Below are positions 1-64,000 of a DNA stretch of 64,000 nt, in pieces; the first letter of the stretch is position 1; each line of letters starts with the position of its first letter. The position numbers and the translations under genes are program-made. The DNA comes from Russula earlei (Eukaryota; Basidiomycota; Agaricomycetes; Russulales; Russulaceae). The notes beneath the pieces were generated by a model. It was not told where the DNA came from. It ran no database searches and was given only the letters and a program-made list of their open reading frames with translations. The stretch covers positions 62,001 through 126,000 of the forward strand of contig JAGFNK010000024.1 of the NCBI GenBank assembly GCA_025769875.1, written 5' to 3'.

Positions 1-274
1 GGAAAAATTGGATTCGCAGCCGCGTTGCACTGCGAATCGTCCCCTCCCCTCCTCTCCTCTCCTCTCCTGTCCTCTGCCTTAGCCCCGGTGTCCTATGGTC
101 TCAACTACTGTGATATATTGTAGGGACAATTTGCCAATAATGTTGATATTTGATCAATAAATATACATACCCATATGATGACACTTCGAATGCAAATAAT
201 TACCAATAATCAAGGTATTCTCCTATATACAGATATATACTGACATTTAGAGATATTTAGAGACATTTCACAGA
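1..274. other. Unassigned DNA left of the repeat pile
   Basis: No gene is visible. A pyrimidine-rich tract of CCTCT units lies around 43-79. From about 110 the DNA becomes AT-rich. The recognisable chromovirus sequence begins near 275, where similarity to the inverted copy at about 1560 starts abruptly, so this is probably the broken edge of the element. Confidence 0.5.
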
Positions 275-605
275 TGTATGTTTTCTGACAATGCTAGCAC
301 CCCTAACACCCCTCTTACACCTGCATGCATGACCAAAGCACAACATCATCAGCTCCAGAAACAACAACATGTCTGCAAACATTGCAACACTAGGGGACAC
401 TGGAACAAGGACTATAACAAACCTCACACCAACTGTAGCAGACAGACAGACTGTACCCTCAGGAGGACCCACCGGAATTGCAGAGGTTTCTGCCCCAGAG
501 CAACAGGGTCTCAGAGCTGTGTGGTTAGAAGTCGAAGGCGATGAGCTCCATGAGTCGGGCCCCAAGACTGATTAGTTTGGAGAACTAAGCATGAGGGGGG
601 CATGA
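275..605 (+). mobile_element. 3' internal end of a plus-strand chromovirus (truncated)
   Basis: This stretch is an inverted copy of about 1238-1560. It encodes the end of a chromovirus open reading frame containing a CCHC-type zinc knuckle (CKHCNTRGHWNKDY). The last cysteine of the knuckle has become tyrosine, whereas the minus-strand copy keeps it. It ends with a purine-rich tract (ATGAGGGGGGCATGA, about 591-605) directly before the LTR start, as expected for a polypurine tract. Everything upstream in the element is missing, so this is a truncated relic of the older of two same-family insertions. Confidence 0.8.
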
Positions 606-624
606 TGTCATGATTTACCCCCTT
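606..624 (+). repeat. First 19 bp of a plus-strand chromovirus LTR (split by insertion)
   Basis: The LTR begins with TGTCATGATTTAC and is cut after the 5-bp target CCCTT (620-624). Its remainder resumes at 18449 with the duplicated CCCTT. The intervening 17.8 kb is the complete minus-strand element. Confidence 0.85.
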
Positions 625-1222
625 TGTTACAGCGTCACGGCTGTAAGAGCATTAGCTCAAGGTTCAGTGGGGCCAAGTCCCTGTGACTTGGTTCAAGGGT
701 TCAGTGGAGGCCAGCTCAAAGAGACCAGGTCAAGGGTTTAGCGTCCCAAGGCTGAGTCAGACAATGACTCAGTCCTGCAGACAGAGTTGATCTCCTGGTT
801 TCACAGAAGAGGAGGACAATGAGAGAGAGGCAGAGGAGGAAGAGGAACACAAGGGTTCCTTGAGGTGTGCTTAGGTCAAGCAGAGTGTAGGCCAGCACAA
901 GCTTTGTTGTGATTGAGAGAGAGTACAGGGCAAGGGATGCGACAGGAAATGGGACAAATCTAAGCTTGGGGCATTCCCCAGCTTCTACAGGTGCTTAAAT
1001 ACTGTATGTAGCGAGGCTGTACAGTACTATATGTGGAACAATAGATAAAAGATGAGCCAATAGCAAAAGGAGATCATTGACAAGTGAAACATAAAGGGGG
1101 TAAAATGACAGCTGTCAATCAGGATCAAGGGATGAAATGGTAACTAGGGGGATGAGGGTGACAGTATAGAACAATAACAGAAAAGACTAGAGATGAAACC
1201 AACAAGGGGGTAATTCATGACA
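625..1222 (-). repeat. 3' LTR of the minus-strand chromovirus
   Basis: This 598-bp LTR reads TGTCATGAATTACC...TGTAACA on the minus strand and begins TG and ends CA. It carries a TATTTAAG-type TATA box and the conserved GAATGCCCCAAGCTTAG block downstream. It matches the LTR at 17853-18448 over its length. Confidence 0.92.
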
Positions 1223-1237
1223 TCATGTCCCCCTCAT
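1223..1237 (-). other. Polypurine tract of the chromovirus
   Basis: On the minus strand ATGAGGGGGACATGA lies immediately before the 3' LTR, the expected position of the plus-strand primer. Confidence 0.7.
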
Positions 1238-2440
1238 GCTTAGTTCTCCGAACTAATTGGTTTCAGGGCCTGACTCATGGAGTTCATTGCCTTTCACCTC
1301 TAGCCATGCACTCTGGGATCCTGTTGCTCTGGGGCAGAAACCTCTGTAGCTCTGATGAGTCCTCCTGAGGATGCAGTCCACCTGTCCACTACAGTTAGTG
1401 TGAGGTTTGTTACAGTCCTTGTTCCAATGACCCCTAGTGTTGCAATGTTTACAGACATGTTGTCATTTTTGGAGTTGGTGACGCTGTGCTTTGGTCATGT
1501 ATGCAGGTGTAAGGGGGGGTGTTAGGGGTACTGGCAGTCATCAGAAAACATTTGTGGGAAGTGGGAGGGTGATCCTGTGGGGGCGTTGTTTTGGGACTGG
1601 TTGACAACACGAAGGAGGTATTCAAGAGGGGGGGTCAAAGAGAGAGGAGGGCGAGTGGGTAGTGGAGGGGAGGGGGGAGTGGATGGTTCTTTTGATTTCT
1701 TGATTCTATCAGTAGCTCCCTACCAGTGAGTAATATGGCCCAGTGCTGCAAGTGAGACCTCCATCGGTCATCATGTTGTTGAGTTGATGGCGAACTCAGA
1801 CAGAGGTAGTTATTGGCCTGAAGGCAACTGCAGATAGTGGCAGTTTCTTTGGTGTGGGATTGAATTTCATGAAGCCGATCAGTGAGTTGCCCCTGGAGGA
1901 TGTGCAGGGCTCCTTGGATAGAAGCGCGTTTCCCTTCTAGAACTTTTAGCTGAAATGAAGTAGTGCGGAGGCGGTAGATGTTGGCAAGGGCACCGGGGTC
2001 ATGGAGGTTCTCAAGTGCCTGAGTGACATCAAAGTGGAAGGGATGGTCCTTGATGTGTGTAAGGTTTGTAAACAAACCAGGGGGGGCCCGGGTGAGTAGG
2101 ATCTTCTTCAGTTGGGGTTGGTGAGGGTGTTCCTTCACAGATGGCAAGTGGGTTGAGGGTGGTGGTGAGGTCCTGGAGTTTGGCCTTGTTGGGGACTGAT
2201 GAATGTGCGTTGGTTGATGATGTGTTGTATGGCTTCAGGTGAGAGAGGTTCTTGTTTAATGGTAGGAGAGGGAGTAAGAGTAGGTAAAGGGGAAGAAGAG
2301 GGGGCTGGGGAAGACATGGGAGTATTGTAAACTGAAGTAGCATGTTTGTGGTGCCAAGCAGACCACTCTGAAGGAGTGGGGGTATTTATGGAGGCTGACC
2401 GTACGATATGGTTCCATACCAAATCCGTAAGTACTGCCCT
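1238..2440 (-). pseudogene. Chromovirus C-terminal tail with a second zinc knuckle
   Basis: Downstream of the chromodomain the minus strand continues as a broken coding region. It is proline/serine-rich around 2135-2422, then holds a helical stretch (about 1635-2147), and ends near 1380-1470 with an intact CCHC knuckle (CKHCNTRGHWNKDC). The reading frame is broken several times. A zinc knuckle this far downstream, separate from the one in gag, is unusual for Ty3/gypsy elements and is present in both copies of the family in this window. Confidence 0.6.
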
Positions 2441-5106
2441 TCATATGGATAAATGAAATTCTGAGAAGTGGGAGTCCATCATGAGAAGTTGAAAGCCACG
2501 GAAATCGCCAGGGGAGAGAATTCCATAAAAGAGTTGTTCCCTGGTGGCTATATCAAAGATGGTGTGCCCGCAGTTGGGGATAGTGGGGTTATTAACTGAA
2601 TAGGAAGGGGGGTTACATGAGTTAATCCTAGGGAGTAGAGTACATTGTTGTATCATAAGTCCCTGGAACTGATGTTCCAAGTTGTCTAGGCTTTTGCCTG
2701 AGTGATGGGATTCTGCAGGGTCAGAGTTAGTGGTAGACATAGCACAGAGTTTAGTGGGTTGTTCTAGGTGAAAAATGGTGATGGCATCTTGGGCATTTTT
2801 AAGGTTTGAAAGGGGTTCCCACATGTCTTCTGCTGTGGAATACCCCTTCCACCAAACCCTGTATTGAAGTCAGTTCCTATGGGTACATTGGGCCTGTAAT
2901 TTCTCAACTTCATATTCTCCTGAAAGGAGATCTGGTGGTGGTTCTGGGAAATTTGGTCTGTGTTTGGGTGTTTCAGTGACTGGGGAGAGAAGGGAAGCAT
3001 GGAATACGTTGTGGATATGCCATTGGGAAGGTAAGTGGGGTTGTTAGACGACATGGGAAATTTGTTTAGTGATGACAAAGGGGCTGAACCATTTGGGACG
3101 GAACTTCTGAAACTGATGGGGGGTTTTTAAGTTAGTACCCTCCAACCAAACCTTCTGTCCTTCTTTGAAACCCTTGAACTTAGTTTCTTTTATCCAGTTG
3201 TTCTGTGCCTTCTTCATTGCTTCTTGGGCTGATTCCCACATGTCTTTCAGGGCTTGGAGCCATTCTTGAATCCCTGGGAACTTGGATTTTAGTTGGGTGC
3301 CAAGTCCTTGTGGATTGAAGCCAATGAGTAGTTTGTAGGGGGTTCATTTGGTAGTTGTAGACTTATGGGCATTGAAGTGGTATTGAGCGATGGGAAGCCA
3401 ATGTGTCCATTCATCCTGTCTTTCTCCAGTGTATATGCGGAGATACATTTCCAAAGTTTGATTGGTTCTCTTGGATTGTCCATCAGTCTGGGGATGATAG
3501 GTGGTGCTTAGATTTTGATTGATTCCCAGAATCCTAGAGACTTCTTGGAATAAGTTGGAAGTGAAATGGGAGTCGCGATTGGAGATAATTTTGGAGGGGA
3601 CTCCTGTCCAAGGGAAGGCATGTTGTAAGAATAGTTTAGCCATTTCTAGGGTCCCCATGTCTTTGCAGCAGGGTACGAATATTGCCACCTTGGTGGAGTC
3701 ATGGTCAGTGATGGTCATGATGGTGTTATTTCCTTCTGATACTGGGAGGTCAACGATCCAATTGATGGCTATGGTTTGAAATGGTTTCTGAAATTCAGGG
3801 GGGATTGGGTGAATCAGAGGGTGAGTGGGGTGTGTGGAGGATTTGTTGGCTTGACAGGTGGCACAACCTTGAATGTAATCCCAAATGAAGTAGGCCATCT
3901 TTGGCCACCAGAAGGATTCTTGAATTGAATATAAGGTTCAAGCGTTTCCTGTGTGCCCGCCAAGAATGCTGTCATGGTAGGCATGTAATAGTTTTTGTAA
4001 GAGAGGTTCTTGGTAAGGCACAACCAATCTTCCATCTTTGAGTAGTATGCTGTCTTCTTGGAGATTGTGTTTGACCTTCCACATAAATAGATCTGATCAT
4101 TGGTTCTTTTGCTCCTTTAGTACTTGTTCATACAAATCTTTGGTGTTGAGGGTGCAGATAAAGAGTTTGTCAGGGAGTGCCGTGATGTCTTGGTTGTCTC
4201 CTGACCTGTTGTTATGGTCTGGTTGTTGTATGAGAGAATCTGCATGGTTGGAAATTCCCAGCTTGTGATGAATCTCGAAGTGGTAATCCACAAGTGTGGA
4301 GATGTATCCAGCAATTCTTTGGTTGATTTTGTGAGGAAGTTGTTAGTGGGCTAGGTTGGAGTGGTCTGTAAAAATCTTGATGGGGTGTCTAGTTCCAACT
4401 AATAGGTATTGCCAGTGTTGAAGTGCTAGGATCAGAGCCAGGAACTCTCTATCCCAGACTGGGTAGTTCCTTTCTGCTTCATTGAACATGTGTGACATGT
4501 TTCTGATCATTTTCCTTTTTCCCCTTGAGTCCTTCTGAAAGAGGATTGCTCCAGTGGCAAACTGTGAGGCATCAGTTTCCAATTTGTATGGGAGATCTGG
4601 ATTGGCAGTGTAAAGTTTGGGGTTGTTACAGACTGCAGATATCAGGGTTTCCAAGGTGGCAGTCGCTTCTGGGGTCCAGAGGAAGGGGGTTCCTTTCTTG
4701 ATGGTGGAAAAAATGGGGCAAGCTATTTTTGTGAAGTCTTGGATGAATGGTCGTTGGTAATTCAGGGCACCCATGATTTGTTGTACCTGTTTTACATTCT
4801 TAGGGGGTCTCAGCCAGTTTTTGAGGCCATCCATTTTTACCAAGTCGATTTTGAGCATTCCTTGATTGATTCTGAAACCCAAGAAGTTGATTTCTTTCTG
4901 CTCAAAGGTGCACTTGGACACTTTAAGGAAATAAGAGTCCCTTTCCAGATGGTCAAGAAATTCATGTGTGATTCATTGATGTAGGTGTTCTTCTCTAGGT
5001 CCTGTGGCTATTGCCATGTCATCCAGGTAGTTACAGGTGTTCTCCAGGTATTTGAGGAGCCAAGGTCTGAGGGTGTGGTTCATTGCTTGTTGGAAGGTTG
5101 CTGGGG
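2441..5106 (-). pseudogene. Chromovirus pol: end of RT, RNase H, integrase, chromodomain
   Basis: Minus-strand domains in order: the end of reverse transcriptase with the catalytic YLDD box (5018-5029), RNase H (about 4343-4921, with TDASQFATGAILFQ and TDHSNLAH motifs), the integrase zinc-binding and catalytic region (about 3344-4035, with GYIQGCATCQ-like and HPQTDGQSKRTNQ motifs), the GPY/F-like segment (about 3044-3241) and a chromodomain ending in WEPLSNLKNAQDAI (about 2764-2950). Stop codons and frame shifts are scattered through it. The frame joins that at 5658 once the solo LTR and one copy of its target duplication are ignored. Confidence 0.88.
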
Positions 5107-5662
5107 CATTGTGTTAGGATTCTTGTGTCTCCTCATTCTCATCTGCTTACCTATGTTCTGGTGACTCATTTCTATTTACTCATATGTGTGTTTAGTCATC
5201 TTGCTTAGTGATCGCTTACTGATCCACTTACTGAGTGATTGGTAATGGCTTACTCACTACTTACTGATTGATGACAGATACTAGGAAGAATGCCTCACGC
5301 GTGAGTCATTTCTGACATTCTCAAATTGCGCTTTACGTATTTGGATACTACTAGTTCTCAGCTATGTGCACCCCAAGTTTCATAGAAATCGGATCAGTAG
5401 TTGTGGAGATACTGTATAAATAGTCTGTGGTACTAAGAAGTCAAGCCTTACGCTTGACTTACTCTCTCAAACAAGAAACTATCATCTTGTCTACACTCTA
5501 TACGATCTATTTACAAAACTCTGAGTGAAAGAGGTCCCTCTCTTCTCTCACACTCACTCTTCCTGAGATAATATCAAAGGGATCGAAGTCTAGTGCTTGA
5601 ACTAAATCAAGCAACTCTTTCACTAAGAGTTGGTTTAAGATCAGTCAGATCTTAACACATTG
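5107..5662 (+). repeat. Solo LTR, family B (5112-5657) with CATTG duplication
   Basis: This is a 546-bp LTR that starts TGTTAGGATTCTTG and ends CTTAACA, flanked by a perfect 5-bp duplication CATTG (5107-5111 and 5658-5662). It interrupts the reverse transcriptase just before the segment that leads to the YLDD box. A near-identical solo LTR lies at 46388-46932. Its internal region is not in this window. Confidence 0.92.
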
Positions 5663-6656
5663 GTAAAGCCAAAACCCATTACCATGGGAATGAAGGTGCC
5701 AAACTGGGTTTTGAAGGCTCCTTTGTGTCAATCTTCTAGGTGAATCAAGATGTTGTTATAACCAGCCCTTACATCAAATTTGCTAAACGTAGTCTTGCCC
5801 CTTAGTCAATGTAATTGTTCTTCCATGTTTGGTAAGGCATGGTAGTCAGGAACTGTGGCATTGTTGAGTTTATGGTAGTCTACTACCATTCGTGGGGTGG
5901 TGCTGTCCTTCTTTTGGACAAAGAAGACAGGGGACACAAAGTCTGAGATACCATCCTTGTTGAAACCTTTGGCCAGGTCTTCTTGTATTTGTCTTGACAA
6001 TTCTTGTTTCTCATTCTGTGGAAGGGGGTAAGTCCATCAATCAAGAAACTTGGGAGTGTCTGGTTTCAGGGTAATTTTAAAGTTGAGCTCTCCTCAACTG
6101 GGTGGGAGTCGTTTGGCTGCTTCTTCTGAGAATACCTTCTGATGTCATGAGTATTCTAGAGGAATGGAGGTCATTCTGATTTGCACAATTTGAATTTTTG
6201 GCGGGTTCGTTGGCAACACAGGGGTGAGAAGGACCCCTAGATGGTTTCTAAGGCAACCAGTGCTCCAATTAATAAGGGGGTTTAACACTTTTAGGAAAGG
6301 GTAGCCCAGGATCATCCTGTCTTCTCCTAGATTTGTAACATAAAAGGTGAGGAGTCATGTGGTGGGACCATGTCGCACAGCTATGTGGGTGTAATGAGTT
6401 AGTGCTCCACCCTGGTTACTGGTGCCATCTATGTTGATGATAGGTCTGGGGGTTCTGAGGGCTCAAAGCGGGATTTGTAGTTTTCCCATGATTCCTTGGC
6501 TGATGAAGTTTTCCATTGCTCCACTGTCTAGGAGCGCTTGGCCAGTCTTTCCATTTGTTGTAATCATAAAAGGCACTTTCATTGAGTTTTCTTTATGTTG
6601 AACAATGGTATCTATGTGGGCCTCAGTACCAACTGTTGTACATTGGCTTAGAGAAA
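5658..6656 (-). pseudogene. Chromovirus protease and N-terminal half of RT
   Basis: The minus strand encodes an aspartic protease with the LLDSGA active-site motif (about 6516-6536), then the start of reverse transcriptase, including KDSTTPRMVVDYHKLN and FSKFDVRAGYNN type motifs. At least five in-frame stops are visible. The last RT codons before 5657 join in frame to 5106. Confidence 0.85.
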
Positions 6657-6779
6657 ATCCTCTTTGAGAATGAGGTCCCAGAGTTTGGCTCTATCCTCCG
6701 CTGGTAATGCTTTCATGTGGGCCACCATAGTGGAGGCTTCCTCCTCCTTGGGTGGTTCTGGGGTTGGTTCAGTAGGACG
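6657..6779 (-). pseudogene. C-terminal end of chromovirus gag
   Basis: The minus strand encodes the last about 40 codons of the gag frame, ending at a TAA just before the protease. The frame is continuous with the zinc knuckle at 8226-8330 if the solo LTR at 6780-8225 is ignored. Confidence 0.7.
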
Positions 6780-8225
6780 TGTCATGAATTACCCCCTTGT
6801 TGGTTTGTCTCTAACCTCTTCTGTTATTTTCTACTTCCACTATTGTTCTCTTCTGTCACCCTCATCCCCTTGGTTACCGTTTCATCCCTTGATGCTGATG
6901 GTCCCTTATTGTTTCACCTGTTGTGTTTCATCTATTGTTTGAGTTCCTTTTGCTATTGGCTCATCTTTATCTATTGTTCCGCATATAGTACTGTACAGCC
7001 TCGCTACATACAGTATTTAAGTGCCTGTAAAAGCTGGGGAATGCCCCAAGCTTAGCTTTGTCCCATTTCCTGATGCATCCCTTGCCCTGTACTCTCTCAA
7101 TCACAACTTTGCTTGTGCTGGCCTACACTCTGCTGGACCTAAGCACCACACCTCAAGGGACCCTTGTGTTCCTCTTCCTCCTCTGCCTCTCTCTCATCAT
7201 CCTCCTCTTCTGTGAAACCAGGAGATCAACTCTGTCTGTGGACTGAGTCATTGTCTGTTACAAACCAAGGCCAGGTCCTGGCCGTAGATTGTTCTATCTC
7301 ACTCAAGAGAGACCTCTCTCACTTTGCATTGCCAACTCCCTTCTGTTTCCTGGGCTACCCCTCCTGCGGTACAAGATATCGCTATTGCAAAGGCACTATA
7401 ACTCGACCAGGCACCCGTTTCCTAATCGGGTAATCATCGCGTGGCAGCCACATGGTCACCCAGCCACCAAGAACCCAAAACAGTGGCACAAACTCTTAGA
7501 AGCTGTTGCATAACTCATCTGACATCATCAAGGCTCCAATGACATCATGGCTGACTGAGCAACTCCACAGTGACCTCATAGGCTCACTAAGTGCTCCATA
7601 GTGACATCATAAATGATGTCATCGCTCCACAATGATCAGTAATGTGCTCAGTAAGCCTGAAACTTGACACAAGCGAGTCTATGCCTCTGTAGTCCTATTG
7701 GATGGTACCAAAGGGTCTAGAATAGTTCCAGTTCTTTGTAATTGACCCTGTACATTGTATATAAGCCCCAATGAAGCATGGCAGTCATCAGACTGTCCAT
7801 TTGTGATACTCTCATCTTCCTGGGTACTACCCCACGACCACTCAGTCTAAAGATTCCCCTCGCCTCCAAGGTACTCTTCTACGACCACCTTGTTTAAAGC
7901 CCCCTCGCTACACTGGCCTCCAGCCTTTGCCTCTGTCTCTTGCAACACCTACCAGTCCCCATCTGGTACCTCCTCGTCATTTGGCTTGTCCTTTTGTTCA
8001 ACGCTGCCTTCGCCGCATACCATCTGTTCCGACCCTTGCCCATCTGCTCCTGAGTCCTTAGTGATCAGCAGTATGTGTCTTGACATTGTCTGACTCAGCC
8101 TTGAGACGCTATACCTTTGACCCGGTCTCTTTGAGCCAGTCCCCACTGAACCCTTGAACCAAGTCACAGGGACTTGGCCCCACTGAACCTTGAGCTAATG
8201 CTCTTACAGCCACAATGCCATAACA
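6780..8225 (+). repeat. Solo LTR of the chromovirus family, itself interrupted
   Basis: TGTCATGAATTACCCC begins at 6780 and CATAACA ends at 8225. Without the inner insertion (7256-8085 plus a 5-bp duplication) the LTR is about 611 bp. The flanks GGACG (6775-6779) and GTACG (8226-8230) match at four of five positions, consistent with an aged target duplication. It lies in opposite orientation to the host element and splits gag from the protease. Confidence 0.85.
7251..8090 (+). repeat. Solo LTR, family C (7256-8085) with TTGTC duplication
   Basis: This is an 830-bp LTR starting TGTTACAAACC and ending GTCTTGACA, flanked by perfect TTGTC copies (7251-7255, 8086-8090). It carries a TATA box (GTATATAAG, about 7757-7765) followed by a short hairpin (CAGTC..GACTG). 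A second copy with its own duplication is at 42332-43159. Uninterrupted sister LTRs show the original target sequence. Confidence 0.9.
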
Positions 8226-9228
8226 GTACGGGCCTTGGAGACAATGGGGGCCATGTTTTTGGGGCATTCCTTGCTAAGGTGACCTTTTTCCCTGCAACGG
8301 AAGCAGTGCCCTTCTTTGGCTAGTTGTTTTCTCTCTTCTTCGGTGAGTTTCTTAAAATTGGACTTGGCGGTGTCTACTTGCATTCGGTCAGGGTGGTGAG
8401 TTTTGTATTCTGTGGTGGGGAAGGTCTTTCTTCCCTTGAGTTTCTCTCTGATGGTGATAAAGCAGAAGTGTTGTCTTCTGGCTTCTTCTTTCCATTCTTG
8501 GAGGGTGGTGGGCCAGGTGTCCCTATTGAGGATTGCAGCGTAAAGCCCTCATTTGAGTCCATTCTTGAAACTTTTGATGGCAATTACGTCTGTTTCAAGC
8601 CATCCAGTTTTGGCCAAGAGTTGTTCAAAGGTGGAAATGTAGTCATCCAGAGACTCTTTCATTTCATGTTTAGTAAGGGCTGCCTGAGCATCTTCTTTTT
8701 CTGCCATGTTGGTGAACTTGAATGTGAAGTCTGTGACAAAGTCATTCCATAATGCTTTGTCCATTCTGTTGACAGGGTTTTGGGCCCTGTTCACCTTTTC
8801 CCTGAGTGCAGTTGCCTGCAAGTTGACCCATCCTTCAACCTTTTCTCCCTGAATGTAGGAGAGGGCCAGCATCATTCATTTGAAAGGAGAAACCATCACT
8901 GCCTTGTCGTCATTAAGGCCCCAGTACAAGTTAAATTCCATGATGAAGCATTTTGTTTTGTTTCTTTCCCCTGTGAAAGCTGAAGGTTCTTTTCCACTGA
9001 GGGACCCATTAGTGCCTTGTGGTGCTGGAGCAGCTGCTTGAGGGGGTGTAGCGACAATTGGGGGAACCTGAGTGGCCATCTGAGGGGCCTGAGCAGCAGC
9101 CTGTGGTGGCTGTACAGCAACTTGGGGTTGAGCTGCCATAATGGGTTCTGGGAGATTCTGTGTTTCAAGTTCTAGGGTTTCAATGGGTTCCTGGTTTTCA
9201 GGGATGTCCTCTGGTTCTAATGCAGGGG
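8226..9228 (-). pseudogene. Chromovirus gag: capsid region and CCHC zinc knuckle
   Basis: The minus strand encodes a low-complexity proline/alanine/glutamine leader, a retrotransposon gag domain (about 8549-8980, with WVNLQATALRE and YISTFEQLLAKTGW) and a CCHC knuckle (CFRCREKGHLSKEC, about 8270-8312). At least two premature stops (about 8880 and 8548) sit where an arginine CGA codon is likely, so both look like CGA to TGA changes. The N-terminal part of the same frame lies at 17455-17803, beyond the copia element. Confidence 0.85.
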
Positions 9229-9233
9229 ATTTG

Positions 9234-9713
9234 TGTTGAGATCTGCACTGCCCAGAGTCTCAGGTGTGTTGTGATATGATCACAACTCGGATGTGTTGAC
9301 ATGTTGGATCACCTGGACCAGGCATCACCGGCTCAGCTCATACACTGCAGCACATGTTAGTTACACTGATAGAGTGATTTAGGACAATCAGTAGCTACCT
9401 ACAACTGATCCTCGGACTTACTTAGTGATCTGTGATGGTAGTTAACTGTACTGCATCCAGTGGCAGTCTCAGGTACTTAAGAATGCCACAAAGTACGTAG
9501 ATCACTTCAGTTTTGTGTCAACCAAACTGAAGTGAGTATTTACACTATGATATCTTATCTCACAGTACTGATGATGTGTTGTAGCTATTGTCTGATAGGT
9601 ACATTATTTATATGAGTTTTGTGTCAACCAAACTGAACTATTGTCTGATAGATCGGCCTGCGATCTTATCATCTGCTGCTATCTAATCACACATACTGCA
9701 TCTATCTTCAACA
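9234..9713 (+). repeat. 5' LTR of the copia element
   Basis: 480 bp, TGTTGAGATCTG...CTATCTTCAACA. It contains several short perfect inverted repeats (for example GTTGTGAT-ATG-ATCACAAC) and two copies of a TTTTGTGTCAACCAAACTGAA motif. By eye, about 20 differences separate it from the 3' LTR, and all those I found are transitions. Confidence 0.95.
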
Positions 9714-9725
9714 GGTTATGGGCCC
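9714..9725 (+). other. Primer binding site, half-tRNA(iMet) type
   Basis: GGTTATGGGCCC directly follows the 5' LTR. Its complement matches 11 of 12 bases of the anticodon arm of eukaryotic initiator tRNA-Met (GGGCUCAUAACC). Priming from a cleaved tRNA half is known for Drosophila copia and yeast Ty5. The assignment rests on this match and position. Confidence 0.7.
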
Positions 9726-9944
9726 TGCCTGTATCTAAAATCCAAAGAGATCACCACACACATTTATTCCTATAACACCTCCCTTCCCCACAAACCTCTG
9801 TTATCTTACTCTCTTGGTCCCTGGAACCAAAGGATTGACACGCGCACAGTTACATCATGCGTCAAAGATACTGATTTGATCTCTAATTGATCCAGCTATA
9901 ATTGCTCCACTGGTCCGGATTGGCAATTCACCCTATTACATCAT

Positions 9945-10159
9945 ATGGCACCCATATTCACTATCCCTTTGGGAACACCCCTGGAGATCTTAGATTCATC
10001 AAATTGGACTACTTGGTCATTTTGCTTTGAGGCCATTACCCGAATGAATGGTTTCTGGCATCATCTTATTGATACAAAGCCCTCTGGAGATAGCACTTGG
10101 GACGTTGAAGAAGACATACTGTTAGGTGTCTTCCAGCTCCATCTCCAGAAAGACATATA
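9945..10159 (+). pseudogene. Copia gag, N-terminal part
   Basis: An open frame starts with ATG at 9945 and contains a copia-type gag segment (LDSSNWTTWSFCFEAI). It stops making sense at 10160, exactly at the pogo terminal repeat. The frame resumes at 13104 when the transposon and one TA are left out. Confidence 0.85.
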
Positions 10160-10184
10160 CAGTCATTCATGCCTCTTTGGGACA
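10160..10184 (+). repeat. Left terminal inverted repeat of the pogo element
   Basis: CAGTCATTCATGCCTCTTTG and following bases mirror 13077-13101. The CAGT start is typical of pogo/Fot1 elements. Confidence 0.9.
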
Positions 10185-10572
10185 TCTGGGTCAATGACAC
10201 AAACAACTCCAACGGCTTTGATCCTTGGGCAAACACCCTCAAACTTTTTGCTAAATCCATGAGATCTCTTGTGTGTATACATGTTCCAAATAATACAGAG
10301 ATGCAACTGGTAGATGTTACGAGAGAGTACTTTGCAGCTGACTTCAGCCAAAATCTGAATATTGAGAGATGTATAATGAGGGGAACAAGCAACATTCTGG
10401 AAATATTAGGAGAGTATATTAAAAGGATACCTTGAATAATGTTCTAGAGATAGTCATTTCCCATATACCTGCACTGGGTTGCGAGGAATTCAGGAAAAGG
10501 CTCTAGCAAGACAAAATTGCGAATCACATAAAGTCACATCACGCTTGCCAAATTGGGAATCCCCATGAGACC

Positions 10573-12736
10573 ATGTTTGCAAAAACACTGTACTCAATGG
10601 TGAATGAGGCAAAGTCCCAACAGCTCAGGAAACAGATTATCAGAAAGGAAGTAGATGACCTGAAGGCTTACGCTACAAAGCTTTACACAGAAGAACAATC
10701 TAGATTACTCGCGCCTGGGGAAAAGAAGAAATCGTCACATCAAATCTGTCAAGACACATCAGATGCTCACTTCATGACAACAGGCAGACACATTCCACTC
10801 TCTCACAAAACCTTAATCTGTCATGCACAAGGTGGTGTGACTTTGACTGAGTCCAATAGAAAGAAAAGTTGGTTATCAGAGGAAGAACAAAAGACTATGG
10901 TGGATTTTGCGATTGACATTGCACAGCATGGATTTCCACTTAGTCCACGAAGGTTAAAGGACCACGCTGAGGCTATATTACAACACAGATTAGGGGATGG
11001 CTTTCCAAAAGGAGGGCTTGGCAAGGATTGGGCAAGCCGCTTTATCACAAAGCAAAAGAATTGTCTTGGCATGTACTGGTCAAGCGCACTAGATGGTTCT
11101 TGTGGCCGTGCTGTGAATCCAATCACAAAGGAGGAGTACTTCAGGCTGCTAAAAGAGGGAAGAGAATTGCATAACATTCCAGACAAGCTGGTATATGGTG
11201 TGGATGAGACAGGGATACAGTCAGGGATAGGTGTGATGGAGCAGGTGATTGGACCTGCTGGAGCTAAGATCCAGCATCAGCAGCAAAGTGGAACACATGG
11301 GAGAATATCACAGTTCTACCCACCATTTGTGCCAATGGAACAACAGTTGCTCCTACCATTATATACAAGGGAGAAGCATTCCAAATGAAGTGGCTCCAGG
11401 AAAACCCATTGGATGCTAGGTATGATTCCCAAATGATAAGCTTCAATAGAAGCTCATTCTGGTCTAGAAATGGGATATCAGAAAAAAGGTTATACATCGG
11501 GTGAGATCAGGTGTGGCATGGCTCAAAGACTGGGATACACAAACAAAAATGAAGGCAGATGGCAGGACTCGACTCCTCATCAGTTGATGGCCACAGTTCT
11601 CATTACACCCTTGGCTTCCTGGAGTATGCACGGGACAACAGCATTGTTGTACTGTGCTATCCCTCCCATTCTACTCATGTCTACCAAGGTCTCGATGTTG
11701 TCATCTTTAGTGTCTTGAAACGGGCCTGGAGTGATGAATGAGACAAGTTTGAAGCACAAGGACCTGCAGTGACCAAACTGAACTTCATGGCAGTCTATGC
11801 AAAGGCACATGTCCACACGTTCACAGAGAGTAACATTCGGGTGGCCTTTGCGAAGACTGGAATTGTGCCTATTTAACCCCAATGTTGTTACTGCAGAGAT
11901 GATGGCCCCTAGCCTTGAGATGTCAAGGATCAGTCTTCTCCCACTTGGACTTGCTAGCCCCATCCTGTGAACTTGTTGATTTGATCTCTCACCACAATGC
12001 CTGGAAGCAGAAATGACAGGAGATGGAAACTGAAGTAGGAACACCTGAGATGGCTCTGGGATCACCAGATATGTCATACACACCTGTGCGATGTGCAGTT
12101 GCTTCATTAGCAACAACGTCTTCATCATTTCTAGTATCAAACTCACCCATTCTCTCAATGTCAAGGTTGCCACCCATTTTCACCATCACCATGTCACCTA
12201 CAAAGCAACGAGATGCGATGATCTTGGACACGGCACCAAGCACAGATTTAGAGGCAAAGCTACAGGAAGCATTATGTGCCAGCCATGCGACAGTGGAGGC
12301 ACAGAAGAAAGTGATGCAAGGGATGCAAGCACAGACTGTCTTGCATTCCATGTACCTAGAGGGCATGCGGGGACAATTGCAAGCCCAGGAGGAGAAGAAA
12401 TTGAAGAAGAGAAAGACTGGAAAAATCAACATGGATGGCCGGGCAAAGATTCTAATGCAAGATGACATTGTTGCAGGTGTCCAGGAATGGCAAGATGGTC
12501 AGGATAAAGCTGTTGAAGAAGCTGCAGTGAAGAAAAAGGTGAGAGTGAAGTATACTGCAGCAATGGAGATCTGGAAAGTACAAGGGATGGATCGAAAGGG
12601 GCGGAATGCAGTCTTGAAAGGTGGATGGGACGAGGATGTGAAGAAATGGACAATTGAACGAGACAACGCGGAATATGAGCACTGCAAGCCAAGATGGACA
12701 AAGCCAAAGATGCCAGTTATGGAGAAGGCCCTTTGA
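10573..12736 (+). pseudogene. Pogo-type DDE transposase, decayed
   Basis: Several frames together give one transposase. The N-terminal part (10573-11290) has a helix-turn-helix/CENP-B-like region (EEQKTMVDFAIDIAQ...DWASRFITKQ) and the first catalytic motif YGVDETGIQSG (about 11194-11226). After a frame change near 11290 the NITVLPTICANGT strand follows, then a stop near 11500. The second catalytic segment DGHSSH and the YPSHSTHVYQGLDV segment are at about 11586-11700. The C-terminal part (12023-12736) is a charged coiled coil typical of fungal pogo transposases. At least one frameshift and three stops make it non-functional. Confidence 0.85.
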
Positions 12737-13076
12737 AAACCTTTGTTGGCTGATTTTAGCACTGAAGACTCTGACAGCGATGAGGAGGACAACAATGATG
12801 ACAACTTGGAACCTGAGATGTCAGTAGATAATGATCTAGATAGTGATCAGTAATTGCCCAATTTGGGAATCACACCCTGATGTGACTTGGGTCAATGACC
12901 CAGTTTTGACTGATAATGACTTTTTGGACTGATTGCATTCATTGTGTACCGCAACATTGCTCAATAGTGGTTCTTAGGTGCTCAAAACATGACTGATATG
13001 TATTACATGGATACTGTCTACTTAAAATATCTATCTGTGGTCTGTTACCAATTTCTGGGGGTCATAAACATTTGGT

Positions 13077-13101
13077 TGTCCCAAAGAGGCATGAATGACT
13101 G
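13077..13101 (+). repeat. Right terminal inverted repeat of the pogo element
   Basis: GTCCCAAAGAGGCATGAATG followed by ACTG is the reverse complement of the left end, and TA follows at 13102-13103. Confidence 0.9.
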
Positions 13102-13103
13102 TA

Positions 13104-13758
13104 TGCAGAGATAAGCAATAACACCAAGTTTGGCACCTGTAAACTCAAGTGGGAACAACTTAAGATTACTTGCATTGGCGTTGGATCTATGTCCCTACAT
13201 AACTCTTGGACCGCCCTCACACATTTTGATCTAGATGACACCAGCCCAATGTTCCCACAACTACAGAAATTGAATGATACTAGGATCAATCTTCAGAACA
13301 ATGACATGCCCATCACCGATCTCCAATTCAGTCTCACTCTAATTCAGGCACTACCCAGCTCCTACTCTGGTCTTATGCAAGCTATCCTCAGCTCTAATCT
13401 TCCAAACAAGCTTTCCCTGAAAGCCATTCAGGAACACATTCTCAATGAAGAGAGTTGTCGGGCCAGCTCCTCCACTTCCCTTAACAAAGTTGTTCCAGTC
13501 AAGAAACAGGATGATAAGAACAAAATAAAATGTTATTATTGCAAGAAAGCTAGTCACAAAAGTCCTGAGTGCCAGAAGAAGAAAAAGGATGAGGAGGAGA
13601 AGGCAAAGAATGAGAGAGAGTCTGGTGCGGACACTAACAGAAAGGTCAACACACACATAGTAGAGACTACTGCTACTATTACGGAGATCTCAGATGATGA
13701 AAATGACATTCGCATTTCCCTTTACTTGGCGACTAGATTGCGCTGGATGATTGACTGA
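13104..13758 (+). pseudogene. Copia gag, C-terminal part with zinc knuckle
   Basis: The frame continues from 10159 and includes the gag helix region (ITDLQFSLTLIQALPSSY) and the CCHC knuckle CYYCKKASHKSPEC (about 13530-13571). It ends at an in-frame TGA at the start of the protease (DxGATHH, about 13756-13776), where a serine or tryptophan codon is expected. Confidence 0.85.
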
Positions 13759-16700
13759 GGAGCTACCCATCACATCAGTCCATTCCAGACCGACTTCATC
13801 ACCTATGCTCCGGCCACCAGATCAGTTAACCTCGGAGGTCACGCAATCATCAAGCAGATTGGGACCAGATCTGTATCCGTCCTACTGTCCAGAGGAATTG
13901 GGAAGTTTCCATTAACACTCACTAATATCATGCATGTTCCAGAAGCCAACGCACGTCACTTCTCAGTCAGTGCATTGCTCTGGAGGGGGGGACATATCAC
14001 TTTTACTCAGAATGGATGCCAAATCTACTACAAAGATCAGAAAGTTGTGCAAGGATACCTGGAGAATAACCTATTCTATATTGACTTCACATCTCCAGCC
14101 CTACATGCACAAGCAGGGGTGCTACCACTCAACATCTGGCATCAGTGCATGGGACATATGTCCTCACGCACACTAATCAAATATGCTCATTCCGTCAAGG
14201 GAATCTTGCTTAGTTCAGCAGATCGCGATCAGTCACCTTGCCCTGGGTGTGAACTCAGCAAACAGATGCAACTTCCTTTCCTGGCTTTGCCTAAGCAATC
14301 GGATCAGCATCTACAGATCATGCATACTGACTTAGCCAGTCCAATGCAGACCCAGTCTATCCGAGGTGCAACTTATTGGGCAACATTTATCGATGACTAC
14401 TCCCATTATGGGGTAGTGTACTTCCTCAAAACTAAAGATCAGTGTGCTGATGCATTTAAAAAGTATCTCACATGGTCAGAAAACCAGACCAACAATAAGA
14501 TCAAAGCACTACACTCAGATCACAGAGGGGAGTACTTGTCCAGTGCCCTCAGATCGGTCTTAGATCAAAAGGGAATTGAGCATAGATTGACAATGCCAGG
14601 TTCACCACAGCAGAATGGCATAGCAGAGAGATGGAACCAGACCCTCGAAGACAAGATGCGTGCTATGCTACACGGCACTGGTCTTACTCTTGGGTTCTGG
14701 GAGCTTGCTACTGACACAGCAGTCCATATCTACAATTGCACTCCTACACGCATTCTCCATTGGAACACACCTCACTCAGTCTGGATGGACATACAGGTTC
14801 TGGATGTTTCCTATTTCCATGTCTTTGGATGTAAGGCATATGTACACATGCCTGCTAACAAACGGAAGAAGCTCGATCCGAGATTGGTCAAGATGATTTT
14901 CGTTGGGTACAAGTCTGGATCTAAGGGTTACTGACTCTGGAATCAATCCACCCAAAAGCTGTTCTTATCACACAATGTCACTTTCAATGAGCGCATACTG
15001 CCTGCTAGGGGAGAACTTAGTGACATTCCTCCTCCTGCACAGCCCTTGGTCTTCATGGGACCGGTTTCTTTCACTGCCCCACTTCCACATGAACCAGATG
15101 GCTGTGGGCTTAGTCCTGCACCTCTCAAAACCCCACTAGATCCCAATACACCTAATTCACTTTACCTTACCCCTCCCACTCAGCCTGTTCCACATACTCC
15201 GCCACACCGTGTTCAGCCTGTGCACCAAGTCCGCTTGCGCTAGCCTCACTCAGCATTGCTGGGACCATCCTTTGGTCCACCACACCACCCTCACCTAGGC
15301 ATCTTCAGCCTAATCTGCATCCTAATCCTAGATTCCTCACTTCTAATGCACATGCAGGGGGGCACCTATCGCATACAACACTATTAGCGACAGCAGAGGT
15401 GATCACTCCAGCTACATTTCAGGAAGTGATGTCCTCGGACTCTGCCAATCAATGGAGAGCTGTGTGTCAATATGAAATTGATGCACTTGCTAAGAATGGT
15501 ACCTGGGAGCTGGTAGATCTGCTGCCAGGCCGTAAGGCCGTGTGATCTCGATGGGTGTTTGCACACAAATCTGATGGTAGATTTCATGCGCGTTTAGTTG
15601 CAAAGGGGTTCACCCAAGTGGAGGGGATTGATTATGATGAAACTTTCTCACCAGTTGCCAGATTTGAGTCTTTGAGACTGCTCCTAGTGTTGGCCATGCT
15701 AGAGGATTGGGAGATACATCAAATGGATGTCAAGTCAGCATTCCTTAATGGCACACTGGAGGAAGAGATCTACATGGAGCAACCACAAGGTTTCATCACT
15801 CTGGACCAAAAAGACAAAGTCTGTCGGTTAAAGAAGGCTCTCTATGGCCTCAAACAAGCCTCGCACACATGGAACTTGCAGTTTCAATGGAGTTCTCACT
15901 TGGGCTCAGCTTCACACACACACACTCAGATGCTGGGGTTTATCATCGCCAAGACACAGGGGGAACCATAATCATTATCCTCTATGTTGATGATGTCACC
16001 ATCTTAGGCGATTCACTCTCACTGATTGCAGACATTAAGAATTCATTGTCCACGCACTATGAAATGACTGATCTAGGCGAGATTGACTCCTATCTTGGGA
16101 TTCGTGTTATGCGTGATTGCCTCAGCTAAGCATCTAGACATTGATCAATCTAGGTACATCTCAGAGATCATCAATTGCTTAGGGATGGCAGATTCCAATC
16201 CAGGTCCGCACTCTGCTGCCCTCCAGGCCAGATGTCCACTTGGTCAAGCACTCCGGGGAGGCAACACCTGATGAAATAAAGTATTTTCAATGCATCATTG
16301 GCAGCCTTCTCTATGTGCAGATCAGGACATGACCAGATATATCATTTGCAGTCTCTTGACTCACCCAATACTCATCCAATCCCTCATCGCATCATTTATG
16401 CCTTGCCAAATATGTACTATCTTATCTTAACAGCACTTCAGATCTAAAGCTGCATTATGATGGCGCACATGATACCAGATTACATGGGTACTCCGACTCT
16501 AGCCTCAGAGACAATGCAGATGACTACTGTTCCACCTCAGGCTATGTCTTCCTACTTTCCAGTGCTGCAATCTCCTGGACCTTGTGCAAACAGAAGACTG
16601 TTGCCCAAAGTACCACTCAAGCCAAATATATGGCCTTAGCCAACACAGCTAATCAAGCCACATGGTATCACAGCTTCTTCTCCAAGATTGGCTATCAGAT

Positions 16701-16941
16701 CTCCGATCTGATTCCACTTCATGGTGATAACAAAGGTGCTGTCAACCTTGTGCTCAACCCAGTCACTGGAAGATGGTCGAAGCATATCCCTATCAAGCAT
16801 CACGCCATCTGCCAATACATTGAGGACGGACTGATCAGACTTATCCGTACTCCCACAGGAGAGATGCTTGCAGATGGTCTCACCAAGCCACATGCTCATG
16901 CACTGCTCCAGACCTTTGTCGATGGGTTGGGTCTTAATTGA
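13759..16941 (+). pseudogene. Copia pol: protease, integrase, RT, RNase H
   Basis: In order: protease (GATHH, about 13762), the gag-pre-integrase HHCC zinc-binding region (WHQCMGHMSS...CPGCELSKQ, about 14136-14270), the integrase core (HTDLA, FIDDYSHY, HSDHRGEYLS; about 14320-14680), reverse transcriptase from about 15541 (RWVFAHKSDGRFHARLVAKG) with the YVDD catalytic box at 15983-15994, and RNase H (TTQAKYMALANTANQA, LADGLTKPHAHA) ending at 16941. Stops at about 14932, 15241, 15543, 16329 and 16358 break it. Several fall at expected CGA arginine codons. Confidence 0.9.
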
Positions 16942-16967
16942 TCTAATCTACCAACTGTCTTAATCAT

Positions 16968-16974
16968 GGGGGGA
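16968..16974 (+). other. Polypurine tract of the copia element
   Basis: GGGGGGA lies directly before the 3' LTR. Confidence 0.75.
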
Positions 16975-17454
16975 TGTTGAGATCTGCACTGCCCAGAGTC
17001 TCAGGTGTGTTGTGATATGATCACAACTCAGATGCGTTGACGCATCAGATCACCTGGACCAGGCATCACTGGCTCAGCTCATACACTGCAGCACACATTA
17101 GTTACACTGATAGAGTGATTTAGGACAATCAGTAGCTACTTACAACTGATCCTTGGACTTACTTAGTGATCTGTGATGGTAGTTAACTGTACTGCATCCA
17201 GTGGCAGTCTCAGGTACTTAAGAACGCCACAAAGTACATAGATCACTTCAGTTTTGTGTCAACCAAACTGAAGTGAGTATTTACACTATGATATCTTATC
17301 TTACAGTACTGATGACGCATTGTAGCTATTGTCTGATAGGTACATTATTTATATGAGTTTTGTGTCAACCAAACTGAACTACTGTCTGATAGATCAGCCT
17401 GTGATCTTATCATCTGCTGCTATCTAATCACACATACTGCGTCTATCTTCAACA
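16975..17454 (+). repeat. 3' LTR of the copia element
   Basis: 480 bp, same ends as the 5' LTR, followed by the ATTTG target duplication (17455-17459). It keeps several CpG dinucleotides that read TpG or CpA in the 5' LTR, and the reverse also occurs. Confidence 0.95.
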
Positions 17455-17803
17455 ATTTGAAGGGTGTCTGGGTTTCAACAGTGTCTTCTGGTTCAGGGGG
17501 GTTGCCTTCTGTAGAAGAGGCTTCTGATTCTGATGGTGGTTCATAGAGAGGGTTGTTTTCCCTCCAGTAGCCTAGTCCAAGGCTATTTCTGACAAGTTCT
17601 AGGTCTTGGTGAGTGTAGAGCTGTCCTCTTCTGAGTTGTAGCTCAAACCAATGGTTGTTGATAAATTCAACGGGTAGTTCTTCATTGTTTTCAGTGGTGA
17701 CATAGCAGAGAAAGGTGTGAAAGCTATCCCAAGTGGCAGTTCCTACAATGTGTTGGGGGAGGTCAGGGGAGGATCTGGGTTGGACACAGATCCAGTGGTT
17801 CAA
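17455..17803 (-). pseudogene. Chromovirus gag, N-terminal part
   Basis: An open minus-strand frame begins with ATG at 17803 and runs through a proline/glutamate-rich segment to 17455, where it meets the copia target duplication. The same frame continues at 9228. The start lies about 50 bp downstream of the 5' LTR, as expected for the first codon of the element. Confidence 0.8.
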
Positions 17804-17840
17804 TGGTAATTCAAGGTTGATCTCCAGAATGGAGTAAAGG

Positions 17841-17851
17841 AAGCTTAGCTT
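17841..17851 (-). other. Candidate self-priming primer binding site
   Basis: On the minus strand AAGCTAAGCTT lies one base after the 5' LTR. It is the exact complement of AAGCTTAGCTT at 18194-18184 in the same LTR. That segment starts about 34 bp downstream of the first T of the TATTTAAG box, where transcription would begin. This is the arrangement of Tf1/sushi-type chromoviruses, which prime with the first 11 nt of their own RNA. No tRNA-like site follows the LTR. Confidence 0.65.
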
Positions 17852-17852
17852 G

Positions 17853-18448
17853 TGTTACAGCATTGCGGCCATAAGAGCATTAGCTCAAGGTTCAGTGGGG
17901 CCAAGTCCCTGTGACTTGGTTCAAGGGTTCAGTGGGGGCCAGCTCAAAGAGACTGGGTCAAGGGTTTAGCATCTCAAGGCTGAGTCAGACCATGACTCGG
18001 TCTGCAGACAGAGTCGATCTCCTGGTTTCACAGAAGAGGAGGACAATGAGAGAGAGGCAGAGGAGGAAGAGGAACACAAGGGTTCCTTGAGGTGTGCTTA
18101 GGTCAAGCAGAGTGTAGGCCAGCACAAGCTTTGTTGTGATTGAGAGAGAGTACAGGGCAAGGGATGCAACAGGAAATGGGACAAAGCTAAGCTTGGGGCA
18201 TTCCCCAGCTTCTACAGGTGCTTAAATACTGTATGTAGCAAGGCTGTACAGTACTATATGCAGAACAATAGATAAAAGATGAGCCAATAGCAAAAGGAGA
18301 TCATTGACAAGTGAAACATAAAGGGGGTAAAATGACAGCTGTCAATCAGGATCAAGGGATGAAATGGTAACCAGGGGGATGAGGGTGACAGTATAGAACA
18401 ATAACAGAAAAGACTAGAGACAAACCAACAAGGGGGTAATTCATGACA
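17853..18448 (-). repeat. 5' LTR of the minus-strand chromovirus
   Basis: 596 bp, starts TGTCATGAATTACC and ends TGTAACA on the minus strand. The TATA box is TATTTAAG (18228-18221). Beyond it at 18449 the split plus-strand LTR resumes. Confidence 0.93.
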
Positions 18449-19033
18449 CCCTTGTTGGTTCATCACTAACCTTTTTGTTATTGTTCTCTTCTGTCACCCT
18501 CGTCCCTTTGGTTACCATTTCATCCCTTGATATTGATTGACAGCTGTCACTTTACCTCCTTGTGTTTCACTTGTCATTGATCTCCTTTTGCTATTGGCTC
18601 ACCTTTTATCTATTGTTCCACATACAGTATAGTACTGTACAGCCTCACTACATACAGTATTTAAGTGCCTGTAGAAGCTGGGGAATGCCCCAAGCTTAGC
18701 TTTGTCCCAATTCCTGTTACATCCCTTTGCCCTGTATCCTCTCTCAATCACAACTTGCTTGTGCTGGCTCATATCTTGCTTGACATTAACACACTAGAAG
18801 GAACCCTTGTGTTCTTCTTGCTCCTCTCTTGCTCTCTCATCATTCTCCTCTTCTGTAAAATTACCAGAAGATCAACCCTGTCTGCAGATTAGGTCATCCT
18901 TGACTTAATCCTGAGATGCTAAACCTCTGAACCAGTCTCCTTGAGCCGGTCCCCATTGAAACACTGAACCAAGTCACAGGGACTTGGCCCCACTGAACTG
19001 AGCTAATGCTCCAATGGCCACGACACTGTAACA
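18449..19033 (+). repeat. Remainder of the split plus-strand chromovirus LTR
   Basis: Starts with the duplicated CCCTT and continues TGTTGGTTCATCAC... to CTGTAACA at 19033. With 606-624 it makes one LTR of about 599 bp without the second CCCTT. Confidence 0.88.
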
Positions 19034-19156
19034 CATGGTCAGGACAAGCTTGGCCTTGGTTCACAACAGCACTGAAGATCAGAACTTTTGATCTTGGTTA
19101 TATTCCTTCTAGAATGATTTCTGACTGTATTTGATCACTTATTCACATGTATATAC
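19034..19156. other. Short spacer between two LTRs
   Basis: AT-rich sequence with no gene. It ends with TATAC, the target of the next solo LTR. Confidence 0.5.
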
Positions 19157-19755
19157 TGTCATAATCTACCCCCTTGTTGACTCATCACTAACCACTTCCA
19201 CTATTGTTCTCTTCTGTCACCCCCTTTTCCTTGGTTACCGTTTCACCCCTTGATAGTCATTGACAGCTGTCACCTTATTTTCCATGTTTCATCTATTGAT
19301 TGATCCTCTTTTGCTATTGGCTTATCATTTATCTATTGTTCCACATATGGTACTGTACAGCCTTACTAGATACAGTATTTAAGCACCTGTAGAAGCTGGG
19401 GAAATGTCCCAAGCTTAGTTTTGTCCCATTTCCTGTCGCATCCCTTGCTCTGTATCCTCTCTCAATCACAACTTGCTTGTGCTGGCTTACACTCTGCTTG
19501 ACCTGAGTACACGTCAAGGAACCTTTGTGTTCCTCTTCCTCTTCTGCCTCTCTCTCATCACCCTCCTCTTCTGTGAAACCAGAAGATTGACTCTGTCTGC
19601 AGGCTGAGTCATTGTCTGACTTAGTCTTAAGACACTAAACCTTTGATCCGGTCTCTTTGAGCTGGCCCCACTGAACCCTTGAACCAAGTCACAGGGACTT
19701 GGCCCCACTGAACCCTGAGCTAACGCTCCAATGGCCGCAATGCTGTAACATATAC
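19152..19755 (+). repeat. Solo LTR of the chromovirus family (19157-19750) with TATAC duplication
   Basis: 594 bp, TGTCATAATCTACC...CTGTAACA, flanked by perfect TATAC copies (19152-19156, 19751-19755). It keeps the TATA box and the CCCAAGCTTAG block. Confidence 0.93.
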
Positions 19756-20963
19756 ATTGGTGATCTAATTACTATTAGATCCTTAAAATATGTGAGATTG
19801 GTTTATTGAGTCAGTCTTGAGTGTGCAGCATCCAAATGTGCTTGCATGAACACACATGAGAATGTTGTATTCAACTCCTGGTGCTGGTGAAAGCTGAGGG
19901 CAACCCGGCAGGATTTGAAACTTTTGGGGTGACAGAGCATGACTGTCCAAACAAGGGCACAAGGATAGTATAGGAATTTATGGTGGGATTGAAAACTGAG
20001 CATTCCAAGCCCTTTTTGATATGCCTCCAACCACTGTGTGTTTGATGCAGATTACGGACTGATGCCAGTGCCTTCGGCATATTCCTTGAGTATTGAAGAC
20101 ATCACAGTTGTCCCACAGGTTTTTTGACTTGACTTGGCCACATCTGTGGTCAGTAGAGTACATTGGTAAGGTTATGCTGGTGGACAGCTGTGATGCCGCC
20201 GGGCGGGGCGGGGTTTGATCGATGCTGTCTTTGGCAAGGTGTTCGTTGATGACAACACTCGGGTCGGAAACAGAGGCGAGGTTGCGGTGCAGCCTTGTAG
20301 TTCAAGCTTCAGGGTCCATCACGGATGAGCGTCTCGCGCGTGGCTATCCATTTTTGGTAACGTTTGTCCAACTTCCCACGCCAATCCATTCCACCGCGCC
20401 CCCAGTCCGTCCGGTACATCCATTTGTGAATTGGTCTGATCGATGATCGCCTCGCCGCCGCCAGCCAAGACTTTTGCGAAAAAATGGGCCGGGCGCTCTC
20501 TGGTCATACGGGCATTGCCCACGGGCCTTTTCAATTGAGCCCACTGGCCACCGGAGAGCGTGAACACTCATGTCACATCTGGCAGAAGGCTCACAGCAGG
20601 ACGCGAAGGGGTACTACTAGGAGTAGGGATTCTGGTAGCGCCCCTCACGGATTTGGTGCCTTGCGTTCAAGTCGTCCGTAACGTCCCAACGCCCGATTTG
20701 GCTTGCGTCGCTCGTCGCCGGCTGAGGAAGGGCGCCAATTCGTTTCTCGAAATGTTGTTGCGGCCTGAGACGGGGGACGAGAAGAGAAGGTACACAAAGG
20801 CGAACGTGCATTCGCTCGCCGTGACCTGCCGTCAAGGATGCTGTGAAATCATGCCGCCCAATTCGGGAGCCCTTCCCCGCTCTGATGGCCTCATGTATGG
20901 ATCTCTCGAGTAGAACCAGGCCCTTCCCCCGCACGCGCTCAAAATTCAATTGGGAAACGAGAA
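19756..20963. other. Transition from repeats to gene island; no confident gene
   Basis: About 19800-20165 has several overlapping minus-strand open stretches in three frames (for example segments containing GLGMLSFQ and FGQSCSV) that look like one broken old coding sequence. I cannot name it. From about 20200 GC rises sharply. Open frames at 20319-20997 on both strands show no recognisable domain. Confidence 0.3.
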
Positions 20964-20970
20964 TATAAAG
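20964..20970 (+). promoter_or_regulatory. TATA box of the secreted-protein gene
   Basis: TATAAAG lies 94 bp upstream of the ATG at 21058 and is followed by a pyrimidine-rich 5' leader. Confidence 0.5.
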
Positions 20971-21057
20971 ACAGGCGCCGGGTTGATTTGGTTTCACTCC
21001 CCACTTACCCTTACGCCCATCAGGCCTCCCCTCGCCTTCCCCTCGTTCTTAACTCTA

Positions 21058-22157
21058 ATGGTATACATTCCCTTCGCGTCCTTGCTAGGCCTCCAGGCCC
21101 TGTTCGAGTCGTTCGCGCAAAGCCGACCGGAACTCGCGCTTACTTCAATCGCACCCGTACACTACATCGACCCTAGACCGGGCGGCGGTTCTTTGCTCGA
21201 CAAGGACTCGGGTGGGCTCGGAGAGCCTCTCAACGTACGTCCCAATCCCTCCCTGTTCGGCCAACCGTCGGCGCCCCCTCACGCCACACGCTCTCCTTGC
21301 GGGGGCAACGTCGACCCAACGTAGGTTATCATTTCGGGGCTCAGCTCGCCGGGGGTCATTTCCGACGGCGGCTTTCTGCACTTTGCGAACGGGAACGGCT
21401 TGTGAGTCTCCTTTTGGTCGGGGTCATGCGCGCCGACGCACGCCCACCACCCTCCACACGTCAAGTGGGATAGAGTGCTTCGGCGCGCACCGCGGGGCAC
21501 CGCAGACGGCGAACTTGGGCGACGGCAGAGGCTGGGTGAACCAGACCATCGAGTTGAGGGACGACTATGGGAACCCGGACGTGGGCTCATGCTGGGAGAG
21601 CCTCGTCGGCGGCAACCATTTACGGATGTGGCGCCAGACGACCACGGGCGCGCTGTTCCTCGCGTACGTCCAGATCCCTCTTCGCTCGGCGTTTAGTTCT
21701 GATTCGCGTTGGGTCTTCGTGCATGCGTTGGATAGCGTCTCGGAGGAAGACGTGAGTCGCGTTCGCTGACCCCTCCGAACGGTTCGTGCGTGTTAACGAG
21801 GGGCGACTTGCAGAACGTCATTGACGGACATACCATCCGCCCGGACGGTTACAACCTTGGACGGTGAGTAAAAGCGTCGCCGAAAGCACGACCGGCGGGG
21901 GTCTAACGACGCCCGTCTGCTCACAGGAAGAGCTTGGTAAAGAGTGCCCTGAATTTGAAGAGCTACAAAGGCGTCAATTACAAGACGACGGCGCAGGACA
22001 TTACTGGCTTGCTTGCTCCTGGCTCCAAGGGCGTTAACCACGGTGAGTCGGCCGGAATTGTAATGTCACGTTTGTTGATCTGGCGGATTCTGGCCATGGG
22101 ATAGGCATCGCGACCGATGGCATCGTTACTCTCCTTGTCGTCACAATCGTGCCATGA
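21058..22157 (+). CDS. Predicted secreted protein of unknown function (228 aa)
   Basis: I predict seven exons: 21058-21234, 21325-21401, 21466-21663, 21736-21751, 21814-21863, 21927-22042, 22105-22157. The joined frame is open for 229 codons. The N-terminus (MVYIPFASLLGLQALFESFA) looks like a signal peptide. The middle holds WVNQTIELRDDYGNP, SLVGGNHLRMWRQ and ALFLAVSEED segments and the end IRPDGYNLGR, a pattern I associate with a conserved fungal secreted family without a known role. The C-terminus is hydrophobic (IVTLLVVTIV). Exon 4 is only 16 nt, and the acceptor before exon 3 is AAG. I cannot assign an activity. Confidence 0.65.
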
Positions 22158-22388
22158 ACATGTGATACCTCCCCTGTGTCTATTAATCCGCGAGGGTTTC
22201 CAGTTAGTTGTACTTTTAATATACCTGTCGTGTGCCAGTAGTGTCGTTTGTAATTTCACACAGACAGACAGTTGATCGTCCGGGCTAAATTACGTAACCT
22301 TTCAAGGCACCGCACTATTATCTGATTGCAACCCCCTCGTCCACAAAGATTGCCTGTTCCTCGACTGTTCCATTGACAAGAGAAGGGC

Positions 22389-23722
22389 ATGACCATGCAA
22401 CCACAGCCACCTTCATATGATGAGCACTTTGCCTCATTCGAGTCGCTCCCACTCTTCATGAGCTCACTCCCGTACGACCCCTGCGGATAATCCCGCGCTC
22501 AGCGCACTGCAGAGTCTCGTTCACGACGGCACGCCGGACGGTTGGTGCGCCTCCCGTTCATTGCGCGGTCGAAGCTCATACACGATTCTACTACGAGGAA
22601 GAGATCGCGCGGAACTTCAAAGATCAGGGAAACCAGTACTTCAGGGGCAAGCGATACAGAGATGCGCTCGGATTTTACACGCAGGGCGTGGATGCCCAGC
22701 CGGGCGACGTGCAGCTGAAAGAGGCCTTGTTGCTGAACCGCGCTGCGTGCAATCTCGAGCTAGGTCCGTCCCATTTCCTTCCCCGGTTTCATTATGACGT
22801 ATCTTCTTTGCTGAGGCCGGTCGGCCAGAAAACTATGGGTCCGTATTGCGCGACTGCGCGACCGTCATCACGGCCAATTCTCGCGCATCCAAGGCTTATT
22901 ACCGCGCGGGGCTGGCACTTCTCGCGCTTGAACGGGCAGACGAGGCACTCGACGCATGTGTTCGTGCCGGTGAGGGGGCTGCGGACGATGCGGGACTCAA
23001 GGCGTTGCGCGTGCGTGCCGAGAAGAAGCGCGAGGAGTTGAGGGGGAAGGAAGAGGAAAAGAAGCAGCGCACGCGCCAGGCAGCGGAAGGAAAGCGAAGG
23101 ATGACCGCGGCGCTTGCGGTGCGTTTCTCGCACCCCTCCCTCTCACTCAAAAAAAAAAATTTCACGCTTACGGTTCTGCTCAACTTTTGGTGTCCCCCCT
23201 CCCCGGAGGGTTGGTTGGATATTTTTACAGGAACGAAATCTGATCAATGCGCCAAACCCGGACGGGAGCACCAACCCATACGCGCCCAAGTTCGACCCCT
23301 CGGACGCGACGGGCCGGACGCTGATCCTGCCCGTGTTCTTTCTCTACCCGGAGCACGCGACGTCGGACGTGATACCCGAGTTTGTCGAGGACACGACGTT
23401 CGGGGCGCACCTTGAGATCATGTTCCCACGAGACGCGCCGGCGTCGTCACTGCAGCCGTGGGACATGGAGGGAAAATACAGGGACGACGGGACGCTCGTC
23501 GTTTACGCGATGACGAGGCGGAAGAGGCTGTTGAAAGTCGGGCGGAAGATGACGCTGCGGGACGTGTGTCGCGCCGCGGGTGGTGGTAGTAGTGGTAGGG
23601 ATGACGGGTTGGAGTTTATGGATGGGTGCTTGAGTTTTGTGGTTGTGCCAAAGGGCGAGGTGGAACGGAAGTGGGTAGAGGAGTACAAAAGCACGGGGGT
23701 CTTACAAGTTAAGGGCAAATGA
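22389..23722 (+). CDS. CNS1: TTC4/Cns1-type TPR co-chaperone of Hsp90
   Basis: Exons: 22389-22471, 22503-22540, 22602-22763, 22829-23118, 23231-23722 (about 354 aa). The N-terminus has the family's FESLPLFMSSLP and ALQSLVHDGTPDEIA pattern. Three TPR motifs follow (NFKDQGNQYFRGKRYRDALG, LLNRAACNLEL, NYGSVLRDCA...SKAYYRAGLALLAL), then a charged linker and the C-terminal wheel domain (LPVFFLYPEHATSDVI). Proteins of this family bind the Hsp90 C-terminus and are essential in yeast. One weak point is the frame at 22472-22502, which can only be bridged by a 31-nt intron or by assuming one inserted base. With the extra base removed the residues DNPALS fit the family. Confidence 0.85.
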
Positions 23723-24062
23723 GACGGTCGATGCATTCGAGCGTGTTAGGTTAGCAGGCGCACAGCGGAAAGCCGGACCGACAGCCATCGAGCGATTTGG
23801 TCTTGTTTGGACCCACACTTCGAAGTCCTTGCCCCCATCAACCAAGGGAAGACGACGACGACGACGGCAGCAAGTCTGGTGAGTTATCGTTTCTCCACTT
23901 TAGCGTCGCAGGACATGCAGGACGGAACGGGTGCACTTTTGAAATGGGCTGGAACCCAGACGGGCAGCAGAAAGCGGTGGATGCATGACAGGGCTAACAG
24001 ATGTGGATTGCTCCCTTGCAGGTACACATCACTGTCCGACAAAAAAAGAACAGGACCTTGTC

Positions 24063-24826
24063 ATGTCCCTGCAGCACAAAATACTTCGTACGGCAAACGC
24101 GCCGTCGACCCCACCCGATGATACCGAGACGGCTGTCGCGCAGGCACTGATTGACCTCGAGAACAGCGTGCCAGACCTCAAGTCGGAGCTGCGCAACCTG
24201 CAGATCTCGGCCGCACGCGAGGTGGACGTGCGTGGAGGAAAGAAAGCGATCGTGGTGTTTGTGCCTGTCCCGCAGCTGAAGGCTTTCCACAAAGTCCAGC
24301 AGAGGTACGCAACCGCACGCACCCAGGCGGCACACTCACGTCGGTTGTATTGATTCACACTCTTTTCTAGGCTTACTCGTGAGCTGGAGAAGAAATTCTC
24401 GGATCGTCATGTCGTTTTTGTGGCCCAGCGTCGAATCCTCCGCAAGCCGAAGCGCAACTCGCGCGTCAAACAAAAGCGACCGCGCAGCCGAACTCTTACG
24501 GACGTCCACGACAAGATCCTCGAGGATCTCGTGTTCCCGACGGAGATCGTCGGTAAGCGCACACGCGTCAATCAGGATGGGTCGAAGCTACTCAAAGTGT
24601 GAGCCATTCATTCCCTATTGTCTCTAGCCCGATTGGGGCTCGTTGGGATATGTGGTCGATGGGGATGGCGCTAACCGATTGTATCTCGGAAATGGTTTCC
24701 AGGTTTTTGGACTCAAAAGACTCGACATCACTCGAATACAAGCTGGACTCATTCTCGTCGGTATATCGCCGGTTGACGGGGAAGGATGTGGTGTTTGAGT
24801 TTCCGGTGCAGGGAACACAAGAGTGA
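24063..24826 (+). CDS. RPS7: 40S ribosomal protein S7 (eS7)
   Basis: Exons 24063-24304, 24371-24598, 24703-24826 encode 197 aa, the usual eS7 length. Diagnostic segments are [57 protein letters not shown] and the C-terminal [11 protein letters not shown]. The protein is part of the small ribosomal subunit and of early 18S rRNA processing. The start at 24063 gives the family N-terminus [14 protein letters not shown] around 23880 and a CAG near 24020 suggest an intron in the 5' leader, common in ribosomal protein genes. Confidence 0.95.
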
Positions 24827-25219
24827 GACGAGATGGAGATGGATTGAGACGTGTCACGCTTTTTTTGAAAACGATGAAAATTTTTGCGCCCGATCGTAAA
24901 GATTGAGAAAGAGAGTGACCGAGTGGGGCGGCAGAATTGGCGATAAGGTGTAGGCGAGGAGGAGACGGAGGACGGGCGGGTTGCCGAGGGGCCGAATGGA
25001 CTGATTTGGATGCCGATTGGATATCCGCTGGGCCAGGGACCGGGAAACGGAAAACGGAAAGTACGGGCGAAGCGGTGTCGTTGACGGCTCAGCTTGAGTG
25101 CTTCACCCACCTCGCTCGCTCATCTCCTCCCTCTCCCTCCTCCCTCCCTCCTCCCTCCTTTCCTTTCTCATCCCTGCGCTGCTCCTGCGCGTCCCCTCCT
25201 TTCCACGTGAACCACTGCG
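24827..25219. promoter_or_regulatory. Intergenic/promoter region upstream of the Rab gene
   Basis: No gene seen. A long CT-rich stretch (about 25120-25200: CTCCCTCC repeats) runs up to the ATG at 25220. Such pyrimidine tracts near start sites are common in basidiomycete promoters that lack a TATA box. Confidence 0.4.
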
Positions 25220-26541
25220 ATGTCCGTCTATCCTCGCATGGATCCGTACAGGAGGTTCCGGTTCGAGCATGGCATCGACGCCAAGGTCGTGGTCATGGGC
25301 AACAGCGGTGAGCCATCTCTTCTCTCCTCCCACCCTCTTCCCCTCATCCTCGTCGATCCCCCCGTCACCCTCTAGGCGTTGGCAAGACCAGCCTCTTGCA
25401 ACGATACACTCAAAACAAGTTCGACCCAAAGAACACCACCTCCACAACCGGTGCATTTTTCGTCGCAAAGAAAGTTACCGTAAATGGCGTCAAGGTTCGT
25501 CTCCAGCTCTGGGACACTGCTGGACAGGAGCGCTTCCGTAGCATGGTATATATCCGTGCCCATTAATCGCAAATTACGCTCACTTAGCGCGCTCACACGC
25601 CCCTTTCCCTTGCATGCATTCATCATCTAACAGGCACCTATGTATTATCGCGGCGCAAACGCCGCACTCTTGTTGTACGATATTACAAACCAAGTCTCGT
25701 TCCAAGACGTCCGGGGATGGCTCAAAGGTGAGCCTTGACAGAACTCCGCCCTCATTTACCGCATCCCAGCTGATCATTCCCCTTTCCGTGGCCTGTAGAA
25801 CTCAAGAAGAACTGTCCAGCAGACTTGATCACATACATAGTAGGCTCCAAGGCCGACCTTTCCCACCTTCGACAGGTGTCGTCAGATCTTGCGCGCCTCT
25901 CCCTCCATCAATGGTTTCCGCCACCCCGGCCACCGCCTCCCCCTCCACCGCCACCTCAGCCCTCGGCATTCTCCTACATCCGTCCTCGCTTTACGTCCTT
26001 TACGTCGATCAGATCCGCCCCACTGACCATGTCTCCTACGACCAAACATTCACCTACCGATTCCCATTCGAGCAGCCTGGACACACCACCGGGCCGCGCT
26101 GGAGCCGCTCCTCGAAGGACACAGACCGGCATCGTGCCACGAAGCGGCAGCCCGTGGACCGACTCTCTGGACCACGACAGCGGTAGTGGAGTGGACGAAA
26201 CGGATAATGACGAGCTCGACGAAAGCGAGTGGGGCCTTGAAAAGGGCATGGAGCTCTTTGAGGTATCTGCCAAAGATGACACAGGTATGTCTGTTTCTCC
26301 CTCTCTAATTTCGTTGGATGTTGAACATTTCGTAGGTATCACGCAGTTGTTCGACGCGCTGATCTTGGCCATCATTGCAAAAAAGGACGCCATCGAGCAG
26401 GAGAACGACTTTATACGACGAGACAGCGTAAGGTTGGCCTCTGTCGCTCCTCCCACCTGGGCCGCGCAAGCCGACGAGGAGGAGGCACGAGAAAAAGCGG
26501 CGGCGCAAGAAAACGCAGCCCGGAGCTGCTGTCAATCGTAG
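25220..26541 (+). CDS. Rab-family small GTPase with a large internal insert (347 aa)
   Basis: Exons: 25220-25307, 25376-25545, 25634-25727, 25799-26284, 26336-26541. G motifs are visible: GNSGVGKTS (G1), WDTAGQE (G3), GSKADL (G4, serine in place of the usual N/T), SAKD (G5). RabF-type motifs ([14 protein letters not shown], here [19 protein letters not shown]) and a C-terminal CC for geranylgeranylation (SCCQS) support a membrane-trafficking Rab. Between G4 and G5, where Rabs have about 30 residues, there are about 135, low in complexity and rich in proline, serine and acidic residues. All of it lies in one exon. It resembles Rab24 or Rab21/22 type proteins but I cannot fix the subfamily. Confidence 0.88.
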
Positions 26542-27506
26542 CGTCGGTCGTCCTACTGGGTGCATGAACTTACGCCCCTGTCCCTTTTATTTTTTTTTTC
26601 AAGTCCAAGTTCCAATCTCAATCTCAATCCCCATCTTCCTCTTCTCCGCCTCTGCCTTCTCGTAACTGGATTTCCGGCTGACTTTGTCTACCACTCTGTT
26701 ATCGAAGAATTCCATGGTCACATCAGTTGGCCTGGTACCTTAGGATCCCTTCCTCTCCATCTTCCATCTGCGTGTATGCCCCAGTGGTTCGTGTGTCCAC
26801 ATTTTTATGCCTCTGGAACCCCTCTATTCCCACTGCCGTACATTCCAAGCTCGCCAAGAGACCTGTCCTGACCCGTACATTACATCATCACCTCTCATAT
26901 GAGACGACTCAGTTGCTCATACTTGACTGAATCCATGACCTGCATCTTTCCTCTCTCTCTCTCTCCATCCCTGTCTGTCACTCTTCCTTCCTTCTTTCCA
27001 CTTTTTTTATGACCTCTTTAGCCTCTGCGATCGTGCCTGCCTATCTCTGTCTATATTTTGTCTAGTACTAGCTCTACAGCCAAGTCCATCTTGTCTCACA
27101 TACTGTCCCATGTTCATGTCTATATCCCTTCCATGCATGTCAGTTGTGTCACACACCACCTAATTCCCGACTCTTTGCCTCATTTGCATTCTCGCTCCTC
27201 ACCACTGGCTGCCAAAAGACCTGTCTCGTTGGGCATGCACATATCCAGCAAGACATCTGCTTGTTTCATTCGCATTTGCAATGGCTCGATTCCCAGCTAT
27301 GGGTCGGGTGCTGGACTGAGATATGAGGACAAGCAGTTTCTCAGAACTGTCACTGATATGGGAATCGATCGATTAGATAAGATCAACTCAACCCCTGCCA
27401 CGTGCTGGCTCCCTGTCACTGCCAGCCAGACTCGTCATCTCCCCTCCCTTCACCCCCACTCTTCCTGTCCCTCGCCTCCATCCCTCTTTCCTCATCTCTC
27501 ATCCAC
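26542..27506. other. 3' UTR and intergenic region, nothing recognised
   Basis: CT-rich, with open stretches that lack any recognisable domain. A CTCTCT tract occurs near 26950-26970. I see no gene. Confidence 0.4.
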
Positions 27507-28816
27507 ATGGTCCGTCACGCCACAGAGGAGACGACGACGACGACGACGACGACGACGCACAGCCCAGGGACAAGAAGTACCGATCTCATCGATAGCAAAG
27601 TCGCAGACGCGGATGTGGACGAGGCCACAGGCACGAATTCCAACGACGACGCCGAAGCTGCGGCCCTCTCCGCGATCTGTCGCCCCGAGCACTGCTTCCA
27701 CGCCTTTGACGCGCTCTACTGCGCGCTGACGCACGCGACGCCCATCGAGCCACGCTTCGCCGACGTGAAATAGTAAGTCTTACGTGCCGTTGCCTCCCGA
27801 TCTGGTTTCCCATTTCTTTCCTGTTTCTTCCGGCTGACGCGCGCGCGCGCATGAACGCTTGCACTCTCATTGTCGCATGTCTCTCGACGTCGCTGTGCCC
27901 ACCAGCCCCCTCTTCGTCACGTGGAACGCGCGTACGCGACGCAGTGGGAGCGTTAGCAGTAGCAGCAGCAGCAGCCGAAGTGGAGGCGGTAGCAGCGGGG
28001 GTTGGAGCACGCGCCTCAGAGGGTGCATTGGCTCGTTTGACCCTCAGCCGCTTCGCACGGGACTCGAAGAGTACGCGCTGCTGAGCGCGTTCAGGGACCA
28101 TCGATTTCGGAGGGTCGACCTGCGCGAGTTGCCCTCGCTCCAATGCGGGTACGTGCCTCCTCTTATTACCTCACTCCTACCCAGCAGCAACCTACGCAAC
28201 GTTGCTTCCCCCCTCCCCGGATATTCCTTATTTTGCCCTCTCTAACCAAGCCATCTTTTTTGGGTCTTTCTTTGCTCTTCTCCTTCGGCTGGGTGGTTTG
28301 ATTGGTGTGTATCGGCGTTGTTGGTATGTTGCGTGTGGGGCGACGCCTAGGGTATCGCTCCTGACCGACTTTGAGGACGCCACCTCGTACCTCGACTGGA
28401 CCGTCGGCGTACATGGCATCCAAATATCCTTCACACCGCCATTGACGAGCCCCTCGGCCTCAGACGCGCCCTCCCCGTTATCGTCGGCCGTCTCGCTCCT
28501 CTCTCGCCCCCTCACCTCCCACTTTTCCTCCTCGTCCTCGTCGGTCGCGGCCCGCCGCTTGTCAGCGACGTACCTCCCCGAGGTCGCGCCGGAACAAGGC
28601 TGGGAGCACATCGACGCGATCGACAGCGCGATACGCAAGGCCGGCTGGAACGGCCGCATATCGGAGGACCTCAGGCGCAGCGTGCGCGTCCGCAGGTATC
28701 AGAGCCGCAAGTGCGTCGTCGGCTGGGACGAGTTTGTCAAGTGGCGCGCGGACAGGGGACACCCCGTCGATCCTGACCTCGACGTCGGCCACGGCCAAGT
28801 GGACTTGAGATTCTGA
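27507..28816 (+). CDS. AMMECR1: AMMECR1-domain protein (324 aa)
   Basis: Exons 27507-27772, 27906-28148, 28351-28816. The domain hallmarks are YPLFVTWN, LRGCIGSF (the nearly invariant LRGCIG motif), YALLSAFRDHRF, VSLLTDFEDATSYLDWTVGVHGIQI and LPEVAPEQGW. The second intron (202 nt) is long for this genome. The N-terminus carries a threonine run coded by a pure CGA-type triplet repeat (about 27531-27557, in the ACG frame). A glycine/serine-rich insert sits between the first and second conserved blocks. AMMECR1 proteins are conserved from archaea to man; their molecular role in fungi is not established. Confidence 0.92.
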
Positions 28817-29029
28817 TGCTGGAGATTGCGGGACGGAGCTGGATGGGGATAGACCGGTCGGAAGTACGGACTTGTGGGACCCTTTGGAGGGCAAACGAAC
28901 TCGGGAATCGATGTGGGCATGGATCGACTCGTGTCCTTGCAATTTTTGCGTCTCGATTAGAATATCTCAATGTGCTGCGTAGAAAGTGCTCTATCCTATC
29001 TATGTAAAGATGGGAAACGATGACAACCG

Positions 29030-31039
29030 TCATCCGCTCGAAAACACCCTTTCGCGGATGCGTGCCAGTCGCCCTCGCCTGTTCGCCCCGCCGCACGTCA
29101 AGGCCAACGCAGCGGGGACGAATCGACCCTCGACGCGCTCAAACACGCGCCGAAGCACGACCGGATCGTGGCCGCTCGTGCGCACAAACGCGCTCACGAG
29201 CCAGAAGAGCGTGTTTTCGCGCAGCGGCGTGTCCCGTGGCAGCTCGAGGAACTGCGCAAAGAGCGTCTCGAGCGTCGCGAGCGTCCATGCGCTCTCGACG
29301 CCGTCGTCGTTCTCGGGCGCCAACGAGGCTGGAGCGTCCCCCTCTGTGGTCCGGTGGCCGTCAGTGGACGGTCGAGACGAAGCGGGGGCCGGGATGCCCG
29401 CGACGCCGTGGCGCGCAAAGCCGAGAAAGATGGCGCGGAACGCCGGGAGGCTCGCGGTCAGCCGCTGCCGGCGCCTCTGTCCCTCGCCCTGCGCACGTGC
29501 CTCCCTTTGCTCTCGCTCGTCGTCGTCGCGGCCTGGTGAAGAGGGCGGTGAGGGAGCAGAGGCGGAGATCATGTCCGCGAGCGTTTCCAGACACGCACGC
29601 AGGTCTCCTTGGAACCCATGCGCCTGAATCAGGATGTGGTATGTCACCACGTCGGGCACCACCTCGCGCGCAATGAAGATCATCTCGCGTTCAGAGAGGG
29701 CGCTCTCCAGTCGCGGCACGAGCTCCTGCTGCTGCTCTCCCTCCTGCCCCCCTCTTTCTTCCTCCCCTACGTCCCCGAACCGTCTACGCCATCCATCTTC
29801 CATGACGCGGGCGCGCACGACGCGGTACATAGCCTTCGCAACATCCAGCCGTCCATTGAACGCAAATGCCCACAAGACGGCGTTGAACGGCACTTGCGCG
29901 AGCCCCGCGGCGCCGTCCTGCGTATGCTGATTCAGGCGGAACAGCATGTGACGTACGCCCGCTAGATCCCCGCGCCGCGCAAAGAAGCATAGCAGTGTCG
30001 TGTGCGCGTGCACGCCCGGGGCGATCCCAGCGCGCTGCAGTAGCCGCGTGGCATGCTGCACGGCCGCGGGCGCGCGCGTGCGCACCGCATGGGCCAGAAG
30101 AGTCGTGTATGAGAAGACGTCCGGCTCGAGCATGAGGGCCGCACCACCCGTCATGGATGTCCCGGCCGCATCCCCACCGCCGCCGCCGCTGGCGTCGCGA
30201 CGCATCTCGGCAAGGAGCGCGAGCGCCGCGCGAAAGTGTTCTTGGCGCGGGCGGCGCCACTCCTTGCCCACGCAGTCGAGAAGCAGATTCCACTCCCACG
30301 TCTTGATGATGCCGCCCGCGTAGTGGAGGGCGCGGAGGACGGCGAGCACCTGGGCGAAGCGAGCGCGGTTGCGCATGGGGCGCGGCGCGGCGGCGGCGAG
30401 GAGGCGCAGGAGGCGGTGGCGGTGGGGGAATGGGATCTTTGGCGAGGACTTTTCCGGGCTGCGCGGGAGGACGAGAAGGGCGCGATATGCAGCCCAAGCC
30501 CGCGCCACGTCTTGGGTGTGCGCGAGGATCGCGAGAAGGCGGGGGCGTAGGCTTTGACGTTGGTATATGCGCGGGAGCGCATCGGCTTCCAAGGTCGTCG
30601 TCGCGTAAACATTGAGGTCGTCTGCGAGCTTTTCGAGGTCTGCCACGGTCGAGGTGGGGATTCGAGGTGGACGTTTGAGGGGGAGACCTGTGGACGTGTT
30701 TCGGCCGCCAAGAGGCTTGATAAACCCAGGTGTTGGTGGTTCGCGATGAGTAGGTGGCGGATGCAGGTTCAGAGTAGTCCGTTGCTCTGGCTGTTTTCCG
30801 ACTTGCCACGGCTTCGTTCCAAAGGCGATCTGTTGGCGCAAGACAGAGACAATAGCGGCAGGAGACATGTCCTGGTTGGGAAAACTGTTGGCGAACCATT
30901 TTTGCTTTTCTGTGGAGTACAGACGTTGGAGATGAAAGGGGCTGCGGGGCAGATGATATGGGACGTTCAGAGGATGGGCTCTGAGCATCAATGGCGCAGC
31001 AGACAAGAAGACATCGACATTCACTCCTTCATAGCACAA
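29030..31039 (-). CDS. Mitochondrial PPR protein, single exon (669 aa)
   Basis: One uninterrupted 2010-bp frame. The N-terminus is basic and hydroxylated around HLQRLYST, consistent with mitochondrial import. The methionine at 30988 (MLRAHPLNVPYHL) is a plausible alternative start and gives a cleaner presequence. Helical repeat pairs with PPR character include VFSYTTLLAHAVRTR, HTTLLCFFARRGDLAGVRHML, FNAVLWAFAFNGRLDVAKAMY and VVTYHILIQAHGFQGDLRACLETLADM. Such proteins bind organelle RNA. It converges with AMMECR1, leaving about 210 bp between stops. The absence of introns contrasts with all neighbours. Confidence 0.85.
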   Translation of the reverse strand: MCYEGVNVDVFLSAAPLMLRAHPLNVPYHLPRSPFHLQRLYSTEKQKWFANSFPNQDMSPAAIVSVLRQQIAFGTKPWQVGKQPEQRTTLNLHPPPTHREPPTPGFIKPLGGRNTSTGLPLKRPPRIPTSTVADLEKLADDLNVYATTTLEADALPRIYQRQSLRPRLLAILAHTQDVARAWAAYRALLVLPRSPEKSSPKIPFPHRHRLLRLLAAAAPRPMRNRARFAQVLAVLRALHYAGGIIKTWEWNLLLDCVGKEWRRPRQEHFRAALALLAEMRRDASGGGGGDAAGTSMTGGAALMLEPDVFSYTTLLAHAVRTRAPAAVQHATRLLQRAGIAPGVHAHTTLLCFFARRGDLAGVRHMLFRLNQHTQDGAAGLAQVPFNAVLWAFAFNGRLDVAKAMYRVVRARVMEDGWRRRFGDVGEEERGGQEGEQQQELVPRLESALSEREMIFIAREVVPDVVTYHILIQAHGFQGDLRACLETLADMISASAPSPPSSPGRDDDEREQREARAQGEGQRRRQRLTASLPAFRAIFLGFARHGVAGIPAPASSRPSTDGHRTTEGDAPASLAPENDDGVESAWTLATLETLFAQFLELPRDTPLRENTLFWLVSAFVRTSGHDPVVLRRVFERVEGRFVPAALALTCGGANRRGRLARIRERVFSSG

Positions 31040-31110
31040 CTAGGCACGTGCCACTCTTCCAATTTCTGAATTAACTTTATATTTATTTATTAATGGAATC
31101 CCAAATGCTA

Positions 31111-32618
31111 TCAATCCCGAGATTTCAGTGTACCCAGGAAGGCTCCCTTCTCTTCTACAGTCTGGAAAGCACCATGCTGAACGAACAAAAACCAGCCCCA
31201 GTCAGCATCTGTCCGCCGTAAGCCCAAGAATGAACAAGACGTACGCCGAACTTTGACGCCGTGTCGATAAACTTGAGCTGCACTTTCTCAAGATCCCGAC
31301 GTGAAGTGTGCACCATGAGCGACTTGCGAAGAGTGATCACGCGCTTCTTGGTGCCGGGTATAGATCCCTTGAGTAAGACAAAGTCATTCTTGACGATACC
31401 GTAGTGCGGAAAGCCACCCAGGGGCGTGATCCTCTTTTTGGTGATGTCTGATTCTGTAGAGGCATTCGCCTCATCCTCACCAGAGCCGATGCGATAGATT
31501 TTTTTGTTCAGTTCCGTACGATGGTGATAGCCATCTAGAATCATTGTCAGTGCCCTCAGTCACATACAAGGCGACCACACTGCTTACTCTGGCCAGCACG
31601 AGCGACAGAGTACATGACCTTGGAAGGATGCCAAGCACCGATGCAAGCAACCTTGCGCAGACCCTTGTGCGTTTTACGCGGGAGCTTCTTGGTGCCCCAA
31701 CGGTGTGTGACACCCTCAAACCCGTGGCCCTTGGTGACAGCGATGATATCAATCACTTCGTCTTGCTCGAAAACGCTCGACACCGCCACCGGTTTCTCGA
31801 ACAAACGTTCGGCGAATGCGACCTTGTCAGCAACAGATGCCACCGTTAACCTGAATCTCCATAAGGTGTGCTTTCTTCTGCGCAAGACCGGTTTTGCTGA
31901 TCTGAGTATGTGCGAGTACGCGGACAACAGTACAATATTTGCGGATACGCTCGAGCTCGCGCTCAAGAGGCTTGTTGTCCTCGACGTGTTTCTTGGCGTA
32001 GCGAGTGAATGCTTTCTTCTTAGAACGGTACCAATTCTTGTAGAACCGTCGCTTCAGCTCGTTTGATAGGTGGGATGCCCAAACGGTGGTGAGAGTGCGC
32101 AGTCCACGGGGAGTCTCGACGTAGCCGACAACACCGACGACGATGAGCGGGGGTGTCTCGACGACAGTCACCGCTTCAACAACCTCGCGCTTATGCATCT
32201 CTGTGGGCCGTCAGTCACCGATCAAAACGACAGACTTGGGGCGACATACTCGACCCGGGTCGATCGAGATCGCGGACAACATGAGTCATACCAGCCTTGT
32301 AACCCATGATGGCGGTCAGATGTACAGGTTTCTTGGGGTCATCCTTGTGCGACAAAAAGTATGAGAGTGCATAGCGGCCAACGAATACATTTCTTACCTT
32401 TGGGAACGACTTGACCTTTCCTCGGTGACGTGAGGAGCGCTTCCGGGGGAGGAAGCCAAGGGACCCATGGCGAGGCGCTTCGTACTAGACGATCGACGCC
32501 CCGCTTCAGCGGTTTCCCCAAGGCATATTTTGGTTATTAAGACAGACCTTACGGTGGCTGGAAGACAAAAGTGTGAAATCTCTGCCAAGAGTTGACGTGG
32601 CTAGAACACATACCTCAT
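31111..32618 (-). CDS. RPL3: 60S ribosomal protein L3 (uL3), with a one-base frame break
   Basis: Seven exons on the minus strand: 32618-32614 (ATGAG), 32557-32548, 32484-32398, 32343-32250, 32200-31588, 31534-31245, 31176-31111. Together they give [15 protein letters not shown]..., the canonical L3 start, and a family-length protein (about 388 codons). Diagnostic segments include [46 protein letters not shown] and [18 protein letters not shown]. In exon 5, near 31840, one extra base after the conserved NGG shifts the frame into a stop. Removing it restores NGGSVADKV. This is either an assembly error or a damaged copy. The first two coding exons are 5 and 10 nt long. Confidence 0.9.
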
Positions 32619-33512
32619 TTTATTTAGGACAGGTGGGAGATAGCAAAGAACACGAAGTAATCGGGACAGGAGAGAGAGGCTTTGTGGCTGAGATGTATTG
32701 TACAGTTTATACCATATTTAGACGAAAGGTTTCTCACGATCACGAAATATATATAGGCGTGATCGCGTAAAGAAAGGCGGCGGCGTCACTGCGGTCACCT
32801 TGGAAGCCTTCTCCGGTGCACCTTTTTTACGTGGCGAGGTGCCGAGTTGGGTCTTTGAATGGCGCCATTACATCTACATTGCGTGTTTTGCCGGCTCTAA
32901 GGATTGGCGTATCAAAAGTTATAGCCAACTCATCGCCGAGTCTTGGCCCTTCGTGGCCGACATGTAGCCTTTTCCAGGCAGTGTAGTCGATCGTACGTTG
33001 CTCACAGGCACTTGCCCCCACGGAAATAACCAATTTCGCCACTGATACGGCAGGCCAAGGGTCACGTAGGTCCAGAAGGGCCATCGTTTGCGGTATGATA
33101 TGAGCATGCCGTTGTCCCCGAGTAGGGAGCATGGGATTGTTCCTGGAAACGGCCCTGCGCTCGAGACGTATTGAGGCAGTATCGAGGTCGGCGTGCGTTC
33201 ACGTGGGAAATGTTGGTTGCGTGATGTGGCCGCGGCCATGGAACGCGTCAAGCCACCACTTCTGTCTACTGTCTCGTCTGGCTGCTGTGGTGGGTGGGGC
33301 CACGGGACCGAAATGTGAACGTACGTCGTGCATGGACCAGAATGAGAGCGCCGAGCGCGTAATTGGCTCGGACGCGTCGTGTCACGCGTCAGACTCGTTT
33401 GTGACCGTTGAGGCGACCTGAGACCGACAGACACATCCCGTGTATTATTATAACCAGCCCTGGCCCGGCAAGCCCGCCACCCCGGGAACCAATTCCATTT
33501 CTCTCTGCCATC
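32619..33512. promoter_or_regulatory. Divergent RPL3 / MRC1 promoter region
   Basis: About 0.9 kb separates the two divergent start codons. A TATATATA stretch (about 32747-32755) on the RPL3 side lies about 130 bp from its ATG. Open frames on both strands around 32830-33430 show no domain. ATTATTATAACC (about 33444) is near the expected MRC1 promoter. Confidence 0.45.
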
Positions 33513-36500
33513 ATGTCGTCCACTGATGGCGACCTCCCGGGACGGCCTCTCGTCACTTACCGCCGTTCTCGCAGAGTCGACGACGAGGACACCGTCCCGG
33601 ACTCCGAGGATTTCGCCTCACCCGCACAGTCGCGTCCCCCCGACGACCATGGTGGCAACAACCCCACCCAGTCACCTGTCAACCCTGACGAGTCTGACTC
33701 CCCTCGTCCTCTTCGTGCTGTTTATAGGAGCCGATTGCGCGCACCCTCGCCCCCATCCCTATCCTATTCCAGCATGGCCCCTGTGGAGGAGGTCATTACC
33801 GACTCTGAGGACAATGACAGGAGTGCGGGCACTCCAGACGATGATGAGGAGAACATGGCGCGCAAATCTCTTTCCTTCGGTCTCTCAGATTGGAAGCAGA
33901 AACTTCGCGATATCGACGACCAATACGATAGTGACGAGCAGACGCAAGGTCCACGTGAAATACCCTGCGCCGTGCCCGAAAACAAAGGAGCATCTCCAAA
34001 GGACCCATTTGACAGCCCGCTGACCGAAACGTGCTCTCTACATACATCGTACCAGTTGGGACCAGTGGGAGCAAACGAGTCCTTATCGTCTCCATCACAC
34101 GGTATGTCTTCCTCCACAAACACAACGCCGCAATTCCTGTTTGGAACGCCACAAGCGCCGTCACACACCCCACCGACGTCCGATGGCAAGCCATCACCAA
34201 TGCAGAAGATAAAACGGAAGGCGAAGGGAAAGGGAAAGTCGCGTGCAACTCCAGAATCTCAGGAGGTGGCTACCAATGATCAACTCCCACCCTCCCCCCG
34301 TGCCATCCGCCAAACAAAGCGCAGCGAGAAACAGAAACCGAAGAAGCCCAAGGTTGGATCCCATTTTTTACCTCACTTTAGGTCTGGCTGGTGACAGTCG
34401 ATAACGGGTGAATCTCTGTCAGGTACCCTCCAAAAAGGAACTCCTCGAAGCTCGACGTGAGACCGCCCGCATGCGATCCGATATGCGCGTCTCCATCTCG
34501 ACTGAGGCCACGCGTCCTCTGGACATAAAGACGCTCCTTGCGCGGTTTGATGTGTAGGTTTCATAACTGCTGCTGACATCGCACACTTCACGCATCGTGT
34601 TGTACAGAACCCAGCCTACACCCAATGTGCGACCCGTGCAGCCGCAGTCGTCAGCATCTGAGATCGAGGCGTGGACATCGTCTTCACCGGCGTCCACGCG
34701 TGATCTTGGGCGGCCGGAGACCCGTCAGGGTCAAGTTCGTGGGACAACTCAACACACCCGAAGCGCATCGCCGTTCCGCTCGACCAGTCTCAAACCTGCA
34801 TCCAAATATAGAGTCGTCCCTGTTACCAATGACAATGACGACCCATTCCGTACCACCACTATTCCATCGTTTGCTCCGGGCGTGGACAACGATAGGGGTT
34901 CGGACTCTAGCTCGGACGTAGAGATGCCCGGAATCGGCAAGATTCTCGCCGAGAAGGAGGCACGCGTGTCAAAACGTGCGCAGAAGGAGCGCCTCCAGCA
35001 GCTCAAGCTCGCAGCGCTCGCGCAGCAGAAGAGAGCGTCTACGAGCGCTGGTGGCTCACGGGGTGCCGAGCATGTATCGGATGACGACGAACTCGATGTG
35101 GTCCCAGACACAATGCACTCCGTCGCGCGCGAAGAGGCCGCAGCACGCGCTGTTGCGGGACGCACGCGGCCGTCGGCGGGACGCACGACGCAGCTACGCC
35201 TTGCTCGCGTTCCAGCTTCGCCCCAACGCAGCGCAGTGCTCCCCCATATCCCCGCACCTTCCGAGTCGCCAGAGAAGCGCATGGCAGCCGCTGCGCAACC
35301 TGCATTTCTCACCTCCATCCCGCGAGGCAGGGGCCCCGTGGCCAAGCGTGGCAGGCGCGACGCAGGCATGAGTAAGGCTGAGCTCGAACGGATGGTGCTG
35401 CGCAGCGCAGAATCACAGAGCGAACGACTGAGGAAGGAGAAGGAGGAAGAATGGGTCCGACGCGGTGGGCGCGTTGTGAGTGTCATGGAGACCGTCGGCA
35501 GTGAAAAGGTCCAGGAACTCGTTGGTAAAGCTCTGAAGCATGATGAGGACACTCACGAACAGGGCGATGGAGGTGTCGACGCAGACAGCGATGGTGAAGA
35601 CGACGACGACGACGACGACGACGGGGACTACGTCCCGAATGAGACAGGCAGCGCTGAGGAAGCGCCGATGATGGAATATGCTGATAAACACCTGGACGAT
35701 GGCGACGACGGCATTGCCGAAGCGGCTGTGGCTGGGACAGAGGTCGATGATTCGGAAACCGAGTCCGAGTCGAGTTCGCCTCATCACGACATGCGTCCGC
35801 TGCGGGTCCGTGCGGCCCGGCCTCGCCGCGCCATCATTGGGTCAGACGTTGAGGACGGCGACGGCGACGGCGACGGCGCATCAGGCCCTGAGCATGCGGA
35901 CAACGAAGAGGACGTGCATCCTCCACCACTTAGCTTGCCTGACCTCCCCTCTCCCGCTTTCACATCCTCCGTCTCCCCCTGGCCGGCATTGAACACCGAA
36001 CCCGACCATGATCATGGCCATGAAAATGATCCGTATGTGAGTGGTAATGAGACAGACAAGGAGAACCGCGCTGTCATTCGACGGGATGTGGTCGGCCCTG
36101 CGCCCACCCACGGAGCCCGTGTCCTGTTTGACGATATTTTGAGTGCGCGTACTGGAACGAAGGCTGCAGCACAACCGCTACCGGTGCTGCAGCCCAGCGT
36201 GCTGGCTGACGACGATCCGTTTGTATTCACCCCGTCACCAGCCAAGGCCAAAGCGGAAGTTCTACGCCGATTGGCGAGCCCAACGCCTATGCACCTGACA
36301 GGCAAGCGTGGGCTCTCGCAGATGTTCGAGGAAGAAGAGGGGAATGACTATGCGCCGGTGCCCGCACTAATGATTCAAAGTGGAGGGGGCAGCGACGGCG
36401 CAACGCTCGGTGACGCAGACCCTGGCCTTGTGGGATTCAAGCCGTTTTCAGGTGGTCTATCGCAGGCATTCGAGGAGACGCAGGTAATGGGTACTCTCCG

Positions 36501-38717
36501 TTGCCCATGAGCGCTAACTTTCTACCCAACACGTGTAGGACGCATCAGGGTCTGGATCTAGAATGGGCGGCCTCTCTGCGTTGCGTCGCGGCGCAAACGC
36601 TGACTTTTCACTCACGCTCGAGGCACAAGCGGCAGCGCTGCAGCCCGCATTGGAAGTTGACGACCGTCTACGTACACGAGCAGCGGCGATCTTTGAGAAA
36701 GAGCAAGAGTACGTGATCGAGGCCGCGCAACATGTACCCTCACGCGCGTCCCGCCGCGAGCTATACATCACCGAGAATGGGTGCGCATATACCCTTTATT
36801 CCCCTGCATTCAATCCACCGATGCGGAGCTTGCGACGCCTCGCGCGCACAGGTTTCTGACGCAGACTCGCCCGGAGGGCTCTAGTCCGCTCGTGTACAGA
36901 CCGTCTCCGTCGCAGCGCCCGTATGACGCGCTCCTGCGCTCGCAGCCAGACAACACGGCCCGCTCAGCGCTGGTGGGACCTGGAACGGAAGGATCAAGCC
37001 CGGTCGTGACGCGCCAGCCACTCAGCACGCTCGCAGAGTCGTCGCCCACATCCTCGTCTGTCGGGCGGGAACCGCTGCGTCGTCTCCGGCGCGCCGATAT
37101 AAGCCCAGAGGGGCATGCATCCGTCTCGGAGAGGCGGTTTGGGCCCTCGCGTGGCCAGTCGCTATCGCCCTCACCCTCACCTACGAAGACGAAGAGCACG
37201 GCTGCAGGTGTGGAGCGGACGGCATTTACGGAGTTGATGGTGGCGGGCGCTGTCCAGCGCGACAAGGCAAAGGCGAAGAAACGGTCCGAGTTTGTAGAGG
37301 ACCAGGCGGTTGAGTCGGACGAGGATGACATGCTTGGCTTTGGTGGCGTGCGCAGGAAGGGTGGCGACGACGATGAGGACGAAGATGACGAGCATGATAC
37401 GGATGGAATCGTCAAAGCCCTTGTGGACGATGCTCATATGGACGAGGCGGCGCTTGCCAGGGCAAAGGTCATCGAGAAACACCTGTGAGTACCCTCCTGG
37501 ATTTCTCTGGCGCTTTGGTGTACGTCGTCCCTGATGCGATGCAGGGAGCACCAAACTGCGGACGACGCGCGCGTCGAAAAGGAAGTGCAGGACGTCGTCG
37601 CGGGCAAGAAACGTACCCGACGGCACGGCGGCGCTGGTGGGCTGCTAGGCTCGGATGAGTCGGACGACGAGGACGACGAGGAGGCACGCGCCCTCCGACA
37701 GCGCCTCGCGAAGAAGCGTCGCGTCGCGGGCGACACGCTTGACACGCTCGCGCGCGACCCCGCGACGGCCTCGTTCCATGCGACATACCAGATGGCGCTT
37801 GTTGACGACGCAGAAGAGTTTGCACATCTGGACCGGGACCAGGAGTCGGATGCGGTGCCAGATCGAGACCGGGAACGAAGCGAGAGCGCCGACGAAGGTG
37901 AGGAGGGTCGGAATCGTGGCGATGACGATGGCGACGGGCGAGCGGAGCGAGTCGAGGAAGAGGTCGACGAAGACGTGGAGATGGCCGGGCCGTCCAACTC
38001 GGAGAAGGGGACGATATCCGCGGCAGAGGTGCGCAAGGCGTTGCAGGATGTCGCGCGTGGCGAGCGGGTGCGCATCGCCCTTTGGTCATCCAACGATTTT
38101 GTTGACTAACGTTATACATGGCGTGCTCAGGAATATCGCCCACTCGATCCGGAGGATGTGCTCCTGGATGGATCAAGACCAGGACCAGGCCGACGAAGCA
38201 GAGACGCTGCCCGTGCGCGTGCGCATGGCCTCCTCTACGTCCAAAGTGCCGCCGCACAGAGCGGACTTGCCCGCCGGCGCGGAGACGGACGTCCTCTCTC
38301 TCGTACGTCTCTCTCCCTCCTCCCCTTCGCCCAATTTCATCTCGTCGCACCCACCCGTGACGGTCTCAGAACCGCATACGCAGTGACGAGCAGGATAGCG
38401 ACGCGGCGTACGCGCTGCGGATGAAGCGATGGGCGAGCGAAGAAGGCGCCGGCAGCCGCCACCACGGCGGCGTCGGCATCAGCGGTGGCGGTGGGCGCAG
38501 CGCCACCACCGGCAGGGGCGTCGGCGCCGGTGCCGGTGCGGCCGTCACGGGCCATCGACCGCGCGCGGACAAGTCGTCCACGGCGAAGGCGAGGAAGGTT
38601 CCGGGCACGGCCGTCGACGCCTCTGGGACCGGCGCTGGCGCCGCCGCGGCACCTGTGCGCAGGACGGCGAGCGCGCTATCGGCCGTTGCGGATCGCCGGG
38701 GACGGTTCGGTGCGTGA
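33513..38717 (+). CDS. MRC1: Mrc1/claspin-type replication checkpoint mediator, with a one-base frame break
   Basis: Exons: 33513-34352, 34423-34553, 34608-36483, 36539-36780, 36852-37484, 37545-38067, 38131-38302, 38370-38717 (about 1588 codons). It is very acidic and disordered, with serine/aspartate clusters and a polyaspartate run coded by a pure GAC repeat (about 35596-35623). The Mrc1-like domain begins near residue 1176 (SEFVEDQAVESDEDDMLGFGG) and continues with DGIVKALVDDAHMDE and ARVEKEVQDVVAGKKRTRR. Proteins of this family travel with the replisome and relay stress signals to the checkpoint kinase. Near 38159 one extra base separates PLDPEDV from SWMDQDQDQ. A 31-nt intron is the alternative. 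Confidence 0.85.
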
Positions 38718-40370
38718 ACGAGCGGATCTTCGAAAGAAACAAAAAAAATAACGAGCGTTTGGTGAGCGTGAGCGTTGGAGACGGGCGCAGAAATGCAATG
38801 CCCAATGGCACCCGCGGTTCCCCAAAGCTTTCCAAGCTCGGGGGCTTCGACGATGGTAGCACTTGATCGCATCTGATAGCATTCGTTCTTGTTATGCGTA
38901 ACGCCTCATGGCTTCGACTTGGAATTATCCGCATCATGATACATATGTTCCATCTGTTCATTCATCCTAATAATCGGTCACCATGCATCTAGTAATCGCT
39001 AGTTTCTCATTATTTCACAAGAGATTATGCACACTCTTTCGGTAGTGTTATTTTTTTAATCCTGTTTCCTTTGCGCATAGTGGAAAGCTTAATGAAGGGG
39101 GGGGGGAAGAAGAATAACAAAGTCCCCGCGTGCATACAATCCACCAAAAGCAGAACGTGGAGAACCAAACGTGTGACGAACAAAATAAGCAACGGAAGAA
39201 TCAGTTACGTGCGCGTGTCGTCATCTATCATACAAAGCCGGGCGAAAGTCATCAATCAATCAAGAATCTCTAACCCAAGGACTAGGGAGAACGGGACGAA
39301 TGTATGAATGGTCGTCCAATAGGTAGGTACTGTAGATAGTTTTTGGGTATAGAGGAACATGCGAGAAAAATGGGGTCGGACGAAGAGCGGGCGTGTGAAG
39401 ATGGTGGCGCGGGCGTTAAGTGGTCGATAGGTCATTGTCGTGGGTCATTTGTACGTGGGGGGACAGGTCACAGAGAAACGGGCGGGGTCGGGAGGACAAT
39501 GAGGCGATGGGGGTCAGTGATGTTGCAGTCCAAAATGTTTGGGAAGACGGATCCATGGGACCGCTCGTTGGCGAGGGGCTGGCAATGTGAACTGACGAGG
39601 CGCGTTACGTTGAGGGGTTGCCGCTGTGCGCCGCCGTCGGGTATTAACCTGGTTTAGCTGAGCGGGCGAGGGCGTGAGTACACTGGCGCAAAGCACGGCC
39701 AGGGGGGGCCGCAAGAGGATTCGAAATTTCGTACTTTATGACGCATCATGATGAGCTTGGCCATGCACGCTGGAGGACCACTTTCACGGAAAGGGCTTCC
39801 TGTGGTGAGGGAGGATGCATGAGCAACTTTGTTTTTGCCTTCAGAAGCGAGACGAGAGGGGCGAAATGGGGTCGAGCGGGAGAGGCGCACGAGACGATAA
39901 GAGACGTACGAGATGCGACGAGGCCGAGCTCACGAGCGTCTGATGGTTCGTCGATGGCCGTAAGCGCGGACCAGACTGAGGGAACGCGGAGGCAGAGGAG
40001 CGCAAATGCGGCCAGGAGGAAGGCGATAGGCATGACGAGCATCATGCGAGGGTGGGGGAGGAGCGGTCGTGGTGGTGGCTGACGATGCGATGGGAAAAAA
40101 AGGGAAATGATTGTACCGCCCCTGCCCCTGCGTGGTTGTATCAACGAAAGAAACGGAACTGCATTTTCGCGCTCATTGCATTGTCTCAGTCAGCTCAGCC
40201 TTACGTAATAGAGTCAGGGCTTCTTATCGCACTCCCGTAAATGCCGCCCGTCGTCGCCCGAAGGTAGGTACCCTCGAAGCCGGGGGGGCTCCTTGAACCG
40301 CGACCACCACCAGCTCCGTTTTTCCCACGGCAAAGCTGGGGCAAGGATAGGCAATGAGGATGACAGTGAG
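38718..40370. other. Intergenic region, possible small secreted protein on the minus strand
   Basis: No confident gene. On the minus strand an ATG near 40043 starts a hydrophobic leader (MMLVMPIAFLLAAFALLCL) inside a 133-codon open stretch (40144-39746). This could be a small secreted or membrane-anchored protein, perhaps spliced. Nothing else in the region supports it. TTTTTTTAATCC (about 39050) could be a 3' end signal of either neighbour. Confidence 0.25.
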
Positions 40371-41130
40371 CTCTGCAAGGCCAGAACCAGTCCAAGCCTT
40401 CATAAAATTACAACCCCTCACCAACCAAATAACCATTGACCAGGCTGACTGGCCAAAACTAATACACAGCATGATCACTATGTACATAGCTAGCATAACC
40501 TGCAATAAAGACTCCCTCCCACTTAAGCACACAACCCATACTATACATCCACCCAACCCCCCACCTCCCTCCCCCCCAACTACCAACCACCACTACCAAC
40601 ACCATGCCACCACAACCATGTGGAAACCAAACACAACCCACACCCCCATAACCAACATGACTTTTACCACCTGAAACAAAATCCCTTTGTTCTCAAAAAC
40701 TTAAACCAACAATGCACAAACACCACCCTTGTCATGAACCATTTCCTGGAGAGGTCCCTCAAAAGACCCTTCCTTATTAGAGGAAACCCAGCCTCTATGA
40801 TGCCACCCTGTTCACACAGACAAAAGGGGTGAGTAGAGGTGTCCACAATATTGCACATGCATTGTCATGCAATTGATTCTAGGCACAATCAACATACAGC
40901 AAGCCCTACTTAGTGACAACCCTTCTAGCAATATAAGACAGTATTATAGGCTCCCTAAAGACCCTTTAGGACAACCCAAAGTGCTCTACAATAGACACTA
41001 ATGAAGATACTATAGGCCCTATAATGTGTTATTAGACTAACTCTAATAACCTTAGAACAAACTATAAGAATGATATTAGGGGCCTTATGGACAACTCTAT
41101 TCCACAGACAAAACCACAAGTCCTCAGATG
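40371..41130. repeat. AC-rich, G-poor repeat-like DNA
   Basis: From about 40390 to 40860 the plus strand is rich in A and C with few G, most strongly at 40540-40680. From 40900 it is AT-rich with many CTATA/TTATA-type words. It marks the border of the second transposon block. I recognise no coding domain. Confidence 0.35.
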
Positions 41131-41530
41131 ACCAGCCCTAAACTAATTAACAGTAAATGAATCAGGTGCTTTGCACATGTACTAAGCAGTGAACACATGG
41201 GTACTAAAGGCTCTTACTCATCAATATGAGCCTCCTTACTCAGCAGCTTACTGAGCATGACTGAGCATGCTCAGTAAGCATGCTCCAACTTCTTACTCAT
41301 CCATCAATTGTGCTTGATAACAAGGTTATGACGTGTTCCCTATTTAGCAGTTCCCTTGTAGTATATAAGTCCTCAATAAAGTAATGGACAGTCTTCAGAC
41401 TGTCCATTTGATTTGTGGCACTCTATTACCAGGGGTACTCCTTTGTGACCACCCTATCTAGTACACTCTGGCCCTCTCTTTCCATGATCACCTCTCACAG
41501 CCAGTACCAGTTCCTCTCTGGTACTTGCCT
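41131..41530 (+). repeat. Diverged relative of LTR family C
   Basis: The block TATATAAGTCCTCAATAAAG followed by the hairpin GGACAGTC-TTCA-GACTGTCC (41386-41405), the ATTTGATTTGTGG and GGGTACTCC words, and TTACTGAGC/CTCAGTAAGC words match the promoter half of the LTRs at 7256-8085 and 42332-43159. The ends are not clear, so it is a relic or a subfamily member. Confidence 0.55.
41246..41279. repeat. 14-bp perfect inverted repeat
   Basis: GCTTACTGAGCATG and its exact complement are separated by six bases (ACTGAG), about 115 bp upstream of the TATA box of the LTR-like sequence. Confidence 0.8.
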
Positions 41531-42331
41531 ACTTGTTTGGATTATACTCATTGCCAACTTTGTCCTCAAACTCAGTTGACTCATCTCCAAGCTCCTGCCT
41601 CACTCTTGAACTGGATTGTTCAACAGTGAGTTTTGACAATGATGCCTTGCATCCAACAATACATAGAAAACCAAACATTTCAGAATACTTTACCCCTTCC
41701 TTTAGTGCAACCACCTCAGGCTATGCTTGATCCAGTATTATACTGTCTTGCTCTGCCCCTGGCCATCCATGTATTTAAACTGCCTTTGTCTTGAGGACAA
41801 GGGCAGCAATAACTATGAGGTGAATTCATCAAGAGCGCAACAGCTCATACCCTCTTCCTTTTGTGTGACCTCTTCTGCTTCCTTCTCTCATCTTCCCTCC
41901 CATCTGATCACCTAACATGGATGGCCGCTCCTCACCAGGATGCTCTCATCATTCAAAGCCAGGAACTTGTCCATCCCCTTGATGCCCCAAGCATTGCTCA
42001 TCCCCGCCACCCCAGCTTTACTCCAAACAGTCACCATCATTGTGCCCTCTGCCTTACCAATCTTGTCATCCTCATTCACTGTCTCATAATATTGATCTTG
42101 GTCACCAACATTTCTGACACACTCACTGCTGCTGCCAGCTCACCAGTTACACAACTTACATGGTCTTTGATCCTGGTCTTGGACCTTGTCACCCTGGGAC
42201 TATAGTTCTCCTTATCAATGTTTAGCATTGTTCAACACCTCAAGCTCCATCTTGCTGGCTGCCTTGGTCCCAACTGCCACCCCACCTCTGCCTCATCAGC
42301 CCTCATGCTCTCAGTGTTGCTTATTGCAACC
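41531..42331 (+). repeat. Unclassified repeat interrupted by an LTR
   Basis: A C/T-rich sequence with a promoter-like TATTTAAAC (about 41772) and open frames without known domains. It ends at CAACC (42327-42331), the target of the solo LTR, and presumably continues at 43165-43400. It reads like part of another LTR or non-autonomous element, which I cannot name. Confidence 0.35.
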
Positions 42332-43164
42332 TGTTGCAAACCAAGGCCAAGTCCTGGCCACCTATTGTCCTATTTTCAACCAAGAGAGACCTCTCTCACT
42401 CTACATTGTCATTTCACTTCTATTTCATGGGCTACTCTACCTGTGGTACAAGATATTGCTGTTACAAGGGCACTATGACATGACTAGACACCCGTTTCCT
42501 AATCAGGTAATCATTGTGTGGCAGCCACATGGCCACTCAGCCACCAAGGACCTGAAACAATGGCATGAACTCTTACAACTTGTTGCACAACTTATATGAT
42601 GTCATTTAACTCCAATGACATCATGGCTGACTGAGCAACTCCACACTGACCTCATATGCTCACCAAGCACTCCACAGTGATATCATAATGATGTCATCAC
42701 TTTACAATGATCAGTAATATGCTCAGTAAGCCCCAAACCTGATGCAAGCAAGTTTATGCCCCTATAGTCCTATTGGACAGTACCAAAGAGTCTAGAATAG
42801 TTCCTGTTCTTTGTAATTGACCATGTACACAGTATATAAGCCCCAATGTAGCATGGCAGTCATCAGACTGTCCATTTGTGATACTCTTATCCTCCTGGGT
42901 ACTCCCCTGCAACCACTCAGTTTAAAGTCCTCCCTCGTCCTCAAGGTACTCTTCAACAACCACCTTGTCCAAAGCCTCTTCGCTGCACTGGCCTCTAACC
43001 TTTGCCTCTGCCTCCAGCAACACATACCAGTCCCCATCTGGTACTTCTAGTCATTTGGCTCATCCTCTTGTTCAATGCCATCTATGCCACGTACCATCTG
43101 TTCTGACCCCTGCCCACCTGCTCCTGAGTCCTTTGTGATCAGCAGTACATGTCTTGACACAACC
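42327..43164 (+). repeat. Solo LTR, family C (42332-43159) with CAACC duplication
   Basis: 828 bp, starts TGTTGCAAACC and ends GTCTTGACA, flanked by perfect CAACC copies (42327-42331, 43160-43164). It aligns along its length with 7256-8085, including the TATA box (about 42834) and the short hairpin. Confidence 0.9.
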
Positions 43165-43394
43165 TCTGTCTCAGTATTGATGCCAATCTCAGTCCTGCCA
43201 ACTGCTTCCAATGCCCCAGCCTTAGTTCAGTCAGCCATCACCACCATGCCTCTTAGTCTTGCCAACTGGCTCAGTCTCATCACCTGCCCTCATTGGCCTC
43301 AGCCCCAGCCTCCAATGTCTTAATGCTATGCACTGCTGCCTCTGTTGCCATCATGCTAGTGTATGACATCATGGTGGCTGTGCATTAAGGGGGG

Positions 43395-43908
43395 CAGGGA
43401 GCAGTTCATAACAGCAACAATGGCATTCTTTGCAATATCCTTTGAACCATCTGACCTAGAACAGCTATTAGTTCAGCCAACATATACTGATACAATGCCA
43501 TCACTCACACTAGCACAACATATTTTCCCTTTAGTGCCTCTGCAAGACATTTCTCTACCCTCTGACTCTCTTTGTGTTCAACAGACTTCCAGCCAGAGCT
43601 CACCTTGATGGAATAACATCACGTGCTGTTGATCTGAAGAGCAAAAACAACTTGATGACCTCAGTGTCCTTGGTCCATTAAAATGGGAGGTTGGCAGAGA
43701 CAGTGGCACAGAGGAACTGATTCTGGATGAGCGTTTCTTGTGCATCATTGAATGGAATGCTGATCCCTTTGAGAGCTTTTGGTTCTGTTTGCTTCATGCT
43801 TTCTTTGACCTTTCCAAAGATTCTCTTTCTTTTTTTCACTGGCCTGCTTGGCCCTTCTGACTCATTACTATGGCTGATCATGATGTGCAACTGATCCACA
43901 ATGTGCAA
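43395..43908 (-). pseudogene. Relic of a hAT-family transposase
   Basis: On the minus strand, pieces in shifting frames give the pattern QNQFLCATVSANLPF, WTKDTEVIKLFLLFRSTARDVIPSR, RVEKCLAEALKGKYVVLV and DGSKDIAKNAIVAV. This is how the region before the catalytic domain of fungal hAT transposases reads. Stops and frameshifts break it, and no terminal repeats were found. Confidence 0.5.
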
Positions 43909-44292
43909 ATCTCAATTTTCTATACAACAACACCATTTAATGGCTCTGGAAAAATTATAGTAGCACTATTCAGTATATATCATCATGACTATGAAGTCAA
44001 AAGATTAAAACAGCTCATGGTTTTAAAATGGGATGCAAGAAATGGTCAAAATGACACCACTGTAAGAAGTTCCAGTTATTTGGAAACATACTCCCTGATC
44101 AAAAACCCCTAGGAACAATTTACCAATCCAATCTAAATATTGACATCACCTCAGAACCAATTTTCTGAAGGGTAGCAAAGGTGGGAATTGTCATGAAAAT
44201 GAATGATTTACACTTTTGTTGAACAGGATGTGACTCTGAAGTGACACATTGAAGTACCACTCATGGCAGGGCATTGGCAATCACCATTGAGG

Positions 44293-44352
44293 TCCTCAGA
44301 TGCATCTGAGGACTGACACATCAGTCAGATGTGTCTGAGGCTGATGCATCAG
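44293..44352. repeat. Cluster of palindromes upstream of the second pogo element
   Basis: A perfect 20-bp palindrome (TCCTCAGATGCATCTGAGGA, 44293-44312) is followed by GACACATC-AGTCA-GATGTGTC (44315-44335) and CTGATGCATCAG (44341-44352). They share the words GATG and TCAG and could be the end or subterminal region of the transposon. Confidence 0.75.
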
Positions 44353-44372
44353 TCAGACGTGTCAACAATTTG

Positions 44373-46387
44373 AGTCCTAGTGTGGTTTGTTCCACACCTC
44401 ACATGAAAAAAATAGTTGATGACACAACAGAGGCCAACATAAAGAAGGCAGCCCAAGACCTCAAGGATGGGATCTACAAAACATTAACTGATGCAGCAAA
44501 AGCATATGAAGTCCCCTATCACACAATGCATTGAAGGTGCTTGGGCAAAACTGCACCTAAAAAGGAAGCACATAAGAAGCAGCTGCTTCTCAGCCCTTCG
44601 CAGGAAGAAACATTGGTGGAATGGATCAAGTATCTTGGTGTTACTGGACACCCAGTCAACCAATGGACTGTTTGCCCAATGGTCCAGTCAATGCTTCCTC
44701 CTGCTTGCAAGTGGACAATCTTAAAGTCATGGATCTGCTGATTCACAGTATGTCAAGGAGACCTAAAGTTGGGGTGAGGATCAGGACTTGATCCCAAATG
44801 GGCTTGGGCATTCAACTTTTCAACAGTCCAGCATCACTTTCAACTACTCAAATTGCATATGGAGGAGCATAGAATACCTTGGGAGAACATTTACAACATG
44901 GATGAGAAAGGGATCCAACTTGGCAGAGGGTGGAAGGGCACTGGGCTGAAGTTTTACTTCATGAAAGCAGACATGTCCCGGTACAAGTTGAAAAGTGATG
45001 ACCTTCAGCTGGTGACAGTCATTGAGGTTGTGTGTGCCAATGGAACATTCACCATCAAACCAGGGTTTGTATTCCTGGGTTCTACAAATCGTCCAGAGTG
45101 GTTCTGTGAACCAGGAGTTATGTGCATAATCCTTTGGAACACAAGCAGACAAGGATCCTGACTTGAGATTAGAGTCATGATGTCCAAGAATGGTTGGACA
45201 GATGATTTTATTGGGCATGAATGGTTTGAGAAGTGCTTCATTCCAGGTGCAAAGGTGCGCAACACATCTGGAAAGCCAATTTTACTTATATATGATGGGC
45301 ATGGCTCACATACAATGCTGGAAGTGATCACATTAACCCAAGAACATGGAATCAATCTTTTCTGCCTTCCACCTCACACTATGCATCGCCTTCAACCACT
45401 GGATGTTGGCGTCTTTGGGCCACTTCAGACAGCATGGTTTAATCAATGTGATAAGATTATCTTTGAAACAGAGCAAGGGATGGATATCAAAGATGTTGTC
45501 GAGGAGTACATGGCCACAAGAACCAAAGCTTTCAAAAAGGAGACAATCCTTCACACTTGGAGACGATCTGGCATCCATCCTCTCAATCCAGACATCTTTA
45601 CCCAAGCTAACTTTGCCCTAAGTGTCTTGACTTCCACACTAACACACTCTCCTAAATCATTTCCATCTAGAATGCCCCCTGCCCCTGATGCATCCTCCAA
45701 TGACTTGTTTGACCCAACTGCACCCCTTGAGGACAAGCCTGAGATTGGAAGCGGTGGCAGTGATGGTGGCTCTGACTCTGACTCTGAGTCATCCGATTCC
45801 CAGGACAACTCAGAGTCTGGTGTGAGGGAGACATCTACCTTGCATGTCATTGACCCTTCTCTCTGTGGACCTGAAGACTCATTGTCATCCATCCCTGGTC
45901 CTTCCCTATTACCCATGCATGTGGCATGACATGCTAGCACACCAACACCAACACCTACTCCCAGATGAACATGATCATTCTGCACAACTTGCAATGTCCT
46001 ACTGCAGGCCCCCACTAGCATTGAGACTCTCCATTCTCTGGTGCTAAACCTTGACCACTTTTGGAGCATGTAAACAATTTAGAGGCCCAGACAGCAGAGC
46101 TCTGGGAACATATTATGGAGATGGCAGCCCAACAAGATGCTGCCAAGGTCCATGCAGTGTTCATGCAGCATGAAAATGCTGTTTTGAAGCATCAATTGAA
46201 TTGCCAAGCACAGAAGAAAGATGGACTGGGTCATCGAATCCAAACATCTTTGTGGGTTGTAACCTCAGAGCAAGGCATCCAGGAGGCTACTGCTGATTGA
46301 GTGGCATGGGACAAGGAGAGGAAGGCAGCTGAGAAGCAAAAGAAGAAGTCAGATCAAGAGTATGAAAACCTCATACGGCGGGCTACA
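44373..46387 (+). pseudogene. Pogo-type DDE transposase pieces
   Basis: In order: an N-terminal helix-turn-helix of the Psq type (AQDLKDGIYKTLTDAAKAYEV, about 44450-44510), then after a stop a CENP-B-like segment (SPSQEETLVEWIKYLGV). The first catalytic aspartate is in YNMDEKGIQLG (about 44896-44928), the second in YDGHGSH (45292-45312), and LPPHTMHRLQPLDVGVFGPLQ (about 45367-45430) precedes the third. A serine/aspartate-rich tail follows, with a coiled coil that runs to 46387. At least three breaks are present. Confidence 0.8.
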
Positions 46388-46937
46388 TGTTAGGATTCTT
46401 GTGTTCTGCATTTCTTGTCTGCTTACCTATGCATTGGTGACTCATCCTGTTTACTCATATGCGCTTATTCATCTGGCTTAGTGATTGCTTACTAACTTGC
46501 TTACTCATTGATCAGTAATGGCTTACTCACTACTTACTGATTGATGACAGATACTAGGAAAGAATGACTCACGTGTGAGTCATTTCTGACATTCTCGAAT
46601 TGCGCTTTACGTATTTGGATACTACTGGTTTTCAGCTATGTGCACCCCAAGTTTCGTACGAATCAGATCAGTAGTTGTGGAGATATCATATAAATAGTCT
46701 GTGGTACTGAGAAGTCGAGCCTTACACTCGACTTACTCTCTCAAACAAGAAACAATCATCTTGTCAATACTCTATACAATCTATTGAAGAACTCTAAGTG
46801 AAAGAGGCCCCCTCTCTTCTCTTACACCTATTCTTCCTGAGATAATATCAAAGGGATCGAAGTCTAGTGCTTGAACTATATCAAGCAACTCTTTCACTAA
46901 GAGTTGGCAATAAGATCAATCTGATCTCAACACTACA
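46383..46937 (+). repeat. Solo LTR, family B (46388-46932) with CTACA duplication
   Basis: 545 bp, TGTTAGGATTCTTG...GATCTCAACA, flanked by perfect CTACA copies (46383-46387, 46933-46937). It is the sister of 5112-5657. The coding frame on its left continues on its right with one CTACA. Confidence 0.92.
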
Positions 46938-47282
46938 CAAGGGGCCACCATGATCTTCATGGGCTCCTTGGGTTCAAAGAACAAGACCAAACTTCAAGAC
47001 CTTGCAACTGCACTTGATTTGTCAACAGAGGGGACAAAGCCAGATCTGACCTCAAGGATCACTGCCTGCTTTGACAAGAATCCGGATCTAAAAGGCCATG
47101 AGCATTTCATGGGGTTGTTTGGCCAACATGGGCAGAAACAACCAGTGCCAATTGATAATAATGCTGTGTCAACATCATCTGACACCATGCCTGCCATCAC
47201 ATGTCCTCCACAACACCAACAACTTGATACTGCTGTAACTAATGCCCCTTATTCACACTCTACTTTATATCCTACTATGTGA
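46938..47282 (+). pseudogene. SAP-domain segment continuing the transposase frame
   Basis: The frame from 46387 re-enters after the solo LTR and encodes a SAP-like helix-turn-helix pair (KLQDLATALDLSTEGTKPDLTSRI), followed by a glutamine/threonine-rich end with a stop at 47280-47282. SAP domains bind AT-rich DNA. Alternatively this is a separate gene and the shared frame is chance. Confidence 0.6.
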
Positions 47283-49450
47283 ACTGTATACCCAGGGATA
47301 CTTCAGAGAAACTTAATACATTTGTTCATATCTGCTTCAAAATCCTGCAAATTGCCTCTTGCCATTGCAATTGCCCCTCCATTGCAGCAGAGACTGAAAC
47401 TGGACTGTGACCAGCCATTACAAAGATTTGCACATCGCAAACTTTTTGCCCTTTGACTTCAGTCATTGTCTGAGAGCTCAACAACTTTGAATAAAAATAT
47501 ACAAATTTTATGAGCAGATATAAAAGAGTAAAACAGACACAGGGTACAAATTTAAAGGCTCAAAGTATGTTGTGGAAGGCTGTAGAAATCAAAAAGTGTA
47601 ATATTTGCAGTTCCTGGCCACCCATAGTATCAGCTGTCAGAAATTTGGGAGGCCATTATAATGTGAATATAATTGTGTTATAATGGCCTCCCAAATATCT
47701 GTGGATGCCATATCATCTTCCCCCCCCCCCCCCCCCCCTCATTCTACAGTATCCTTGCCACTTTCTTTGCTTCTTGCAATGCATATGGACAAGGTTTGTT
47801 GCCAGTGACATCAGGAAAACCACATAAATCTTTTTTAGCTTTATAAAGTCTTTATAGAGTCAAAAAAGTTGAAAAGTCAATGGTTGCTTGGACTGACCCT
47901 AATTCTAGAAAGTTGGGACCCAAATATCAACTATATAGCCAAGAAGAAAGTTGAGAAAGCTGCATAAGTTCTGTAAAGTTCTCAAAAGTTGGTAAGTCAC
48001 ATCAGCCAGCCTTAGGGTGATCAACCAATTCATGCTCTAATGAGGCTACTGCTAAAGTTAAGAGCCCTCCATCCAATGTTGGACTTAAACAGACTTTATG
48101 AAATTTACTACCTTTTCTGGCTTTATGGAGGCTTGAATGGCACTTTACTACTGTATGCCACTAGGAACTTGGCAGTTCACTACCATCTCGGCAATTTCAT
48201 TTTTCCCTGTATCTGCTCAAACAACTCTATTCAAAACTTTGTAGTTATACTATTGAGTACCATTAATGTCATTCTAGCAAAGAAAAATTGCAGTCCATTG
48301 AGTGGTTCTCAAGTAATGTTTTGGCCTGAGGGTCACACCTGCATCACACCTGCATCACACCGCTGTCATGGCAGAGGGCGGAGTTTGATTCCAGCTGGGT
48401 GATCACATCACCAACAGTATGCTGACTCAGAGGCCTCCAAGGATCTGGGTACTCTCTCAATGCCATGTTACAGGCGGTCCAGTTGGCCAGCACAAGACCA
48501 TACGTATGAGCTGCAGCTACAGGCAGCATTGAGTGACTACTGCAATGGAATCTGAACTCACCACACAGATCAAAGAGCAACTTGTTGCACATCTGAGTTG
48601 AAAAACGACCAACGATTTGTGGGACTTTATGGCAGACGACATAGTAGTAATAATCACTATCCCTCCTCATTGTCCCTCGCCTCATCAATAGGACCCTCAC
48701 TGGCACAACCATTTGCACAGCTGCCTTTGCAACACTCTTACAGTACTGCACCATACAGTACTACTACACCATCATTCCAGATTCAATATTGGGACCAGAT
48801 TCCACTCAATTAGATGCTACTCCTGTTTTCCCTAGTCCCCACCTAATCGAATTGCCATTGTACATAATATTTCATCCTGGGTGGACTTTAATTTGGCATG
48901 GGTGTTACATGTATGTTACTTTCGTGACATTTGTGACCGCCAAGATGGTAGTGAACTGCCAGTTCCCAGTGTTGTACAGTACTTTACAAACTTTCAACTT
49001 TAGAAATACTCCCTATAAAGCTAAAAAGTCAAAATTTCTTGTGATTTTGCTGATGGAGATGAGCAATCATCACCAAACATGCCCAGCTTTTTTGCAAGCT
49101 AAGCATCACAAAGTGCACTCAGTTTGCTCAACAGAACAGATGGAGGACCAAATGTGCATGGCACATCCACACATGTGGTGCAGTAGTTGGGCCAGCAATG
49201 GGACAACATCTGTGGATGCACCACAAATCTAGCTGGTGCTTTACTGATGGATCTGGGTTAAAGTAGACACTGATAGGAGTCTGTCCCTCTTTTTTTTTTT
49301 TTTTTTGAAGCAAAATGACCAGTTTGGGGAGTTCAGTCCATGATTGTCCCATCAAAGTCCACTGTCCCATTGCTGGGTCAACTAATGTACATTCGGAATT
49401 CACATTCCAAGCAAGAGCCGAAACAAAACCAAAAAAAAAAAAAATGAATG
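47283..49450. other. Repeat-like AT-rich region without recognisable genes
   Basis: Contains a strong hairpin (47643-47696), a 19-base C run (47720-47738), several TATAAAG/AAAGTC words near 47840-48000 and 49010, a short tandem of CACACCTGCAT units (about 48335-48360), a T run of 17 (49290-49306) and an A run of 14 (49431-49444). The open frame on the minus strand at 48754-48344 shows no domain. Confidence 0.4.
47643..47696. repeat. 19-bp perfect inverted repeat (hairpin)
   Basis: ATTTGGGAGGCCATTATAA and its exact complement flank 16 bases. This may be a miniature inverted-repeat element or its terminal fragment. Confidence 0.85.
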
Positions 49451-50709
49451 TAAGAAATTGCTCGCGAGCCAATGGACGTGCCTCTGATGACGCAATTCTT
49501 CCGTAAAGGAATCGTTTTAGTGGTGAAGCCGCGTTTCGTCACGGGGATCGATTGATCACAACCGCCATTGGCCCGGATGCGCAGTGGTGTGTGCAATTGT
49601 GCCCTTCCTCCGAGTTGGCCGACCCTGCACGATGCTTGGCGTGGGTAGGGGACAAAATCATTCCTGATGGCCGCAACGCAACGCCTCTCGAGTCCTTCTT
49701 TCTCTTTGCCTTCTCGTGTTTGGTTGATAGCTCCGACGGCGCGAATCAAAGAGTCCATACGTAGGCGCGGCTTCCCCCCCTCCCTCCGCCTTTCCCCTTT
49801 CGCGGGGACGGGGAAATCCGAAGCGAGCCCACGTCTCACGGGTGTACGGATTCGGATTTTCATTTGGGGCGGGGCGGGGTGGATGGATACGAAGCTGATC
49901 AGATCGTCGTGGACCGCATCTCTAAAATGGAATGGTGCTGCGCTCATCTGGCTGATACGCCGCTGACCGGTGACCCTTCAAGGTGTCAATTTGACTCATT
50001 TTCAATCAATACCGTGGTCGGGGCTAAGTTGCTCGGGATACATTTTGACGCCGCGAGTTGAATTTTCAGCCGCGTTTTCCTACTACAACAGCTGCGGTGG
50101 TATCTGCACTCGTATTGGATTGGACACTAGTGATACACCGGACTGGACCGATGACTTAGTGTCTTTGCTCATTTTTGAGTTGGTTTCGATCATCCGATCT
50201 GTCACAAGGGCGATTAACGTTTTGTTCCCCACCTTTGGAACGGTCCTCAATGGCTGATGGTGATGGGGGTGGGATCTTTACTTATCACCGCCCTGGTTCC
50301 CTCGCTCGGGAACTGAAACCAAAAAATCATCCACGGTTGTCTCTATATTCGTTGCTACCGATATAATCGCGCACTCCATTACATATTTGTTCGCAGATTA
50401 CACGCTTGAGACAAGGCTTTCGGCTGCTGCACCGCGGTAGCATGCCAACGCCTACAACAGGTGAATAACAATACGAATGTAGGGTGTTAGGTTGATAGTA
50501 CGTACAAGGGAAGGAAAACGCAGCGCGCAGAGAACGAAGAGGGGACTGCGCCTGAAAAAAAGAAAGAAAGAAAAAGAGGGGGGTGGAGGGGGGAAGGCCA
50601 ACCAAGGGAAAGTCTGGAGAGAGAGACACGCACGGAACAACGGTAAAGATAAAAAAAGATCACGAGAAGTAAACAGAGGAAAGGTGGAGTAGCAACCGAC
50701 CGCGGTGCC
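49451..50709. other. Intergenic region upstream of the BEM1 stop
   Basis: GC returns to gene-island values. No coding domain is recognised on either strand. A purine-rich stretch (AAAGAAAGAAAGAAAAAGAGG, about 50560-50580) probably belongs to the 3' end of the BEM1 transcription unit. Confidence 0.4.
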
Positions 50710-52763
50710 CTAGTCAGCGTACAAGACATGTTTGTCTGTGTTCCCGATCCACCATAGCACGTCGTCGTCCTGCTGCAGTGGCACGTAATCCTCGCCGTCC
50801 TCCCCTCTTTCACGATAGGACAATCGCGCGACCTGCCCACCCAGCCGTTGCTGCACCTTGTCGAGCAACTGCTCGTGGGTCACGCGCGGATGCACGCGGA
50901 TGGCGATCAGATCGTCCTGGATCCTGTCGAAAATCTTGATCTTGATGAACGCCGTCTGCGGCACGCTCGCTGAGATCGTAGGTGCCCCCGCACTCGCACC
51001 ATTAGTCCCCCCGCTCCTGATAGATCTTGCGCCCCCTGAAGAACGCACAGGAGAGTCTGCCCAGCGGGACGAGCTCGAGGCTGACGAGCGCGAGTACGCA
51101 CTATCCCGAAATTCCACTTCGTCGGTGGTGGCATGGTGCCCGTTCCCATTTCTGGCCGAGCCCGGTGGCGCCTGCCTGGTAGTATGAGGCTTGGACTTGG
51201 ATGGGGAGGTGACGTGTGGCTGCGGCTGCTGCCGCTGTGGGCGAGTACTGGACTCGGATTTGGAAGTTCGGTTGTGACCTTCACTATATTCCGAGCCTTC
51301 GCTTTCAGAGTGGCGCGAATGCGCTTGCTTGATGCTAGTCTGCTGCAACTTGTGTGCGACATCGTCGACAGGGGATGGAGGGTCGTTGATAGAAACAGGC
51401 CTGGGGTCCTCTGATGGTTCATACCATCCCACGTCAGCCATGAGATCGTACTGAGGCTCTGTATCCCTTTCGACGTCGCCAGGTTTGAGCGCAAGAAATT
51501 CCCGTGTGAGAGTGTGCTCGAGGATGTAGCGGGCAGTCGTGCAGTTCAGACGGCAGAGGCGGTGCAAATAGTCGTCGAGCTCACGTTGTCGCGTGGAAGA
51601 GAGGGCGTCATTGACTTCATCCGATGGACCAGGCATGAAGGGTATTATTCTTGGATGCTTGTCCTCGCGCCCGGCTTCGGATGGGAATGTGTCCAGCAGG
51701 GTGATTTGGTAATCGAAGAAATCGTTGTATGCGCGGAATAGGACAAGGTCTTTTGCGGGTGGTAGGGTGGAGGAGCCAGATGGGTCGAATGGTTGATATA
51801 AAGCATGTATACGAAACCAGTACTCATCCATCTCCAAGTGGAAGGAGACGACAGTCGCTGAAAGAAGAAGGCCATCAGGAAGGATAGGTGGTGGGGTTTG
51901 GGGCCGGTCTGGTGACTGGCTGCGGTCCTCATGTGAGTGGGCAGGGGCGGTCTGGGTGGATGTAGGCGGGTAAGCAGATGGGGGGTTAGTGTTTGCAGTG
52001 GTAAATTGGTTGCCAGCCTCGTCGAGTACGCCAAGGGCGATACTATTCGCTTTATAGCTGAGCATTTGTTTCTTCCAATCTTCGACGCGGGGAAGCGTGC
52101 CACTATCCATGAGAGCGGTTATGTCAGGGATAGGTTTGCCCGTCGCGGGATCACGAACTTCGACGAAGGAGACGGGAATGAGGCCTGGCTTGCCCAGGCG
52201 ACCAATAGATTTTGCGACAAACCATTCGCGGTTAGATTGGGCAACAACTGAGATCGAGTCACCAGCTTTTGCATCGAGCTCATCTGGACGCTCGGCGATA
52301 AAATCATGGAGTACGACTGCATAGAATGCTTGCGTCTTTGGAGTGGAAGAGGATGGAGGGGAGAGCATGGAAATGGATCTTGTTGGACTTGGTGACATTA
52401 TTTGCGAATTTCGCGTACTGTCTGGATTGTGGGTATTCAGGCACGGAGAAAGCGACGAACGACTTACGGTGCGGCCCCCTTATTGAAAGCTTCGAACATG
52501 GACCTTGGTACAAGCCCGCGTGCACCTGTCACCGGGTTATGGGCCTCATACCAGGAGCCTCCCTCGTTAACCTCGCGGATGACATAGAAGAAGTCGCCCT
52601 GCTGAAAAGGGAGTTGCTGGGGAGTTGGAGAACGATAGGTACTTGTTGCACGAATGACTTTCTGAGGAGGGGGGACGGCGGGCGACGGCCTCGAGAGAGG
52701 AGGTAAGGGGGTGGAGATATACGGTGGTTGAGGGTCCTTGTAGATTTTCTTGAGCGCTCTCAT
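50710..52763 (-). CDS. BEM1: Bem1/Scd2-type polarity scaffold (SH3-SH3-PX-PB1, 657 aa)
   Basis: Two exons, 52763-52468 and 52387-50710 (AAG acceptor). The first SH3 domain is at about residues 36-95 (RATSTYRSPTPQQLPFQQGDFFYV...GLVPRSMF), the second at about 120-178 (FYAVVLHDFIAERPDELDAKAGD...GLIPVSFVEV). A PX domain lies at about 270-405 (DEYWFRIHALYQPF...ELDDYLHRLCRL) and a C-terminal PB1 domain at about 573-657 (FIKIKIFDRIQDDLIAIRVHP, QDDDVLWWIGNTD). This order is diagnostic of Bem1/Scd2, which brings together Cdc42, its exchange factor (through PB1) and PAK kinase at sites of polarised growth. The start at MRALKKIYKD matches the family. Confidence 0.95.
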
Positions 52764-53215
52764 GGCAATATGGGAAGAGGGTTGCGACGAGAAAATTGTT
52801 TGGGGAGAAGGCAGACCAGCCGCGAAGTACGTGAAAAGGAGGACGGGACTAACTTGGAGATGAAGAGGGCCTCCGGGAAGGAGTGGAATGGACAAGGGCG
52901 TTTCTCACGCACAAAGACTTTTATTGTGTTTCGCAACGACCATAGTGACGACATTTATTTATATCCAATTCTCATCGCCTTTCCCGTGGCCATATCCCGC
53001 TCTTGACAGGTGTACGATACGATGCGATATGATATGATTAAATACGATACAGCGTGCGCAGGCGGTGAGCGGGCTGTTGTTGCCTTGCCCAGACCAGACG
53101 AGGTGACCGGGGTCTCCTTCCCTAATTGGATTACGTAATACATGTCTTCCACGCCACGGAACGGCTGAGCGCCCGCCAAACGAACCACCTTTTATCATCG
53201 TCAGACCCATCCACC

Positions 53216-56190
53216 ATGGCAGCGAGAAAGCTACAGAGTACGCGGACAGAACTTCAATACCACCCAATATTTTATGTTTACTGTGATCTGTAGCGGAAAT
53301 CGACAGAACATTAAAGAAGGTCGCCGAGGGTGTTGAGCTTTTCGAGAGCATCTATGACAAGATGCAAGCTTCTACGAATCAAACACAGAAAGAGAAGCTT
53401 GAAACAGATCTCAAGACGCAAATAAAAAAGCTACAACGACTCAGAGATCAGATCAAGACATGGGTTGCCAGCAATGACATCAAGGACAAGTCGGCTCTCC
53501 TCGAGAACCGGAGGCTCATTGAGACGGTGCGTGCTCCTTATTTTCTCCCTCTCCACGCCCGGTAGTTGCTGCCCAATCGTGGCCTTCGTCCCTTCGTAAC
53601 CTACCGCGCTCCAGTGACGCGTCCGGGGCGGTGCTAATGCCCTCTTTTCCGTGCCCTTCCTTCTCTCATTCTTCCCTACGAATTCGGTCGGTCCTCTAGC
53701 AAATGGAGAAGTTCAAAGCCTGCGAGAAGGAAATGAAGACAAAGGCATTCTCCAAGGAGGGTCTCATTCAGTCAGCCAAGCTCGATCCCAAAGCGCAGGA
53801 GAAGCTCGAACAGACCCAGTGGTTACAAAACTGCGTAGAAGAGCTCTTGCTCCAGGTCGAGACAGCAGAAGCGGAGATAGAGACGCTACAACAAGGCGGC
53901 CGCAAGAAAGGCAAAGTCGGTGCATCCGCACAGGACCGGCTAGAAGAGCTCGAACGGCTGAATGAGCGGCGAAAGTGGCACATATCCCGTTTAGAGATAA
54001 TGCTCCGGCTGCTCGACAACGGCACACTTTCGACGGAGCAAGTTCAGGGATTGAAAGATGACGTGAATTACTTTGTGGAGGATAACGCGGTGCGTTGCGC
54101 GCTTCTCGAGCAGAGCCATCCGTACTGAGAATTTCGGAAAGAACGACGACTACGACGAGGATGAGGGTATCTATGACGACCTACACCTCGACGAGGAAGA
54201 GGAGAAGTTTGGTCGGTTAATAACGGAAGACCACGACAGTGATGGCTCAGACGATGCCAGCGAAGGTCCGTTACCCTATGTACACCTTGTGTCACCCTAA
54301 ACCCCCAGCCCCAGCAGCCGATCTTCCTTCTCGAACGCCGTCGAAGAAACATGATGAGGAGAGCATGACGAGTAGCAAGCGCGATGACAGCAGTCCAATA
54401 TTAAAGAAAGCGAGCGCGGCATTGCAATTACGCAGTACGTACTTCCCCCAATGTACCTTTCGCTATCGATTCATTTCGTCGCCTTTATAGAGCATTCAAC
54501 AGCAGGCGAAGGTTTGCCCTAGCCCCCACCCCCCTTCTTTTATTTTACTTACGATGCGCCGGCACTCAGCACCAAAACCGCCACCAAACCCAAATTTTGC
54601 ACAACAACCTATGTCAAGCATACTAAAAGCGGGTCTGCCATCGTCACAACCACGGCCACCGTTAAAGTACGCAACGGCTGCCGCTGCTGCAGTGACGCCT
54701 TCCGCAAGTCAGCAGAGCAATGCGTCCGTATCATCGTTAGCACCGACACAAACAACACCCCCTGTGCCTGTACCTCCACCCGCACCCGCGCCGTCGAAAC
54801 CTGAGCCTGTAACATCGGCAGCGTTGCAAGACCACATCACCGCTGTAACCTCATCTCCAAGCTTGACACAGATCTCCACATCGAGCCCGTTTCTCTCCTC
54901 AACGTCTGCATCTGCACAACAGCCTGATGGTTCGTTTGGCTCACCTTTGGTGTCCGAGGCAGAGTCACATCCTGAACCACCCTTGTCCGCATCTGCACCA
55001 TCAACGCTCGGGATGGGTGAGCCCTAGTCATCACGACTGCCATCCCTTCCTACTTTCAGAACATGTGCCTGACAACCTGTACAGGTGTGCAAGAACCGCC
55101 ACAGGAGATACCTGCAGTGGTACGTCTCTTGGACTTCCCGGATGGCCGGACTTTGATTGATCGTGAGAAACAGCCTGCAGCGCCACCATCCGCAGATGGG
55201 CAAGCAGGCAGCGCGTGGCATGCCGCCGCGCCCGTGATGACAAGCCCTTCAGTGCCAGAGACCGCGCATTCGCCTGCACCACTGCAGCCTCAACAACAAC
55301 ACCAGCAGGCACTTGGCACATCACCGTTACCACCCACAGTGCAGAACCAGACACAACCTCAGTTCCCCCCAGGCGTCAAGCTAGATACACAGCGTCCGCC
55401 GTCTGCGTTACCACAGCAGCAACCGCCAACGCAACGCAACGCGTTCCCGGGCTCGTTATCGGACCTCGTTGCGTCTTTCGAGAACGTGAAGCAGAAGGGT
55501 GAGCATCGCTCCACTGGTGATAGGGTTGTTCGGAAGGGGTTCCAGGGCGATGCTGACTTTTGCTGATACTCATGCTGGGTTGGGAACAGCGGCACACCGC
55601 ATGACAAACTTGGATCAAGTACACAAGTTGCTTGATGGCGGATACTCGAACATGCCTCAGCCGCAGGATACCGAGAAGTGAGCGCGCCGTCTTTCCACGA
55701 TTAAGTCGTGCCATGAACGTGGTGATTAACTGATGTCTGCACCGAACATAGGCCCAAGTACTACGTGCCGCGGAATCCGTACCAGGCGCCTACATACTAC
55801 CCGCAGACAACGAACCCGATCCTGAGCTCTCCACGGCTCTTCGCGCAGCTGGACGTCGAGACGCTCTTCTATGTGTTCTACTTCTTGCCGGGTACATACC
55901 AGCAGTGAGTAGTCGCCGATTCCCTTCAGCGTTCGGTGTTGGCGTCTGCTGGTTTGGTGCTGAAATCCGAGTATTGTCGACTCAGGTTTCTGGCCGCGAA
56001 GGAACTGAAGCGGCAGTCGTGGCGCTTTCACGTCAAGTACCTGACGTGGTTCCAGCGGCATTCAGAGCCGCAGGCTATCACGGAGGAGTATGAGCAGGGC
56101 GTATACGTCTACTTTGACTGGGAGGGCTCATGGTGCCAACGGAAGAAGAGCGACTTCCGGTTCGAGTACCGGTATTTATCTGAGGACTGA
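53216..56190 (+). CDS. NOT5: CCR4-NOT complex subunit NOT3/NOT5 (737 aa)
   Basis: Ten exons: 53216-53237, 53294-53526, 53700-54089, 54130-54265, 54309-54434, 54570-55016, 55085-55498, 55590-55677, 55752-55904, 55986-56190. The sum is an exact 738 codons. The N-terminal NOT3 coiled coil ([25 protein letters not shown]...KLKK-type [18 protein letters not shown]) is followed by a proline/glutamine-rich linker and the C-terminal NOT box ([49 protein letters not shown]). The protein acts in mRNA deadenylation and decay. The third and fourth introns (40 and 43 nt) are very short and each is required for the frame. Confidence 0.95.
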
Positions 56191-56459
56191 ACGCACCCGT
56201 GCTCTGCCATTACCCACTACTCATATCCGATTCATGAACGCTTCCGTCTCCCCATCCATTCGAATTTCCCTTATTACGTTCGACATTCATTGTACGTTTT
56301 TAGGCCGATACTACGCATGTGAGTGTAAGGCACAGCTATATGATAATCAATAGCAAGATATGCGCATCGACGATGGCGGTAGGCGCGCGTGGTGAACACC
56401 AAGTCTAAGTATGAGCACCGCTCCCGCACGCAGTTTATGGGAAAGGAACGCGAGAGGGT

Positions 56460-57353
56460 CTACTCGAGCACGACGGTGGCGCCATGAGCCTCGAAAGCGT
56501 TTTTGATCTTCTCCGCGTCCTCTTTGGGAATGCCCTCTTTGAGTAACTTTGGCAAAGACTCGACAAACTTTTTCGCCTGAACCCGAGATCTCAACAAAGA
56601 AAAAAAAAAAGGACGTCGTTCAAGAGACGAACGCACCTCGATGAGGGTGAGGTTCGGCACGAGCGCCTTGACCTCCTTGATGACCTTTGGCTTGGAGCCC
56701 GCGTCGAACGATTCGAGCTTCACGTTGAAAATCGTCTTTTCTTTCGGTTTGGCGGCTGCCTCCTCGCCCGCCGCCGCTCCCTCGTCGGCGCCGGCGCTTG
56801 GGGCTGCTCCAACGATAGAAGCGCCTGCCGCGGGGAGGGCGATTTCTTGGATGTTCAGACGAGTCTGCGTTTCTTCGGATAAGTGTTTTTGAAGGGGAGA
56901 GATGGGGGGGGTGTGTGCGATTTGGCGCGGTGGATGTTTGTACCTACCTTGAGGAGGGTAACGAGGTCTGCGGCTTGGAGTAGCGTCAAAGCCGAAATGT
57001 CATCCACGAGTCTGTGCAAGGCGGGGTCGGAAGGCGTCCCGGGTGCTGCTGCAGAGGTCGTCGTCGTCGTTGGCGAGTGTGAGGGTGGTGGTGGTGGTGG
57101 TGTTGCGTGTGGAGGCGGCGGAGGAGATGACGATGGGGATTGTGGCGACGTCGCAGTTGCGAGCGCGCGCACGCGCATGGACGCTGTCGACGCCGTTCTA
57201 CGAGCAGAAACGCTGCGTACGGTTTAAAACCCGGGTGTGGATATCCAAATCGCGTCAGACTCGAGGTGTTTGCGAGTGGACGAGAAACGTTTACCATTGA
57301 CGCCTCGCCGCCGCGGTGCGTACGGCAAGAGGTAAGCAACGACGGTGCATCAT
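56460..57353 (-). CDS. MRPL12: Mitochondrial ribosomal protein bL12m (222 aa)
   Basis: Exons 57353-57295, 57212-56948, 56864-56637, 56576-56460. The N-terminus is arginine/alanine-rich and lacks acids (MMHRRCLPLAVRTAAARR), a clear mitochondrial presequence. A proline/histidine/threonine-rich linker follows, then the L12 N-terminal dimerisation helices (LVDDISALTLLQAADLVTLLK) and the C-terminal factor-binding domain (FNVKLESFDAGSKPKVIKEVKALVPNL, AKKFVESLPKLLKEGIPKEDAEKI). It forms the stalk of the large mitochondrial subunit. The proline-rich insert is longer than usual. Confidence 0.92.
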
Positions 57354-58402
57354 CTCGGCGTTCCTTTTTTTTTTTTTTGGTATTGGGCGGGTGTATGTCG
57401 TGTATGTCGAGAGGTCGAGAGATGAGTGTTGCGTTGTCTCGTTCGATTCGGCGGCCCGGAGAACCCGGAAGGTCGGCTCTGCTACCGTCGTGCTTGCATC
57501 ACCACTTATTGATCGTTCACTTTTGAGGCCGTCTCGGCGTCGAATGCTAGGTGGCAGTTGCTTCTCAAGTCCAGTTGCGTCATGGTCTTCAAAGTCTACA
57601 ACACTACCACGGCAAGCACTCTGTCACGGTGGCCGTGTGCCACATGATGTGGTTGCTCGCTCTCTCCTTGGAGCCCTTCATTCGTTTCAAACAGCTTAGA
57701 CGACCGATCCCAATACTCCCCGGAAGCGCTTGGACGCCCCTTGGTCGATCTCGCCTTTTCTGGGAAACCACGCCACCGATAAGGGCGGTCATCACCAGGT
57801 TTACCTCACTCGTTTTCGTGGAGGTCGGTTTCTCGCCCCAATCTTCCGTTACCGCTCACTTGGTTCTTCTTATCATGGACCTCCTGAGCGCCTCTAGGCC
57901 TGTTTTCGAACACCCTTCACCCGCGGGGCAGGGTATGTGCTGCAATTGCAATCGATTGGAAGAGATAAGGGTATATACTCAGGAGGGGTAACTCGTCAGT
58001 AGGTCGAGGGTGGTCCATCACGCCCTTATGAGATAAAACCATATCAATTTTCACATTTCAACCCAACGATGACAATGCAACACGCGCAACATAGCCACAC
58101 AACATTGGTCTTTCGACCTCTGAAGCCTACCTCACCACCCTCATTTTACCCCCACCATCGTATCGTCACTATCAATGACTCACCCAATAGCAAGCAGTTG
58201 ACCCAGAAAAGTCTTCATGCTTCATGACGTCCTCCCGGCTTCGACCCTTGTTCCCGGTCGGTGCTTGGAGATGGCCAAGGCGATGAGCCAATAAGTACGG
58301 GCGAGCGGGCCACCTTGCTAGTTGAAGAGCCCTTGTAGTTCCGGTACTCTTTTTTTTTTTTTTTGGCGTTATCGTTGAGAAATGTATTGCACCGATCATT
58401 TG
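57354..58402. other. Intergenic region
   Basis: T-rich runs at about 57366-57379 and 58351-58364. A 147-codon open stretch at 57551-57991 (+) has two hydrophobic segments but no known domain. I do not call it a gene. Confidence 0.35.
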
Positions 58403-59834
58403 CTACATAGGTGGAGAGGACTCGACCGATATTGGCTTTTGTACGGCACTCCAGAATTCTTCGCCCTCGAATCTCTTCACAAGTCTGTAATAATATTCTC
58501 TGTGCCGTTCATACTGCTCCCAGACACTCTCGTACATGCCCTCGACGGCCACCTGAGCACGGGTGCGCGCACTCGATTCCTCCAGCCCATCTTGCTGGTC
58601 GTTAAATAGTCGCGCGAGAGCCATTCCAACATAGCATCCCATCTCAAGGGCGGTCATCATTCCTTGAGACGACAGCGGATCAAATGCGAGCGCCGCATCG
58701 CCCACCGCGACCCAGCCCTCGTCAACCAGGTCGCACGGTGGTACGAGTCGCGAAGAGCCTGCGGCAGTGCAGCGAGGGAAGCCACTGCTCTGGCGGATGG
58801 GTTCGTATGCGTGTTTGTTGAGGAGGCCGGAAATGTGCGTCGTTGACCAATGGACCGCCTGGAGGAAGCCCTCTGACCGCCGGGCTTGCCTGGCCGAGGG
58901 GTGCGTAGGGTACGTGTGGAATGAGACGAGGCGTGTCGACGGTGCCGACTCGGAAGTGAGGCGCGGAAGGAGCGCAGTATAAAACCAGCCTTCCGGAGTA
59001 GCTTCAATTACTGTACGGTGATCTGTGTCCGCGTCTGGGGTATCGTCGGGAGAAGGTCCCAGATATAACGTGTAGAAGGAGAGAAGCGGCTCAGACGAGA
59101 TCGTCTTTGCGCCCAGCTGCGGTTAAACATTCGGTTAGAAGGTGGATGGGAAGACTGTTGGTGTGACCCGGGATGTGAGATACCTTGGTGGAAACACTGG
59201 CTTTCCGTCCCGTTGCGTCAACCAACCATCTTGAGAAGAAGGTCGAGGATATGCCGTTCACATCAACGTGGACCGACCAGTGGCTTGAAGAGTTTTTCTC
59301 GGCGTGCTTGAAGGTGCCCTTGATCAGCGTGCTCGCAGATGCGCCGCGGGGTGAGCCATCTATCACGACTTGACGAAGCATCTCGTCAAAGGCAGCTCGA
59401 TCCAGGTGAAGTCCGTGTCCGAACGGATTGAAGATGGCATGGCGTTCTTCGAGAAGAGGAGTGGCCCAGGCCGAGGCATTCCCGGTGCAAGGGGAGTGAT
59501 GGCCCGAAGCGAGGCGAGGTAAGATGGACGGGTGCAGGTGCCGTAACAAGGAGGAGGATTCAGGAGGAAGGGACTCCCCTACCTGCACAGGGAGTCAATC
59601 ATGGCCATTGGTGAAATAGAGGACCAATACGCACCTTGAAGGCAGAGGGATCCGCATTGTCCACCACGAGAAACGACGCGTCCGAGTGTTTCAACAGCGC
59701 CAATGCAGTCGCACAACCGGCAGGTCCGCCTCCAAGCACGATCACTGCTCCAGACGGTCATCCTTGTCTCCCGTTTCGCTGCGTCGACGTCAACGAGGGC
59801 TCTCACCGTGATAAACGGTCTCTGCTCCCTGCAT
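58403..59834 (-). CDS. LodB-like / tryptophan-halogenase-like FAD-dependent monooxygenase (417 aa)
   Basis: Exons 59834-59807, 59747-59635, 59582-59184, 59116-58403 join to 418 codons. The FAD-binding Rossmann motif VIVLGGGPAGCATALAL is near the N-terminus. VGESLPPES, the DATGRKA motif (about residue 170) and the GDAALAFDPLSSQGMMTALEMG segment (about residue 325) are hallmarks of the flavin monooxygenase/halogenase superfamily. The length is close to bacterial LodB/GoxB (about 370 aa), shorter than tryptophan halogenases (about 530), and I see no WxWxIP halogenase motif. It is divergent to a LodA-like gene, as expected if it matures that partner. Substrate is unknown. Confidence 0.85.
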
Positions 59835-60366
59835 CGCGGTAGAGCAGATCCCTTGAGCCAAGCCGAGTTGGATGACTCGTTGTCTAGGCTTCTTTACGTC
59901 GCAGGAACGGCCCTAGAGCATCCCGGAGACTTTTCACGTCCCTGACACAAGGATCCCAAATCGAGTGTTCTTTCGACCACCTGATCCATTGTTAAACTGA
60001 CATTCCCCGACGCCGGCTGCCCAATGCGTGTTGGTTTCCGCAAAGCTTCCGGTATTAGGCAGGGCGATCTGCCAATCTTCCCATGCTAGCGGTCATCTCA
60101 TGGAGTATCGTTATCGATTTCATGGGAGCGAACCCTTTAGCTCGAGCGGGAGCGGGAATCCATTCATTAGTTTGACGGCCTTGCAATCAGGCGCATCCCC
60201 GGACTTTGGAGGAGGGATGGCTCTAGAACGCCAGGCAAAGACTTGGGACTCCACAGCCCGCAGGCCGAGCCAGGGACAATACAACAAGCAAGAATTTAAT
60301 AAATGGAAGCGACGTTTAGCCTCCCTCCTCCACGTCTCGCTCCTCTAAAGTCCCACTTTAGGCACT
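59835..60366. promoter_or_regulatory. Shared divergent promoter of the LodB-like and LodA-like genes
   Basis: The two start codons are 532 bp apart. On the plus side ATTTAATAAAT (60294-60304) lies about 65 bp before the ATG and may serve as TATA element. The rest is unique sequence with no gene. The arrangement suggests co-regulation. Confidence 0.6.
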
Positions 60367-63300
60367 ATGGCGAGCCTACAGGAGGCAATTGATGTCTCTG
60401 CCATCCACACCGTTCGAATATATCCCAGGATTGGGATCGCGAGAGTAGGCAACTCCGTTTCCCCCTCAGGCTGGTACTATGGACCTGAGGTACCCGGACG
60501 ATTCGACGAACCTGAAGTAGGCTTCAAGGACCATAACGGGGCAGTTAATCGACAGGCATGTTTCCTTGTTTGCCGACCACATTCCAGTGTTGATAAATGA
60601 TCGCGCCCTTCCCAGGCTGCGCGTTTCCGAGTCTACGCCTTCGACGCCAAGGGTACAGTTCTGGGCGAGCTTAATAGTCAATCTGGCTTTGATCTTAACT
60701 GGGCCGTCGAAGTGACAAACCGTAAACCTGCTTGGTATACTTTCATGGGTAGGTCGTTCACCCTTAAAGTTGTGCGTCCGAGTACGGGTTCATGATCCTT
60801 CTTCAGGTGGTCAACAGCCTGGGGCTTTCGAACCTGGGAACACCACGCTCCGTAATCCCACAGTTCAACCTGATGTCAGTTCATCGTGCCGCCTCTTATG
60901 TCCAATCATTAATTAACGTCCTCACAGCTTCCTCCAGAGAAACGAGATAAACTCACCATTGCTAGCGGTGTCAAGCAAGTGAGAGGCACACATGCTGACC
61001 CCGTCGCCCTGCAGGGCCAGTTCTATGGATCGAAGGACGTTCCAACGGATGTCTATCTAGGCGAGATAAGCACCGATGGATCTGGTCGTTTGGTGGTCCT
61101 TGCTGGCCGTGGTCATTCTTACTCTATTACCGATAAGGATCAACCCTATCCGTGGATTCTCACCGATTTCGATTCTCCTGACTGGATTGACGACACTTGT
61201 GATGGCAGAGTGAATGTCCAAATTCAGCATCGTGACTCTCATCGGTGCGTGCGACACCTCGCCGCCTCATATTGTTGACGAATTTCCTTCTGTACCATAG
61301 CGTGTTCGTGCCCCGAGAGGCTGCCCGTGTCATCGGGGCAACTCCCAAATTTGCGTTCGGCATATATGCACCTACCTCGCTTTATGACCTTATGGAAGAT
61401 GTTTATGAGAGAGAGAAGCGCACATCTTTCGGAGAAGCGTACGACGTTGGCGTGGTAGGATGGTATAAACACATTTGGCCCCTCCTCCAGCGGCCTTCCC
61501 TTATTAGCTGGGTCAATGGACAAGCTAATCGAGGTCACGGTCAGTCAGGTCATTGTTCTTTGACCTCTGTTTGACCTCATGTATCCGTTCAGGACCCAAC
61601 GCGAACGGCAATTTCTTTGATCCTCAGTGGCAAGAATGGCTTTCTGATCCACGTAAGGAGCGTGAGGCGATCCGTAAAGGAGTCTTGGGTCGTATCCGGC
61701 TGCCCACGACTAATGGAAAGTACGACCGTGCGCGAGCAGGACAGGCCTTCCCTTACTTCATGCCCTGGCTCTCTGGCGATAATGGCACGACCTATTTGTC
61801 GTCCACTTTCTTTGCCCGTTTTGACCTTTCATGTAGGTCGTACGACGTATGGCGATCCCACTACTTTCTCGTCGATCACAGAATTACAGTACGATCGGTT
61901 GGTGAAATGGAGCAAGGGCGATTTCATTGTCGGGCGTCCTCCGCCTCCGCCTCCACCTCACATAGAAGACCTCCCGCTCCAAATGCAGCCGAACGCGCTC
62001 ACCAAGGCATCTTTGGAGTCGACAATTGGCGCGCCGCTGTATCCGGGAATTGAATTGTCCTGGAACGCGGAGCAAAGCGAGACGTACAATCTCGATGTTC
62101 CATTTACCATCAGCGACAATGTCCGCCCAGGAGACTTGACCAAGTACCTTTCGCTCCCCTGGCAGAGCGACTTTTACATGTGTCGATCATATTGGTGATC
62201 GTCGTGGTTTTAGTTGGTTGAACTACGGCTGAGCGATTACCCTCCAGGTGGCCCTCCGCTCGTCCGGATGCTATCGTCACGGTGGAAGTGTATGACAAGG
62301 TCAAGGCCAAGTTTCCCCCAGAGGAGGTCGCGAAGAATCTCAACGACCGTGTCCCTTGGGAACGCGGCCTGTTGCTAAACCATACAGGTGTGTGTTTTGA
62401 TAAGCTTCATTGTACGAAAAGATTCAGGCTTGTCACTTTTCAGATACCTACCCCGATCAACCATTATTTGCCAACACCGATATGGCTAAGCACTGGCACC
62501 AGCTTGGTTTCGTTACACAGAAACCATCTGTTGGACCTACGCCTATATTCGTGGAAGTGCAGCGTGGTGTCATCAAGCGAGACGGCAATTTAACGGGCCC
62601 ACCCAAGGATCATCCACCCTACGGCAGACTCCCTTTGCCACTCCCTGACACGCCCCATCGTAGTATTACGACACTCAAGAGCCTTCGAGAACATCTACGT
62701 GCTGCAATGGCTGTCGAGCTCAGCACTATCCCGCTGTATCTCTACGGGATGTACAGCATTAAGACCCCGAACGCGTACATAAATGATCCCAGGTATCACG
62801 ACCCAATCGTCGGGGCCGTACGTGGTGCGTTCCTGTCGACCTCAATCTGGAGTCTCCGGTCGTAGATCTCTTTAATCCATTCAGGTGTTGTGTCCGAGGA
62901 GATGCTCCACCTCAGCCTTGCAGGAAATATTCTCCTGGCTGTTGGTGGTAAGCCCAGGCTCTATGACCCTCACATTATTCCAAAGTATCCTATGGACATG
63001 CTGGACAGAATCCCACCTCTTCTCCTGCAGCTGAGGGCAATGACCAAGCCCAACCTTGACACTTGGCTGGAGGTTTGGGTTCTGTTCTAGACTGATTTCT
63101 ACTGAGTTCACTGATATATAATAATGCAGGTCGAGAGACCTGAACAGCCTAATGGTGCGCCTGAATCAGATAAATATCATACACTTGGCCAATTTTACGC
63201 CGCCATCAAGGAGGGTAGGTTGATTGTACTGATGCCACTCACGTTCTTTCGGCTCATGGCTCACAGGGCTCGCTTATCTGAACGCACGGATTCCGAACCT

Positions 63301-64000
63301 CTTCGACCCTAACACAGCCCCGTATCAATTTGCGTCCGGCCTGGGCTATCAACCTCAAGTGCGCGATGCAGGAGGCTCAGTCATTGTCACTGATCTGGCT
63401 AGTGCGGATTTGGCAATCGATATCATCGTTGATCAAGGAGAAGGCAATCCAGGACCATTTGATGACAAAGACAATCTTGAAGAATCTCACTATGCTACAT
63501 TCCTTGACCTGCAGAAGGGTAAAGCGACCTGGCATGTACACCCCGTCATAACAAATCCAACAACACGTGGTTACTGGGAACTAGACAAGAGGATTTATCA
63601 GGTTAGAATCGATGTCACTCTTTTAAATACCAATATTCAAAGCGATACACAAAACACAGGTTTCCGTCGCATTTGACGCTGCCTACTGCTTCTTGCTGCT
63701 TACGATCGAGAAGCTATGGACCATCAGTAACGATGATAGCAGGCAGGCTCTTGTCCTTGGCAACATGTTTTCGATCATGATGGGCGTTCTCGCACCATTA
63801 GCGAAGTTCCTAGTAACACAGCGAATCGGCAACTCGGATGAAGTAGCGGGTCCCTGCTTTGGTTATTATCCCTTCAATCGAAAAGAATCGGCCCTCAAAC
63901 AATTGCAACGCGAGATGCGGGAAGCCATCGATGTGTATGTAGACGTCACTCCAGAAACGCCAGACCAAGTCCCTGTAACCGACTATGGCGCGCAAATCGA
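60367..64000 (+). CDS. LodA-like quinoprotein oxidase domain fused to VioB/RebD-type ferritin-like domain (partial)
   Basis: Thirteen exons in the window: 60367-60555, 60616-60748, 60807-60874, 60928-61244, 61301-61539, 61593-61784, 61837-62194, 62248-62387, 62444-62824, 62884-63072, 63130-63214, 63267-63601, 63660-beyond 64000. They give 989 codons with no stop. The N-terminal LodA-like part has VRIYPRIGIARVGNS, RQAARFRVYAFD, GRLVVLAGRGHS, APLYPGIELSW and LPWQSDFYMC...WWPSARPD. From about residue 630 a ferritin-like domain follows (AAMAVELSTIPLYLYGMYSI, VVSEEMLHLSLAGNILLAVGG), with glutamates and histidine at metal-ligand positions. LodA proteins oxidise amino acids with a cysteine tryptophylquinone. 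VioB-type domains dimerise imino acids. No cysteine is present in the segment where I expect the quinone-forming one. Confidence 0.85.
60556..60615 (+). other. GC-AG intron in the LodA-like gene
   Basis: The exon ends CAG and the intron begins GCATGT, a good GC-type donor, and ends CCCAG. The joined residues NRQAARFRVY match the family, so the GC donor is needed. Confidence 0.65.

Follow-up and report, generated by a model that had tools for sequence, protein, structure and literature searches.

Known LodA-type systems and PF12902 proteins

The closest described oxidase/maturase pairs are LodA/LodB from Marinomonas mediterranea and GoxA/GoxB from Pseudoalteromonas luteoviolacea, neither of which has the ferritin-like half found in the protein described here. 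In fungi, oppositely oriented lodA and lodB genes with a separate PF12902 (ferritin-like) gene nearby were reported by Campillo-Brocal et al. in 2015 (PMC4417212). In that paper, some LodA proteins bear a catalase-fold domain (Table 3), and the table of fused LodA proteins gives PF14518, PF00199, and PF13519 only. The trio of oxidase, maturase, and PF12902 protein is therefore already known in fungi, and a LodA-PF12902 fusion is absent from the 2015 fusion table. No description of such a fusion was found in the open-licence literature on LodA, GoxA, and cysteine tryptophylquinone (CTQ), on PF12902, or on VioB and RebD, covered mostly as titles and abstracts.

The group V fungal LodA proteins, as that paper presents them, resemble the Russula earlei case in being Agaricomycete LodA-like proteins with an opposite lodB-like gene and PF12902 close by. 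They differ in that their ferritin-like protein is encoded by a separate gene, whereas in R. earlei it forms the C-terminal part of the oxidase (PMC4417212). The dimer synthases RebD, StaD, and VioB are likewise proteins of about 1,000 amino acids that end in a PF12902 domain, comparable to that of the fusion in position and extent. They rely on a separate FAD amino acid oxidase and are described as part of a pathway cluster (PMC10851217). The ferritin-like protein CC_0557 from Caulobacter vibrioides (Protein Data Bank entry: 3hl1) is, unlike the fusion, a stand-alone chain of 317 residues.

A divergent gene pair in Russula earlei

Positions 58403..64000 of the window (the whole stretch of DNA analysed, 64,000 nucleotides) contain two divergent genes, whose start codons lie exactly 532 bp apart. 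The minus-strand gene runs from 59834 to 58403 and, according to the splice model, encodes a flavoprotein of 417 amino acids in four exons. The public R. earlei model has 416 amino acids; an ambiguous acceptor site accounts for the one-residue difference. The fusion protein of 1,034 amino acids is encoded on the plus strand in 13 exons, from a start at 60367 to a stop at 64139. Its end, 139 nucleotides past the window end, was taken from the host contig. The features are as follows.

58403..59116, minus strand: exon 4 and stop codon of the LodB/GoxB-type flavoprotein gene (splice model; public 416-aa model concordant except for one residue)
59184..59582, minus strand: exon 3 of the flavoprotein gene (splice model)
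59635..59747, minus strand: exon 2 of the flavoprotein gene, with the GGGPAG FAD-binding motif (splice model)
59807..59834, minus strand: exon 1 of the flavoprotein gene, start codon at 59834 (splice model)
59835..60366, no strand: shared upstream region of 532 bp between both start codons (gene-model coordinates)
60367..62443, plus strand: exons 1 to 8 of the fusion gene with introns, LodA-like part, aa 1-545 (gene model, Pfam)
60367-60555, 60616-60748, 60807-60874, 60928-61244, plus strand: fusion exons 1 to 4
61301-61539, 61593-61784, 61837-62194, 62248-62387, plus strand: fusion exons 5 to 8
62444..62824, plus strand: fusion exon 9, with the conserved LodA-like end (about aa 546-590), linker, and start of the ferritin-like domain (single open exon)
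62885-63072, 63130-63214, 63267-63601, 63660-64139, plus strand: fusion exons 10 to 13, ferritin-like domain and C-terminal tail
64137-64139, plus strand: fusion stop codon, beyond the window end

The region 59835..60366 presumably acts as a bidirectional promoter. Pfam analysis of the fusion protein revealed LodA_N (aa 19-236; 4.8e-51), LodA_C (aa 375-506; 7.7e-25), and Ferritin-like PF12902 (aa 630-846; 7e-43, 147.5 bits), all well above the cut-offs. The sequence-only reading, which had described two divergent genes separated by 532 bp and a partner of about 1,000 amino acids with a LodA-like N-terminal part followed by PF12902, was thus confirmed in coordinates, length, and domain order. 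When the 66.6-Mb host genome was searched in all six frames and the best candidates were scored, LodA_N, LodA_C, PF12902, and the flavoprotein were matched at this locus only. The divergent pair with the fusion is real and not a chance arrangement.

The fusion is one gene and is conserved in other fungi

Joining of two separate genes by a modeling error would give the same domain order. Such a split is suggested by the R. earlei database model P0121, which comprises the ferritin half only (477 aa), by the LodA-only (594 aa) and ferritin-only (483 aa) models of Cyathus striatus, apparently on one contig, and by the separate PF12902 gene described for other fungi (PMC4417212). The first residue of P0121, for which no LodA-half counterpart was seen in R. 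earlei, corresponds to position 559 of the fusion. This position falls inside the conserved end of the LodA-like part, which was present in all 10 stand-alone fungal LodA proteins checked, and the split-gene reading was rejected for this reason. In addition, the LodA/ferritin junction lies within exon 9, which spans it uninterrupted. Fusions of comparable length are recorded in Russula dissimulans, Sphaerobolus, Psilocybe, Volvariella, and Jimgerdemannia, in line with the conservation in other Agaricomycetes that had been proposed as a check. The full-length fusions P0003 and P0005 (1,056 and 1,045 aa) lie on contigs of just 3,438 and 3,229 nucleotides and hence have no introns, like a spliced transcript; these contigs probably represent transcripts. 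Two separate proteins are therefore extremely unlikely, and P0121 illustrates how an automatic gene model can be cut partway through the oxidase.

The pairing with a maturase gene apparently recurs as well. At least 20 of 48 named fungal LodA sequences, on 18 contigs, apparently share a contig with a LodB sequence among the 120 listed of 1,465 LodB matches, a count of apparent shared contigs and not of proven adjacency. In the tree, the 37 sequences beyond one branch (SH-aLRT 99) comprised all named fungal sequences and five more; the placement of Jimgerdemannia was not firm in either of the two trees. By arrangement and tree, the R. earlei pair belongs with group V, an assignment to the group as a whole rather than to any one of the five sequences in the paper.

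The flavoprotein resembles GoxB and LodB

The highest-ranking profiles for the flavoprotein were GoxB (184.1 bits; 3.8e-54), LodB (169.1 bits; 1.4e-49), and QhpG (117.5 bits; 6.9e-34), which agrees with its earlier description as a LodB-type protein. All three scores lie below the equivalog cut-offs (400 bits for GoxB and LodB). In support of the FAD-binding motif, residues G14 and G19 were invariant among 42 aligned homologs, and the gene adjoins a lodA-like gene, as is the case for the LodB and GoxB maturases. The protein exceeded the Pfam Trp_halogenase cut-off (29.3 bits versus 21), and its best sequence match in the PDB was a halogenase. A halogenase assignment was nevertheless rejected, as the halogenase motif WxWxIP is absent and the GoxB, LodB, and QhpG models scored far higher.

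The oxidase half

A confident structure model of an orthologue of the fusion superposes on LodA/GoxA, as had been suggested for verification, and on a solved PF12902 protein. Of the two oxidase models, GoxA gave this half the better score (303.7 bits, versus 117.3 bits for LodA), and both scores lie below the NCBIfam equivalog cut-offs (750 and 600 bits, respectively). The proposed LodA/LodB type thus held for the pair at the family level but not at the equivalog level, where the GoxA/GoxB models scored higher and all scores remained below the curated cut-offs. Consequently, no substrate can be named for the oxidase.

Comparison of the putative cofactor site revealed Asp491, Cys495, and Trp499/Trp500. 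Cys495 is the only cysteine invariant in all 34 aligned sequences, in which Trp499 and Trp500 are invariant too. Cys495 and one of Trp499/Trp500 form the putative CTQ pair matching C516 and W581 of LodA, which itself stood outside the alignment, so that either Trp may be the counterpart of W581. The active-site residue His583 of GoxA is not conserved; of the 28 fungal sequences with a residue at this position, 27 have Tyr or Phe. The columns assigned to GoxA Tyr766 and His767, a probable correspondence, are not conserved in fungi either, and Phe316 apparently is. The replacement of His583 and the variable Tyr766/His767 columns indicate that the known substrates do not transfer to the fungal oxidase.

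The ferritin-like half and its probable role

The ferritin-like half has a conserved set of Glu and His residues, which judging by the sequence is probably a di-metal carboxylate site. Since RebD is described as heme containing (PMC10851217), the C-terminal half could carry heme instead of two irons.

The preferred explanation, held with moderate confidence, is that the fusion is a CTQ amine or amino acid oxidase matured by the divergent flavoprotein, with the ferritin-like half acting in cis on one of the oxidase products, H2O2 or an imine. In the LodA/GoxA-family half, Cys and Trp side chains would be converted to CTQ with the aid of the LodB/GoxB-type flavoprotein. This half would then use O2 to turn an amino acid-like substrate into an imine or aldehyde, releasing H2O2. 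The ferritin-like half would act on the product within the same chain, most likely by consuming or using H2O2 and possibly by oxidizing the imine further. To our knowledge, CTQ enzymes have been studied in bacteria only, and the fusion would be the first eukaryotic one studied. Two genes are enough to express the whole conserved eukaryotic set, which comprises the oxidase, the putative maturase, and the partner domain.

A bolder version, possible but doubtful, is a self-contained two-step eukaryotic oxidase in which the CTQ half would make an imine or aldehyde and H2O2, and a di-iron or heme site would use this H2O2 to oxidize the imine or aldehyde once more or to couple it. One polypeptide would then do the job of a RebO/RebD-type pair without leaking peroxide.

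A purely protective function is quite unlikely. Here, the ferritin-like half would remove H2O2 or bind iron and so shield the cell from a cytosolic oxidase, consistent with the catalase-fold domain on other LodA proteins (PMC4417212, Table 3). Structure comparison also revealed similarity of the bundle to Dps and bacterioferritin, a weak indication for helical bundles. However, the PF12902 proteins of known role, RebD and VioB, act on organic substrates. The protective function overlaps the preferred explanation and differs from it just in having no second organic reaction.

The sequence-only reading had proposed coupling of the VioB/RebD kind, leading to dimeric pigments or defence compounds. 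Such a protein would combine the tasks of RebO and RebD, or of VioA and VioB, in one chain: alpha-imino acids made by the oxidase would be joined in pairs by the ferritin-like half. The pairing of an oxidase with PF12902 parallels RebO/RebD. Furthermore, the ferritin-like half aligned with a RebD-type protein from a Pseudonocardia plasmid with an indolocarbazole-like gene set (L095) over 319 columns (hhalign, 99.2%); EExxH, ERPE, QGEG, and SHY blocks, including acidic and His residues, are common to both. However, the VioB profile gave only 22.6 bits with the fusion (cut-off, 1250), covering the ferritin part alone, whereas the RebD-type protein reached 762.9 bits, itself below the cut-off. 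Alignment of the fusion profile with RebD was confined to columns 601-929, which matched RebD 659-1038, and the N-terminal half of RebD is missing in the fusion. For the one RebD-type protein analysed, neither Pfam (up to E = 1) nor hhalign matched this half to LodA. At the sequence level, the idea that RebD is a degenerate LodA-ferritin fusion was therefore rejected; a distant fold relation between the RebD N-terminal half and LodA may exist. For the majority of PF12902 proteins, no role is known, which also speaks against the dimer reading.

Neighboring genes

The nearest neighbors tested encode housekeeping proteins (NOT3, ribosomal protein L7/L12, and LYS2). The next gene downstream is LYS2-like, with TIGR03443 matched in two pieces (2.9e-93 and 3.7e-168) and frames for the reductase domain. 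LYS2 makes an aldehyde that is also yielded by lysine 6-oxidation; a link to lysine was rejected, as the oxidase is not LodA specific by profile scores. The Pfam scan covered 10 chosen frames of 49 on the left and, on the right, 20 of 26 non-overlapping frames of at least 110 aa (window positions 67902-87000); most of these 10 and 20 frames had no Pfam match. Past LYS2, 10 to 19 kb to the right (74 to 84 kb in window numbering), lie a P450-like frame (0.00034, below the Pfam cut-off), an acyl-CoA dehydrogenase-like frame, and a DAO-family FAD oxidoreductase frame (6.1e-37). GH88 and an elongation factor fragment were also matched. The weak P450-like and FAD oxidoreductase frames would fit a dimer pathway. 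However, no tailoring genes adjoin the pair among the frames scanned, and the frames beyond LYS2 probably do not form a cluster with it. Together with the low VioB score and the lack of a LodA match in RebD, the housekeeping neighbors make the dimeric-pigment route unlikely.

Association of PF12902 with lodA in bacteria

Among the best 80 of 417 bacterial lodA loci, several of which end at contig edges, a lodB-like frame was found near lodA in 79. A PF12902 frame within 10 kb was found in four, all from Actinomycetota and one of them weak (2.4e-5). This result indicates that LodA enzymes can do without a ferritin partner. It also bears on a role of the ferritin-like half in building the cofactor, in which it would put the first hydroxyl on the CTQ tryptophan or deliver metal to the site and have no part in turnover. 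The tryptophan needs a first hydroxyl group before LodB or GoxB acts, a step described as presumably autocatalytic and copper dependent in LodA (PMC7876137), and the fungal ferritin part stays with oxidase and maturase. However, the rarity of PF12902 near bacterial lodA argues that it is not generally needed, and a cofactor-building role appears rather improbable.

The same three protein types are encoded by adjacent, codirectional genes on plasmid p3 of Azospirillum brasilense (L093) and likewise in Azospirillum sp. TSH58, as three genes in the order ferritin-lodA-lodB instead of the fused gene of R. earlei. The Azospirillum oxidase is closer to LodA than to GoxA, with about 30% identity between the bacterial proteins and the fungal halves. 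Three arrangements taken together, namely the fused gene, the separate genes of other fungi, and the Azospirillum row, suggest that CTQ oxidases and PF12902 proteins can cooperate. Such cooperation offers a way into the PF12902 family other than through pigment synthesis. LodA was matched in 37 plasmid records, part of which were inspected against the PF12902 matches listed (60 of 188 and 60 of 166 records). PF12902 was the next gene in at least two of them (Azospirillum), lay about 7 kb from LodA on the same strand in at least two (Mycetohabitans), and about 14 kb away in at least two (Bradyrhizobium barranii). In some other LodA plasmid records, the distance was tens of kilobases or more.

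Gene models and arrangement of the pair

Both gene models were built by hand, guided by splice signals and homologues, in contig C24 of the genome of the agaricomycete Russula earlei (66.6 Mb, 1374 contigs); the window covers bases 62001-126000 of that contig. The flavoprotein is the LodB/GoxB-type partner; the fusion joins a LodA-like oxidase part to a PF12902 ferritin-like part.

Genes of the divergent pair (window numbering)
59834-59807, 59747-59635, 59582-59184, 59116-58403, minus strand: flavoprotein gene, 417 aa, hand-built model
60367 to 64139, plus strand, 13 exons: fusion gene, 1034 aa, with the final 139 nt outside the window

The sequence-only reading had placed the two start codons 532 bp apart, and the coordinates of both models bear this out. 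The public flavoprotein model (F5148DRAFT_374642, 416 aa) is one residue shorter, at an acceptor site with two possible readings. The best NCBIfam models for the flavoprotein were GoxB (3.8e-54), LodB (1.4e-49), and QhpG (6.9e-34), all below cut-off, and its PDB sequence matches were mostly halogenases, with CmlS and QhpG (7ctq) included.

Evidence for a single oxidase-ferritin protein

Pfam analysis of the fusion revealed LodA_N (residues 19-236, 4.8e-51), LodA_C (residues 375-506, 7.7e-25), and PF12902 (residues 630-846, 7e-43). In a profile search of the host genome, in which the best candidates were scored, each of the three was reported at this locus only. Among the NCBIfam models, GoxA scored higher than LodA (303.7 versus 117.3 bits), neither close to its cut-off, and the VioB match, 22.6 bits where the cut-off is 1250, was confined to the ferritin part. 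The 12 PDB sequence matches comprised GoxA, LodA, and the PF12902 protein 3hl1.

A database model of this locus (P0121) starts at fusion residue 559 and gives a ferritin protein of 477 aa. This start falls inside a LodA end that is also present in all 10 stand-alone fungal LodA proteins checked, and a single open exon (62444-62824) bridges the two parts. GC-AG ends were found in two of the 12 fusion-gene introns, 60556-60615 (after 60555) and 61785-61836 (after 61784); the products spliced across both match the R. dissimulans protein in alignment. These two introns may be one cause of the splitting of the gene by automatic annotation.

Of 295 relatives, 120 were listed, and 10 of these combine PF12902 with a LodA domain. 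Full-length fusions of 1025 to 1056 aa among the matches listed come from R. dissimulans (72%), Sphaerobolus stellatus, Psilocybe cubensis, Volvariella volvacea, and Jimgerdemannia flammicorona, which belongs to the Mucoromycota, and include two JGI sequences; two partial sequences pair LodA_C with PF12902. The Mycena maculata model is shorter and holds all three domains. The JGI fusions (1056 and 1045 aa) lie on contigs of only 3438 and 3229 nt and thus lack introns, as would be expected if these were transcripts. We take the fusion as real and regard the anatomy of pair and fusion as well founded.

Origin of the fusion

The LodA and ferritin trees were quick searches with support by SH-aLRT only. 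One branch of the LodA tree (SH-aLRT 99) separates 37 rows, namely, all named fungal rows and five others. A clade of 11 (SH-aLRT 99) holds the query, seven fusions, the LodA halves of two split models, and a LodA-only Volvariella paralogue (P0013); Jimgerdemannia lies outside it, its placement unresolved in the tree. In the ferritin tree, a clade of 16 rows (SH-aLRT 99) takes in every fusion supplied except that of Jimgerdemannia, and the stand-alone ferritins of Rickenella, Piloderma, and Auricularia lie near it (93). By these trees, a single fusion event would be the simplest account.

The V. volvacea fusion P0006 and its paralogue P0013 come from contigs of equal length and group together in the LodA tree, which suggests either a duplicated gene that lost its ferritin part or a broken gene model.

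Conserved residues of both halves

Alignment of 34 proteins revealed Cys495 of the fusion as the sole invariant cysteine, beside the likewise invariant Trp499 and Trp500. Asp491 corresponds to GoxA Asp678, and 33 of the 34 proteins have Asp there. GoxA positions 583, 316, and 678 were located from a sequence alignment and mutant names. Of the 28 fungal rows with a residue in the GoxA His583 column, 27 have Tyr or Phe and one has Leu; the Phe316 column holds Phe in 26 of 27. Neither residue is kept in fungi in the columns taken for GoxA Tyr766-His767, which were assigned from the GYH motif of the bacterial rows rather than by comparison with GoxA itself. The conserved Cys, Trp, and Asp residues indicate that cysteine tryptophylquinone (CTQ) is probably made, but the changed GoxA positions suggest that, by the known rules, a substrate other than glycine or lysine is likely.

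In the ferritin-like half, the columns of Glu678, His681, Glu737, Glu822, and His838 are invariant across 42 PF12902 relatives, and that of Glu637 is at least 90% conserved. The conserved blocks recur in a RebD-type protein from a Pseudonocardia plasmid (762.9 bits with the VioB model), and together these features suggest a metal site. RebD-type enzymes are described as heme-containing (PMC10851217).

A conserved C-terminal tail of roughly G-A-K-G-F-A-(R/K)-G (residues about 1013-1034; 64071-64136, past the window end) closes most of the full-length fusions and of the ferritin models in the fusion clade. It is missing in Volvariella P0006, Jimgerdemannia P0009, and all three stand-alone fungal ferritins compared, and the region is poorly predicted in the structure model.

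Genomic neighborhood and proposed function

Left of the pair, Pfam revealed frames for Not3 (2e-42) and for ribosomal protein L7/L12 (8e-19). Single frames 10 to 19 kb right of the fusion gave a P450 match that stayed below cut-off (0.00034), as well as matches to an acyl-CoA dehydrogenase, a DAO-family FAD oxidoreductase (6.1e-37), and a GH88 hydrolase.

Features right of the fusion (profile matches)
64865 to about 69400 (L003-L004): LYS2-like aminoadipate reductase, next to the fusion
L004 6523-6912: P450-like frame (weak)
L005 252-740: acyl-CoA dehydrogenase-like frame
L005 4520-5623: DAO-family FAD oxidoreductase frame
(the last three lie right of LYS2, at 74-84 kb in window numbering)

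Lysine 6-oxidation yields the same aldehyde as LYS2. A DDE_1 transposase-type frame lies at 45162-45929 (PF03184, 1.1e-18).

Pfam matches of single frames on both sides revealed no recognizable pathway cluster around the pair. The sequence-only reading had proposed a route to dimeric pigments, with a coupling enzyme of the RebO/RebD kind in one chain; this appears unlikely. No gene adjoining the pair points to a pigment pathway. The most likely mechanism, to which we give about an even chance, is a CTQ oxidase whose cofactor would be matured by the divergent flavoprotein and whose ferritin-like half would deal with H2O2 or the imine in cis. LodB and GoxB are required for CTQ formation, with mono-hydroxylated Trp as the substrate, according to PMC7876137.

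Association of LodA and ferritin genes in bacteria

Among the best 80 of 417 bacterial lodA loci, a lodB-like frame lay near lodA in 79 within the DNA examined; in the remaining locus (L069), the sequence ends about 300 bases past lodA. A PF12902 frame was present in four of the 80, all Actinomycetota. On Azospirillum brasilense plasmid p3, ferritin-like, LodA, and LodB genes follow in succession, separated by 61 and 19 bases, and Azospirillum sp. TSH58 carries a gene set 96-98% identical. The association is therefore present outside fungi, yet uncommon.

Campillo-Brocal et al. 2015 (PMC4417212) describe five fungal LodA proteins with lodB oppositely oriented and a PF12902 gene near or between the two, and list PF14518, PF00199, and PF13519 as domains fused to LodA. 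The pair and its ferritin neighbor in fungi are thus known, and no paper on a LodA-PF12902 fusion was found in the open-licence literature searched. The present analysis adds that oxidase and ferritin-like part form one polypeptide and that this arrangement is conserved in Basidiomycota and a single species of Mucoromycota. It also adds the split model in the database, a structural match for each of the two halves, and the gene row in Azospirillum.

Upstream of this row and divergent from it lies a di-heme oxidoreductase gene (L093 429-2378); TTQ, a cofactor related to CTQ, is matured by the di-heme MauG (PMC7876137). A Streptomyces sp. (L074 8768-15832) has, lying together, genes for a LodB-like protein and for a LodA protein of 1055 aa whose long N-terminal extension is putatively catalase-like (by eye), with a PF12902 gene about 1.6 kb further on. 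In the bacterium Mycetohabitans endofungorum, isolated from Rhizopus microsporus, LodA-LodB-type genes on the megaplasmid (L096 1-15731) have a ferritin-like gene on each side at a distance of about 5 kb; one of these two ferritin-like genes adjoins a 3-dehydroquinate synthase gene and lies near eboE.
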